Shown here: positions 1 through 59,547 of the stretch, in pieces
Position numbering within the stretch: position 1 is the stretch's first letter
How the letters are laid out: every line of letters starts with the position of its first letter
Assembly (NCBI RefSeq): GCF_947387515.1
Contig: NZ_CANDOB010000006.1
Location: 1 to 59,547 of the forward strand
From: Alkalihalobacillus sp. CinArs1
GTDB taxonomy: Bacteria > Bacillota > Bacilli > Bacillales > Guptibacillaceae
Length of the DNA stretch: 59,547 nt
Direction of reading: 5' to 3'
Program-made: the position numbers and the translations under genes
Notes under the pieces: model-generated
The model's input: the letters and a program-made list of their open reading frames with translations, nothing else
Told to the model about the DNA's origin: nothing
Database searches by the model: none

Positions 1-75
1 AGAACACGGAAGTTAAGCTCGCGCGCCGATGGTAGTTGGGGGCTCTCCCCCTGCAAGAGTAGGACGTCGCTAGGC
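1..75 (+). rRNA. rrf: 5S ribosomal RNA, 3' part (gene starts before the window)
   Basis: The first 75 bases match the 3' two thirds of a Bacillus 5S rRNA: the GAACACGGAAGTTAAGCTC block, the GCCGATGGTAGT block and the closing GAGAGTAGGACG-type arm (here CAAGAGTAGGACGTCGC). The 5' end lies outside the window. It closes an upstream rrn operon on the + strand. A terminator follows at once with no tRNA genes in between. The exact 3' end is inferred from the B. subtilis 5S end. Confidence 0.95.
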
Positions 76-82
76 AAATGAG

Positions 83-115
83 AAGTCAGAGCATTGAGCT
101 CTGGCTTTTTTGTTT
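83..115 (+). terminator. rho-independent terminator of the upstream rrn operon
   Basis: Arms 83-92 and 98-107 form a 10-bp stem with one G-T wobble and a 5-base loop, followed by a T-rich run at 106-115. It sits 8 bases after the end of 5S rRNA. Confidence 0.9.
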
Positions 116-162
116 TGTCTGAATGCGGGGTTGAGTCATCAGGGGCTCTTCTTGAAATGTGG

Positions 163-416
163 TTCGCGGATATGTCCTCAGAATCGCGGATAAATGCCCC
201 GGTTTCGCGGATATAAATCGAAAAGCGCGGATATATCATGATTATCGCGGATAAAATGAAAATTTCGCGGATATCGCCCCAATTCACGCCCCAAAAGGTT
301 TTATCTGAATGTGCTTTTAACAAATCAAAAGTTACAAACAACGCTTCGCTGATAAAACCAAACGATCGCCGATAAATCCAAAATATCGCTGATATCCTTC
401 CTAAAAGCGCAAATAA
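163..416. repeat. array of short degenerate repeats phased at about 20 bp
   Basis: The stretch 116-562 has no credible gene. Within it the core TCGCGGATA recurs with its first C at 165, 185, 206, 226 (as GCGCGGATA), 246 and 266, steps of 20, 21, 20, 20 and 20. A decayed copy follows near 285. A variant, TCGC(T/C)GATA, recurs at 347, 367 and 387, exactly 20 apart, with a decayed copy near 408. All copies have the same orientation, and the 20-base period rules out coding. The bases between cores are AT-rich and not conserved, so this is neither a CRISPR nor a simple tandem duplication. I see no promoter inside it. Function unknown. Confidence 0.85.
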
Positions 417-562
417 CCCATTCCAGCATTCTACCCTAAAACAAACCCATTGCATCCTTTCTAATCTCTCCCATTTCGAAGCAACAATCAATACATTCCA
501 CGTTAAACTTCACTAATAGAAGGGTAAAATACATCAAAAGAAAACAGAGAAAGGGATCTATT

Positions 563-1276
563 ATGGAAGTATTCGACATCACACTAGCAGACAATTTCGA
601 TACAATATCGATACGGATTTTGATCGCAGCAGTATTAAGTGGAGTTATAGGAATCGAGAGAGAGTTTAAAAGGCACCCAGCAGGTTTTCGAACTCACATT
701 CTTGTTGGGGTTGGAGCGTGTTTGATGATGCTATTATCTCTATATGGTTTTGAAGAATATAATGAGACTCACGCTAATATTAACTTTGACCCTTCTCGTA
801 TCCCCTCATATGTCATAAGTGGTATAGGGTTTTTAGGTGCTGGAACAATATTAGCAAACGGTTGGACCGTGAGAGGACTAACAACTGCAGCATCGATTTG
901 GGTAGTTGCTGGGATAGGGTTAGTTGTCGGAGTAGGAATGATCTATGAGGCGATATTGACTACACTGATCGTTGTATTGAGCCTCGTTTTCTTAAGCAAA
1001 ATCGAGAAGCTCTACCTTTCTAAGTCACAGCATTGGGTGAATCTCTTTGTTGAGGAGGGGCTTTCGTTAAAGTCTGTTATAGAAAAGATAGAGGAAATGG
1101 ATATAAGTGTTCTAGAAATGAAAACGGATGATCCAAAAAAAGCGCGATATGAAGGAGATAAGAAAATCTATACGTATTCAATCCTAGTGAATACAAATAA
1201 TGCAACGAAACTCTCAACACTAGTCGATCACCTTAAAGAAATCGAGAAGATAAAAAGAATTAATTGCAAGGAATGA
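563..1276 (+). CDS. MgtC/SapB family inner-membrane protein
   Basis: A 237-residue protein of the MgtC family. The N-terminal half carries the family signature: a glycine-rich segment ending GIERE near residue 31, then AGFRTH and a GVGACL stretch. Hydrophobic segments lie near residues 16-33, 44-62, 80-97 and 105-145, followed by a soluble tail of about 90 residues. Known of the family: MgtC proteins act in adaptation to low Mg2+ or acid and in some bacteria modulate ATP synthase or P-type ATPases; whether they transport is disputed. Start ATG 563 has AGAAAGGGA just upstream. A weak promoter (TTAAAC 503-508, 16 bp, TAAAAT 525-530) is possible. The gene stands alone between the rrn operon and ctsR. 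Substrate and role here are not shown. Confidence 0.85.
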   Translation: MEVFDITLADNFDTISIRILIAAVLSGVIGIEREFKRHPAGFRTHILVGVGACLMMLLSLYGFEEYNETHANINFDPSRIPSYVISGIGFLGAGTILANGWTVRGLTTAASIWVVAGIGLVVGVGMIYEAILTTLIVVLSLVFLSKIEKLYLSKSQHWVNLFVEEGLSLKSVIEKIEEMDISVLEMKTDDPKKARYEGDKKIYTYSILVNTNNATKLSTLVDHLKEIEKIKRINCKE

Positions 1277-1335
1277 ATGCCATATATATGGGAATGATGG
1301 TAAGGTTCAAGCAAAGAATTGAAGAGACATGTTAC

Positions 1336-1389
1336 TTTCCAATCCATTTGAAAAACGTTATAATGTATTTAACGTCAAATATAGTCAAA
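1336..1389 (+). promoter_or_regulatory. ctsR promoter with CtsR heptad operator
   Basis: TATAAT at 1359-1364 is preceded by TTTCCA at 1336-1341 with a 17-bp spacer. At 1374-1389 lies GTCAAATATAGTCAAA, two GTCAAA heptads separated by a 3-base gap, matching the CtsR operator type (direct repeat of GGTCAAA). It covers the transcription start region, so bound CtsR would block initiation. This is the autoregulatory arrangement known from B. subtilis clpC operons. Confidence 0.85.
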
Positions 1390-1420
1390 GTCAGTTTGGA
1401 GACGGAAGGGAGGCAGCGAT

Positions 1421-1885
1421 GTGCGGAATGTTTCCGATGTAATTGAAGCATACATTAAGAAAATCTTGATGGTAGAAGGTAGAGATGCTGTTGAGATAAA
1501 AAGAAGTGAGATTGCTGATAAGTTTCAATGTGTTCCTTCTCAAATTAATTATGTGATCAACACCCGCTTTACGATTGAAAAAGGATATATTGTGGAAAGT
1601 AAAAGGGGTGGAGGCGGTTATATAAGAATATTAAAAGTGAAGCCTGAGACGCATGCAGATTTAATAGATGACATGCTGAATATGATTAAGACCCAAGTGC
1701 CACAGGCGGTATCTGAAAATATTATTCTAAGGCTGTTAGAAGAAGAGGTTATTTCAGCACGAGAAGCGAAGTTAATGCTAAGTGTTCTCGATCGAACAGT
1801 CATTACGATAGAGTTGCCGCTGAGAGATCACCTTAGAGCTAATATGCTGCGTGCAATGCTGACATCACTAAAATATAAACAATAG
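1421..1885 (+). CDS. ctsR: CtsR, repressor of class III heat-shock genes
   Basis: A 154-residue repressor with an N-terminal winged helix-turn-helix and the near-invariant block around residues 34-68 (FQCVPSQINYVINTRF, then the glycine-rich wing SKRGGGGYIRI). The C-terminal domain, about 80-154, is the dimerisation part and the part targeted by McsB and ClpC. Known role: binds heptad repeats before clpC, clpE and clpP; heat unfolds the wing and McsB/ClpCP removes it. Start is GTG 1421, with AAGGGAGG at 1406-1413. It is the first gene of a four-gene operon and has a CtsR site at its own promoter. Confidence 0.97.
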   Translation: MRNVSDVIEAYIKKILMVEGRDAVEIKRSEIADKFQCVPSQINYVINTRFTIEKGYIVESKRGGGGYIRILKVKPETHADLIDDMLNMIKTQVPQAVSENIILRLLEEEVISAREAKLMLSVLDRTVITIELPLRDHLRANMLRAMLTSLKYKQ

Positions 1886-1914
1886 CATTTGTGTACAAAT
1901 AGGAGGGTTGCCCT

Positions 1915-2448
1915 ATGACGTGCCAGGAATGTGGTGAGCGTCCCGCTACGCTCCACTTCACTAAGATAGTCAATGGACAAAAAACAGAGTTCCATATCTG
2001 TGAAGTGTGTGCCAAAGAAAAAGGTGAGGTTGAGCCAGGCACTAACCATTTTTCTATCCATAACTTATTATCGGGGTTATTAAATTTTGAAACACCTTTA
2101 AGTGAAAGTTCTTCACACCCTATTTACAATAGAGAACGGCAAAGTTGCCCGAAATGTGGATTAACATATCAGCAATTCACACAAATCGGTCGATTTGGTT
2201 GTTCAGAATGCTACACTACGTTCTCAGAGAACCTCGATCCAATACTTAGAAAGGTTCATGGTGGTAATACCGTTCATTCTGGCAAATTACCAAAACGTGC
2301 TGGAGCAGCGATCGAGATTGAACGTAAGGTACAAAATCTTCGCAGTAAAATGCAAGAATACATTCAGCAGGAGGAATTTGAAAAAGCTGCTGAAACGAGA
2401 GATTTAATTCGATCCCTCGAACATAAAGCGTCGGAAGGGGGAGAATGA
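1915..2448 (+). CDS. mcsA: McsA, zinc-binding activator of the McsB arginine kinase
   Basis: 177 residues. Four CXXC zinc motifs are visible: CQEC near residue 3, CEVC near 29, CPKC near 80, and the CSEC that follows. A UVR-type helical motif ([20 protein letters not shown]) closes the protein. Known role: McsA activates McsB and tunes CtsR; zinc loss under oxidative or metal stress disrupts it. A GGAGG site precedes ATG 1915. The stop overlaps the start of mcsB, so the two are translationally coupled. Confidence 0.96.
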
Positions 2449-3542
2449 TGTCACTTCAGCGTTTTATCAGTGAAGCTGTTAGTCCATGGATGCAAGATGA
2501 AGGACCAGATTCAGATATTGTCATGAGTAGTAGAATAAGATTTGCTCGAAATCTGAAGAATTATGTTTTTCCGGTTCTTTCTAACGGGCAGCAAAATTTA
2601 GAGGTTCTAGAAAGTATCAAGAAGAAATTTAATGCAGCTCCGAACGAAGAAATTGGGAAGCTTGAACTGATCGAGATTGAATCGCTTAGGCCTACTCAGA
2701 AAAGAGTTCTTGTAGAAAAACATTTGGTTAGCCCAAATCTTGTAGAACAATCAAAAAATGGAGCAGTCTTACTCAGCGAGAATGAAACGATCAGCATAAT
2801 GATAAATGAAGAAGATCATTTTCGTATTCAGTGCCTTGAAGCAGGGTTTAGATTGAAAGAAGCCTTAAACCTCGCGAATGCTTTGGATGACTGGATTGAA
2901 AGTAAGGTAGATTATGCGTTTGATAAGCGAAAAGGATATTTAACGAGCTGTCCAACGAATGTTGGCACAGGGATGAGGGCATCTGTTATGATGCATCTAC
3001 CTGCTTTAGTGCTAACACAGCAGCTAAATCACATCATACCTGCAATCAACCAGCTAGGTCTTGTTGTTAGAGGGAGCTACGGTGAAGGAAGTGAAGCTCA
3101 AGGAAACATTTTTCAAATATCAAACCAGATTACATTAGGTAAGACCGAGAATGATATTATTGAGGACCTCCAGGGCGTAGTGATGCAAGTCATTGAAAAA
3201 GAACGATCAGCAAGAAGGATGTTGCTAGATAATTCAAGAATTGAATTGGAAGACAGAATCTATCGTTCTCTTGGAACTCTTGAGAATAGCAGAATCATTC
3301 AATCGAAGGAAGCTGCGAAGTGTCTTTCAAATGTCCGGTTAGGAATCGATATCGGTCTTGTAGCTGGTATCTCGAAATCAATTCTTAACGAGCTAGTAAT
3401 TCTAACTCAACCAGGTTTTCTTCAGCAATATGCAGGTGCAAGCCTTAATCCTGCAGAACGTGATATTAAACGTGCCACATTAATTAGAGAGAGACTTGAA
3501 CTAGAAAAACAAACGAAGAAATCGGAGGGTGATGAACGATGA
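2448..3542 (+). CDS. mcsB: McsB, protein-arginine kinase
   Basis: Homologue of phosphagen (creatine/arginine) kinases that phosphorylates arginine on proteins, tagging them for ClpCP. Visible family blocks: SSRIRFARN near residue 28, the [14 protein letters not shown] nucleotide-binding block near 165 and [10 protein letters not shown] near 205. Length 364 is typical. Two in-frame ATGs (2445, 2448) are possible. I chose 2448 because B. subtilis McsB starts MSL and the GGAAGGGGGAG site is then better spaced. ATGA overlap with mcsA; the stop overlaps clpC by 4 bases. Confidence 0.96.
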
Positions 3543-5980
3543 TGTTTGGACGATTTACAGAGCGTGCTCAAAAAGTGCTCGCATTAGCACAGGAAGAAGC
3601 GATTCGTCTTGGTCATAACAATGTCGGGACTGAACATATCCTATTAGGCTTGATTCGTGAAGGCGAAGGAATTGCTGCTAAGGCATTGACTGCTCTTGGT
3701 CTTGGCTCAGAAAAGATTCAGAAAGAAGTAGAAAAGCTGATTGGTAGAGGGCAAGATTCTGTCCAGTCTATTCACTACACACCTCGTGCTAAGAAAGTAA
3801 TCGAACTATCGATGGATGAAGCACGAAAGCTAAGCCATTCTTATGTTGGTACAGAGCATATCCTATTAGGTTTAATTCGCGAAGGTGAGGGCGTAGCAGC
3901 AAGAGTGCTCAACAACCTTGGTGTTAGCTTGAATAAAGCTCGTCAGCAAGTTCTTCAACTTTTAGGAAGCAATGAAAGTTCTTCATCTAGTCACCAGGGG
4001 GCAGGAGCTAGTGCTAATACCCCAACGCTAGATGGTCTTGCTAGAGATCTAACAGTCATTGCACGTGACGGCGGACTGGATCCCGTAATCGGTCGTAGTA
4101 AAGAAATCGAACGTGTTATTGAGGTATTGAGCCGTAGAACGAAGAATAACCCAGTTCTTATCGGTGAACCGGGTGTTGGTAAAACGGCCATTGCAGAAGG
4201 TCTAGCACAGCAGATCATCAATAACGAAGTTCCTGAGACACTTCGTGATAAGCGCGTCATGACACTCGATATGGGTACAGTAGTAGCTGGTACAAAATAT
4301 CGTGGTGAATTTGAAGATCGTCTTAAGAAAGTGATGGATGAAATTCGTCAGGCAGGAAACATCATCCTATTCATCGATGAACTTCACACCCTTATCGGTG
4401 CCGGTGGAGCAGAAGGTGCGATCGATGCATCTAACATCTTGAAGCCAGCGCTAGCACGTGGAGAGCTTCAATGTATCGGAGCAACTACGCTAGATGAATA
4501 TAGAAAATATATCGAAAAAGATGCAGCATTAGAGCGTCGTTTCCAACCGATTCAGGTAAACGAACCGACGAGTGACGAGTCAGCTCTTATTCTAAAAGGT
4601 CTACGCGACCGATATGAAGCACATCATCGCGTAACGATTACAGATGAAGCGATCGACGCTGCGGTAAAACTTTCAGATCGCTATATTTCAGATCGTTTCC
4701 TTCCAGACAAAGCGATCGATTTGATCGATGAAGCTGCTTCAAAAGTGCGCCTACGCTCTTATACAGCTCCTCCGAACCTAAAAGAGCTAGATAAAAAGCT
4801 TGAGGAAGTTCGGAAAGAAAAGGATGCAGCTGTACAGAGTCAAGAGTTTGAGAAAGCAGCATCTTTAAGAGATTCTGAACAACGCTTGAGAGAAGAACTC
4901 GAGCAGACTAAGAAAGAATGGAAAGAAAAGCAGGGTAAAGAAAACCAAGAAGTTTCCCCTGATGATATTGCAATCGTCGTAGCAAACTGGACGGGAATTC
5001 CAGTATCAAAGCTTGAAGAACAAGAAACAGAGCGGCTGTTGAAAATGGAAGAGATCCTTCATAATCGCCTGATCGGGCAGGAAGAAGCTGTTAAATCTAT
5101 TTCTAAAGCGGTTCGAAGAGCTCGTGCCGGGCTAAAAGATCCTAAGCGTCCGATCGGATCATTCATCTTCTTAGGACCTACGGGTGTTGGTAAAACTGAA
5201 CTCGCTAGAGCCGTTGCTGAAACGCTGTTTGGCGAAGAAGATTCAGTGATCAGAATCGACATGTCAGAGTATATGGAAAAACACGCAACTTCAAGACTAG
5301 TAGGTTCGCCTCCAGGCTATGTGGGTTATGAAGAAGGCGGTCAACTTACAGAAAAAGTTAGACGTAAGCCATACTCTGTTATTCTGCTTGATGAAATTGA
5401 AAAAGCTCACCCAGACGTCTTTAACATCTTACTTCAAGTACTAGAAGATGGGCGTTTGACAGATTCTAAAGGGCGCGTAGTCGACTTCCGAAATACAGTC
5501 GTTATTATGACTTCAAACGTAGGAGCAAGTACGCTGAAGCGTAATAAATACGTTGGCTTCACAACAGGCTCTGAGGGCGAAGAGTACAATGATATGAAGA
5601 GTAAAGTGATGGATGAGCTGAAGAAAACGTTCCGTCCAGAATTCTTAAACCGTATCGATGAGATCATCGTGTTCCATTCTCTTGAGAAAAAACACTTAAA
5701 AGAAATCATCGTACTGATGGCGAACCAGTTAAAAACTCGCCTCTCAGATCACGGTATCGAATTCGAACTTTCTGATTCTGCTCTCGACAAGATTGCAGAG
5801 GAAGGATACGATCCAGACTATGGAGCTCGTCCGTTGAGAAGAGCACTTCAACGTCACATTGAAGATCGTCTTTCTGAAGAACTGCTAAAAGGCAGCATCG
5901 AAAAAGGTCAGCGCGTGAAAATCGACTACAAGAACGAAGATTTCGTAGTTGAAACGCTGTCTGAAGCAACGTCTAAGTAA
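3539..5980 (+). CDS. clpC: ClpC, Hsp100 AAA+ unfoldase of the ClpCP protease
   Basis: 813 residues. Two N-terminal Clp_N repeats (1-75, 76-150); first AAA+ module with Walker A GEPGVGKT near 209-216; a UVR-containing coiled-coil middle domain about 415-465, where adaptors such as MecA and McsB dock; second AAA+ module with GPTGVGKT near 546-553; and a C-terminal D2-small domain. Known role: ATP-driven unfolding and feeding of substrates, including arginine-phosphorylated ones, into ClpP. The start [11 protein letters not shown] matches B. subtilis. Last gene of the CtsR operon; a strong terminator follows. Confidence 0.98.
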
Positions 5981-5989
5981 AATGTTTCT

Positions 5990-6024
5990 ACCGGAAGGCT
6001 GCTGTCTTCCGGTTTTCTTTTTTT
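5990..6024 (+). terminator. rho-independent terminator after clpC
   Basis: ACCGGAAG at 5990-5997 pairs with CTTCCGGT at 6006-6013, with an 8-base loop, followed by a run of 11 pyrimidines, nearly all T. It separates the CtsR operon from radA. Confidence 0.93.
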
Positions 6025-6168
6025 TATAGGCATGTTTCGTCTCAATAAAGGGAAAAGAACAGCGAGTATTTCCATACATAGGCAAGTGCTGTAAGGTCAT
6101 AGGACCTTGAAAATTGTGATATGATGATATAAGAAAAAGTGTTCGGTACATTGAAGGTGGGGAAGAAG

Positions 6169-7542
6169 ATGGCTAAGAAAAAAACGAAGTTTATGTGTCA
6201 AGACTGTGGTTATGAATCTGCGAAATGGATGGGGAAATGTCCAGGCTGTCATCAGTGGAATACGATGGTAGAAGAGTTTGTTCCATCTGACACTGATCGT
6301 AGACGATTTGTAACCTCTAATGATACGACAACAAGCAAACCTGAATCGATCCGAAATGTGAAAAAGGAGAAAGAGGATCGTATTTTAACAGGAATCGTAG
6401 AACTTGATCGCGTATTAGGGGGAGGAATCGTTCCAGGCTCTCTTGCTCTTGTAGGAGGAGACCCAGGGATCGGAAAGTCTACTTTATTATTACAAACTTC
6501 ATCAAAACTTGCAGAAAGAGACCACCCAGTTCTTTATATTTCTGGTGAAGAGTCTGTGAAGCAAACGAAGCTCCGAGCAGACCGATTAGGGGTAGATGCA
6601 GAAAAACTATTTGTATTAGCTGAGACTGATTTAGAGTATATTAGTAAAGCGATAGATGAAATTGAACCACAACTCGTCATTATCGATTCTATTCAGACCA
6701 TATTTCGATCGGAAGTTACATCTGCGCCAGGAAGCGTCTCCCAAGTAAGAGAATGTACTTCACAATTGATGAGAATAGCGAAAACACGTGGAATCGCGAT
6801 CTTTATCGTTGGTCACGTAACAAAAGAAGGATCGATTGCAGGACCTCGTCTACTTGAGCATATGGTTGATGCAGTTTTATATTTTGAAGGAGAACGCCAC
6901 CATACGTTCAGAATTCTAAGAGGTGTCAAAAATCGATTCGGATCAACGAATGAAATAGGTGTTTTCGAGATGAAAGAAGAGGGTCTAGAAGAAGTTCTTA
7001 ACCCTTCAGAAATCTTCCTTGAAGAGCGGTCTTCAGGTGCAGCAGGTTCCACTGTTGTCGCTTCGATGGAAGGGACGAGGACTGTATTAGTAGAGATTCA
7101 AGCGCTCATATCACCAACAAGTTTTGGAAACCCTAGAAGAACAGCAACGGGTATTGATCATAATCGAGTCTCACTACTGATGGCGGTTCTAGAAAAGCGG
7201 GTCGGACTACTCCTTCAAAATCAGGATGCATACCTAAATGTTGCGGGTGGGGTAAGATTAGATGAACCGGCGATCGATTTAGCCATTGCTATCTCTGTAG
7301 CTTCCAGTTTTCGTGATAAACCGACGAGAGCTACAGACGTCGTTGTTGGAGAAATTGGCCTTACCGGAGAAATCAGACGAGTATCCAGAATCGAACAACG
7401 TGTGCAAGAGGCAGCAAAGCTTGGCTTTGAGAGAGCAATCATTCCTAAGAAGAATATTGGTGGATGGTCATTTCCAGAAGGGATTCAGGTAATAGGTGTT
7501 CAAACCGTAGATGAAGCATTAAACGAAGCATTGGGAGGTTAA
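6169..7542 (+). CDS. radA: RadA/Sms, DNA repair and branch-migration ATPase
   Basis: 457 residues. N-terminal zinc finger (CQDC, then CPGC within the first 32 residues), RecA-like ATPase with Walker [10 protein letters not shown] near 97-105, the RadA-specific KNRFG motif near 253, and a C-terminal Lon-like domain. Known role: processing of recombination intermediates and branch migration; in Bacillus it interacts with DisA. An upstream GTG (6139) is in frame, but ATG 6169 follows GAAGGTGGGG and gives the family N-terminus MAKKKTKF. The 3-base gap to disA indicates co-transcription. Confidence 0.96.
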
Positions 7543-7545
7543 CTG

Positions 7546-8607
7546 ATGGAGATAGAAAAAAAGCAGGAGGTAATCAATGACATCTTAAAGATTGTGGCGC
7601 CCGGTACGATGTTACGACAGGGCATCGATAACATATTACGAGCGAAAACGGGTGGATTGATCGTTGTCGGCTATAACGGAAAAGTGCAAGATTTAGTTGA
7701 TGGTGGATTTTCCATCGACTGTCGTTTCACTCCAGCCTATCTATATGAACTCGCTAAAATGGATGGCGCGATCATCATCAATAAAGAGGCAAACAAAATT
7801 CTTTATGCAAACACGCAGTTAATACCGGATACCACGATTCCCTCAACAGAAACCGGGATTCGCCATCGAACGGCAGAGCGTGTCGCCAAGCAAACAGGCA
7901 ATCTAGTGATTTCGATCTCTCAAAGACGAAACGTTATCACGCTTTACCAGGGCAACATTCGCTATTCATTGAAAGAGATCGGCGTTATTTTGACAAAAGC
8001 GAATCAAGCGATGCAGACGCTCGAAAAGTATAAATCAGTACTAGATCAAGGGATAACCGATCTTGGAGCTCTTGAATTCGAAGAGCTTGCCACCTTGCAA
8101 GAGGTAGCGCAAGTTATTCATAGAATAGAAATGGTTCTTAGAATCAAGCAAGAAATATTAAATTATATAAACGAGCTCGGTACTGAAGGACGATTGATCA
8201 GCATGCAGATGGAAGAACTCGTAACAAATCTTGAAGCAGAGGCAAGATGGCTGATCGGAGACTATGTTAAAGATGTCGACGAAACACCAGCAGATGTTAT
8301 GAAGAGGTTGAAAAAACTAACGAGCGATGATTTGCTTGAAGATCATTCGATCATGAAAATATTAGGGTATGAAGAACAAAACGAAGCTGTAAAACCAAGG
8401 GGATATCGGATCTTACATAAGATTCCTCGCTTACCTTCAAATATCATAGAGAACCTTGTTAGTAGTTTTGGGAACCTAAATGATATTGCTACAGCTTCTA
8501 TAGAAGAGTTGGATAAGGTTGAAGGAATTGGAGAAATTCGGGCGAAAAAAATAAAAGCGGGCTTGAAACGCATTCAGGAACAGTTGTTTGTAGATCGGCA
8601 CATATAG
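7546..8607 (+). CDS. disA: DisA, DNA integrity scanning diadenylate cyclase
   Basis: 353 residues. The N-terminal DAC domain holds the DGA motif (about 73-75) and the RHR motif (about 105-107) needed to join two ATP into c-di-AMP. A helical spine follows, and the C-terminus carries a helix-hairpin-helix DNA-binding domain (near 300-340, with [15 protein letters not shown]). Known role: scans DNA, stops synthesis at branched structures and so signals damage, delaying sporulation. Adjacent radA encodes a known partner. Confidence 0.97.
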
Positions 8608-8766
8608 GGCGAACAAATAGACATTCAATAGGGGCTGTGCTACTCTATAATTAATTTATATGCATAAAAGCTAACCTATTATCATACTATAAAATTCGCA
8701 AACTTCAAGAATAACGTTTCAATTTTAGTAAATTGTATATAATGATAGAAGGAGGTGAAAACGTCG
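8608..8766 (+). promoter_or_regulatory. disA-yacL intergenic region with likely yacL promoter
   Basis: A perfect TATAAT at 8738-8743 lies 24 bases before the chosen yacL start; no convincing -35 box stands 16-18 bases upstream. A second TATAAT occurs at 8646-8651 with only a poor TTCAAT at 8624-8629. No terminator is visible after disA, so read-through is possible. Confidence 0.4.
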
Positions 8767-9864
8767 ATGATAAAGTGGATCATTCAGTTATTTTTTATCA
8801 TTTTAGGCGGCGCGCTGGGCTTAATTTACTTACCAGAACTCATTCAATTACTCAATATAGGTGACATACCAACCGTTTTCAGTAATTCTTATGCTGGTGC
8901 TGTGATCGGAGCGGTTCTATTTTTCCTAGCAACTTTTTGGATAACAGATTATATAGTTGATTTTATTCGCATCATTGAAGAGAAGGTTGTTAAAGCTCCT
9001 GTTGGTGATGTTTTATTTGGGACAATTGGGCTGATTATTGGACTTATAGTTGCATTTTTAATTAATATGCCTCTGGCTGAAATTAAGCTGCCAGTCGTAA
9101 GCAATGTTCTGCCTATATTCATGACTGTACTTTGTGGTTATTTTGGGTTTCAAGTTGGGTTCAAGAAACGTGATGAACTTATCAACCTATTCAATAACAA
9201 CAAAGGTAGAGAGAAGAAGCGAGAGTCTGAAGAACCAGAGATCGATTCTGGCTCATCAAAGCTAAAGATTCTCGATACAAGTGTCATCATCGATGGACGA
9301 ATCGCTGACATATGTCAAACTGGCTTCCTCGAAGGGACGCTTGTCATTCCGCAGTTTGTCCTTGAAGAACTCCAGCATATTGCTGATTCTTCAGATGTTT
9401 TAAAGAGAAACAGAGGCCGACGAGGTCTAGATATTTTAAACAAAGTACAAAAAGAGCTCGCAATAAATGTTGAGATCTATGAAGGCGATTTTGATGACAT
9501 TCAAGAGGTGGACAGTAAGCTAGTGAAGCTTGCTAAGCTTGTGAATGGAATGGTTGTTACGAACGACTTCAATCTTAACAAAGTGTGCGAACTGCAAAAG
9601 GTTCAAGTGCTTAATATCAATGATCTTGCAAATGCAGTTAAGCCCGTTGTCCTTCCTGGAGAAGAGCTTAATGTACAGGTGATCAAGGACGGGAAAGAAT
9701 ACAACCAGGGAGTTGCATACCTGGATGATGGTACAATGATCGTAGTAGAAGACGGTAGAGACTACATTGGTAAAACAATCGATGTTCTTGTGACGAGCGT
9801 ACTGCAAACATCTGCTGGACGTATGATTTTTGCCAAGCCTAAATTGCTTGAAAAGGCGCTCTAG
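8767..9864 (+). CDS. yacL: YacL, membrane protein with PIN and TRAM domains
   Basis: 365 residues. Four hydrophobic segments in the first 135 residues are followed by a charged linker, then a PIN-fold nuclease-like domain starting near 170 ([15 protein letters not shown], with acidic metal ligands) and a C-terminal TRAM RNA-binding domain. The combination is typical of YacL; PIN-TRAM suggests RNA cleavage or binding at the membrane, but substrate and activity are not established. GTG 8755 is in frame but overlaps the AAGGAGGTG ribosome site; ATG 8767 gives proper spacing and the family N-terminus. Likely transcribed with ispD and ispF. Confidence 0.92.
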
Positions 9865-9889
9865 GGGATAGCTAACGGGGGTTCTAGGT

Positions 9890-10582
9890 TTGAAGTATTC
9901 TGTTGTTATACCTGCAGCAGGCCAGGGGAAGCGTATGAATGCAGGTAAAAATAAACAATTTATCATGCTTGATGAAAAGCCGATTATCGTGCATACGATA
10001 TCGGTTTTTCAGAGTGATAAGAACTGTGAAGAAATAGTATTAGCAGTAAATGAACGAGAACATGAGGATTTTCATTTATTGATCAGGGAGTACAACCTTA
10101 CGAAGGTTACTAGGGTCGTCACAGGTGGTAGAGAACGGCAGCAAAGTGTATACGAAGGCCTTAAGGCGCTAGATGGCGAAAAGGTCGTTCTCATTCACGA
10201 TGGCGCTCGTCCTTTCTTTACACTTGATATGGCTTCTAGTTTAGCGGAGGCTGCCTCTACATATGACGGCGCAGTAGTGGCTGTGCCAGTAAAAGATACC
10301 GTAAAGCAGGTAAGTGATTTAAAGGTTGATAAAACCATTGATCGATCAAGCTTGTGGGCAGTTCAAACTCCGCAGGCTTTTCGTCTTTCTATCATAAAGG
10401 ACATTCATCGTTGGGCCGAAGAGAACAATATCGTTGGGACAGATGATGCGAGTCTTGTAGAAATGAACGGAAGGACCGTTAAGATTATTCCAGGCGACTA
10501 TTGGAATGTTAAATTAACGACTCCTGAAGATTTAATTTTCGCTAGGGCTATATTAAGAGAGAAGAAGGAGAGTGGATCTTAA
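9890..10582 (+). CDS. ispD: IspD, 2-C-methyl-D-erythritol 4-phosphate cytidylyltransferase
   Basis: 230 residues. The N-terminal CTP-binding loop [17 protein letters not shown] (about 9-25), HDGARPF near 104 and TDDASLVE near 184 are the IspD hallmarks. It transfers CMP from CTP to MEP in the non-mevalonate isoprenoid pathway. Start codon is TTG 9890, fixed by the conserved beginning ([10 protein letters not shown]) and a GGGGG stretch upstream. Its stop overlaps ispF by one base. Confidence 0.96.
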
Positions 10583-11055
10583 TGCGAATCGGGCATGGAT
10601 TTGATGTACATCAGCTTGTCGAGGGACGCCCTTGTATCATTGGTGGCGTTACAATTCCCTTTGAGAAAGGGTTACTAGGTCATTCAGATGCAGATGTCTT
10701 GCTTCATTCTGTGGCAGATGCCTGTCTTGGAGCTATTGGGGAAGGAGATATCGGGAAGCATTTTCCTGATACGGATGAGGCATTTAAAGATGCGGATTCG
10801 AAAGAACTTCTGCGCCATGTTTTTCACATTGTGAAAGAAAAAGGCTACGTTCTTGGAAACGTAGACTGTACGATTATTGCACAGATGCCGAAGATGGCTC
10901 CTCATATCTCTGCGATGCGTGAAGTCATTGCAGAACTCCTTGAAGCAGAGCTTGAACAAGTGAATGTCAAAGCGACAACTTCAGAGAAGTTAGGGTTTAC
11001 AGGTAGAGGAGAGGGCATCGCGGCAGAAGTAGTCGTCTTACTACAAACCAGTTGA
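10582..11055 (+). CDS. ispF: IspF, 2-C-methyl-D-erythritol 2,4-cyclodiphosphate synthase
   Basis: 157 residues, standard length. The zinc-binding start GHGFDVHQL (Asp and His ligands) and [10 protein letters not shown] are visible, with the CDP-binding [14 protein letters not shown] near the C-terminus. It cyclises CDP-ME-2-phosphate to MEcPP, two steps after IspD in the same pathway. TAATG overlap with ispD means coupled translation. Confidence 0.97.
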
Positions 11056-11122
11056 CCGATAATTTGACTCTAATGGTAAAATAATAAGACAGTTAAAGAT
11101 AAAATTAATGGTGGTGTATAAA

Positions 11123-12592
11123 ATGGGAAACGAAGTTAGGGTGCGTTATGCGCCGAGTCCAACGGGGTATCTACATATAGGGAATGCTCGTACTGCATTA
11201 TTTAACTATCTGTTCGCAAGAAGTCAGAACGGTGAATTCATTATTCGAATCGAGGACACTGATCAAACTCGTAACGTTGAGGGTGGCGAACAGAATCAAC
11301 TCGATTACTTAAAATGGCTAGGTATGGATTGGGATGAAAGCATCGACAAAGAAGGAGAGTATGGCCCTTATCGTCAGATGGAACGTCTTGATATTTATAC
11401 AAAACATACGGCTGAACTTCTTGAAAAAGACCTTGCTTACAAGTGTTACTGTACGGAAGACGAGTTAGAGGCTGAGCGGGAAGCGCAGCGTGCACGAGGA
11501 GAAATGCCTCGCTACTCTGGTAAATGTCGCCATCTAACTGAAGAAAAGCGTGAAGCGCTAGAAGCGGAAGGCCGCGAGCCAAGTATTCGCTTCGCAGTAC
11601 CTCGCGACAGAGAATTTTCATTCGACGATATTGTAAAAGAACGCGTTTCGTTCGATTCCAATGGCATCGGTGACTTTGTTATTGTGAAAAAGAATGGGAT
11701 TCCAACTTACAACTATGCGGTAGCGCTAGATGATCATTATATGAAGATCTCTCACGTGCTGCGCGGAGATGATCATATCTCAAACACACCGAAACAGCTG
11801 ATGATTTACGATGCGTTCGGGTTTGAACCACCTAAATTTGGTCACATGACTCTGATCGTAAATGATCAGAAGAAGAAGTTAAGTAAACGCGATAAGTCCA
11901 TCGTTCAATACATTGAGCAATACCACGACCTTGGCTTCCTACCAGAAGCGCTGTTTAACTTTATTACGTTGCTCGGTTGGTCACCGAAAGGCGAAGAAGA
12001 AGTATTTACGAAGGATGAGTTGATCGAAATCTTTGATGCGGAGCGCTTATCAACGTCTCCAGCAGTATTTGATTCACAAAAACTGTACTGGATGAATAAC
12101 CAGTATATTAAAGCTGCTAGCCTTGATCGAGTAGTGGACCTTACACTTCCACATCTTATTGAAGCGGGTCGTTTGTCGGAAGATATGACAGATGAGCAGC
12201 ACCAGTGGGCGAAAGAGCTTATTTCTCTTTATCAAGAGCAGCTTCATTATGGAAAAGAAATTGTCGAGCTTACAGAGTTGTTCTTTAAGCAAGAAATTAA
12301 TTATAATGAAGAAGCAATGGCCGTACTGAACGAAGAACAAGTGCCTGAAGTGATGGAAGGTTTTCTTCATCAGCTTGAAGAAGTAGCTAATTTTGAGCCA
12401 GCTGAAATCAAAGCTGCAATTAAAGCAACGCAAAAAGCTACGGGTCATAAAGGCAAGAAACTATTTATGCCGATTCGAGTTGCTACTACTGGCGAAACTC
12501 ACGGACCTGAGCTGCCGAATGCGATTTCCCTGTTAGGTAGGGAAACAGTAAAGGCGCGTTTGAATCAGGTTATCGGATTAAGTCAATCCTAA
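11123..12592 (+). CDS. gltX: GltX, glutamyl-tRNA synthetase
   Basis: 489 residues, class I synthetase. The HIGH-type signature is HIGNA (about 15-19) after YAPSPTGYL, and the KMSKS-type signature is KLSKRD near 252. In B. subtilis this enzyme charges tRNA-Glu and also misacylates tRNA-Gln for the GatCAB route; this is presumably the same here. An upstream in-frame ATG (11108) lies on the GGTGGTG ribosome site, so ATG 11123 ([13 protein letters not shown]) is chosen. Confidence 0.97.
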
Positions 12593-12599
12593 GAATAAA

Positions 12600-12856
12600 A
12601 TACAAAACGATGATGAGGAGAAGTAAGTGAATCGCATCTTATTAGAGAGAGCCGTCTCGGCTGAAAGCGGCTTAAGATTGTCTTCACTGAAATGCACCTC
12701 TGAGTCTCCTACAGAACTTCTGTCAGAAAAGTATGTAGGAGCGGTAACCGCCGTTAATGGTGAAAGGTATTTCCTTATAGGAGATATAAAACAGAGTGGA
12801 ACCACGCGAAAGCGTCTCTGTGTGATCGATATAATCACACAGAGACGCTTTTTTTA
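12600..12856 (+). promoter_or_regulatory. T-box leader, cysteine-specific, upstream of cysE
   Basis: The leader carries the T-box GAGTGGAACCACGCG at 12794-12808, followed by a terminator. A TGC triplet followed by A at 12693-12695 is the likely Cys specifier codon. The antiacceptor bulge reads UGGA, which pairs with UCCA, that is, with a tRNA whose discriminator base is U; tRNA-Cys of Bacillus has U73. Uncharged tRNA-Cys would favour the antiterminator and so turn on cysE-cysS and the genes behind. The 5' boundary and stem I are estimated. No clear promoter was identified. Confidence 0.9.
12811..12855 (+). terminator. conditional terminator of the cysE T-box
   Basis: A perfect 16-bp stem (12811-12826 with 12834-12849), 7-base loop and T run to 12855. 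The left arm starts just after the T-box sequence, as expected of a terminator that competes with the antiterminator. Confidence 0.95.
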
Positions 12857-12895
12857 ATAAGCTGTTTTTGATGAAAAAGGGGAGGGATGAATTCA

Positions 12896-13546
12896 GTGTG
12901 GAAGACAATGAAACAGGATATAGATGTCGTCTTTGATCAAGATCCGGCTGCAAGAAGTTACTTTGAGGTGATTTTGACCTACGCAGGACTTCATGCGATC
13001 TGGTCACATAGGTTCGCTCATTGGTTTTGGAAGAAAAAGTTCTTCTTCTTAGCACGATTCGTTTCTCAAATCAGTCGCTTTTTCACTGGGATCGAAATTC
13101 ACCCCGGTGCAACGATCGGGCAACGTTGTTTTATCGACCATGGAATGGGTGTGGTTATCGGGGAAACCTGTGAGATTGGGAATAACGTAACACTGTTCCA
13201 AGGAGTCACTCTTGGAGGAACAGGTAAAGAAAAAGGGAAACGGCACCCTACATTAGAGGATAATACGCTTGTCGCTACTGGAGCAAAAGTTCTAGGTTCG
13301 ATTACGATTGGAGAGAATTCGAAGGTAGGAGCGGGGTCCGTCGTGTTGCAGAATGTTCCTGCAAATTCAACGGTCGTCGGTATTCCAGGAAAAGTTGTGA
13401 TTCAAAATGGCGTCAAAGTGCCTCATGATCTTGAGCATCATAATATGCCTGACCCAGTCGCAGATAAATTTAAGCAGATGGAAAAGGAAATGCGTTCGTT
13501 ACAAGAACAATTAGAGAAGCTAAGGAGTGAAAAAGATGGCGATTAG
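12896..13546 (+). CDS. cysE: CysE, serine O-acetyltransferase
   Basis: 216 residues. A short helical N-terminal domain ([18 protein letters not shown]) is followed by a left-handed beta-helix of hexapeptide repeats containing [10 protein letters not shown], where Asp and His form the catalytic pair. It acetylates serine with acetyl-CoA, the first committed step to cysteine. ATG 12887 is in frame, but it abuts the GGGGAGGG ribosome site; GTG 12896 is spaced properly and aligns with other CysE starts. Overlaps cysS by 11 bases. Controlled by the Cys T-box. Confidence 0.95.
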
Positions 13547-14939
13547 ACTATATAACACTGTGACACAAAAGAAGGAAGACTTTCAGCCAATAGAAGAAGG
13601 TAAGGTAATGATGTATGTGTGTGGTCCTACCGTATACAACTATATCCATATCGGAAATGCGCGCCCAGCGATCGTATTCGATGTTGTTCGTCGCTATCTA
13701 GAATATAGAGGATACGATGTTCGATATGTTTCTAACTTTACAGATGTAGACGATAAGTTGATCCGTGCTGCAAATGAGCTAGGAGTAGAAGTTCCGGAAG
13801 TCGCTGAACGTTTCATCGATGCCTATCATGAGGACGTTGGCGCACTAGGAGTACTCAAAGCAGATGAGCATCCTAGAGTAACGGAAAACATGGAGGAAAT
13901 CATCACCTTTATCTCCGCTTTGATCGAGAAAGGGTTCGCATATGAATCTGAAGGTGATGTCTATTTTAGAACGAGAGAATTTGAGGGATATGGTAAGCTT
14001 TCTCATCAATCGATCGACGAACTCAAACTGGGCTCGCGAATTGTCGTAGGTGAGAAGAAAGAAGATCCGTTAGACTTTACGCTATGGAAGCAGGCTAAAG
14101 AAGGAGAGATTTCGTGGGAAAGCCCATGGGGGGCAGGTCGACCAGGCTGGCACATCGAGTGCTCTGCGATGGCAAAGAAATACCTTGGTGACACGATCGA
14201 TATTCATGCAGGTGGTAAAGACCTCGCTTTTCCACACCATGAGAACGAAGTGGCACAAACAGAAGCACTAACAGGAAAGTCTTTTGCGAATTATTGGCTG
14301 CATAACGGGTATATCAATATCAATAACGAAAAAATGTCTAAGTCACTCGGTAACTTTGTGCTCGTGCATGATCTGATCAAACAGCATGATCCAGAGGCTA
14401 TCCGATTCTTTATGTTATCTGTTCATTATCGTAATCCAATCAACTTCAATCACGAGCTTCTTCAAAGTGCGAAGACTGGTTTGGTGCGTATCAAGGATAC
14501 TGTAGAGAATTTAACACATCGACTTGAAAATAGTGCGGATCTTGCAAAAGATGCGGATGAATGGAAGCGAAAAATCAAAACGTATCATGACCGTTTCGTT
14601 ACAGAGATGGATGATGATTTTAACACAGCAAACGCGATCTCCATTTTATTTGAACTATCGAAGGAAGCAAATCTTTATTTGCAAGAATCAAATTCATCAA
14701 AAGATGTACTAGAGATGTTCTTAGAGCGATTTAAGGACATTGGATCTGTACTTGGTCTTTCGTTTGAACAAGAACAGGGCCTCCTTGATGAGGACATCGA
14801 TCAATTGATCGAAGAACGAAATGAAGCTAGAAAGCAACGCAACTTTGCAAGAGCGGATGAGATTCGCGATGAATTGAAGGAGCAGGGAATTCTTTTAGAA
14901 GATACACCACAGGGCGTTCGTTGGAAGAGGAGCGAGTAA
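13536..14939 (+). CDS. cysS: CysS, cysteinyl-tRNA synthetase
   Basis: 467 residues, class I synthetase. The [16 protein letters not shown] block (about 28-43) contains the first zinc cysteine and the HIGH-type motif; GWHIECSAM near 205 supplies a further ligand, and KMSKSLGNF near 266 is the KMSKS loop. Start ATG 13536 has AAGGAG at 13522-13527; GTG 13527 in the same frame overlaps that site. Placing it behind a T-box that senses tRNA-Cys charging closes a feedback loop. Confidence 0.97.
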
Positions 14940-15358
14940 TGAAAGAACTAGACGTAAAACAGCTAAATTCATTAGCTTTGGCTTATATGGGAGACTCAGT
15001 GATCGAAATCCACGTTAGAGAACGGCTTTTATCACTGGGTCATATAAGACCGAACCAGCTTCATAAAACAGCAACGAAATATGTATCAGCTAAAGCACAG
15101 GCGGCGTATCTTCACGATCTTTTGGACAAGGATGCTCTCACAGAAGAAGAAATAGGGGTCGTGCGCAGAGGAAGAAATGCGAAGTCAGGAACCGTTCCTA
15201 AAAACACGTCAGTGAGCACGTACAAATATTCCACAGCTCTAGAAGCGTTGTTTGGATACTTGTACTTACAGGGGAATGCAGAACGACAGCATGAGTTGCT
15301 TGAGAAATTTTATAAATTTGTGGAAGAACCGAAGAAAGAAGTGAAATCTGATGGGTAA
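14939..15358 (+). CDS. mrnC: MrnC, Mini-ribonuclease III
   Basis: 139 residues: an RNase III catalytic domain without the double-stranded RNA-binding domain. The signature LALAYMGDSVIEIHVR holds the acidic catalytic residues, and RRGRNAKSG lies near residue 80. Known role in Bacillus: matures 23S rRNA ends together with L3. Start is ATG 14939, overlapping the cysS stop as TAATG, with GAAGAGGAG upstream. Overlaps rlmB by 8 bases. Confidence 0.95.
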   Translation: MKELDVKQLNSLALAYMGDSVIEIHVRERLLSLGHIRPNQLHKTATKYVSAKAQAAYLHDLLDKDALTEEEIGVVRRGRNAKSGTVPKNTSVSTYKYSTALEALFGYLYLQGNAERQHELLEKFYKFVEEPKKEVKSDG

Positions 15359-16097
15359 AGAGTTTATCGTAGGCCGAAATGCAGTGTTAGAAGCACTGAA
15401 GTCAGGTCATGAAATTAATAAAATCTGGATTAATGAAGGATCGCAAAAAGGGCCGCTTCAACCTATTGTACAAAAGGCAAAGGCGCAAAATGTTCTTGTT
15501 CAATTTGTGCCAAAGAAGAAGTTAGAGCAACTCTCAGGAGAATCAAATCATCAAGGCGTAGTGGCTTCGATTGCTGCATACGAATATGCAGATCTTGAAG
15601 ATCTCTTTCAGAAGGCGGAGGAATCTGGTGAGCAGCCTTTGTTCCTAATTCTTGATGAAATCGAAGATCCTCACAACCTTGGATCCATTTTGAGAACGGC
15701 TGATTCAGTTGGGGCTCATGGTGTGATTATACCTAAGCGGAGAGCTGTTGGACTCACATCGACAGTTGCAAAGTCATCAACCGGGGCGCTCGAATATGTG
15801 CCAGTAGCGAGAGTGACGAATCTTGCTCGTACGATGGATGAACTAAAGGATAGAGGAATCTGGTTCGTAGGAACAGATGCTAAAGGTGGACAAGATTACC
15901 GAGAAGCGTCATACGACATGGGGATTGGACTTGTTATTGGTAGTGAAGGTAAAGGAATCGGTCGCTTAATAAAAGATAAATGTGACTTTCTCGTTAGCCT
16001 TCCGATGGCTGGTAAAGTTACGTCACTAAACGCCTCAGTAGCGGCAGGGCTAATGATGTATGAAGTCTACCGACAACGTCATCCCCTGGGGGAATAG
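15351..16097 (+). CDS. rlmB: RlmB-type 23S rRNA 2'-O-methyltransferase (TrmH/SpoU family)
   Basis: 248 residues. An N-terminal substrate-binding domain (GRNAVLEAL near residue 8) is joined to a knotted SPOUT domain with the three family motifs: EDPHNLGSILRTADSVGAHG near 104, VIGSEGKGI near 196 and SLNASVAAGLMMYE near 225. E. coli RlmB methylates G2251 of 23S rRNA; the exact target here is inferred. It overlaps mrnC, another 23S rRNA maturation gene. Confidence 0.93.
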   Translation: MGKEFIVGRNAVLEALKSGHEINKIWINEGSQKGPLQPIVQKAKAQNVLVQFVPKKKLEQLSGESNHQGVVASIAAYEYADLEDLFQKAEESGEQPLFLILDEIEDPHNLGSILRTADSVGAHGVIIPKRRAVGLTSTVAKSSTGALEYVPVARVTNLARTMDELKDRGIWFVGTDAKGGQDYREASYDMGIGLVIGSEGKGIGRLIKDKCDFLVSLPMAGKVTSLNASVAAGLMMYEVYRQRHPLGE

Positions 16098-16099
16098 AC

Positions 16100-16609
16100 A
16101 TGGATGTGCTGCTTGTTGATGGCTACAACATTATCGGCGCCTGGCCTGAACTCAGGAACTTAAAGGACAATGATTTTAGCAAAGCCCGTGAGTTATTGAT
16201 CGAATATATGGCTGAATATCAAGCATACACAGGGTTTAGGGTGATCGTCGTATTTGACGCTCACCTCTCCCGTGGTGTGGAGAAGAAAGGTAGTTTGTAT
16301 GGTGTAGAAGTCATCTATACGAGAGAAAACGAGACTGCAGATGAACGGATTGAGAAGCTTGCGCGCGAGCTTAAAGATATTCGTACACAAGTTCATGTGG
16401 CTACATCTGATTATACTGAGCAATGGGCCATATTTGGCCAAGGTGCATTGAGGAAGTCAGCTCGGGAGCTATACAATGAAATGCAGCGAATCGAAAAAGG
16501 TATTGAAAAAAGAGTAGATCATGTTAATAGAGAAAATCGCAGCTCAGGTTTGTTTTTAACGGATGAAGTTAGCGAAATATTTGAAAAATGGCGAAGAGGC
16601 GGTAAATAG
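16100..16609 (+). CDS. rae1: Rae1/YacP, ribosome-associated NYN endoribonuclease
   Basis: 169 residues. NYN/PIN-like fold: MDVLLVDGYNIIGAWPEL at the start, VVFDAHLS in the middle and ATSDYTEQWAIFGQGA later, each with the expected Asp positions. Known for B. subtilis Rae1: enters the ribosomal A site and cleaves mRNA in a translation-dependent way. It lies 2 bases after rlmB and ends the cys operon; no clear terminator follows before the sigH promoter. Confidence 0.92.
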   Translation: MDVLLVDGYNIIGAWPELRNLKDNDFSKARELLIEYMAEYQAYTGFRVIVVFDAHLSRGVEKKGSLYGVEVIYTRENETADERIEKLARELKDIRTQVHVATSDYTEQWAIFGQGALRKSARELYNEMQRIEKGIEKRVDHVNRENRSSGLFLTDEVSEIFEKWRRGGK

Positions 16610-16613
16610 TAGG

Positions 16614-16643
16614 TTGACGATTTTTCGACATGTCCTGTATAAT
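16614..16643 (+). promoter_or_regulatory. sigma-A type promoter of sigH
   Basis: TTGACG at 16614-16619 and TATAAT at 16638-16643, spacer 18 bp, 36 bases before the sigH start. In B. subtilis sigH is transcribed from such a promoter under AbrB repression; no AbrB site can be read with confidence. Confidence 0.85.
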
Positions 16644-16679
16644 ATTTCTATATAGCGTACTGGTCGGGGGGAACGCATA

Positions 16680-17375
16680 TTGAGCACAGTAGACCTCAAG
16701 GAAAGCACGGTAGATAATGAGCAGCTGACAGCAGGCCAAAGACACCTGGAAGAAGTAGCGTTCGATCAACTTGATGATGAATTGCTAGTAGTGATGGTTC
16801 ATGAAGGTCATAGTCGAGCGTTGGAACATCTGATTACGAAGTATAAAAATTTCGTACGCGCTAAAGCGAGGTCATATTTTCTTATTGGAGCAGACCGCGA
16901 AGACATCATTCAAGAAGGAATGATCGGTCTCTACAAAGCTATTCGTGATTTTAGAGGAGACAAGTTCTCATCTTTTAAAGCGTTTGCCGAACTGTGCATC
17001 ACCCGGCAGATGATTACAGCGATCAAAACTGCAACGAGACAAAAGCACATTCCGCTAAATTCTTATGTATCGTTAGACAAACCAATCTACGATGAAGAAT
17101 CTGATCGGACGTTGCTAGATGTCATTTGCGGCACGAAGGTCACAGATCCTGAGGAACTCATCATTAATCAAGAAGAATTTGATGACATAGAACTTAAAAT
17201 GTCAGAAATTTTGAGCGATTTAGAAAGAAAAGTGTTGATGCTTTATCTTGATGGACGTTCTTATCAGGAAATTTCTGTGGATTTAAATCGTCATGTCAAG
17301 TCCATTGATAACGCGCTTCAACGTGTGAAACGTAAGCTCGAACGCTATTTGGAACTGCGTGAAGTAAGCCTTTAA
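16680..17375 (+). CDS. sigH: SigH, RNA polymerase sigma-30 for early sporulation and competence
   Basis: 231 residues. Region 2 is visible as NFVRAKARSYFLIGADREDI and the following EGMIGLYKAIRDF; region 4 as LSDLERKVLMLYLDGRSYQE and the helix-turn-helix LNRHVKSIDNALQRVKRKL. Known role: transition-state sigma factor that starts sporulation. Start TTG 16680 is supported by a GGGGGG site at about 16665-16671. The N-terminal 25 residues are variable in the family, so the start is slightly uncertain. Confidence 0.96.
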   Translation: MSTVDLKESTVDNEQLTAGQRHLEEVAFDQLDDELLVVMVHEGHSRALEHLITKYKNFVRAKARSYFLIGADREDIIQEGMIGLYKAIRDFRGDKFSSFKAFAELCITRQMITAIKTATRQKHIPLNSYVSLDKPIYDEESDRTLLDVICGTKVTDPEELIINQEEFDDIELKMSEILSDLERKVLMLYLDGRSYQEISVDLNRHVKSIDNALQRVKRKLERYLELREVSL

Positions 17376-17392
17376 TATGGACAAGCCTCAAG

Positions 17393-17418
17393 CAGGGGAA
17401 TTCTTTCCCCTGTTTTTT
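17393..17418 (+). terminator. rho-independent terminator after sigH
   Basis: CAGGGGAA 17393-17400 pairs with TTCCCCTG 17405-17412 around a 4-base loop, followed by TTTTTT. Confidence 0.93.
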
Positions 17419-17444
17419 CTTTGGTAGTGTCCTTCCAGCCTTTA

Positions 17445-17472
17445 TTGACACTCTGAATCGTGCTGTGATAAA
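17445..17472 (+). promoter_or_regulatory. promoter of rpmGB-secE-nusG
   Basis: Perfect TTGACA at 17445-17450, 16-bp spacer, then GATAAA at 17467-17472 preceded by an extended TG at 17464-17465. The predicted start near 17479 gives a leader of about 200 bases before rpmGB. Confidence 0.75.
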
Positions 17473-17516
17473 TTGATAGATGTACTAATATGTACTTTTT
17501 GCTAGATTTTTCAACG

Positions 17517-17640
17517 AACGTCACAGCGTCACTGAACGTTTTTTTATTTTTGTCTTTTTTATGCTGTATAAATGTATGGATTTATATAAAATAAAAGGTG
17601 AAGCTAATGTCATACCATCAATTTCGGTATGATCGGCTTA
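17517..17640 (+). promoter_or_regulatory. rpmGB leader with terminator-like hairpin and second stem-loop
   Basis: A hairpin at 17517-17540 (AACGT with ACGTT, inner CAG with CTG) runs into seven Ts (17539-17545), resembling a weak intrinsic terminator some 40 bases into the transcript. Further down TCATACC 17610-17616 pairs with GGTATGA 17626-17632, extended by AAGC/GCTT outside. The AT-rich stretch between holds a -10-like TATAAA (17567-17572) without a -35. A conditional attenuator is an inference. Confidence 0.45.
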
Positions 17641-17677
17641 TCAAACTTCAAACTGCGTGGCTTAGGAAGGTGTCATT

Positions 17678-17827
17678 ATGCGTAAAAAAGTAGCACTAGC
17701 ATGTGTCCAATGCAATAGCCGTAACTACACAACTATGAAAAACTCTCAAGCAAACCCAGCCCGCATCGAAGTGAACAAGTATTGTAAATACTGTGATGCG
17801 CATTCAGTGCATCGTGAAACAAAGTAA
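17678..17827 (+). CDS. rpmGB: 50S ribosomal protein L33 (zinc-binding form)
   Basis: 49 residues, coding MRKKVALACVQC onward and ending HSVHRETK. Four cysteines in two CXXC pairs (9 and 12, 36 and 39) mark the zinc-containing C+ version of L33. ATG 17678 follows AGGAAGG. I see no Zur-type palindrome in front. In B. subtilis the L33 gene at this locus precedes secE and nusG as here. Confidence 0.95.
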   Translation: MRKKVALACVQCNSRNYTTMKNSQANPARIEVNKYCKYCDAHSVHRETK

Positions 17828-17908
17828 AGGGCGTTCGAATATCGGACGAACAATTATAATGATTCTCGGGGGAGTTTATTTCCACCAGACAATTGGGGGT
17901 AGCAGGTA

Positions 17909-18103
17909 ATGGCAAGTATTGTACAACGTTCTGGTAAGTTCTTACGTGAAGTGACAAGAGAAATGAAGCGAGTGAGTTGGCCTACGCGCAAGGATCTAAC
18001 ACGCTATACGATCGTAACGGTTTCAACAGTTATTTTCGTAGCGGTATTTTTTGCTTTGGTTGACCAGGGTATTTCTTCACTTATCCGCCTCATTTTAGGT
18101 TAA
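17909..18103 (+). CDS. secE: SecE, protein translocase subunit
   Basis: 64 residues, the short single-span Gram-positive form. The amphipathic segment with the conserved EMKRVSWPTRKDL is followed by one transmembrane helix (about 35-58). SecE clamps the two halves of SecY, which is encoded farther down at 43750. ATG 17909 follows GGGGGTAGCAGG. Confidence 0.96.
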   Translation: MASIVQRSGKFLREVTREMKRVSWPTRKDLTRYTIVTVSTVIFVAVFFALVDQGISSLIRLILG

Positions 18104-18183
18104 TTCGTTATAAATCTTTCACTATCAGGTTAGAATGATAGAGTAAATGAGTTGGGGAGGGAAGGACGACTAGTCCTGTATAT

Positions 18184-18717
18184 ATGGAAAAAAGATGGTA
18201 TGTTGTTCATACGTATTCTGGGTATGAAAACAAAGTAAAGACAAACCTTGAAAAAAGAGTTGAATCAATGGGCATGACAGATAAAATCTTTCGTGTTCTT
18301 GTACCAGTAGAGGAAGAAACTGAAGTTAAGAACGGTAAGAAGAAAACCGTTCTAAAGAAAGTATTCCCTGGTTATGTTATAGCTGAAATGGTTATGACAG
18401 ATGACTCATGGTATGTAGTTCGTAACACCCCTGGGGTAACTGGCTTCGTAGGATCAGCAGGTGCAGGTTCAAAGCCAACAGCACTTCTTCCTGAAGAAGT
18501 TGAAAATCTTCTGAAGCAGATGGGGATGGAACAGCCGAAAGCGGATGTTGATTTCGAACTACAGGAAAAAGTTAAGGTTAAAGAAGGTCCTTTCGCTGAC
18601 TTTGTCGGTTCGATCGAAGGCATCGACACAGACAAAGGCAAGGTGAAAGTACACGTTAACATGTTTGGTCGTGAGACTCCTGTAGAGCTTGATTTTGGAC
18701 AAGTTGAGAAGATCTAA
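18184..18717 (+). CDS. nusG: NusG, transcription elongation and termination factor
   Basis: 177 residues. N-terminal NGN domain (KRWYVVHTYSGYENKVK; GYVIAEMVMTDDSWYVVRNT) binds the RNA polymerase clamp; the C-terminal KOW domain (about 125-177; VKEGPFADFVGSIEGID) contacts partners such as S10. In Bacillus NusG also promotes pausing at T-rich sites. The N-terminus matches B. subtilis, which fixes ATG 18184. Yet the best ribosome site, GGGGAGGG at 18154-18161, is 22 bases away, with a 4-bp hairpin GGAC/GTCC (18164-18167 with 18173-18176) between. Confidence 0.97.
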   Translation: MEKRWYVVHTYSGYENKVKTNLEKRVESMGMTDKIFRVLVPVEEETEVKNGKKKTVLKKVFPGYVIAEMVMTDDSWYVVRNTPGVTGFVGSAGAGSKPTALLPEEVENLLKQMGMEQPKADVDFELQEKVKVKEGPFADFVGSIEGIDTDKGKVKVHVNMFGRETPVELDFGQVEKI

Positions 18718-18728
18718 AAGAAAAGCTC

Positions 18729-18757
18729 TTGAAAAACATTTTTATTAATGATAGAAT
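18729..18757 (+). promoter_or_regulatory. rplK promoter
   Basis: TTGAAA at 18729-18734, 17-bp spacer, TAGAAT at 18752-18757. It gives a leader of about 100 bases before rplK. GTCTC/GAGAC just downstream (about 18773-18791) can form a small hairpin. Confidence 0.75.
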
Positions 18758-18806
18758 TTTAATGTTTCATGAGTCTCATACCAATCGAGACATTATTTGA
18801 TATAAA

Positions 18807-18836
18807 GGTGGGAGGGTGAAAACACCCAAATACCAC
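18807..18836 (+). promoter_or_regulatory. probable L1-binding autoregulatory element before rplK
   Basis: The motif GGTGGGAG is followed by a GGGTG-AAAA-CACCC hairpin and then AAATACCAC, with GTGG pairing to CCAC outside. This order, GGUGGGAG then AAAUACCAC, is the core of the L1-binding region of bacterial 23S rRNA. L1 is known to repress its own operon by binding an mRNA copy of that site. Identification is by resemblance from memory, not by alignment. Confidence 0.7.
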
Positions 18837-18862
18837 ATCACGGACTTAAGGAGGTGTGTCGC

Positions 18863-19288
18863 GTGGCTAAAAAGGTAATTAAAGTTGTTAAGTTGCAAAT
18901 CCCGGCTGGGAAGGCGAATCCCGCACCGCCAGTTGGACCTGCACTAGGTCAGGCTGGAGTTAACATCATGGGATTCTGTAAAGAGTTCAATGCTCGTACT
19001 TCTGACCAGGCTGGCATGATTATTCCAGTTGAAATCACGGTTTTTGAAGACCGTTCATTTACATTTATCACAAAAACTCCACCAGCTGCAGTTCTTCTTA
19101 AGAAAGCAGCAGGTATCGAGTCAGGTTCTGGTGAACCTAACCGCAACAAAGTTGCGACTGTAAAGCGTGATAAAGTGCGTGAGATCGCTGAAACAAAGAT
19201 GCCAGATCTTAACGCAGCTAATGTTGATTCCGCAATGCGTATGGTTGAAGGAACTGCACGCAGCATGGGAATTACGATCGAAGACTAA
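18863..19288 (+). CDS. rplK: 50S ribosomal protein L11
   Basis: 141 residues. Flexible N-terminal domain with the proline-rich thiostrepton-region helix ([13 protein letters not shown]) and a C-terminal RNA-binding domain for the 23S GTPase centre. Known further role: needed for RelA activation. An in-frame GTG at 18854 overlaps the TAAGGAGGTG ribosome site; GTG 18863 ([10 protein letters not shown]) is the conserved start. Confidence 0.97.
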
Positions 19289-19301
19289 TGTGTCACAAGC
19301 T

Positions 19302-19411
19302 GTTGCGATTAAAAGGGATTCCTGCCTGTAACTTTACAGGTTCGCAACTTTTATTATGATATCGGGTAATCCTGGTGTCATAAATAGTGGGAGGTTAATC
19401 CGCTAAACCAC
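19302..19411 (+). promoter_or_regulatory. rplK-rplA intercistronic structures, second L1-like element
   Basis: GTTGCGA 19302-19308 pairs with TCGCAAC 19342-19348, enclosing CCTGTAA/TTACAGG (19325-19331 with 19334-19340). TTTTATT follows, so partial termination or processing is possible. Further on, GTGGGAGG at 19387-19394 is followed by AACCAC at 19406-19411, able to form a bulged stem that repeats the GTGGGAG...CCAC layout of the element before rplK. A site for L1 directly before its own gene is plausible. Confidence 0.5.
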
Positions 19412-19430
19412 ATTCAAGGAGGAACACAAA

Positions 19431-20123
19431 ATGGCAAAAAGAGGTAAAAGATACCAAGAGGCTGCGAAGCTAGTTGATCGTACAACTTTCTACGAGCCTC
19501 AAGAAGCAGTAGAACTCGTTCAAAAGACTTCTATTGGAAACTTTGATGGAACAGTTGAAGCAGCAGTACGTCTAGGAGTAGACCCTAAGAAAAACGACCA
19601 ACAGGTTCGTGGCGCGGTAGTACTTCCTAACGGAACTGGTAAAACTCAACGCGTTCTTGTATTCGCGAAAGGCGAAAAAGCTAAAGAAGCTGAAGCAGCA
19701 GGCGCTGACTATGTTGGAGATGCTGAGTTCATCAACAAAATCAACCAAGGTTGGTTCGAGTTTGATGTAATCGTTGCGACTCCAGACATGATGGGCGAAG
19801 TTGGTAAGCTTGGTCGTGTACTAGGACCAAAAGGCTTAATGCCAAACCCGAAAACTGGAACAGTAACATTCGACGTTGAGAAAGCTGTTAACGAAATCAA
19901 AGCTGGTAAAGTAGAGTACCGCGTAGATCGTGCTGGAAATGTTCACGCACCAATCGGTAAAGTATCTTTCGAAGCTGATAAGCTAGTTGAAAACTTGAAC
20001 ACTCTAGTTGAAACGCTTATCAAGGTTAAACCTGCAGCTGCAAAAGGAACTTACATCAAGAACGTTTCTGTAACATCTACAATGGGACCTGGTGTAAAAG
20101 TTAACGCTTCTAGCTACCGCTAA
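19431..20123 (+). CDS. rplA: 50S ribosomal protein L1
   Basis: 230 residues, full length. Two-domain protein with the hallmark [17 protein letters not shown] block (about 124-140) in the mobile domain and an RNA-binding face in domain I. It forms the L1 stalk and releases E-site tRNA; it also acts as translational repressor of the L11 operon in other bacteria. AAGGAGG precedes ATG 19431. Confidence 0.97.
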
Positions 20124-20135
20124 TAAAATTAGCTA

Positions 20136-20164
20136 TTGACTTTAGCGTTTAAATTTTATATACT
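20136..20164 (+). promoter_or_regulatory. rplJ-rplL promoter
   Basis: TTGACT 20136-20141, 17-bp spacer, TATACT 20159-20164. Transcription would start near 20171, upstream of the L10 leader. Confidence 0.85.
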
Positions 20165-20199
20165 TTAAAATGTTGTTTGATAAGTTAATACTTTCTGTA

Positions 20200-20305
20200 C
20201 CGTAGACAGCAGGGGTGCTAGGCACTTAATATCCTGCCGAGGTGTGAAGTGTTTCGATACAAGTGATCGTTAATGCCTTCATGTCTTCGGATGTGAAGGC
20301 TTTTT
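20200..20305 (+). promoter_or_regulatory. L10(L12)4-responsive leader with attenuator
   Basis: The conserved L10-leader core is readable as CCGTAGACAGCAGG followed, after a variable part, by CTTAATATCCTGCCGAGG (about 20200-20242). Downstream GCCTTCA 20275-20281 and TGAAGGC 20294-20300 close an 11-bp stem on a UUCG tetraloop, followed by TTTTT: an intrinsic terminator. Known of this leader class: excess L10-L12 complex binds it and lowers rplJ-rplL expression. Confidence 0.88.
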
Positions 20306-20359
20306 ATATGACCTCATACTCCGGAACGGTATAGACACATTTCTATAGGAGGTGGAACA

Positions 20360-20860
20360 ATGAGCAGTGCAGTTGAACAAAAAAAGAAGCTAGTTACGGA
20401 AATTGCAGACAAACTTCGCGATAGCCAATCAACAATTTTTGTTGACTACCGTGGACTTGATGTAAGTGAAGTAACTGAACTTCGTAAACAATTGCGTGAT
20501 GCAGATGTTGAATTCCGTGTTTACAAAAACACAATGACTCGTCGCGCTGCAGAAGAGCTTGAACTTACTGATTTAAATGAACACCTTGTCGGACCTACGG
20601 CAGTCGCGTTCAGTAATCAAGATGTTGTTGCTCCTGCTAAAATCTTGAACAACTTTGCTAAAGATCATCAAGCTCTTGAAATCAAGACTGGTGTAATCGA
20701 AGGTAGCGTTGTTTCATACGAAAAGATCAAGGAACTTGCGGATCTACCGAACCGCGACGGACTACTTTCTATGTTGCTATCTGTGCTACAAGCACCTATG
20801 CGCAACATGGCATTGGCTACAAAAGCTGTTGCCGATCAAAAAGAAGATCAAGGCGCGTAA
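20360..20860 (+). CDS. rplJ: 50S ribosomal protein L10
   Basis: 166 residues. The N-terminal domain ([32 protein letters not shown]) binds 23S rRNA next to L11; the C-terminal helix (about 135-160) recruits L7/L12 dimers. AGGAGGTGG precedes ATG 20360. It is both the product and, with L12, the effector of the leader in front. Confidence 0.97.
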
Positions 20861-20915
20861 GTTTACGGCCTATCAATTCGGTTAATAAAAAACAACTATT
20901 AAGGAGGATTTACTC

Positions 20916-21278
20916 ATGAGTAACGAGCAAATCATTGAAGCAATCAAAGAAATGACAGTTCTTGAGCTTAACGACCTAGTTAAAGCTATCGAAGAAGAAT
21001 TTGGTGTAACTGCAGCGGCTCCAGTAGCAGCAGCAGGTGGCGCAGCTGAAGGTGCTGCAGAAGAGAAGACTGAATTTGACGTAGTACTTGAATCTGCTGG
21101 AAGCAGCAAGATCAAAGTCATCAAAGTCGTTCGCGAAATCACTGGTCTTGGCTTGAAAGAAGCTAAAGAACTAGTTGACGGTGCTCCAAGCCCGATTAAA
21201 GAAGGCGTATCAAAAGAAGAAGCTGACGAAATGAAATCTAAGCTTGAAGAAGTTGGCGCTGCAATCGAAGTTAAGTAA
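20916..21278 (+). CDS. rplL: 50S ribosomal protein L7/L12
   Basis: 120 residues. N-terminal dimerisation helices, an alanine-rich hinge (about 36-52, [15 protein letters not shown]) and the globular C-terminal domain ([32 protein letters not shown]) that recruits GTPase factors. A clear AAGGAGG lies ahead. Last gene of the unit. Confidence 0.98.
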
Positions 21279-21290
21279 TTGGTTTGAAAC

Positions 21291-21322
21291 AAAAAGCTCG
21301 CTTTTAAAAGCGAGCTTTTTGT
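21291..21322 (+). terminator. rho-independent terminator after rplL
   Basis: A perfect palindrome, 21291-21320: A5-GCTCGCTTTT with its complement ending in T5. Being symmetrical, it could stop transcription from either side. Confidence 0.95.
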
Positions 21323-21402
21323 AGTTTAAAAGTAATTGTAGGTTATGAATGGTTTAAAGCTGGATATGCTTGTAGATGATGGCAATGAAAAGAGGGATTG
21401 CG

Positions 21403-22002
21403 ATGGGAGAGCATTACTATACGAGGAAGCCTGAAGTGAAAAGTCAACCCAACCAAATCACGGAAGTTTTGCGAGGGTCTAAGTTTCAATTCACGACGGA
21501 TTCCGGAGTTTTCTCGAAGAAGGAAGTTGATTTTGGCAGTAAACTTCTTATTGAATCATTTGTAGATCCGGAAGTAGAAGGAGACGTTGCTGATGTTGGT
21601 TGTGGGTATGGACCGATTGGAATCTCACTCGCATCTCAGTTTCCTGAACGCCGATTTTACATGTTGGACATTAATGAGCGTGCAGTCGATTTAGCGATGT
21701 CGAATGCAGCTCGTAACAACGTGTCAAACCTTTCCGTGATGACAAGTGATCAGCTAAGTTCTGTAAAAGACCGAACATTTGCGTGCGTTATTACAAACCC
21801 GCCTATTCGAGCAGGCAAGCAAGTCGTGCATGGTATTTTTGAAGAAGCCCATGATGTATTGAAGGAAAACGGAGCCCTTTGGGTCGTGATCCAGAAAAAA
21901 CAGGGTGCGCCGTCCGCTATTGCAAAGCTTGAAGAAATGTTCCAAACGGTCGAAACGGTTGTCAAAAAGAAAGGATACTATATTCTTAAAGCAGTCAAGT
22001 AA
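21403..22002 (+). CDS. rsmC: RsmC/YbxB-like class I SAM methyltransferase
   Basis: 199 residues. SAM-binding motif DVGCGYGPIG near residue 66 and the catalytic NPPIRAG near 134, the NPP(F/Y) motif typical of exocyclic-amine methylation of guanine, as in 16S rRNA G1207 (RsmC). It lacks the second, duplicated domain of E. coli RsmC, as B. subtilis YbxB does. In-frame ATGs exist upstream; ATG 21403 (MGEHYYTRKP) fits the family and has AGAGGGA before it. Target inferred. Confidence 0.88.
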   Translation: MGEHYYTRKPEVKSQPNQITEVLRGSKFQFTTDSGVFSKKEVDFGSKLLIESFVDPEVEGDVADVGCGYGPIGISLASQFPERRFYMLDINERAVDLAMSNAARNNVSNLSVMTSDQLSSVKDRTFACVITNPPIRAGKQVVHGIFEEAHDVLKENGALWVVIQKKQGAPSAIAKLEEMFQTVETVVKKKGYYILKAVK

Positions 22003-22018
22003 AATATTAAATTATCCT

Positions 22019-22047
22019 TTGACTTCGTAGACAGGCTGTGCTAATAT
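22019..22047 (+). promoter_or_regulatory. rpoB promoter
   Basis: TTGACT 22019-22024, 17-bp spacer, TAATAT 22042-22047 with an extended TG at 22039-22040. About 210 bases of leader lie between it and rpoB. Confidence 0.8.
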
Positions 22048-22065
22048 ATTATAATGCCAATGATG

Positions 22066-22192
22066 GATTTTCCAGGCCTTTTTTGTGTCGAAAAGACGCG
22101 AAGTATATTATACTTGAGACTGGGAAAACTAATATAATCGCTTATAGATAAGGGGAAAAACTAATTTGTGCCCTTTTTCTTTTTTGTCCAAC
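22066..22192 (+). promoter_or_regulatory. structured rpoB leader (possible three-way junction) and T-rich tract
   Basis: UUUUCCAG 22068-22075 pairs with CUGGGAAA 22120-22127, enclosing two hairpins: GUGUC-GAAAA-GACGC (22085-22099) and AAGUAU-AUU-AUACUU (22101-22115). The result is a compact three-way junction. Farther on AAGGG 22150-22154 can pair with CCCTT 22171-22175 before a pyrimidine tract (to about 22186), a poor intrinsic terminator with a long loop. I know of no named element here. Confidence 0.5.
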
Positions 22193-22264
22193 GATAGTTT
22201 TCTTTTTATAGAGGAAATCGAGGGGCAAAAAAAATAAATACGCTGGATTTGAGGGGTGAATCAT

Positions 22265-25200
22265 TTGACAGGCCAACTAGTTCAGTATGGACGCCACCGC
22301 CAAAGAAGAAGCTACGCGCGAATCAAAGAAGTATTAGATTTACCAAATCTAATTGAGATTCAAACGGCTTCTTATCAATGGTTTCTTGATGAGGGTTTAC
22401 GAGAAATGTTCCAGGATATTTCTCCGATTGAAGATTTCACTGGTAATCTTGTGCTAGAGTTTGTTGACTATAGCCTGGGTGAACCAAAGTATCCCGTGGA
22501 AGAAACCAAAGAGCGAGATGTGACATACTCTGCACCTTTACGAGTAAAAGTGCGCCTAATCAATAAAGAGACGGGTGAAGTTAAGGAACAAGAAGTATTC
22601 ATGGGTGACTTCCCGTTGATGACTGAAACAGGTACTTTTATTATTAATGGGGCAGAACGAGTCATCGTATCTCAGCTTGTGCGTTCTCCAAGTGTCTACT
22701 ATAGCAAGAAGATTGATAAGAACGGCAAAAAGGGATATACAGCTACTGTCATTCCAAACCGAGGAGCATGGCTGGAATTTGAAACTGATGCCAAGGATAT
22801 TGTCTACGTACGGATCGACCGTACTAGAAAGCTACCGATTACGGTATTGCTCAGAGCGTTAGGGTTTGGGTCTGATCAAGAAATCATAGATCTCCTAGGT
22901 GAAGATGAATATCTTCGCAATACCCTGGAAAAGGACAACACGGACGGAACAGAAAAAGCGCTTCTAGAAATCTATGAACGCTTACGTCCTGGTGAGCCAC
23001 CGACTGTCGATAACGCAAAAAGCTTACTTGATTCCCGCTTTTTTGATCCGAAGCGTTATGACTTAGCAAATGTAGGACGCTACAAGATTAATAAAAAGCT
23101 TCATATCAAGAACCGTCTATTCAATCAACGTTTAGCAGAAACGCTCGTTGACCCTGAGACAGGCGAAGTGATTGCGGAAGAAGGCGCGATTCTTGATCGC
23201 CGCCTGCTAGATAAGATTCTACCTGCTATTGAAACAAACGTTGGATTTAAAAACGTTGAACCTCATGGCGGGGTAATTGAAGATGATTCTATAGGATTAC
23301 AATCTATTAAGATATATGCACCTGACGATCCTGAAGGTGAACGTGTGATTAATGTTATGGGTAATGGTGGAATTGACTCCGGAGTGAAAAACATCACGCC
23401 TGGAGATATCATTTCTTCTATCAATTACTTCTTTAACCTTCTTCACCAGGTTGGTAACACAGATGATATCGATCATCTTGGTAACCGCCGCCTTCGTTCA
23501 GTAGGTGAATTGCTACAAAACCAATTCCGTATTGGTTTGTCCAGAATGGAACGTGTAGTAAGAGAGCGTATGTCAATCCAGGACACAAATGTGATCACGC
23601 CACAGGCGCTAATCAACATTCGTCCGGTAATTGCATCGATCAAAGAATTCTTTGGTAGCTCACAGCTATCTCAGTTCATGGACCAGACAAACCCGCTAGC
23701 TGAGCTTACTCACAAGCGTCGTTTATCTGCTCTTGGACCGGGTGGACTAACTCGTGAGCGTGCAGGATTCGAAGTTCGTGACGTTCACTATTCTCACTAC
23801 GGAAGAATGTGTCCGATCGAAACACCAGAGGGTCCAAACATCGGACTGATTAACTCCCTATCTTCATACGCGCGAGTTAACAAGTTTGGGTTTATCGAGA
23901 CGCCTTACCGCAGAGTAGATCCTGAAACAGGAAAGGTAACAGAGTTTATTGATTACCTTACTGCTGATGAACAGGATAATTACGTTGTGGCACAGGCAAA
24001 CGCTAAGCTAAACGATGATGGATCATTTAAAGAAGAAGATATTGTTGCGCGTTTCCGTGATGAAAACATCATCATCAACCGTGACAAGATCGATTACATG
24101 GACGTATCCCCGAAGCAGGTTGTTTCGGCTGCAACGGCTTGTATCCCGTTCCTTGAGAACGATGACTCCAACCGTGCACTAATGGGTGCGAACATGCAGC
24201 GTCAGGCTGTACCTTTGATGGTTCCTGAATCACCAATCGTAGGAACAGGGATGGAGCACGTTAACGGAAAAGATTCCGGTGCTGCTGTCATCTGTAAACA
24301 CGACGGTATCGTCGAGTATGCGTCTGCTGCAGAAATTCACGTTCGTCGTATCTCCGTTGTAGATGGTCAGGAAGTGAAAGGCGACCTCGATCGCTATCGA
24401 TTACTGAAGTTTATCCGTTCCAACCAAGGAACTTGCTATAACCAGAAGCCGATCGTAGACGAAGGTGACCGCGTCGTTAAAGGAGAAATTCTTGGTGACG
24501 GTCCTTCAATGGAAAAAGGCGAAATGGCACTCGGTCGTAACGTCCTTGTCGGATTTATGACATGGGAAGGTTACAACTACGAGGATGCTATTATTATGAG
24601 CGAACGTCTCGTAAAAGATGACGTTTATACGTCAATTCATATTGAAGAGTATGAGTCAGAAGCTCGTGACACGAAGCTTGGACCTGAAGAAATCACTCGT
24701 GATATTCCTAACGTTGGGGAAGACGCTCTCCGTAACCTTGATGAGCGAGGAATTATTCGCATGGGTGCTGAAGTAAAAGACGGCGATATCCTCGTTGGTA
24801 AAGTAACGCCTAAGGGTGTTACGGAACTTACGGCTGAAGAACGTCTTCTTCACGCAATCTTCGGAGAAAAAGCTCGTGAAGTACGTGATACTTCATTACG
24901 TGTCCCTCATGGCGGCGACGGAATCGTGCTCGACGTGAAGATCTTTAACCGAGAAGATGGCGATGAGCTTCCTCCGGGAGTAAATCAGCTAGTTCGCGTA
25001 TATATCGTACAGAAGCGTAAGATTCATGAAGGAGATAAAATGGCGGGACGCCACGGTAACAAGGGTGTTATCTCAAGGATACTTCCTGAAGAAGACATGC
25101 CGTACTTACCTGATGGTACGCCGATCGATATCATGTTGAACCCGCTTGGTGTTCCGTCTCGTATGAACATCGGACAGGTGTTAGAGATGCACATCGGAAT

Positions 25201-25807
25201 GGCAGCGCGTGCGCTTGGCATCCATGTTGCAACTCCAGTATTTGATGGAGCCCGCGAGGAAGATGTGTGGGAAACGCTTGAAGAAGCAGGTATGCCACGT
25301 GATGGTAAAACTGTTCTTTACGATGGTCGTACAGGTGAACCATTCGACAACCGCATCTCTGTCGGTGTCATGTATATGATCAAACTTGCTCACATGGTTG
25401 ATGACAAACTTCACGCACGTTCTACAGGACCATACTCACTCGTTACACAGCAGCCGCTTGGTGGTAAAGCACAATTCGGTGGACAGCGTTTCGGTGAGAT
25501 GGAGGTATGGGCACTTGAAGCATACGGTGCTGCATATACACTACAAGAGATTCTAACTGTTAAGTCAGATGATGTTGTTGGACGTGTTAAGACTTACGAA
25601 GCAATCGTAAAAGGTGAAAATGTTCCTGAGCCTGGTATTCCTGAATCGTTTAAAGTTCTGATCAAAGAATTGCAATCTCTAGGTATGGACGTGAAAATGC
25701 TAGCTAGTGATGAGCAAGAGATCGAAATGAAAGAGTTAGACGATGAAGAAGACCAATCCAGTGAGAAATTAAACTTGAATGTTGGGTCAAATCAGGCGAG
25801 TGAGTAA
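22265..25807 (+). CDS. rpoB: RpoB, RNA polymerase beta subunit
   Basis: 1180 residues. The rifampicin pocket reads [18 protein letters not shown] and then [19 protein letters not shown], wild type at the usual resistance positions. The C-terminal region carries [10 protein letters not shown] and the [20 protein letters not shown] block that meets beta'. Start: an in-frame GTG (22256) lies inside the GAGGGGTG ribosome site, so TTG 22265 ([11 protein letters not shown]), matching B. subtilis, is chosen. Confidence 0.98.
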
Positions 25808-25842
25808 GGGTTAAACCTGAATTCTAAAGGGAGGTAGGCCCC

Positions 25843-28800
25843 TTGATAGATGTCAATAAATTTGAGTATATGAAAATCGGTCTGGCGTCACCGGATAAAA
25901 TTCGCTCCTGGTCAAGAGGAGAAGTGAAGAAGCCAGAAACCATTAACTACCGTACCTTAAAGCCAGAGAAAGATGGACTTTTCTGTGAGCGTATCTTCGG
26001 CCCTACTAAGGACTGGGAATGTCACTGTGGTAAATACAAGCGTATCCGTTATAAAGGAGTCGTTTGTGACCGCTGTGGAGTTGAAGTAACACGTGCAAAA
26101 GTACGTCGTGAGAGAATGGGGCACATTGAGCTTGCTGCCCCTGTCTCCCACATCTGGTACTTTAAAGGGATTCCAAGTCGTATGGGACTTGTTCTTGACA
26201 TGTCTCCACGCGCACTTGAAGAGGTTATTTACTTTGCTTCTTACGTTGTAACAGAAGCAGGTGACACGCCTCTAGAGAAAAAACAACTTCTTTCAGAGAA
26301 AGAATACCGTGCATATCGCGAGAAGTACGGGAAAACTTTCTCAGCTGAAATGGGTGCCGAGGCAATCCGTAGATTACTGTTTGACATCGACCTTGATAAA
26401 GAAGTAGATGTTTTGAAAGAAGAATTGAAGACGGCTCAAGGACAGCGTAGAACAAGAGCGATCAAACGTTTAGAAGTACTTGAAGCGTTCCGTGGCTCTG
26501 GTAACAATCCAGCATGGATGATCCTAGATGTTCTACCGGTAATCCCGCCAGAACTTCGTCCGATGGTTCAGCTTGATGGTGGTCGTTTTGCGACGTCTGA
26601 CCTTAACGATCTTTACCGTCGTGTGATCAACCGTAACAATCGTTTGAAGCGACTTTTAGATCTTGGGGCACCGAGTATCATCGTTCAGAACGAAAAACGT
26701 ATGTTGCAAGAAGCAGTAGACGCTCTAATCGACAATGGTCGTCGTGGCCGACCTGTTACAGGTCCTGGTAACCGTCCATTGAAGTCTCTTTCTCACATGT
26801 TGAAAGGTAAGCAGGGACGCTTCCGTCAAAACCTTCTTGGTAAGCGTGTTGACTACTCAGGCCGTTCCGTTATCGTCGTAGGTCCACACCTTAAGATGTA
26901 CCAGTGTGGTCTACCAAAAGAAATGGCACTTGAACTATTCAAGCCATTCGTGATGAAGGAGCTTGTATCTAAAGGTCTTGCTCACAACATTAAGAGTGCT
27001 AAGCGTAAAGTTGAAAAGGTTCATCCTGAAGTTTGGGACGTACTCGAGAACGTTATTAAAGAACACCCTGTTCTTCTTAACCGAGCGCCAACTCTTCACC
27101 GTCTTGGTATCCAGGCGTTTGAACCGATTCTTGTAGAAGGACGTGCTATTCGTCTTCACCCGCTCGTTTGTACAGCATACAACGCTGACTTTGATGGTGA
27201 CCAAATGGCAGTTCACGTTCCACTATCTGCAGAAGCTCAAGCTGAAGCACGTATCTTGATGCTTGCAGCACAGAACATTCTAAACCCTAAGGATGGTAAG
27301 CCAGTTGTAACACCATCACAGGATATGGTACTAGGTAACTACTACCTTACTATGGAACGTGAAGGAGCAATTGGAGAAGGTTCTGTATTTAAAGATACAA
27401 ACGAAGCGCTGATCGCATACCAGAATGGATATGTACACCTTCATTCTCGTGTTGCAATCCCAGCTTCTTCTCTTAATAAATCTGCATTTACTGAAGAGCA
27501 GAATAAACAGTTGTTAGTTACAACGGTCGGTAAGCTGATCTTCAACGAGATCTTACCGGAGTCGTTCCCGTATATTAACGAGCCAACGACGACTAACCTT
27601 GAAGTAGCAACTCCTGAAAGGTACTTCCTTCCACATGGTGTAAATGTGAAAGAAGAGATCGCAAAGCGTGAGATCATCACTCCGTTCAAGAAAGGCATAC
27701 TCGGTAAGATCATCGCTGAAGTATTCAAGCGTTTCAAAGTAACGGAAACTTCTCGCATGCTAGATCGAATGAAGGACCTTGGATTCAAATATTCAACAAA
27801 AGCTGGTATTACAGTTGGTGTATCTGACGTCGTAGTACTTGCTGAAAAGCAAGAAATCATTTCTGAAGCTGAAGAAAAAGTAGAAAAAGTTCTCAAGCAG
27901 TTCCGTCGTGGTCTAATCACTGACGATGAGCGTTATGACCGAGTTATCTCGATCTGGAGTGGTGCAAAAGACCGCATCCAAGAGAAACTGATGAAGACTC
28001 TTGAAACAGATAACCCAATCTTTATGATGAGTGATTCAGGAGCTCGTGGTAACGCATCTAACTTCACACAGTTAGCTGGTATGCGTGGTTTGATGGCTAA
28101 CCCATCTGGACAAATCATCGAACTACCGATCAAATCAAGCTTCCGTGAAGGTCTAACGGTACTAGAATACTTTATTTCTACTCACGGTGCGCGTAAAGGT
28201 CTTGCCGATACAGCACTTAAGACAGCGGACTCAGGTTATCTGACTCGTCGACTTGTAGATGTTGCGCAGGACGTTATCGTTCGCGAAGACGACTGTGGAA
28301 CAGATCGTGGACTTGAAGTTAGTGCGATCAAGAACGGTAACGAATTGATCGAAGGGTTATACGATCGCCTTGTTGGACGTGTAGCGTTCAAGAAAGTGAA
28401 ACACCCAGAAACGAACGAAGTTCTTGTGGAGAAAAACTCTCTTATCACGGAAGACATTGCTGGGGCAATCGTCGAAGCTGGTATCGAGAATGTTCATATC
28501 CGTTCTGCCTTCACATGTAGCACACGCCACGGCGTATGTAAAAAGTGTTATGGACGCAACCTTGCGACTGGTACTCGCGTAGAAGTTGGAGAAGCAGTTG
28601 GAATCATCGCTGCACAATCTATCGGAGAACCTGGTACACAGTTGACGATGCGTACATTCCACACAGGTGGGGTTGCCGGAGATGACATCACTCAAGGTCT
28701 TCCGCGTATCCAGGAGCTATTTGAAGCCCGTAATCCAAAAGGTCAGGCGGTTATTTCTGAACTTGATGGAACAGTCATCGATATGGCTGAAGTCAAAGAG

Positions 28801-29463
28801 AAGAAGGAAATCGTTGTACAGGGTGAAACCGAAACTCGTAATTACCCAGTACCTTATGGTGCACGCCTTAAAGTAGCAGTAGGAGATGTCGTTCAGGCTG
28901 GTCAAGCCTTAACAGAAGGTTCAATCGATCCTAAGCAGCTCCTAACGATCAGCGGTATCGACGGCGTACAAGAATACCTCCTAGCAGAAGTGCAGAAGGT
29001 ATACCGTATGCAGGGTGTTGAAATCGGTGATAAGCACGTTGAAGTAATGGTTCGTCAGATGATGCGTAAGATCCGCGTTATCGATGCAGGTGATACGGAA
29101 GTACTTCCTGGATCACTTGTTGACATCCATCAGTTCAAAGATGTGAATAGAAAAGTTCTTGTTAAGGGCGGATTGCCAGCTACTGGACGTCCGGTACTTC
29201 TCGGAATTACGAAAGCATCTCTTGAGACTGAATCCTTCTTATCTGCTGCATCATTCCAGGAAACAACTCGTGTCCTAACTGATGCTGCGATTAAAGGTAA
29301 ACGTGACGAACTTCTTGGTCTAAAGGAAAATGTTATTATCGGTAAGCTTGTTCCGGCAGGTACTGGTATGCAACGTTACCGCAGGATCAATGTTGCTGGA
29401 GAAGCGCAAGAAGCAACAGAACATCTTGAGCAGGACGAAAGTGCTTTAGTGAATCAAGAATAA
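25843..29463 (+). CDS. rpoC: RpoC, RNA polymerase beta' subunit
   Basis: 1206 residues. Zinc-ribbon cysteines CHCGKYKR and CDRCGVEV near 60-78; active-centre Mg motif [13 protein letters not shown] near 445-457; bridge helix and trigger loop region ([16 protein letters not shown] near 930). Start TTG 25843 after AAAGGGAGG gives the conserved [16 protein letters not shown]. It follows rpoB by 35 bases. The C-terminal 20 residues diverge, as is common. Confidence 0.98.
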
Positions 29464-29475
29464 ACAGGGGAAGTG

Positions 29476-29522
29476 TTGACATCGGGAGTACAGGGTGATA
29501 TTATATCCAAGGTGCTCCCGAT
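29476..29522 (+). promoter_or_regulatory. str operon promoter bracketed by an inverted repeat
   Basis: TTGACA 29476-29481, 17-bp spacer, TATTAT 29499-29504 with extended TG at 29496-29497: a near-consensus promoter. A perfect 8-bp inverted repeat, ATCGGGAG at 29481-29488 and CTCCCGAT at 29515-29522, flanks the -10 box. It could be an operator or, if unrelated to protein binding, chance. No T run follows, so it is not a terminator. Confidence 0.85.
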
Positions 29523-29549
29523 AATCCTGTTGCTTTGGAGGATATATCT

Positions 29550-29798
29550 GTGTCTTATGAAAAAGTATCACAGGCAGATGAATTAATAATCGGGACAAAA
29601 CAAACTCTTAAGGCCCTCCAGATTGGGGAAGCGAAGGAAGTATTTGTTGCTGACGACGCTGATCGCAGGGTTACTTCTAAGGTTGTTGCTCTCGCTAAAG
29701 AGAAGAGCATTCCTATACACCGGGTTGATTCAATGAAAAAACTTGGCAAGGCATGCGGCATCGAAGTAGGGGCGGCAACAGTAACGATAAAAGCATAA
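29550..29798 (+). CDS. rplGB: L7Ae-family ribosomal protein (YbxF/RplGB), k-turn RNA binding
   Basis: 82 residues. The L7Ae fold is shown by [11 protein letters not shown] near residue 11, [12 protein letters not shown] near 29 and [13 protein letters not shown] near 63. Known of the family: binds k-turn RNA; B. subtilis YbxF associates with the ribosome at low stoichiometry. TTG 29535 in frame overlaps the GGAGGA ribosome site; GTG 29550 (VSYEKVSQA) matches the family start. First gene of the str operon. Confidence 0.94.
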
Positions 29799-29800
29799 CC

Positions 29801-29838
29801 GTTTTTGTCTGGTTCAGTATGAACTGACCGGCAAAAAC
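29801..29838 (+). promoter_or_regulatory. rplGB-rpsL intercistronic hairpin
   Basis: GTTTTTG pairs with CAAAAAC at the ends, extended inward through GGT/ACC and CAGT/ACTG, making a long imperfect stem. It is followed by CTTTCCTTTTAT, a poor T tract. It may act as a partial terminator that lowers rpsL relative to rplGB, or as an mRNA processing site. Confidence 0.5.
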
Positions 29839-29859
29839 TTTCCTTTTATCTATACATGA

Positions 29860-30333
<474 letters not shown>

Positions 30334-30369
30334 TAATCTTAAACAACAATTGAGAAAGGGGGTCTTCCC

Positions 30370-30840
30370 ATGCCACGTAAAGGTCCAGTAGAACGTCGTG
30401 ACGTATTACCAGATCCAATTTACAAATCCAAGCTTGTAACTCGCCTAATCAACCGTCTTATGGTAGACGGCCAAAAAGGTAAGGCACAACAAGTTCTTTA
30501 CAAAGCATTCGATCTTATCCAGGAGCGTACTAACACAGAAGCTATGGAAGTATTCGATCAAGCTTTGAAAAACGTTATGCCAGTACTTGAAGTACGCGCT
30601 CGTCGTGTTGGTGGTGCTAACTACCAGGTACCGGTTGAGGTACGTCCAGATCGTCGTACAACTCTAGGACTTCGTTACCTTGTTAACTATTCTCGTCTTC
30701 GCGGTGAGAAAACAATGGTAGAAAGACTAGCATACGAAATCATGGATGCAGCTAATAACACTGGTGCTTCTGTTAAGAAGCGTGAAGAAATGCACAAAAT
30801 GGCAGAAGCAAACAAAGCGTTTGCTCACTACCGCTGGTAA
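30370..30840 (+). CDS. rpsG: 30S ribosomal protein S7
   Basis: 156 residues. Start [10 protein letters not shown] and the block [16 protein letters not shown] (about 79-94) are characteristic. Initiates assembly of the 30S head; in E. coli it is the translational repressor of the str operon. It follows rpsL by 36 bases with GAAAGGGGG ahead. Confidence 0.98.
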
Positions 30841-30890
30841 TCGCCAGTTAAATAAAACTACTATCTTTATAAAAGGAAGGAGAAATACTA

Positions 30891-32969
<2,079 letters not shown>

Positions 32970-32989
32970 TTGTAGCAAAGCAAGTTTTG

Positions 32990-33033
32990 TTGTAATCTAA
33001 GATAGGCGAGAATTATATTCATACGCCTATCTT
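32990..33033 (+). promoter_or_regulatory. tuf leader: 10-bp inverted repeat with possible promoter
   Basis: AAGATAGGCG 32999-33008 and CGCCTATCTT 33024-33033 are perfect complements around a 15-base AT-rich loop. The loop holds TATATT (33014-33019) with TTGTAA (32990-32995) 18 bp upstream, a possible internal tuf promoter. Alternatively the RNA hairpin shields the tuf message after processing. No T run follows, so termination is unlikely. Confidence 0.5.
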
Positions 33034-33073
33034 GGCATAGATAATTCTTTGGTAATTAAAGGAGGAAACACTA

Positions 33074-34264
<1,191 letters not shown>

Positions 34265-34276
34265 TATCGATATTTT

Positions 34277-34309
34277 AAAAGCACCCGGATATTAACCGGG
34301 TGCTTTTTT
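34277..34309 (+). terminator. rho-independent terminator after tuf
   Basis: AAAAGCACCCGG 34277-34288 pairs with CCGGGTGCTTTT 34296-34307, continuing into the T run. It ends the str operon. Confidence 0.96.
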
Positions 34310-34340
34310 ATATGAAATATTGCGAAAATAGTAATGCATC

Positions 34341-34442
34341 TTGCAATTTTTAAAGTAGCCCGTTATAATATTAAAAGTGTGCGATCGACATATTCATTAT
34401 CTAGACAAAAGCCTTGCGTAAATGCAGAGGTTTTAGTATAAT
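34341..34442 (+). promoter_or_regulatory. tandem promoters of the S10 operon
   Basis: P1: TTGCAA 34341-34346, 17 bp, TATAAT 34364-34369. P2: TTGCGT 34414-34419, 17 bp, TATAAT 34437-34442. The two are 73 bases apart and both have a perfect -10 box. P1 output would include about 200 bases of leader and P2 about 130. Confidence 0.8.
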
Positions 34443-34469
34443 AAGAATGTTGGTCATAAACAGCGATGA

Positions 34470-34545
34470 AGTGGAAGGTTGCTGACACACCCGGCCCCTT
34501 TGCCATGGCGAGTGTGTTGGGGTTATTTTCACGGAGAACTGTCTA
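34470..34545 (+). promoter_or_regulatory. S10 operon leader structure
   Basis: ACACAC 34485-34490 pairs with GTGTGT 34512-34517, enclosing a GC-rich loop (CCGGCCCC, GCCATGGCG). The block GAAGGTTGCTGACACACCC looks like the conserved leader seen before rpsJ in other bacilli. An autoregulatory role for an operon protein is inferred only. Nothing else coding lies in 34265-34576. Confidence 0.5.
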
Positions 34546-34549
34546 TTAA

Positions 34550-34885
<336 letters not shown>

Positions 34886-34933
34886 TAGAACGCTATATAA
34901 AACTATTTAAAACACATTTAGGAGGTGTGACTA

Positions 34934-35569
34934 ATGACCAAAGGAATCTTAGGAAGAAAAGTAGGCATGACTCAAATCTTTGCTGACAACGGTGATATCA
35001 TCCCAGTAACTGTGGTTGAAGCAGAACCTAACGTTGTTCTTCAAAAGAAAGCTGTTGATACTGATGGCTACGAAGCAATCCAGCTTGGATTCGCTGACAA
35101 GAAAAAGTCTCGTTACAACAAGCCTGAGGAAGGCCATGCTACAAAAGCAAGCACTACACCTAAGCGCTTCGTGAAGGAAATTCGTAACGCTGAAGGTAGT
35201 TACGAAATTGGTCAGGAAGTCAAAGTTGATATCTTTAACGAAGGTGACGTAGTTGATGTAACTGGTACGTCTAAAGGGAAAGGTTTCCAAGGTGCTATCA
35301 AGCGTCATAACCAATCTCGCGGACCAATGACTCACGGTTCTCGTTACCACCGTCGTCCTGGTGCTATGGGTCCTATCGATCCGATGCGCGTAATGAAAGG
35401 TAAACTTCTACCTGGACGTATGGGCGGAGAGCGTGTAACAGTTCAAAACCTTGAAATTGTTAAAGTTGATACAGAACGTAATCTACTTCTAGTAAAAGGG
35501 AACGTGCCTGGAGCTAAGAAGAGCTATGTGACTATCCAAAGTGCAACTAAAGCACAAGAAGCTAAGTAA
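34934..35569 (+). CDS. rplC: 50S ribosomal protein L3
   Basis: 211 residues. [16 protein letters not shown] start and the [18 protein letters not shown] loop (about 126-143) that reaches toward the peptidyl-transferase centre. In Bacillus L3 also activates Mini-RNase III, encoded at 14939, on 23S precursors. GGAGGTG precedes the ATG. Confidence 0.98.
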
Positions 35570-35586
35570 GAAAGGAGGATATCCAA

Positions 35587-36210
35587 GTGCCTAAAGTAAC
35601 TATGTTCAACCAATCCGGAGCACAGGTAGGCGATGTAGAACTCGCTGAAGCGATCTTCGGAATCGAACCAAACGAAAGTGTTATGTATGATGCGGTAATC
35701 ATGCAGCAAGCATCTTTGCGTCAAGGTAACCATGACGTAAAAAACCGTTCAGAAGTACGTGGTGGTGGAGCTAAGCCATGGCGTCAAAAAGGAACAGGTC
35801 GTGCTCGTCAGGGCTCAATCCGTTCACCACAATGGGTTGGCGGTGGAGTAGTATTCGGTCCAACACCAAGAAGCTATTCTTACAAGCTACCTAAAAAAGT
35901 TCGTCGTTTGGCGATCAAATCTGCATTGTCTTCTAAAGTACAAGAAGAAAACTTTGTAGCTGTAGAAAGCCTTACTTTTGATGCTCCAAAAACAAAAGAA
36001 ATGGTAACAGTTCTTTCAAATCTTTCTGCAGATAGCAAAACGCTAATCGTTACGGGTGACTATAACGAAGCAGTCGCATTATCTGCGCGCAATATTCCTG
36101 GTGTTACTGTTGTAACTTCAGCTGGTATCAACATCCTTGATGTCCTTAAAGCTGATAAACTAGTTATGACAAAAGACGCTTTGGAAAAAGTAGAGGAGGT
36201 GCTAGCGTAA
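35587..36210 (+). CDS. rplD: 50S ribosomal protein L4
   Basis: 207 residues, GTG start with AAAGGAGG ahead. The extended tunnel loop shows as [20 protein letters not shown] (about 60-79), where macrolide-resistance changes would occur; it reads wild type. In E. coli L4 represses the S10 operon, in Bacillus not clearly. One-base overlap with rplW. Confidence 0.97.
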
Positions 36211-36494
36211 TGAACGCTCGTGACATCATCAAGCGCCCCGTTATTACTGAAGCTACTACAGACGTAATGGCAGACAAAAAATATACGTTCGAAGTTGATA
36301 CTCGTGCTAACAAAACTCAAATCAAGAGTGCTCTAGAAGAGATCTTCGGAGTTAAAGTTGCTGGAGTGAACACTCAGAACTATATGGGTAAAAAGAAACG
36401 TGTTGGCCGCCACAGCGGATTTACACCACGTCGTAAAAAAGCTATCGTGACGCTTACACCGGATAGCAAAGAATTGGACTTCTTTGAAGGCTAA
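36210..36494 (+). CDS. rplW: 50S ribosomal protein L23
   Basis: 94 residues. [17 protein letters not shown] at the start and [20 protein letters not shown] in the loop are typical. Sits at the tunnel exit and docks trigger factor and SRP. Overlaps rplD by one base (TAATG). Confidence 0.97.
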
Positions 36495-36521
36495 GAACAA
36501 TTGTGAAGGAGGGAAATGAGA

Positions 36522-37358
36522 ATGGCGATTAAAAAGTATAAACCGACCACTAACGGTCGTCGTGGAATGTCAGTATCTGACTTTGCTGAAATCACGACAG
36601 ACAAGCCGGAAAAATCGTTGCTTACGCCGCTTCACAAGAAAGGCGGACGTAACAGCCAAGGTCGCTTAACTGTTCGTCACCAAGGTGGCGGTCACAAACG
36701 TAAATACCGTGTTATTGACTTTAAACGAGACAAAGATGGAATACCAGGACGCGTTGCTACAATCGAATACGATCCCAACCGTTCTGCTAACATCGCTCTA
36801 ATCAACTATGCTGATGGAGAAAAGCGTTACATTCTTGCTCCAAAAGGATTAAAAGTAGGAACTGAAATTATGTCTGGCCCAGAAGCTGACATTAAAGTAG
36901 GAAACGCTCTTCCACTAATCAACATTCCAGTTGGTACAACAATTCATAACATCGAACTTAAACCAGGTCGCGGTGGACAGCTAGTACGTTCTGCTGGTGC
37001 AGAAGCTCAGCTACTAGGTAAAGAAGGAAAGTACGTACTTGTACGTCTTCGTTCTGGAGAGACTCGTATGATTCTTTCTACTTGCCGTGCTACTATTGGT
37101 CAAGTTGGTAACCTTGAACATGAACTTATCAACGTTGGTAAAGCTGGACGCTCTCGTTGGATGGGTATCCGTCCTACAGTTCGTGGTTCTGTAATGAACC
37201 CAGTCGATCACCCACACGGTGGTGGTGAAGGTCGTGCGCCGATCGGACGTAAATCACCAATGTCACCATGGGGCAAACCAACTCTTGGTTTCAAAACGCG
37301 TAAGAAGAACAAAGACTCCGACAAGTACATCGTACGTCGTCGTAAGAAGAAAAAATAA
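36522..37358 (+). CDS. rplB: 50S ribosomal protein L2
   Basis: 278 residues. Conserved [18 protein letters not shown] (about 53-70) and the C-terminal [17 protein letters not shown] with the near-invariant histidine near 230. Essential for subunit association and peptidyl transfer. ATG 36516 is in frame, but ATG 36522 (MAIKKYKP) is the conserved start after GAAGGAGGG. Confidence 0.98.
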
Positions 37359-37361
37359 TGC

Positions 37362-37397
37362 GATTAACCTACGGTTCGCAGGGGCCGTAGCTTAATC
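37362..37397 (+). promoter_or_regulatory. rplB-rpsS intercistronic hairpin
   Basis: GATTAA-C-CTACGG (37362-37374) pairs with CCGTAG-C-TTAATC (37385-37397): 12 bp with one C-C mismatch and a 10-base loop. It lies 3 bases after rplB and 7 bases before the AAAGGGAGG site of rpsS. No T run follows, so it is not a terminator. Confidence 0.6.
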
Positions 37398-37416
37398 ACA
37401 AAAGGGAGGTTCACAA

Positions 37417-37695
37417 ATGGGTCGTAGTTTGAAAAAAGGACCTTTTGTCGACGATCATTTAATGAAAAAGGTCGAAGACTTGAATGAAAAGAACGACAAA
37501 AAAGTTATTAAAACTTGGTCTCGTCGTTCAACAGTATTCCCAGAGTTTATTGGACACACTTTCGCAGTATACGATGGACGCAAGCACGTACCGGTTTATG
37601 TTACAGAAGACATGGTCGGACACAAGCTTGGTGAATTTGCTCCGTCTCGCACATATCGCGGGCATGCTGCAGATGATAAAAAAACTAGACGTTAA
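37417..37695 (+). CDS. rpsS: 30S ribosomal protein S19
   Basis: 92 residues. [18 protein letters not shown] start, and [20 protein letters not shown] (about 34-53). Forms the S13-S19 heterodimer in the 30S head. AAAGGGAGG precedes; a hairpin stands in the gap to rplB. Confidence 0.98.
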
Positions 37696-37715
37696 TTTGA
37701 GGGGAGGTACAACGA

Positions 37716-38057
37716 ATGCAAGCTAAAGCTGTTGCAAAACACGTGCGTATTGCTCCTCGTAAAGCACGCTTAGTCGTAGATCTCATTCGGGGAAAGCAAG
37801 TTGGTGAAGCTATTGCCATTCTTCGCAACACAAACAAAGCTGCTTCTCCATTAGTTGAGAAAGTGCTTAATTCTGCTATTGCTAACGCAGAACACAATCT
37901 TGAACTAGAGCCGAACGATCTTACGGTTTCTCAAGTGTTTGTAGACGAAGGAGTAACAATGAAACGTTTCCGCCCACGTGCTATGGGTCGTGCTAGCCGT
38001 ATTAACAAGCGCACTAGCCATATCACAGTAGTGGTATCAGAAAAGAAGGAGGGATAA
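37716..38057 (+). CDS. rplV: 50S ribosomal protein L22
   Basis: 113 residues. [20 protein letters not shown] near the start and [20 protein letters not shown] at the end mark the family; the hairpin of the latter lines the exit tunnel with L4. No insertion of the macrolide-resistance type is seen. GGGGAGG precedes. Confidence 0.98.
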
Positions 38058-38060
38058 CGA

Positions 38061-38720
38061 GTGGGTCAAAAAGTTAATCCAGTAGGACTTCGAATTGGCG
38101 TTATCCGTGATTGGGAGTCTAAATGGTACGCAGACAAAGATTACGCTGACCTTTTACACGAAGATATCAAGATTCGTGAATATATTGAAAAACGCTTGAA
38201 AGACGCATCTGTTTCAGCCGTTGAAATCGAGCGTGCAGCAAACCGAGTAAACGTAACAGTTAAAACTGCTAAGCCTGGTATGGTAATCGGTAAAGGTGGT
38301 TCTGAAGTTGAGTCTCTTCGTAAGTCTCTTACAGAACTAACAGGCAAGCGAGTTCACGTTAACATTTTCGAAATCAAGCAAGCTGACATCGATGCAACTC
38401 TAGTTGCTGAAAACATCGCTCGTCAACTTGAAAACCGCATCTCATTCCGTCGTGCTATGAAGCAAACGATTCAACGTGCGATGAGAGCTGGTGCAAAAGG
38501 TATTAAAACTGAAGTATCTGGACGCCTAAACGGTGCAGATATTGCTCGTTCTGAATCATACAGTGAAGGTACTGTGCCTCTTCACACACTTCGTGCTGAC
38601 ATCGACTATGGTACTGCAGAAGCAGATACTACTTACGGTAAGCTTGGTGTGAAGATTTGGATCTACCGTGGTGAAGTCCTTCCAACGAAAGGAACGCAAA
38701 AAGAGGAAGGGGGAAAATAA
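38061..38720 (+). CDS. rpsC: 30S ribosomal protein S3
   Basis: 219 residues, GTG start. KH domain with [17 protein letters not shown] (about 74-90) and the C-terminal S3 domain ([13 protein letters not shown]). At the mRNA entry channel it helps unwind mRNA. Three bases after rplV, with GAAGGAGGG inside the end of rplV. Confidence 0.98.
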
Positions 38721-39351
<631 letters not shown>

Positions 39352-39371
39352 TATGAGGGGAGGTTTGCGAA

Positions 39372-39635
39372 ATGAGCGAACGCAATAATCGCAAAGTATA
39401 TGTAGGTCGTGTTGTCTCAGACAAAATGGATAAAACAATCACAGTTATGGTTGAGACTTATAAAATGCACCCACTATACGGTAAACGCGTGAAATACTCT
39501 AAGAAGTTTAAAGCGCATGATGAAAACAACTCTGCAAAGATCAACGACGTAGTACGTATTATGGAAACTCGTCCGCTATCTAAAGATAAGCGTTTCCGTC
39601 TTGTTGAAGTTGTTGAAGAAGCTGTAATTATCTAA
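39372..39635 (+). CDS. rpsQ: 30S ribosomal protein S17
   Basis: 87 residues. OB fold with [20 protein letters not shown] at the start and [20 protein letters not shown] in the middle. Early 16S rRNA binder. AGGGGAGG precedes the ATG. A 5-bp hairpin (TCGGA/TCCGA, 39642-39664) lies in the gap to rplN. Confidence 0.97.
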
Positions 39636-39680
39636 ATGAACTCGGATCATTTACTCATGTCCGAAGGGAGGTCTATCTAA

Positions 39681-40049
39681 ATGATTCAACAGGAATCTCG
39701 TTTGAAATCTGCAGACAACTCTGGTGCTCGTGAATTGCAATGCATTAAGGTTCTCGGTGGTACTGGTCGTAAAACAGCTAACATCGGTGACGTAATTGTT
39801 TGTTCGGTGAAACAGGCAACACCTGGTGGCGTTGTTAAGAAGGGTGAAGTTGTCAGAGCTGTTATCGTACGCAGTAAGAGCGGAGTTCGTCGTCCAGATG
39901 GTTCTTACATCAAGTTCGACGAAAACGCAGCGGTAGTAATCCGTGATGACAAAGGACCACGCGGAACTCGTATTTTCGGACCGGTTGCTCGTGAACTTCG
40001 TGACAACCAGTACATGAAAATCGTATCTCTTGCTCCAGAAGTTCTTTAA
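39681..40049 (+). CDS. rplN: 50S ribosomal protein L14
   Basis: 122 residues. [20 protein letters not shown] start and [14 protein letters not shown] near the end. Sits at the subunit interface (bridge B8) and is the docking site of the silencing factor RsfS. GAAGGGAGG precedes. Confidence 0.98.
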
Positions 40050-40092
40050 TCGTTTGAAAATAGATGCCTTGTAAGGAGGTGCGCAGGACGTT

Positions 40093-40404
40093 ATGCACGT
40101 TAAAAAAGGTGATAAAGTAAAAGTTATCTCTGGTAAGGACAAAGGAAAGCAAGGTGTGATCCTTGAAGCTTACCCGAAAAAAGATAGAGTAATCGTGGAA
40201 GGTGTTAACCTTGTTAAGAAACATTCCAAGCCTTCTCAAGCTAACCCACAGGGTGGAATTGTTGAACAAGAAGCAGCTGTCCATGTTTCTAACGTAATGG
40301 CACTAGATCCGAAATCTGGTGAACCTACTCGCGTTGGTTATAAAGAGGAAAACGGCAAAAAAGTTCGTATCGCAAAAAAATCCGGTGAAGTACTCGATAA
40401 GTAG
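40093..40404 (+). CDS. rplX: 50S ribosomal protein L24
   Basis: 103 residues. KOW motif at the N-terminus ([20 protein letters not shown]) and [17 protein letters not shown] in the body. Primary assembly protein binding the 5' end of 23S rRNA. TAAGGAGGTG lies 10 bases ahead. Confidence 0.98.
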
Positions 40405-40429
40405 TTTTTAGCGAAAGGAGGTCTATCCG

Positions 40430-40969
40430 ATGAACCGTCTTCAAGAAAAGTATCAAAACGAAACAAAACCTTCTCTTATGGAGAAATTTAATTACTCTTC
40501 CGTTATGGAAGTGCCAAAAGTTGAGAAAATTGTAATCAACATGGGTGTTGGTGACGCTGTGCAGAACCCGAAAGCTCTAGATACGGCTGTAGAAGAGCTT
40601 CAGTTACTCTCAGGTCAAAAGCCTGTCATCACGAAAGCTAAAAAATCCATCGCTGGTTTTAAACTTCGTGAAGGTATGCCAATCGGTGCGAAGGTTACAC
40701 TTCGTGGCACTCGTATGTATGATTTCTTAGATAAGCTAGTATCTGTATCACTACCTCGTGTACGTGACTTCAGAGGTGTTTCTAAGAAAGCATTCGATGG
40801 CCGTGGTAACTACACACTAGGCATCAAAGAACAGTTGATTTTCCCTGAAATTGATTACGATAATGTAAACAAAGTGCGCGGAATGGACATCGTTATCGTA
40901 ACAACAGCTAAAACGGACGAAGAGAGCCGTGAAATGTTGACACAACTAGGTATGCCATTTCAAAAGTAA
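40430..40969 (+). CDS. rplE: 50S ribosomal protein L5
   Basis: 179 residues. [19 protein letters not shown] near 27 and [18 protein letters not shown] near 71. Binds 5S rRNA together with L18 and contacts the P-site tRNA. AAAGGAGG precedes. Confidence 0.98.
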
Positions 40970-40973
40970 GTAA

Positions 40974-41171
<198 letters not shown>

Positions 41172-41200
41172 ACCCGAGATAGGGAAGGAGGTAATTACTA

Positions 41201-41599
41201 ATGGTCATGACTGATCCAATTGCAGATATGCTTACACGTATTCGTAACGCAAACACAGTGCGTCACGAAAAACTAGAATTACCTGCATCTAATTCAAAGA
41301 GAAACATTGCTGAAATCCTCAAGCGTGAAGGTTTTGTACGCGATGTTGAAATCGTTGAAGACAACAAGCAGGGCATCATCCGTATCTTTCTTAAGTACGG
41401 TTCTAACAACGAGCGCGTTATCACTGGCTTAAAGCGAATCAGTAAACCTGGTCTTCGCGTTTACGCTAAAGCTGACGAAGTACCACGCGTACTTGGCGGC
41501 CTAGGAATCGCTCTTGTTTCTACTTCTAAAGGAATTATGACGGACAAAGAAGCTCGTCAACAGCAAGTAGGCGGCGAAGTACTCGCTTACGTTTGGTAA
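41201..41599 (+). CDS. rpsH: 30S ribosomal protein S8
   Basis: 132 residues. [17 protein letters not shown] start and the C-terminal [20 protein letters not shown]. Binds the 16S central domain; in E. coli it is the spc-operon repressor. The MVMTDP start agrees with B. subtilis; GAAGGAGG precedes. Confidence 0.98.
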
Positions 41600-41627
41600 T
41601 TCTTAAAAGCGGAATGGAGGTGTAATT

Positions 41628-42164
41628 ATGTCACGTGTCGGACTTAAACCGATTGAAATCCCAAGTGGTGTAACAATTGATATTAAAGACGACGTTGTAA
41701 CAGTAAAGGGACCGAAAGGTGAACTTTCTCGTACGTTCAACTCCGATATTAAAGTAACTATCGAAGATAACGTGCTAACTGTTGCTCGTCCTTCAGAAAA
41801 TAAAGAGCACCGTGCTCTACACGGAACAACTCGCAGCCTGATCGCAAACATGGTTGAAGGTGTGACTAAAGGTTTTGAAAAAGGCCTTGAAATCATCGGG
41901 GTTGGTTGGCGTGCTAACAAATCCGGTCAGAAACTAGTGCTTAACGTTGGTTACTCTCACCCAGTTGAGATCGTACCAGAAGAAGGCATCGAAGTTGAAG
42001 TTCCTTCAAACACGAAGGTTGTAGTAAAAGGTATCGATAAAGAGCGTGTTGGAGCTGTTGCAGCTAACATCCGTTCAGTACGTCTTCCAGAGCCTTATAA
42101 AGGCAAAGGTATCCGTTATGAAGGCGAATATGTTCGTCGTAAAGAAGGTAAAACTGGTAAATAG
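41628..42164 (+). CDS. rplF: 50S ribosomal protein L6
   Basis: 178 residues, two similar domains. [18 protein letters not shown] start and the C-terminal [20 protein letters not shown]. Located near the factor-binding site and the sarcin-ricin loop. ATGGAGGTG precedes. Confidence 0.98.
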
Positions 42165-42195
42165 GTAAAAACCTAGCGGAAAGGAGTGACATTTC

Positions 42196-42558
42196 ATGAT
42201 CACTAAAGCCGATAAAAACAAAGCGCGTCAAAAAAGACACGCTCGCGTTCGTCGTAACGTATCCGGCACAGCTGAACGTCCTCGTCTAAACGTTTTCCGT
42301 TCAAACAAGAACATTTATGCTCAGCTTATTGATGATGTTAAAGGCGTAACTTTGGTATCAGCATCTAGCATGGAGCAAGGAATGGACGTTAACAACGGCG
42401 GTAACACTGAGGCTGCTACTAAAGTCGGAGAAGCAATTGCAAAGCGTGCTGTTGAAGCAGGTCATACTGAAGTGGTTTTTGACCGCGGTGGGTATCTATA
42501 CCACGGACGTGTTAAAGCTCTTGCAGACGCAGCTCGTGAAGCTGGACTGAAATTTTAA
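42196..42558 (+). CDS. rplR: 50S ribosomal protein L18
   Basis: 120 residues. Arginine-rich N-terminus ([20 protein letters not shown]) and the C-terminal [20 protein letters not shown]. Binds 5S rRNA with L5. AAAGGAG precedes. Confidence 0.98.
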
Positions 42559-42576
42559 TAAAAAGGAGGTTAACCC

Positions 42577-43077
42577 ATGCGTAGCATTGATGCTAACAAA
42601 CTAGAACTTGAAGAACGCGTAGTTACCGTTAACCGTGTAGCGAAAGTTGTAAAAGGTGGACGTCGTTTCCGCTTTGCAGCAATCGTAGTAGTCGGAGATA
42701 AAAACGGTCACGTTGGCTTCGGAACTGGTAAAGCGCAGGAAGTTCCTGAAGCAATTCGCAAAGCTATCGAAGATGCGAAGAAGAACTTGATCACTGTTCC
42801 TGTTGTTGGAACTACAATCCCTCACCAAATTACAGGTCATTTCGGAGCAGGTAATGTACTATTGAAGCCAGCTTCTGAAGGTACTGGAGTTATCGCTGGT
42901 GGACCTGTACGTGCGGTATTAGAACTTGCTGGTGTAGGCGACATTCTATCGAAGTCTCTTGGATCTAACAATCCGATTAACATGGTGCGTGCAACACTTA
43001 ACGGCCTTGAAAACCTCAAGCGTGCAGAAGACGTTGCAAAGCTTCGTGGAAAATCTGTAGAAGAGCTATTAGGTTAA
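42577..43077 (+). CDS. rpsE: 30S ribosomal protein S5
   Basis: 166 residues. [20 protein letters not shown] (about 19-38) contains the loop altered in spectinomycin resistance, here wild type; [15 protein letters not shown] later. Acts in decoding fidelity and mRNA unwinding. AAAGGAGG precedes. Confidence 0.98.
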
Positions 43078-43091
43078 GGGAGGGATAACAG

Positions 43092-43280
43092 ATGGCTAAG
43101 AAATTAGAAATCACCCTCTCACGTAGTGTGATTGGTCGCCCTCAAGACCAACGCGTGACGGTAAAAACTCTTGGACTGAACAAGATGCATCAAACGGTTG
43201 TTCATAACGACAACCCTGCTATTCGCGGTATGGTTAACAAGGTATCTCACCTTGTAACTGTTAACGAAATCGATGCATAA
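43092..43280 (+). CDS. rpmD: 50S ribosomal protein L30
   Basis: 62 residues. [20 protein letters not shown] and [20 protein letters not shown] are typical of the small bacterial L30. It follows rpsE by 14 bases; GGGAGGG precedes. Confidence 0.97.
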
Positions 43281-43309
43281 AAAATCTATACATTGAGGAG
43301 GTGCCCACA

Positions 43310-43750
43310 TTGAAACTACACGAACTAAAACCATCTGAAGGTTCTCGTAAAGAACGCAACAGACTTGGTCGCGGTATTGCAACAGGTAACGGTAAAACAT
43401 CTGGTCGCGGTCAAAAAGGTCAAAAGTCTCGTTCTGGCGGCGGAGTACGCCCAGGTTTCGAGGGAGGACAGCTTCCGATTTTCAAACGTCTACCGAAACG
43501 TGGATTTACAAACATGAACCGTAAAGAGTTCGCGATTGTTAATCTTGATTCGCTAAACCGTTTTGAAGATGGAACTGAAGTATCCCCAGAGCTATTGCTA
43601 GAAACTGGCGTTGTCAGCAAAGAAAAAGCTGGAATTAAGATTCTAGGTAATGGTAAGCTAGAGAAAAAGCTTACCGTGAAAGCCCACAAGTTCTCAGCTT
43701 CTGCTAAGGAAGCTATTGAAGCGGCAGGCGGAAATACTGAGGTGATCTAA
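43310..43750 (+). CDS. rplO: 50S ribosomal protein L15
   Basis: 146 residues. [20 protein letters not shown] start and the glycine-rich tail [17 protein letters not shown]. Late-assembly protein threading through 23S rRNA. An in-frame GTG (43301) overlaps the GAGGAGGTG site; TTG 43310 reproduces the conserved start. Overlaps secY by one base. Confidence 0.96.
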
Positions 43751-45045
43751 TGTTCCAAGCAATCTCCAACATTATGCGCGTAGGTGATATTAGAAACAAA
43801 GTCATTTTTACGCTACTCATGCTTGTCGTGTTCCGTATCGGAACATTCATACCGGTTCCTGGTGTGAACAGAGAAGTATTAGAATTTCAAGATCAAATGA
43901 GTCTCTTCGGAGTACTCAACACCTTTGGCGGTGGAGCGTTGCAAAACTTCTCCATCTTTGCCATGGGAATCATGCCTTATATCACTGCTTCAATCATTGT
44001 GCAGCTTCTACAGATGGATGTCGTCCCTAAGTTTACCGAATGGTCAAAACAGGGCGAAGCCGGGCGTAAAAAGCTCACTCAAGTTACTCGATATGGAACG
44101 ATCGGTCTTGGATTTATCCAGGGTATCGCGCTATCTATCGGTTTCAACAACATGGTTGGAGGCCAGTTGATTTCAGATGCAGGTTTCTTGACGTACCTTA
44201 ATATTGCTCTAGTTCTTACAGCCGGAACGGCTTTTTTGATGTGGTTAGGCGAGCAGATTACTGCTAAAGGCGTTGGTAATGGAATTTCCATCATCATCTT
44301 TGCCGGAATTGTAGCTGCAATTCCTCCTGGTCTTAACCAGTTGTACGCACAGATGTTTGAAGGAGCGCAAGATGAGCTGTTCATTAACATCGTTACACTT
44401 GCTATTATTGCTCTAGCAGCATTAGCGATCGTCGTAGCTGTTATCTTTGTACAGCAAGGTCTACGTAAGATTCCAATCCAATACGCTAAGCGTACTGTTA
44501 ACCGCAGACAAGTTGGCGGTCAATCAACACACTTACCGATCAAGGTAAATGCAGCAGGTGTTATTCCAGTTATCTTTGCAATTTCACTTATCATTACTCC
44601 TCCAACAGTTGCAAGACTGTTCGGAAGTAATTCGGTAACAGATTGGATCGTCAGAATCTTTGATTACACACAGCCTATCGGCATGGTCGTGTATGCGTTA
44701 CTCATCATTGGCTTTACGTATTTCTATACGTTTGTCCAGGTGAATCCGGAGAAGATGGCAGAGAATCTGAAAAAGCAGGGTGGATATATTCCTGGTATCC
44801 GTCCAGGTAATGCTACGGAAACGTACATTACACGCATTCTCTATCGTTTAACATTTGTAGGAGCTCTATTCCTTGCAGTTGTATCGATTATTCCGGTGTT
44901 TTTCACAACCGTAGCAGGACTGCCGCAAACGCTGCAAATCGGCGGAACAAGCTTGCTGATCGTTGTTGGGGTAGCGCTTGATACGATGAAGCAAATTGAA
45001 AGTCAATTAATTAAACGTCATTATAAAGGCTTTATTAAATCTTGA
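43750..45045 (+). CDS. secY: SecY, protein translocase channel
   Basis: 431 residues with about ten hydrophobic helices. Recognisable are the plug region after the first helix (GVNREVLEF to NTFGGGAL), the helix with IMPYITASIIVQLLQMD and the cytosolic loop KMAENLKKQGGYIPGIRPG. Forms the Sec pore with SecE, whose gene is at 17909. Overlaps rplO; a two-part hairpin lies downstream. Confidence 0.98.
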   Translation: MFQAISNIMRVGDIRNKVIFTLLMLVVFRIGTFIPVPGVNREVLEFQDQMSLFGVLNTFGGGALQNFSIFAMGIMPYITASIIVQLLQMDVVPKFTEWSKQGEAGRKKLTQVTRYGTIGLGFIQGIALSIGFNNMVGGQLISDAGFLTYLNIALVLTAGTAFLMWLGEQITAKGVGNGISIIIFAGIVAAIPPGLNQLYAQMFEGAQDELFINIVTLAIIALAALAIVVAVIFVQQGLRKIPIQYAKRTVNRRQVGGQSTHLPIKVNAAGVIPVIFAISLIITPPTVARLFGSNSVTDWIVRIFDYTQPIGMVVYALLIIGFTYFYTFVQVNPEKMAENLKKQGGYIPGIRPGNATETYITRILYRLTFVGALFLAVVSIIPVFFTTVAGLPQTLQIGGTSLLIVVGVALDTMKQIESQLIKRHYKGFIKS

Positions 45046-45085
45046 GGATAAACTGGGAAGAACTTTCTTCCCCTCCTTCATCCTC
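45044..45085 (+). promoter_or_regulatory. secY-adk intercistronic hairpin
   Basis: GAGGAT 45044-45049 pairs with ATCCTC 45080-45085, and inside it GGGAAGAA 45055-45062 pairs perfectly with TTCTTCCC 45065-45072 over a 2-base gap (in practice a 4-base loop). No T run follows. It overlaps the secY stop codon and may mark an mRNA processing or stability point between secY and adk. Confidence 0.6.
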
Positions 45086-45111
45086 GATTGGGTGACGTAT
45101 GGAGGGATTAG

Positions 45112-45761
<650 letters not shown>

Positions 45762-45762
<1 letters not shown>

Positions 45763-46508
45763 TGATTATTTGCAAGACTCCTCGCGAACTTGATATCATG
45801 CGAGAGGCGGGCAAAATTGTCGCATTAACGCATCAAGAACTGCAGAAGCACATTAAGCCTGGAGTTACGACAAAAGAGCTGGATACGATTGCCGATCGGT
45901 TTATTCGTCAGCTTGATGCAATTCCTTCCTTTAAGGGTTACAATGGATTTACTGGAAGTATCTGCGCTTCTGTAAACGAAGAGCTGGTACATGGTATTCC
46001 AGGAGATCGCGTGTTGGCGGAGGGAGATATTATCAGCATCGATATCGGTGCTAAATATAAAGGTTATCATGGCGATTCAGCCTGGACCTATCCTGTTGGC
46101 ACTATCTCAGAAGAAGACGAACGGTTGTTAAAAGTTACCGAGGAATCGTTATATAAAGGATTGGCTGAGGCGAAAATCGGGAAAAGACTTTCCGACATTT
46201 CTCATGCAATTCAAACGTATGCGGAAGCTGAAGGTTTTTCGATCGTACGAGAATATGTTGGTCATGGTGTAGGACAGGACCTTCATGAAGATCCTCAAAT
46301 TCCTCATTATGGTCCTCCAGGAAAAGGACCTAGGCTCAAACAAGGCATGGTCCTTGCGGTTGAGCCAATGGTGAATATGGGCTCTCGGTATGTTCGGACG
46401 CTTTCAGATAACTGGACTGTAGTAACAACTGACGGTAAAAAATGCGCTCACTTTGAGCATACTTTTACTGTTACAGAAGAAGGATATGAAATTTTAACAA
46501 AGGCCTAA
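45762..46508 (+). CDS. map: Map, methionine aminopeptidase type I
   Basis: 248 residues. The five metal ligands are visible: Asp in [10 protein letters not shown], Asp in GDSAW, His in [13 protein letters not shown], Glu in AVEPM, Glu in [10 protein letters not shown]. Removes the initiator Met from nascent proteins. Coupled to adk by a TAATG overlap. Confidence 0.98.
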
Positions 46509-46524
46509 GTGAAGGTGATGGTTC

Positions 46525-46845
46525 TTGAAAGAGTCGGAAACCGTGCCCGAGATCGGTCGGATCGTGCGGAACAAACGGGGAAGAGACGCTGAACAATATA
46601 GCGTGATTGTTGAACTGATAGATGATCGTTATGTTTTCATCGCAGATGGCGACAAACGAAAATTTGATCGTCCAAAGCGAAAGAACCTCGCACACCTGGA
46701 GCTAACGAATTATGTATCCCCTGAGGTAAAGCGAAGTCTTGAGGAAACGAGCCGTGTCACAAATGGCAAGCTGCGTTTCGCGATCTCAAAGTATATGAAT
46801 GAATATGTCATTGATTTAAAGGAGGGAGAGCAAGTAGATGGCTAA
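46525..46845 (+). CDS. ybzG: KOW-domain RNA-binding protein (L14e-like, YbzG)
   Basis: 106 residues, TTG start after GAAGGTGATGG. The N-terminal part ([20 protein letters not shown]) has the KOW/SH3-like pattern of archaeal-eukaryotic L14e, with a basic segment ([16 protein letters not shown]) behind it. Conserved at this position, between map and infA, in bacilli. Its ribosomal or other role is not established. Overlaps infA by 8 bases. Confidence 0.85.
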
Positions 46846-47056
46846 GGAAGATGTTATTGAAATGGAAGGCACAGTTATCGAACCTCTACCGAATGCAATG
46901 TTTCGAGTAGAACTCGAAAACGGTCATAAGATCCTTGCTCACGTATCCGGGAAGATACGCATGCATTACATTCGTATTTTGCCAGGCGACAAAGTAACTG
47001 TTGAGCTTTCTCCATATGACTTATCACGTGGTCGAATCACGTATCGATATAAATAA
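46838..47056 (+). CDS. infA: Translation initiation factor IF-1
   Basis: 72 residues, single OB fold: [20 protein letters not shown], then [19 protein letters not shown] and [15 protein letters not shown]. Binds the 30S A site during initiation. Ribosome site AAGGAGGGAG lies within ybzG. Confidence 0.98.
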
Positions 47057-47086
47057 AAAGTTAATCTCCGAATACAAGGAGGGTAA

Positions 47087-47206
<120 letters not shown>

Positions 47207-47227
47207 TATATAAGGAGGTGCAACGTA

Positions 47228-47593
47228 ATGGCACGTATTGCTGGTATTGATGTTCCACGCGAAAAGCGCATCGTAATCGCGTTAACTTACGTATATGGAA
47301 TCGGTAAAACTACTGCTAAACAAGTCCTAGTTGATGCTGGTGTATCTGAAGATACACGCGTTCGCGACTTGACTGAAGAAGAGCTCGGAAAAATCCGTGA
47401 AGAGGTAGACAAGATTAAAGTTGAAGGTGACCTTCGTCGTGAAGTTTCCCTTAACATTAAGCGTCTAATCGAGATCGGTTCATATCGTGGTATTCGCCAC
47501 CGTCGCGGTCTTCCTGTCCGAGGCCAACATACGAAGAACAACTCTCGTACTCGTAAAGGCCCTCGCCGTACAGTAGCAAACAAGAAGAAGTAA
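47228..47593 (+). CDS. rpsM: 30S ribosomal protein S13
   Basis: 121 residues. [20 protein letters not shown] start and the basic tail [20 protein letters not shown]. Contacts the P-site tRNA and forms intersubunit bridges. TAAGGAGGTG precedes. Confidence 0.98.
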
Positions 47594-47610
47594 GGGAGGT
47601 AAACTAACAA

Positions 47611-48006
47611 ATGGCTAAACAACGTAAAGCTAATACACGTAAAAAGCGTGTCAAAAAGAATATTGAGAGTGGAGTAGCTCACATTCGTTCTACTTTCAAT
47701 AACACAATCGTAACTATTACTGACACTCACGGAAATGCTGTATCATGGGCTACTTCTGGGAACATGGGCTTCAAAGGTTCTCGTAAGTCTACTCCATTCG
47801 CAGCTCAAATGGCTGCAGAAACAGCTGGAAAGACAGCTCAAGAGCATGGCATGAAGACGATCGAAGTTTCCGTTAAAGGCCCTGGTGCTGGTCGTGAAGC
47901 TGCTATTCGTGCGCTTCAAGCTGTAGGTCTAGAGGTTACTTCCATCCGTGACGTAACTCCAGTACCTCACAACGGTTGCCGTCCGCCAAAACGTCGTAGA
48001 GTATAA
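47611..48006 (+). CDS. rpsK: 30S ribosomal protein S11
   Basis: 131 residues. [20 protein letters not shown] (about 22-41) and the C-terminal [18 protein letters not shown]. Platform protein at the mRNA exit. AAGGGAGG precedes. A 241-base gap follows before rpoA. Confidence 0.98.
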
Positions 48007-48247
48007 TTAATAGAGAATTCAAACGTAGATGTTCCCTTAGGGTGAATGCCTCGTTTTGAAAAATCTCTTATAGAAAGATTCAATCTATCGGTATACAATT
48101 AATGAACATGTCAATAATGATAATGTATAAATTGTTGACGGTTGACGAATCATAATTAGGTTGTTGGTAATGGAACCGCCTAAAGGGATTATTCGGTTAG
48201 ACACAATGTCTAACCGAAGTTCGACGTTTTGAAGGAGGGTTTGTTGG
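48007..48247 (+). promoter_or_regulatory. rpoA leader: 12-bp hairpin and possible promoter
   Basis: A perfect 12-bp stem, TTCGGTTAGACA 48192-48203 with TGTCTAACCGAA 48207-48218, closes on a 3-base loop 13 bases before the GAAGGAGGG site of rpoA. No T run follows. A weak promoter, TGAACA 48103-48108, 17 bp, TATAAA 48126-48131, may lie upstream; two overlapping TTGACG boxes at 48135-48147 lack a good -10. No ORF is credible here. Confidence 0.55.
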
Positions 48248-49192
48248 ATGATCGAAATCGAAAAGCCAAAAATTGAAGCGGTAGCTATCAACGAGGATGC
48301 TAAATACGGAAAGTTTGTTGTAGAACCATTAGAACGTGGTTATGGAACTACACTAGGGAACTCCCTACGTCGTATCTTGTTATCATCTCTTCCAGGTGCC
48401 GCTGTGACATCCGTGCAAATTGAAGGAGTACTCCATGAGTTCTCTACAATTGAAGGTGTACACGAAGATGTAACTACTATTATTCTCAATCTTAAGAAGC
48501 TAGCAATGAAAATCTACTCTGAAGAAGAGAAAACATTAGTAGTTGATGTGCAGGGCCCTGGAACGGTAACAGCTGGTGATATTACTCATGACAGCGACGT
48601 GGAGATCTTAAACCCTGACCTTCATATTGCTACCCTTTCTGCAAGTGCTCGCTTCCACATGAGAATTACTGCAATTCGTGGAAGAGGTTATGTACAAGCG
48701 GAAGGAAACAAGAATGATGAACAGCCAATTGGTGTAATTCCAGTTGACTCGATCTTCACTCCTGTTTCTCGTGTGAACTACCAGGTTGAGAACACTCGTG
48801 TCGGCCAGGTAACAAACTATGACAAACTAACCCTCGACGTTTGGACAGATGGAAGCATTCGACCTGAAGAAGCGGTATCGTTAGGTGCAAAGATTTTAAA
48901 TGAACATTTAAATATTTTTGTTGGCTTAACGGATCAGGCTCAAAATGCTGAAATCATGGTCGAAAAAGAAGAGGACCAAAAAGAGAAAGTGCTTGAGATG
49001 ACAATCGAAGAGCTCGATCTCTCAGTTCGCTCATATAACTGCCTGAAACGTGCTGGCATTAATACTGTCCAGGAACTTACTCATAAGTCTGAAGAAGACA
49101 TGATGAAAGTTCGTAACCTAGGACGTAAATCTTTAGAAGAGGTTCAAGAGAAGCTTGAAGAGCTTGGACTTGGACTACGCAACGAAGAATAG
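48248..49192 (+). CDS. rpoA: RpoA, RNA polymerase alpha subunit
   Basis: 314 residues. N-terminal domain ([20 protein letters not shown], about 28-47) dimerises and seeds core assembly; a flexible linker near 225-240; C-terminal domain with [19 protein letters not shown] and [11 protein letters not shown], which contacts UP elements and activators. GAAGGAGGG precedes ATG 48248. Confidence 0.98.
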
Positions 49193-49239
49193 ATATACAA
49201 AGTTGTTGATCTAAGAAACAACAAAGGAGGGAATACTTC

Positions 49240-49602
49240 ATGGCATACCAAAAGTTAGGTCGTACAAGTGATACGCGTAAAGCGTTATTCCGTGACCTTG
49301 TTACAGATTTGATCATTAATGAACGTATTGAAACTACAGAATCGAAAGCAAAAGAGCTTCGTTCTTTCATCGACAAAATGATTACACTTGGTAAGCGCGG
49401 TGATCTTCACGCTCGCCGTCAAGCAGCTTCTTTCGTACGTAACGAGATCGCGGACAAAGAAACTGGCCAAGATGCACTACAAAAACTATTCAGCGATATC
49501 GCTACTCGTTATGCAGAGCGCCAAGGTGGTTACACTCGTATCCGCAAACTTGGACCTCGCCGCGGTGACGGTGCTGAAATGGTCATCATTGAGCTAGTCT
49601 AA
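49240..49602 (+). CDS. rplQ: 50S ribosomal protein L17
   Basis: 120 residues. [20 protein letters not shown] start and [20 protein letters not shown] end. Bacterial-specific protein near the tunnel exit. AAAGGAGGG precedes. Last gene of the superoperon, followed by three terminators. Confidence 0.98.
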
Positions 49603-49604
49603 AT

Positions 49605-49681
49605 CGCACTTTATTAAAAAGGGCGGGACAGGATCTCGACTATGGATACTGATTCTATGCCCTTTTTTAGTGCGTTTTTTT
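49605..49681 (+). terminator. nested rho-independent terminator after rplQ
   Basis: Outer stem CGCACT 49605-49610 with AGTGCG 49669-49674, followed by seven Ts. Inner stem AAAAAGGGC 49616-49624 with GCCCTTTTT 49659-49667, which itself ends in a T run. Confidence 0.88.
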
Positions 49682-49733
49682 AATTCGCACGATAATGTTT
49701 TAAAAGAGTGGTAGCATGCTGGTTGCCATTATG

Positions 49734-49760
49734 AAAGCCTGGCAGACGCCAGGCTTTTTT
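49734..49760 (+). terminator. second rho-independent terminator after rplQ
   Basis: AAAGCCTGGC 49734-49743 pairs with GCCAGGCTTT 49748-49757 over a 4-base loop, followed by Ts. Confidence 0.93.
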
Positions 49761-49814
49761 TACTAACACCTTAGAAGGTATTGCTTCTAGTGAAGGGTAT
49801 CTTATGCTGATAGG

Positions 49815-49848
49815 AAAAAGTGGCGGTGTAAAAGACCCGCCATTTTTT
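49815..49848 (+). terminator. third rho-independent terminator, before ecfA1
   Basis: TGGCGG 49821-49826 pairs with CCGCCA 49837-49842, flanked by A5 and T6. It lies only 60 bases before ecfA1. A -10-like TATACT at 49875-49880 without a clear -35 follows it. Confidence 0.88.
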
Positions 49849-49910
49849 CGCACCAGCATACGTATAGAGTTGGTTATACTAGCAGAGACATAGAGTCAGG
49901 AGGAACGAAT

Positions 49911-50750
49911 ATGAGCGATTTAATATCCGTTCAAAACGTATCATTTCGTTATCAAGAAGAGCAGCCTTACGTGCTTAATAACGTTTCATTAACAGTTCAG
50001 AAAGGTGAGTGGCTTGCGATCGTAGGTCATAACGGCTCAGGAAAATCTACGTTAGCCAGACACCTGAATGGCTTGTTACAGCCTGAGAAGGGTGACGTTC
50101 TTGTCGAAGGATACAATAGTAGAGATGAGGAAAGTATTTGGGAAGTAAGAAGAAGAGTTGGTATCGTTTTTCAGAACCCAGATAATCAATTCGTTGGTAC
50201 TTCAGTAAGAGATGACGTAGCGTTTGGTCTTGAGAACAATGGTGTTCCTCGAGATGAGATGATTGAACGCATCACCGAAAGTATCAAGAGAGTGAAGATG
50301 GAAGAATACATGGACCAGGAGCCTCATCGTTTATCAGGTGGGCAAAAGCAAAGGGTAGCGATAGCTGGAATTGTGGCTTTACGGCCATCGATCGTTATTC
50401 TCGATGAAGCTACTTCGATGCTTGACCCTGCAGGAAGAAAAGAAGTGCTAGAAACGATGAGAGAGTTGAAAGAGGAAGAAGGAATGACTGTAATCTCGAT
50501 CACACACGATCTTGAAGAGGCTGCAAAAGCAGATCGAATGATCGTGATGAATAAGGGTGAGGTCATTGATGAAGGACTTCCGAAAGACATCTTTCAAAAA
50601 GGGGATATGCTAGAGGAAATCGGTCTTGATTTGCCATTTCCTTTACAGATGCACCGTGCATTGAAAGAGAGAGGATTTCCTCTTGATTCGCTCACACTTT
50701 CACAGGAGGAACTGGTAGACGAGATATGGACATTACAATCAAAGATTTAG
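49911..50750 (+). CDS. ecfA1: EcfA1, energy-coupling factor ATPase
   Basis: 279 residues. Walker A GHNGSGKS near 38, Q-loop FQNPDNQ near 88, signature LSGGQKQRVAIAG near 142, Walker B IVILDEATSMLDP near 162. One of two ATPases of the ECF vitamin/metal importer, which is shared by separate substrate-binding S proteins encoded elsewhere. CAGGAGG precedes. Overlaps ecfA2 by 25 bases. Confidence 0.95.
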   Translation: MSDLISVQNVSFRYQEEQPYVLNNVSLTVQKGEWLAIVGHNGSGKSTLARHLNGLLQPEKGDVLVEGYNSRDEESIWEVRRRVGIVFQNPDNQFVGTSVRDDVAFGLENNGVPRDEMIERITESIKRVKMEEYMDQEPHRLSGGQKQRVAIAGIVALRPSIVILDEATSMLDPAGRKEVLETMRELKEEEGMTVISITHDLEEAAKADRMIVMNKGEVIDEGLPKDIFQKGDMLEEIGLDLPFPLQMHRALKERGFPLDSLTLSQEELVDEIWTLQSKI

Positions 50751-51595
50751 AACATTTATATAGTAAAGGCACACCGTTTGAAAGGATCGCATTAAAAGAT
50801 GTGGACCTTTCTATTAAGCAAGGGACGTTTCTCTCCATTATTGGACATACAGGTTCAGGAAAGTCCACTCTCATTCAACATTTAAATGGACTTTTAAAAC
50901 CTACTTCAGGAAGTATCCAAATTGGAGATTTCCATATTAAATCGGGAGAAAAGGAAAAGCGTCTCAAAGACTTGAGAAAACATGTGGGTGTTGTTTTTCA
51001 GTACCCAGAACATCAGTTGTTTGAGGAAACAATTGAAAAAGACATTATTTTTGGTCCAATGAATTTTGGAGTAGCAGAAGATGAAGCAAAGAAGCGCGCT
51101 GCACATCTGATTGACCTTGTTGGACTCGATCAGTCCTTTTTGCAGCGTTCACCGTTTGACTTAAGTGGAGGTCAGATGAGGAGAGTAGCGATCGCAGGTG
51201 TGCTTGCGATGAAACCTTCTATCCTTATTCTCGATGAGCCGACTGCAGGTCTCGACCCACGTGGAAGAAAAGAGATCATGGAATTGTTTTATCGACTGCA
51301 TAATGAAGAGAACCTTACTACGATTCTCGTGACTCACAGCATGGAAGATGCAGCACGGTATTCTGACCAAATCGTCATCATGGAAAAAGGCACGGTTGCT
51401 CTTCAAGGTACGCCGGTAGAGGTCTTCAGTGATGCAGATGCTCTCACAGCTCTAAGCCTAGATGTTCCTGAGACGATGCAGTTTATTCACCGTCTTGAAA
51501 CGCGGTTTGGTACGAGTCTTCCAAAGAGTGTTTTCACGTTAGAAGAAACGGTTGAAGCGGCTGTCTCCCTTCTTAGAAAGGAGGAGCGCTCATGA
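50726..51595 (+). CDS. ecfA2: EcfA2, energy-coupling factor ATPase
   Basis: 289 residues. Walker A GHTGSGKS near 40, [11 protein letters not shown] near 92, signature [13 protein letters not shown] near 150, Walker [14 protein letters not shown] near 170. It pairs with EcfA1. The start lies inside ecfA1; AGGAGGA at 50704-50710 is about 15 bases away, so expression probably depends on coupling. ATGA overlap with ecfT. Confidence 0.95.
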
Positions 51596-52389
51596 TGCAA
51601 AACATTATTATTGGTCAATATGTACCTGGAAAATCATATGTTCACAACCTTGATCCCAGAGCGAAACTATTAACAACGTTTTTGTTCGTTATTATTGTCT
51701 TTCTTGCGAATAACTGGATTTCATATGCATTACTCGGCGCGTTCACGTTGAGTGCGATTGGGGTATCGCGCATTCCAATACGGTTTATCTATAATGGGTT
51801 GAAGCCAATTCTATTGATCATTATACTAACCTTTCTTCTTCATGTGTTTTTAACAAAAGAGGGTCCACTGCTTTTCAGTCTAGGATTTATCGAGGTGTAC
51901 CAGGGAGGCGTTGAGCAGGGGGTATTCATTTCCATGAGACTCTTGTTTCTCATTATGATCACCTCTCTCCTCACCTTAACGACAACACCTATCGATATAA
52001 CGGTAGGACTTGAAACCCTTCTTGGACCATTTAAACGATTTGGCCTTCCAGTCCATGAATTTGCGCTCATGATGTCGATCGCGCTTCGCTTCATTCCGAC
52101 ACTTCTTGAAGAGACGGAGAAAATCATGAAGGCACAGGCTGCACGAGGTGCGCAGTTCTCTACTGGTCCGATCAAGGAGAGGCTTAAAAGTATCGTACCT
52201 TTACTCGTTCCTTTGTTTGTTAGTGCGTTTAAGCGTGCAGAGGACCTCGCGATGGCGATGGAAGCGAGAGGGTATCGAGGCGGTGAAGGAAGAACGAGTA
52301 TCCGCTTGCTAAAATGGGATGCAAAGGATAGTCTATTGTTCGTACTCCTTCTGTTGCTCACAACTGCTTTGATTTTGTTAAGGAGCTAG
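51592..52389 (+). CDS. ecfT: EcfT, energy-coupling factor transmembrane protein
   Basis: 265 residues. About five hydrophobic helices plus cytosolic coupling helices bearing the two Ala-Arg-Gly motifs (QAARGAQF near 183 and [11 protein letters not shown] near 222) that grip the ATPases. Start [10 protein letters not shown] near 20 is typical. AAGGAGG precedes ATG 51592. Confidence 0.95.
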
Positions 52390-52399
52390 GGAGGATAGG

Positions 52400-53143
52400 A
52401 TGACTAGGATAAAATTAAAGATTTCATATGACGGCACCGCTTTTAACGGTTATCAGATTCAGCCTAACGGACGTACTGTTCAAGAAGAACTGCAAAGAGC
52501 ACTGCAGAAGGTTCATAAAGGTAAGACCGTGCACGTAACGGGTTCAGGGAGAACGGATGCTGGTGTCCATGGAGCGGGGCAAGTCGTGCACTTCGATACA
52601 GACCTCGCTATTCCACTTGATCGGTGGCCGAAAGCATTGAATACACTCCTTCCGAACGATGTGAGAGTTCTTGAAGCAGACGAGGTTTCTTCCACGTTTC
52701 ATGCAAGGTACGATGTTGTACGGAAGTCATATGTCTATCGTGTTGATAACGATACAACACCTAATGTTTTTCGAAGGAACTTTGCTCTGCATGAGCCACG
52801 CACTCTTAATGTGTCGGCAATGAAGGAGGCTGCAGCACTGCTTATCGGTGAACATGACTTTACTTCGTTCTGTTCAGCACGATCTGAAGTCAAAGATAAA
52901 GTTCGAGAGCTGTACAAGATCGAAATCGAAGTGGTGAATAACGAAATCACGTTCCTATTTGAAGGAAACGGCTTTTTATACAATATGGTACGTATCTTAA
53001 CAGGTACCCTCTTAGAGGTAGGAAGAGGCGAAAGAGGCACAGAAGAAGTGGTCGAGATCTTAAAGGCAAAGAACCGCGATGCAGCTGGAAAAACCGCTTC
53101 TCCACAAGGGCTATATTTGTGGGAAGTCAATTATTGTAATTAA
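52400..53143 (+). CDS. truA: TruA, tRNA pseudouridine(38-40) synthase
   Basis: 247 residues. Catalytic Asp in GSGRTDAGVHGAGQV (about 47-61); YDGTAFNGYQIQPNGRTVQ near the start and GNGFLYNMVRILTGTL near 190. Modifies the tRNA anticodon stem. 10 bases after ecfT with GGGAGG ahead, so probably in the ecf operon. Confidence 0.97.
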   Translation: MTRIKLKISYDGTAFNGYQIQPNGRTVQEELQRALQKVHKGKTVHVTGSGRTDAGVHGAGQVVHFDTDLAIPLDRWPKALNTLLPNDVRVLEADEVSSTFHARYDVVRKSYVYRVDNDTTPNVFRRNFALHEPRTLNVSAMKEAAALLIGEHDFTSFCSARSEVKDKVRELYKIEIEVVNNEITFLFEGNGFLYNMVRILTGTLLEVGRGERGTEEVVEILKAKNRDAAGKTASPQGLYLWEVNYCN

Positions 53144-53165
53144 TAAGTTATTGATTTAAATAACC

Positions 53166-53285
53166 TTGACATTTGCCCTTGTTTGTTATAAGATATTCTT
53201 TGGTATTTCTACATCCACTAGCCCCGGATTTAGAAATCTAACTGACAACCGACAAATAATTTTAGGCAGTTTTTAAAATACATGG
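53166..53285 (+). promoter_or_regulatory. rplM promoter and L13 leader
   Basis: TTGACA 53166-53171 stands before the -10 region TATAAGAT (53187-53194; spacer 15 or 17 depending on register). The transcript region then carries CATCCACTAGCCCCGGATTTAGAAATCTAACTGAC-type sequence (in pieces, 53210-53246), which resembles the known L13 leader of Bacillales. TTAGA/TCTAA forms a small hairpin. Autoregulation is inferred from that family. Confidence 0.75.
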
Positions 53286-53307
53286 AATGATTTTAGGAGG
53301 GAAACTC

Positions 53308-53745
53308 ATGCGTACGACATTTATGGCAAAAGGCCACGAAGTAGAACGCAAATGGTATGTCGTTGATGCTGAAGGTCAAACACTTGGCCGTCTTGCAAGT
53401 GAAGTAGCAGCGATCCTACGCGGAAAGAATAAACCAACATTTACACCTCACGTTGACACTGGAGATCACGTGATCATCCTTAACGCTGAGAAAATCGAAC
53501 TTACTGGTAAGAAGCTTACTGACAAGATGTACTACCGTCACAGCGGACACCCAGGTGGTTTGAAATCTAGAACTGCTCTTGAAATGCGTACTAAGCGTTC
53601 TGAGCAAATGCTTGAAATTGCGATCAAAGGTATGCTTCCAAAGAATAGCCTTGGACGCCAGATGGCTAAGAAGCTTCACGTATATGCTGGAAGCGAGCAC
53701 AACCATCAAGCACAAAAGCCTGAAAAATACGAACTAAGAGGATAA
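53308..53745 (+). CDS. rplM: 50S ribosomal protein L13
   Basis: 145 residues. [20 protein letters not shown] start and [19 protein letters not shown] near 80. An in-frame start at 53287 lies before the AGGAGGG site; ATG 53308 is conserved. Early assembly protein. Co-transcribed with rpsI. Confidence 0.97.
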
Positions 53746-53763
53746 TAGAAGGAGGGACCCATT

Positions 53764-54156
53764 TTGGCACAAGTACAATACAACGGCACTGGCCGACGTA
53801 AAAACTCTGTAGCTCGCGTACGTCTACTTCCTGGTAACGGACGCATGGTAGTTAACGGTCGTGAACTAGACAACTATTTTGATCTTGAAACACTTAAACT
53901 TATCTCTAAGCAGCCACTAGTTGAAACTGGCACTGAAGGCACTTACGATATCTTCGTAAACGTTAAAGGTGGCGGCTTCACAGGACAAGCTGGCGCAATC
54001 CGTCACGGAATTGCTCGTGCACTTCTTGAAGCTGATCCAGAATACCGCGGAACTCTTAAGCGCGCTGGATTCCTAACTCGTGATGCTCGTATGAAAGAAC
54101 GTAAGAAATACGGTCTTAAAGCAGCACGTCGTGCACCTCAGTTCTCAAAGCGTTAA
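53764..54156 (+). CDS. rpsI: 30S ribosomal protein S9
   Basis: 130 residues, TTG start after [31 protein letters not shown] start and the C-terminal RAPQFSKR tail, whose last residues reach the P-site tRNA. 18 bases after rplM. Confidence 0.98.
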
Positions 54157-54167
54157 TATCTTTACTC

Positions 54168-54202
54168 AAAAACCTCTGGCATTCGATTGCCGGAGGTTTT
54201 TT
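54168..54202 (+). terminator. rho-independent terminator after rpsI
   Basis: AACCTCTGGCA pairs with TGCCGGAGGTT (one T-G wobble) between 54168 and 54198, followed by TTTTTT. Confidence 0.94.
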
Positions 54203-54331
54203 GCGTTCAGCCAAATCACATACGAAGGTAATTATTCCAAGATGCCTGAATGAATTACCAGTAGCATTTTCGAATACTCTCTCTTGCTCGTTGAACACTA
54301 AATGGTAAAGAGCAGTGAGAGGGTGAATGAC

Positions 54332-54769
54332 TTGGATAATGTGATTACAGTATTTAAAGAAAGACAGAGACATAAGCGGATCGAATTCGAGCGGCGTATT
54401 TTGACAGAGGTGTCCCTTACTGAACTAACTGAGGATATAAAAGAAATGTTTTCTCCATTCTTTTCTGATGCGATTATTTATAAAGGTGATGTAGAAAACG
54501 TGTGTATCGATATTGCGATCGAGGCATACTTACTCGGAGCAGAGTACAGTAAGTTTTCAAGTCACGGGGAGCCGATGAGAAAGGTTCAGGAGAGATGTTT
54601 CCTGTTAGAGAAGGCTTTGATCGAAGCGCTTTTTGAGTATTGGACCTTCTGGCGTTCAAGCAGTGGATATGAAGACTCCCTTCAGATCGCATGTGACGTA
54701 TTTGTTTCAAATTGGTGGAAGAAGGGCTATGAAAAAGGGGTTATGAGACGGCGTCTTCGCCTTCACTAA
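54332..54769 (+). CDS. ybaK: DUF2521 family protein (YbaK)
   Basis: 145 residues, no known function. A helical, soluble protein with recognisable family features: VFKERQRHKRIEFERRIL near the start, ENVCIDIAIEAYLLGAEYSK in the middle and a Trp-rich WWKKGYEKG near the end. ATG 54302 and GTG 54323 are in frame. TTG 54332 is chosen because GAGAGGGTGA at 54317-54326 is well spaced and the product aligns with B. subtilis YbaK. Located before cwlD as in other bacilli. Confidence 0.8.
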   Translation: MDNVITVFKERQRHKRIEFERRILTEVSLTELTEDIKEMFSPFFSDAIIYKGDVENVCIDIAIEAYLLGAEYSKFSSHGEPMRKVQERCFLLEKALIEALFEYWTFWRSSSGYEDSLQIACDVFVSNWWKKGYEKGVMRRRLRLH

Positions 54770-54788
54770 CTTCTTAAAGCAATTCAAT

Positions 54789-54817
54789 ACTATTTCCTTC
54801 ACTCGTCCCATATAAAT
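54789..54817 (+). promoter_or_regulatory. possible sigma-E promoter of cwlD
   Basis: ACTATTT 54789-54795, 13-bp spacer, CATATAAAT 54809-54817. This is similar to mother-cell sigma-E promoters (ATATT, CATACAAT), and cwlD of B. subtilis is known to be sigma-E controlled. Confidence 0.4.
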
Positions 54818-54854
54818 AAAAATAGGACAGGGAGAAGGGCGGTGTTGGAACAGT

Positions 54855-55568
54855 ATGAAGAAATGGTGGAAGCGGCTAGGTGTTGCAGCCGGTGTTCTCG
54901 TTTTACTTTTTATCATCAATTATAAGTTTGCCATCGACCATTCATGGGATGCCTGGCACTTGCCGTTATCTGGTCAAGTAATCGTGATCGACCCAGGACA
55001 TGGCGGTCCTGATGGTGGAGCGGTAGGGAACAACGTCGTTGAAAAAGATATTTCTCTAGACATTTCACTCAAGTTACGTGATTACTTGCAAGAAGCGGGG
55101 GCACTCGTCATCATGACGCGTGAGACGGATACGGATTTAGCATCTGAAGGAACAAGGGGACTTAGCAACAGGAAGGCTGAAGATCTTAGAAAGCGCGTTG
55201 AAATAATCAATGATTCAAGCAATGATATGTTCATAAGCATACATCTTAATGCGATCCCTTCTTCTAAATGGAGCGGCGCACAAACGTTTTATAATCCTGC
55301 GAATGAAGATAGTAAAGCTTTATCACGCTTTATTCAATCCGAAATTAAGCGAAATCTTGAGAATACAAACCGATTTGCGAAGAACTTAGATAGTGTTTAT
55401 CTACTAAGAGAGGCTGATATCACGGGATCACTCGTCGAAGTTGGCTTTTTATCAAACCCGACTGAGCGAGAACTACTGAAAACGGAGACGTACCAAAACA
55501 AAGTCGCTGCTTCGATTTATCAAGGCATCGTTAGATTTTCAACAAATGAACCAGTACCTGAAGAGTAG
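54855..55568 (+). CDS. cwlD: CwlD, N-acetylmuramoyl-L-alanine amidase for spore cortex
   Basis: 237 residues. N-terminal membrane anchor or signal (about 8-24), then an Amidase_3 domain: VIDPGHGGPDGGAVG (zinc His), an Glu in VVEKDISLDIS, SIHLNAIPS (zinc His) and the catalytic Glu in LVEVGFLSNPTE. Known role: cleaves peptides from muramic acid, with PdaA producing the muramic-delta-lactam needed for germination. GAGAAGGGCGGTG lies upstream. Confidence 0.95.
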   Translation: MKKWWKRLGVAAGVLVLLFIINYKFAIDHSWDAWHLPLSGQVIVIDPGHGGPDGGAVGNNVVEKDISLDISLKLRDYLQEAGALVIMTRETDTDLASEGTRGLSNRKAEDLRKRVEIINDSSNDMFISIHLNAIPSSKWSGAQTFYNPANEDSKALSRFIQSEIKRNLENTNRFAKNLDSVYLLREADITGSLVEVGFLSNPTERELLKTETYQNKVAASIYQGIVRFSTNEPVPEE

Positions 55569-55581
55569 GTGCTGGTTTTTT
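55549..55581 (+). terminator. rho-independent terminator overlapping the end of cwlD
   Basis: AACCAGTACCT pairs with AGGTGCTGGTT (one T-G wobble) between 55549 and 55577, followed by Ts. The stem spans the cwlD stop codon. Confidence 0.9.
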
Positions 55582-55673
55582 ATTTAGTAAAGCATGCAAG
55601 CGCTACTCTCTGAATGCCTGAGAACATATGTTATACTAGCAATGTAATCGAATTCAAAGAAGGTGGTGCCCCA

Positions 55674-56705
55674 ATGTTAACGAAAGATCAGGTCGTTGAA
55701 TTATTAAATAAGGTGCAAGATCCTATCTTACATAAAAGTATTACAATTCGTGATGTGAAAACGAAGGAAGGCTATGTAAGTGTCAAAGTAGCACTTGCTC
55801 AAACTGAAAATGCTGAACAAATGAAGGTGCAGCAAGAAATCGTAAATATTCTAAAAGGAGCCGGCGCAGAGTCAGTTGGGTTACGTTTTGAGCAGCTTGC
55901 AGATGATGAGCTGCCTGAAGGAACGTCTGCAAATCCGGATTTACCTCCTTTGTTATCTCCTGAAAGCAAAACTCAGTTTATCGCTGTAGCTAGTGGTAAA
56001 GGTGGGGTGGGTAAATCCACTGTAACGGTTAACCTTGCAACATCACTAGCGAGATTGGGTAAGAAAGTCGGCGTCATCGATGCAGATATTTATGGGTTTA
56101 GCGTTCCAGATATGATGGGTATTGAAACTCGTCCAAAGGTCGTATCGGAGAAAATCTATCCGGTAGAACGTTTTGGCGTGAAGGTAATGTCGATGGCGTT
56201 CTTCGTTGAAGATAATGCCCCTGTCATCTGGCGCGGACCTATGCTTGGGAAAATGTTGAACAACTTCTTTAGTGAAGTGGAGTGGGGAGAGCTTGATTAT
56301 CTACTTCTTGATCTTCCTCCAGGTACAGGGGACGTAGCATTAGATGTCCACACGATGTTACCTGCTTCGAAAGAGATCATTGTAACCACTCCACATGCAA
56401 CGGCAGCATTTGTAGCGGCTAGAGCGGGTGCGATGGCTTTGAAAACAAAGCATGAAGTTCTCGGAGTAGTCGAAAACATGGCTTACTTTGAAAGTAAAGT
56501 AACTGGTGAGAAAGAATATGTATTTGGTCAGGGAGGCGGAGAGAAGCTTGCTTCTGAACTATCCACCGATTTACTAGGTAAGCTGCCTTTAGGTCAACCT
56601 GATTATGATGAAGAGGACTTTGCTCCATCTATTTATCAAACGGATCACCCGATTGGAAAACAATATTTAGAGATTGCAAAAGAAATCATCACCAAAACGG
56701 AGTAA
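55674..56705 (+). CDS. salA: SalA/Mrp, P-loop ATPase (ParA/MinD family)
   Basis: 343 residues. N-terminal MIP18/DUF59 domain (about 1-90), then deviant Walker A SGKGGVGKSTVTVN near 108-121, DADIYGFSVPDMMG near 136 and LLLDLPPGTGD near 214. Mrp proteins load Fe-S clusters; B. subtilis SalA represses scoC. The CxxC of many Mrp proteins is not visible, fitting the SalA type. ATG 55674 follows GAAGGTGGTG; the in-frame ATG at 55614 overlaps the promoter region (TATACT 55632-55637). Confidence 0.9.
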   Translation: MLTKDQVVELLNKVQDPILHKSITIRDVKTKEGYVSVKVALAQTENAEQMKVQQEIVNILKGAGAESVGLRFEQLADDELPEGTSANPDLPPLLSPESKTQFIAVASGKGGVGKSTVTVNLATSLARLGKKVGVIDADIYGFSVPDMMGIETRPKVVSEKIYPVERFGVKVMSMAFFVEDNAPVIWRGPMLGKMLNNFFSEVEWGELDYLLLDLPPGTGDVALDVHTMLPASKEIIVTTPHATAAFVAARAGAMALKTKHEVLGVVENMAYFESKVTGEKEYVFGQGGGEKLASELSTDLLGKLPLGQPDYDEEDFAPSIYQTDHPIGKQYLEIAKEIITKTE

Positions 56706-56710
56706 CAGTC

Positions 56711-56740
56711 AAAAGGACATGCGAGGCATGTCCTTTTTTT
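56711..56740. terminator. terminator between salA and gerD (convergent)
   Basis: AAAAGGACATGC 56711-56722 pairs with GCATGTCCTTTT 56726-56737 over GAG, followed by T8. The A4 on the other side makes it weakly usable for gerD on the - strand as well. Confidence 0.93.
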
Positions 56741-57378
56741 TATTCCTGTCCACCTGATTCTTCGCTACCGCCTTTTTCTTTGCTTTTCTCGTCTTCGCCT
56801 TCGCCTTCTTTACCACCTTCAGCCTCTTTACTTTGTTCAGGGCTTGCTTTCATTAATATTTCCTGTATCTTTGCTTGGAATAAAGGACTGTCTAACGTTT
56901 CAGTGATTAGTTCTTTCATCTGTTTTCTTGATTGGTTACTTTCTAAAAGTTGAAGGTAATGTTTCTCCATCTCAGGATCTTGTAGCAAATCCATCATCTT
57001 TTCTTGGAAATCTGGATCATCCATAAGTGATTTGAATAGCTTTTCGTTTTCACTCTGAATGTTTTTTGCAAAGTTCTCAACGAACTTAGGATCTTTAAGC
57101 AACTCTTGCCAGTATTTCTTTCCTTCTTCTGAAGTCAGTACTTTTTGAATGGTTTCTTTTACAAAAGGTTGTTCCATCACAAGCTGCTGTTTCATTTCTT
57201 CGTCTGACATAACTTCCTGGATGGCTTTTTTTCCATCATCCGTCTTCAATAAATCCACAAGCATTTTCTTAGTTTCTTCATAATTTGCTTCAGAACCCTC
57301 TGCAGCTCCTGAAGCACACCCGGCTGTAATCAGAAGGAATGCTAATCCGATAGTAAGCAGATTCAATCGTGAACTCAT
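56740..57378 (-). CDS. gerD: GerD, spore germination lipoprotein
   Basis: 212 residues. Signal peptide with lipobox LITAGC; Cys21 would be lipidated. The rest is an almost purely helical body of repeated short acidic helices (DDGKKAIQEV, DEEMKQQLV, DPDFQEKMMDLL) and a low-complexity, charged Glu/Gly/Lys tail. Known role: organises the nutrient germinant receptors into a cluster (germinosome) in the spore inner membrane. Ribosome site AAAGGAGGAT lies just before ATG 57378. A 6-bp palindrome (AGGATA/TATCCT, 57397-57412) is upstream. Forespore (sigma-G) control is expected, but I cannot read a firm promoter. Confidence 0.93.
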   Translation of the reverse strand: MSSRLNLLTIGLAFLLITAGCASGAAEGSEANYEETKKMLVDLLKTDDGKKAIQEVMSDEEMKQQLVMEQPFVKETIQKVLTSEEGKKYWQELLKDPKFVENFAKNIQSENEKLFKSLMDDPDFQEKMMDLLQDPEMEKHYLQLLESNQSRKQMKELITETLDSPLFQAKIQEILMKASPEQSKEAEGGKEGEGEDEKSKEKGGSEESGGQE

Positions 57379-57483
57379 ATCGCTTATCCTCCTTTCAGGA
57401 TAGTCTTATCCTTAATATTAGGCGATTTTTTGAAATTATACGCGTAGATTAAAGGAAAGGTGGTAATTTGTATAAGGCATTGG

Positions 57484-57489
57484 TACAAT
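57484..57489 (+). promoter_or_regulatory. possible kbaA -10 box
   Basis: TACAAT preceded by an extended TG (57481-57482). No good -35 box is visible. It lies 40 bases before kbaA in the divergent gap with gerD. Confidence 0.35.
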
Positions 57490-57529
57490 TCTACAGAGAA
57501 GGAACATTATTAATATCGGGGGCTTGAAT

Positions 57530-58135
57530 GTGAAGACAAGAAATCTTGTTTACTTATTCTTTTCAACCCTTCTGATTGGCTCAACAGCAGGTATGATTGC
57601 TGGACTTGCTATGGAGTGGACGCAATATTGGAATGATCTTAAGAATGGAGAATTTGTTTCGTTCTTGATCGTTATGCTCTGGCTCTTAGGTGTATCCAGT
57701 ATCTTTAGTTTGATTAGTCAGATGGGGTTTTTCGCATATTTAACCATTCACCGTTTCGGTCTTGGGATTTTTAAATCCGTCAAACTGTGGAATACCATAC
57801 AGGTTGTACTGATAGCGGTAGCGCTATTTGACCTCGTTTATTTCCGCTACGTTATCTTTGCAGAACCAGGAGATAGTTTATTGGGATACATTGGGGTAGC
57901 ACTTCTTCTATTGGTGGTCGGTCTTGGCACGGCTTATATCAAGAGTAAAGAAACCAATAAACATGCTTTTATTCCGGCTCTATTCTTTATTGTCGTCGTA
58001 ACGATTTTAGAATGGATTCCAGGTTTGCAAAGCGACGATCAGAAGTGGGTCTGGTTAATCTTTATTCCGCTATTAACGAGTAACGTGTGGCAGATCCTTA
58101 CATTACACCGAATTACTGAAACGAAAAACACGTAA
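57530..58135 (+). CDS. kbaA: KbaA, activator of the KinB sporulation signalling pathway
   Basis: 201 residues, about six transmembrane helices. Core block SLISQMGFFAYLTIHRFGLG (about 63-82), then FKSVKLWN and a DLVYFRY motif near 105. Known role: KbaA is required for the KinB arm of the phosphorelay leading to Spo0A. TTG 57524 is in frame but touches the GGGGG site; GTG 57530 gives proper spacing and the conserved KTRN start. Confidence 0.92.
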   Translation: MKTRNLVYLFFSTLLIGSTAGMIAGLAMEWTQYWNDLKNGEFVSFLIVMLWLLGVSSIFSLISQMGFFAYLTIHRFGLGIFKSVKLWNTIQVVLIAVALFDLVYFRYVIFAEPGDSLLGYIGVALLLLVVGLGTAYIKSKETNKHAFIPALFFIVVVTILEWIPGLQSDDQKWVWLIFIPLLTSNVWQILTLHRITETKNT

Positions 58136-58137
58136 AT

Positions 58138-58174
58138 AAAGCAGCTCTGCGTAAGTAGCAGGGCTGCTTTATTT
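58138..58174. terminator. bidirectional terminator between kbaA and pdaB
   Basis: AAAGCAGCTCTGC 58138-58150 pairs with GCAGGGCTGCTTT 58158-58170, followed by ATTTT on the + strand, while A-rich sequence before it serves the - strand. It lies between converging genes. Confidence 0.9.
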
Positions 58175-58927
58175 TACTTCTTTACTATTTATATTCGCAT
58201 TGGAAATTAGTTCATTCACTGTAACGAGTTCATAGCCTTTCTTTTTAAGTTGAGTGATCAGTTCCGGTAGAGCGGCACTCGTTTGTTTCGCTGAGTCGGA
58301 TGCATGAAGAAGGATGATATCCCCAGAATGTGCTTCCTTTACTACATTAGTAATAATTTCTGTTGCACCAGGGTTCTTCCAATCATTAGAATCTAAGCTC
58401 CAGTGAATGACAGTATGATTAAGCTTATTGGAAACCTCCAATACTCTCTTATTAAAATTTCCATTCGGTGGCCTTATCAACTCTGTTTGCACACCCGACA
58501 CTTTTTTTATCGCTTCTTGAGCACGAATGATATCCTTTCTTATTTCTATATCTTCCATAGAGGTATAGTTTTCATAACGATAACCAAGACTCCCAATTTC
58601 ATGCCCGCCTTTTACGATTTGTTCTACAATTTCTGGATGTCGTTCTGCCCAAGCTCCAGAGATGAAGAAAGAAGCTGATATGTTTTGTTTGTTAAGTTCC
58701 TCAAGTATAGGAATAGCCTTAGTCTCTCCCCAGCTGATATCAAAGGTCAATGCCAGCTGTTTACCTTGGCTTTTTACTTGATCGACTGCCAATGGTGTCC
58801 CGTTTGAAGTAAAGACAGCAAGATCTCTACCTTCAACAAATAAAATGAGTGCCGCAAAAAAAGCAGCTGCTATAATCACCATGCTTTGTTTGATTCTCTT
58901 TCCTCTCCACACCCAAAAAAACTTCAT
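58169..58927 (-). CDS. pdaB: PdaB-like polysaccharide deacetylase family protein (sporulation)
   Basis: 252 residues. N-terminal membrane anchor (about 17-33), then a NodB-homology domain. Motif 1 reads TFDISWG instead of TFDDG, so the usual second (metal) Asp is replaced. Motif 2, normally H-(S/T)-x-x-H, reads GSLGYRYENY without histidines. Motif 3 RPPNGNFN and the last motif ILLHAS are present. PdaB of B. subtilis is needed to keep spores viable; its chemistry is unclear. ATG 58927 follows AAGGGGGTG; the in-frame ATG at 58948 is less well placed. Confidence 0.9.
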   Translation of the reverse strand: MKFFWVWRGKRIKQSMVIIAAAFFAALILFVEGRDLAVFTSNGTPLAVDQVKSQGKQLALTFDISWGETKAIPILEELNKQNISASFFISGAWAERHPEIVEQIVKGGHEIGSLGYRYENYTSMEDIEIRKDIIRAQEAIKKVSGVQTELIRPPNGNFNKRVLEVSNKLNHTVIHWSLDSNDWKNPGATEIITNVVKEAHSGDIILLHASDSAKQTSAALPELITQLKKKGYELVTVNELISNANINSKEVK

Positions 58928-58946
58928 TTCGCACCCCCTTTGTCCC

Positions 58947-58975
58947 ATTCATATGCGCTATAGTAAACAACTATG
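58947..58975 (-). promoter_or_regulatory. possible sigma-E promoter of pdaB
   Basis: On the - strand CATAGTT (58969-58975), 13-bp spacer, CATATGAAT (58947-58955). It has the same spacing as, and nearly the same -10 box as, the element before cwlD. Confidence 0.4.
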
Positions 58976-59045
58976 TACAAAGTCTTTTTGCCAACTCATA
59001 AAGGGTAGGAAGGATGGTCATAATGGTTTGAAAGGAGGGTATTAC

Positions 59046-59270
59046 ATGATCGGATTTCTACTGAGTGAAAAGGAAGGCAAAGAAATAGAGTATCTCCTTA
59101 AGCGGGAGATGGAAGAAATGCTGATGAGTCTTGATGATCATCGATTAGAGAAAATTGTTAAACGGGCTATGGAAGAGCGCTACCTCTTGCTCTTAGGTAT
59201 CTATAAAAGGACAGCTTCAGCTACTGATGTATCGAAGTATAAAAGGATACTAAAAAAAGATACGAATTAA
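59046..59270 (+). CDS. small charged helical protein, unknown function
   Basis: 74 residues, not recognised as any named family. It reads as two charged amphipathic helices: LSEKEGKEIEYLLKREMEEM, then HRLEKIVKRAMEERYLLLLG, with a basic tail ending KRILKKDTN. No membrane segment, cysteine or signal. Start ATG 59046 has an excellent GAAAGGAGGG at 59030-59039, which supports real translation. It lies between pdaB (divergent) and the next rrn promoter; no terminator of its own is clear before that promoter. Confidence 0.75.
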   Translation: MIGFLLSEKEGKEIEYLLKREMEEMLMSLDDHRLEKIVKRAMEERYLLLLGIYKRTASATDVSKYKRILKKDTN

Positions 59271-59284
59271 TTTTTAAAAACCTA

Positions 59285-59397
59285 TTGCAAAATAGTAGTT
59301 CGGGCTGTATAGTTATAAAGGTCGCCGATAACAAACGGCCGACACAAAAACGAATTAAAAAAAGATGTTGACTTCGGACGAGTTAATGTGTTACATT
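59285..59397 (+). promoter_or_regulatory. tandem promoters of the downstream rrn operon
   Basis: P1: TTGCAA 59285-59290, 17 bp, TATAGT 59308-59313. P2: TTGACT 59368-59373 with TACATT 59392-59397 at 18 bp, weaker in the -10. Two promoters before 16S are usual for Bacillus rrn operons. A hairpin with one bulge, GTCGCCG/CGGCCGAC (59321-59343), sits right at the P1 start region. Confidence 0.8.
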
Positions 59398-59435
59398 AAT
59401 AAAGTCGCTGAAAACGACATCGAAAGAAACAAATC

Positions 59436-59453
59436 GATCTTTGAAAACTGAAC
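59436..59453 (+). promoter_or_regulatory. rrn leader boxA-like antitermination region
   Basis: GATCTTTGAAAACTGAAC resembles the conserved CTTTGAAAACT block that precedes rRNA genes in bacilli and includes the boxA site bound by NusB-NusE. Confidence 0.65.
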
Positions 59454-59515
59454 GAAACGCCATGCAAGATATTGTTTCTACGGAAACAAACATTGTTTTA
59501 AAGCTAGATTGAACT

Positions 59516-59547
59516 TTTCTATCGGAGAGTTTGATCCTGGCTCAGGA
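59516..59547 (+). rRNA. rrs: 16S ribosomal RNA, 5' end (gene runs past the window)
   Basis: TATCGGAGAGTTTGATCC then TGGCTCAGGA is the universal start of bacterial 16S rRNA. The mature 5' end is inferred from B. subtilis to lie near 59516; only about 30 bases are in the window. Confidence 0.96.

What the first reader, a model, noticed from the sequence alone, without database searches (positions are those of the whole stretch)
163..416. Array of 9-bp motifs phased at 20 bp next to an rRNA operon
TCGCGGATA-type cores begin at 165, 185, 206, 226, 246 and 266, and a TCGC(T/C)GATA variant at 347, 367 and 387, with decayed copies near 285 and 408. The block-to-block distance (266 to 347, 81 bases) also keeps the 20-base phase. 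All copies point the same way, only the core is conserved, and the linkers vary in sequence but not in length. Two helical turns per unit put every core on one face of the DNA, which suggests a polymerising or cooperative DNA-binding protein, a nucleoid or segregation element, or a mobile-repeat family. It is not coding (20 is not a multiple of 3) and not CRISPR-like.
Basis: seen in the sequence. Interest (0 to 1): 0.7.

Follow-up and report, generated by a model that had tools for sequence, protein, structure and literature searches.

The report
Nuclease-paired phased DNA repeat arrays
The repeats beside this ribosomal RNA operon are one of many evenly spaced DNA motif clusters on the chromosome that track, species by species, with one DNA-binding nuclease-like protein, and they look like a two-part system, not found described in the papers searched, whose target code is swapped and rewritten in evolution.

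Summary
The array is real (5 phased pairs in the window, 0.00 expected by shuffling). It is one of 25 arrays at 20 fetched sites of this genome, 20 of them with six slots, spaced 20/21 bp. The main result lies outside the window. Such arrays flank a lone gene for a NERD (PD-(D/E)XK-like) + zinc-ribbon + winged-helix protein: 83 of 92 genes tested versus 7 of 199 control ORFs, and cores differ between gene lineages. A core read beside a distant relative's gene found 39 phased pairs in that genome and none in 13 others. Within the genus, three pairs of alleles, about 95% (third pair about 85%) identical overall, drop to 35-60% in one ~200-bp cassette: the recognition helix and wing plus the adjacent array. 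At orthologous sites whole arrays changed core in concert. One genus member lacks the gene and nearly all arrays. The array is very probably the cognate binding-site cluster of this protein. What the pair does (REP-like resident, defence, chromosome organiser) is open. I found no description of it in the searches made.

The parts
1..75 (+). partial 5S rRNA copy (bases 42-117 of the gene) at the start of the window
   Evidence: L028 (= window 1-2500) matches L012's 5S gene at 94.7% over 76 columns; L012 has a full 5S and then such a truncated copy
80..110 (+). terminator-like hairpin between the 5S remnant and the array
   Evidence: scan; consensus match only
164..273 (+). R-type array, six units TCGCGGATA at 164, 184, 205, 225 (GCGCGGATA), 245, 265
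346..394 (+). Y-type array, three units TCGC(T/C)GATA at 346, 366, 386; the type that sits beside this genome's NERD gene
407..415 (+). decayed fourth Y unit, GCGCAAATA, in phase (386+21)
   Evidence: read

Best explanation
The array is a cluster of helically phased binding sites for one dedicated chromosomal protein. That protein has a NERD domain (PD-(D/E)XK-like nuclease), a zinc ribbon and a C-terminal winged helix; in this genome its gene is at G000:C1:1062398-1063363(-), outside the window, with a Y-type array directly 3'. SUPPORTED by sequence: gene and arrays belong together; the recognition helix and wing set the array core; cores are under purifying selection and, at the orthologous sites compared, change in concert between species with different alleles. 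INFERRED: one winged helix reads one 9-11-bp core, and units two helical turns apart put 4-6 or more protomers side by side on one face of the DNA, so binding is cooperative. INFERRED, weaker: the pair is a long-resident genome-wide system that works like a REP/RAYT duo (an enzyme plus its dispersed cognate repeats). Arrays dock the nuclease, and the gene is kept with its own array because a reader without matching sites is useless or harmful. I give the pairing about 0.85, cooperative phased binding about 0.7, the REP/RAYT-like role about 0.4.
For: (1) Chain of 4 or more 20/21-spaced units within 700 bp of 83 of 92 NERD ORFs (one gene entered twice: 82 of 91) against 7 of 199 control ORFs. 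(2) All 38 of 299 order genomes with TCGCNGATA pairs have the gene, against 218 of 299 overall; hypergeometric 2.3e-6. (3) A core read beside the gene of G016 gave 39 phased pairs there, 0 in 13 other genomes, controls 0. (4) Cassette swap between alleles: L202/L225, L197/L199, L198/L201. In the E and C alleles (7 of 7 loci) and in G002 the gene's stop codon lies inside the first array unit. (5) Residues 286-315 track core similarity (rho 0.186, 0 of 1000 permutations); among pairs under 50% identical rho is 0.134, against -0.024 for residues 1-285. (6) Concerted core change at orthologous sites, groups A-D and L022/L161. (7) Core identity 0.989 vs linker 0.815 (G003-G004, 7 pairs) and 0.952 vs 0.66 (G000-G002, 9 pairs). 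(8) G007 lacks the gene between ilvD and VOC and has 1, 0 and 0 matches of the three cores. (9) D79, E92, K94 in 92 of 92, E46 in 91 of 92 (one gap), four Cys in 92 of 92. (10) Model pLDDT 88 with secondary structure of a winged helix at the C-terminus.
Confidence: 0.8

Rival explanations
1. Chromosome-organising or topology element: arrays are landing strips for an architectural protein at 3' ends of genes and rRNA operons; the nuclease fold serves as a branched-DNA resolvase or is structural.
Against: Patchy (218 of 299 in the order) and lost in G007; specificity changes fast and paralogs in one genome have different cores; no significant strand preference in tandem gaps (46 vs 35, p 0.27); in G016 11 of 12 array sites lie within about 210 kb.
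Confidence: 0.25
2. Defence or self-marking system: chromosomal arrays hold a nuclease in check and its specificity diversifies under phage pressure, as in restriction systems.
For: Conserved active-site residues; swappable recognition module like a target-recognition domain; up to seven family members per genome with distinct cores; NERD region resembles that of the defence kinase MAD6 (E 1.6e-7 but 30 bits against cut-off 460).
Against: No PADLOC model below E 0.0019 and no NCBIfam model above its cut-off (4 proteins); no relative in phages or plasmids by tblastn with one member and none confirmed among 65 viral-contig candidates; the 6 viral-contig matches show one pair each of this core.
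Confidence: 0.2
3. Purely selfish repeat family spread by the nuclease (homing-like).
For: Clustering of arrays near the gene in G016; arrays on both sides of some genes; chains of up to 45 units in B. fonticola and 988 phased pairs in G131.
Against: In six genomes of the genus only 6 of 870 array pairs share two or more consecutive linkers, several of them rrn copies, and many arrays lie at orthologous sites, so no sign of recent spread there.
Confidence: 0.25
4. RNA element or terminator.
For: Divergent gaps avoided, convergent favoured.
Against: RNA folding near shuffle level (z 0.47, 1.32, -1.72, 0.48); spacing fixed at two DNA turns; no significant strand preference in tandem gaps.
Confidence: 0.03

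Closest known systems
REP/REPIN sequences and TnpA-REP (RAYT), 'REPtrons'
   Same: A chromosomal enzyme with its own co-evolved dispersed repeats (PMC8266576 and PMC8049555: abstracts and outlines seen).
   Different: Direct 20/21-bp phased repeats, not palindromes; a NERD/PD-(D/E)XK-like protein with zinc ribbon and winged helix, not a Y1 HUH protein.
ParR/parC plasmid centromeres (20-bp repeats of pSK41; family-specific parC in C. perfringens plasmids)
   Same: Direct repeats, one cognate binder per repeat family, cooperative binding (PMC9426499: passages seen).
   Different: Many chromosomal sites; NERD-wHTH protein; no plasmid record matched one family member by tblastn.
NERD-domain proteins (Pfam PF08378)
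   Same: Pfam NERD at E 5.5e-21 to 1.5e-15 in 5 of 5 scanned.
   Different: This subgroup adds a zinc ribbon and a winged helix and is tied to phased arrays; nothing I saw in the NERD searches (listings and two passages) says so.
Iteron origins of plasmids
   Same: Phased direct iterons bound by winged-helix initiators (recalled).
   Different: Tens of chromosomal copies; the recurring neighbour is a NERD protein.

Membership tests
NERD family PF08378 | significant match to the NERD profile | tested here: met
   5 of 5 proteins scanned, 58-76 bits against cut-off 22.1
NERD family PF08378 | PD-(D/E)XK active-site residues present | tested here: met
   D79, E92, K94 in 92 of 92; E46 in 91 with 1 gap; their role as catalytic residues is recalled from the motif, not tested
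NERD family PF08378 | nuclease activity | not testable with these tools
   needs purified protein
REP/REPIN-RAYT | repeat is an imperfect or perfect palindrome that folds | tested here: not met
   asymmetric 9-bp core in direct orientation; folding of the window arrays near shuffle level, RNA parameters
REP/REPIN-RAYT | partner is a Y1 HUH transposase | tested here: not met
   the recurring neighbour has NERD and no Y1 match in 5 proteins scanned at E up to 1
ParMRC partition system | adjacent actin-like ParM and small ParR binder | tested here: inconclusive
   clusters of 323 nearest-neighbour proteins looked at only by their first residues; ParM/ParR profiles not searched
Known anti-phage system in PADLOC | match to a defence protein model | tested here: not met
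   4 proteins, best E 0.0019, to a part of PglW
CRISPR | repeats of about 23-50 bp with similar-sized unique spacers (recalled) | tested here: not met
   9-bp core with 11-12-bp linkers; cas genes not searched for

The most novel reading that the evidence does not exclude
An order-wide class of chromosomal two-part systems: a nuclease with an exchangeable winged-helix reader and its own phased DNA arrays. Reader and array travel as one ~200-bp specificity cassette (in some alleles the gene's stop codon is part of the first repeat), and the host's dispersed arrays are then rewritten base by base to the new code or decay. The arrays act as docking (self) sites without which the nuclease is idle or harmful, which would make them a DNA-encoded antidote or licence.
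Probability: 0.4. Interest if true: 0.95.

Novelty: categorically new. Interest (0 to 1): 0.85.

Why it matters
It gives a dispersed bacterial repeat family a protein partner and, through natural domain swaps, a readable protein-DNA code: some 33-35 residues against about 10 bases, with 83 gene/array examples ready for study. It is a case where several chromosomal sites can be seen changing specificity together with one protein at orthologous positions. It makes the question why bacteria keep dispersed repeats directly testable by swapping a 200-bp cassette. It also suggests a target for a nuclease-like family present in 218 of 299 genomes of the order.

Tried and rejected
Literature: core string (55 papers, 20 listed, listing only, titles unrelated), phasing and nucleoid terms (4 papers, listing), NERD plus nuclease-related domain (10 papers; one passage each read in PMC10910872 and PMC12802215), phased repeats (16, listing), NERD domain plus tandem repeat (0), Alkalihalobacillus plus intergenic repeat (0), NERD domain (19, listing). 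None that I saw links NERD to repeats; most subscription papers are not held.

Chance: rejected. RNA structure: no support. rRNA operon as the defining site: rejected, 5 of 20 own loci (Rfam alone showed rRNA in 1 of 20). Phage or plasmid origin: no support. Recent transposition within the genus: little support. Whole-protein Mantel test: not significant. Orthology by MgtC: in the genus only G002 had the close orthologue (89%), plus G001 of the other genus (61%); I did not follow the window's own site further. The array finder failed through a script bug, so loci went unmasked and its reciprocal hits rest on unmasked loci; the alignments were read by eye. Structure: no confident fold match; no sequence relative in the PDB better than E 0.2. 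An earlier wording of mine, that every array beside the gene reads along the gene, did not hold: see the full report.

Full report
OBSERVATION. The window carries six TCGCGGATA-type units from 164 to 273 (the one at 225 begins with G) and three TCGC(T/C)GATA units at 346, 366 and 386, spacing 20 or 21, all on the + strand. Five phased pairs are found against 0.00 expected in shuffles, and no other place in the window has a chain of four or more units.

GENOME. The window is G000:C6:1-59547 of a 4.03-Mb, 11-contig genome. The phased pair occurs 36+46 times there and the reversed control 0+0. These fall into 25 arrays at the 20 loci that I fetched: 15 of Y type (T/C at base 5) and 10 of R type (G/A). 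By the slot count, 20 of 25 have six slots. Neighbouring exact cores are 20 apart in 53 cases and 21 in 29, mean 20.35. A full or partial 5S gene lies in five of the 20 loci, including this window.

DISTRIBUTION. With this core, arrays occur in number in 5 of the 14 genus members, and one pair in G007 (6 of 15 genomes of the family); in the order 38 of 299 genomes and 22 of 116 genera have a match (reversed control non-zero in two genomes, G107 with 6 and G242 with 1). In Bacillus fonticola chains reach 45 units at exactly 20 bp, and G131 has 988 pairs of the CGCGGATA core.

CONTEXT. Among 8-kb named loci, arrays lie in convergent gaps more often than other gaps (36 of 102 vs 39 of 273, p 1.8e-5) and rarely in divergent ones (9 of 102 vs 84 of 273, p 3.9e-6). 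In tandem gaps there is no significant strand preference (46 vs 35, p 0.27). ORFs here are mechanical, not annotated.

THE PARTNER GENE. Clustering 323 nearest-neighbour proteins gave one largest family of 14 entries; in four loci it lies between two arrays (L087, L100, L118, L138). It matches Pfam NERD and has four invariant cysteines. The AlphaFold2 model (pLDDT 88, pTM 0.82) has at its C-terminus helices 265-276, 283-290, 295-304 and strand 317-319, as in a winged helix. Fold matches are weak: Card1/Can2, McrC and Holliday-junction resolvases for the N-terminal part; winged-helix proteins, some ArsR-like, for the C-terminus. D79, E92, K94 are present in 92 of 92 aligned proteins.

TEST 1, ADJACENCY. 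I took the 92 NERD loci held after (L192-L203, L208-L287: top-scoring hits; 57 genomes and 31 genera by my count from those tables). A de novo chain of four or more 20/21-spaced units (steps of 40-42 allowed) lies within 700 bp of 83 (82 of 91 without a gene entered twice, L215/L228). Of 329 control ORFs, the 199 without TCGCNGATA in their flanks were counted: 7 positive. Cores differ between gene lineages; seven paralogs of G115 (L228-L234) have seven different cores. Read by the A-rich end of the core, most arrays beside the gene run along the gene, but L216 looks opposite and several are unclear (by eye); on average cores resemble each other more in the same orientation (0.310) than with one reversed (0.250).

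TEST 2, CO-OCCURRENCE. All 38 genomes with this core have the gene at E up to 1e-40 (searches compared by eye), against 218 of 299 in all; p 2.3e-6. In a phylum sample 4 of 299 have it: three of the four order members listed, own genome included, and one weak hit in the class.

TEST 3, PREDICTION. The core TTAGACNGAA, read beside the gene of G016, gave 39 phased pairs in G016, none in 13 other genomes, none in the reversed control. Eleven of twelve array sites, counted by hand, lie within about 210 kb that include the gene.

TEST 4, NATURAL SWAP. In the genus the gene sits between ilvD and a VOC-family gene (names by recall from the sequence). G009 and G010 are about 95% identical across this locus except for a ~200-bp stretch of 35-60% that starts after codons for RRFL(R/K)MDS and ends near the terminator: it holds the last 33-35 codons and the array. 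G010 has TCGCGGAA cores (E), G009 GCCAATA cores (C). G014/G013 show the same at 82-100% outside, and G006/G005 at lower and more uneven identity outside (mostly 75-95%, one other drop downstream). In the seven E and C loci and in G002 the stop codon lies inside the first array unit; in G000, G003 and G004 it precedes the array. Over 83 gene/array pairs, similarity of residues 286-315 tracks core similarity (rho 0.186, 0 of 1000 permutations), also 281-300 and 241-270 (0 of 1000), weaker 291-305 (11) and 41-160 (45), not 161-235 (120) or 2-40 (655); among pairs under 50% identical, 286-315 gives 0.134 and 1-285 -0.024. Whole-protein distance does not track it. Pairs are not independent, since related species are included.

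TEST 5, CONCERTED CHANGE. Reciprocal best loci and alignments show orthologous arrays with TCGCGGATA cores in G003/G004 and TCGCGGAATTA-type cores in G009/G010 (groups A and B, the looser group C with G003 only, and group D with G004, where G000/G002 have G/A at base 5), and Y cores in G000 against R cores in G002 at one site. Between like types cores are far better conserved than linkers: 0.989 vs 0.815 (7 pairs) and 0.952 vs 0.66 (9 pairs); for E arrays between G010 (E allele) and G009 (C allele) the contrast is weak, 0.966 vs 0.926, p 0.06 (7 of 8 pairs given had enough cores). In ten orthologous E arrays G010 has more exact cores in 7, as many in 2, fewer in 1. In six genomes 6 of 870 array pairs share two or more consecutive linkers, so most arrays are old.

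TEST 6, LOSS. Pair matches by core, resident type read at the gene: G003 R 28, C 1; G004 R 35, C 4; G012 R 34, C 3; G005 C 22, E 2; G006 E 14, C 5; G008 E 30, C 29; G009 C 24, E 21; G010 E 35, C 27; G011 E 17, C 3 (gene split between two frames); G013 C 41, E 44; G014 E 25, C 37; G000 82 and G002 66 of TCGCNGATA, R and Y together. G012's array at the gene is down to one unit. G007, which lacks the gene with ilvD and VOC still flanking the gap, has 1, 0 and 0. The 13 gene carriers of the genus have their resident type at 14 or more pairs; the other type ranges from none to as many, which I can explain only by supposing frequent allele exchange. Resident arrays are more intact than the others in G000 (80 of 87 vs 41 of 54 slots, p 0.012) but not significantly in G002 or G010.

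READING. The R and E readers share the helix sequence DAATRLL (most E and both R) and the TCGCGGA half of the core, and differ in the wing and the AT half; Y differs from R in the helix (AAKR or AVKR vs AATR) and at base 5 (alignment). This suggests helix to GC half, wing to AT half; inference only. Spacing, mean 20.35 here, 20.0 in B. fonticola and 21 beside some other genes, keeps cores on about one face.

FUNCTION. Fast specificity change, many paralogs, patchiness and dispensability speak for a semi-selfish or conflict-driven system; conserved positions and strong core conservation speak for a use to the host. REP/RAYT duos are the nearest analogue in how it works; membership fails on both features tested. 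Defence and chromosome organisation remain open rivals.

NOVELTY. I rate it categorically new because repeat geometry, protein class and cassette swap together fit no named system that I tested; the caveat is that only an open-access library was searched.

Noticed in passing
1-75: The window starts in a truncated second 5S copy (bases 42-117), not the full 5S gene; L012 shows a full 5S, a truncated 5S and then an array.
   Followed up: partly
L022 and L161, downstream of the array: Relic TTTGGCCAATAAA-like array on the opposite strand beside the TCGCNGATA array, in species whose gene is of another type (by eye).
   Followed up: partly
G107: Six matches to the reversed control pattern: perhaps an array of yet another core.
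   Followed up: no
G010:C1 (single contig): 26 of 31 array sites that I listed lie in the first half of the chromosome, none between about 1.9 and 3.2 Mb.
   Followed up: partly
G011:C1:1905304-1906265: The NERD gene is split between two frames while 17 E-type pairs remain; several order members carry one or two in-frame stops.
   Followed up: no
12601-12822 and 20182-20315: T-box leader and ribosomal protein L10 leader, ordinary.
   Followed up: no
13458 and 59322: Isolated single TCGCNGATA cores on the + strand.
   Followed up: no
L386, contig end: Viral contig with a CAGATAATC-like repeat of about 10-bp period at the one matching pair.
   Followed up: no
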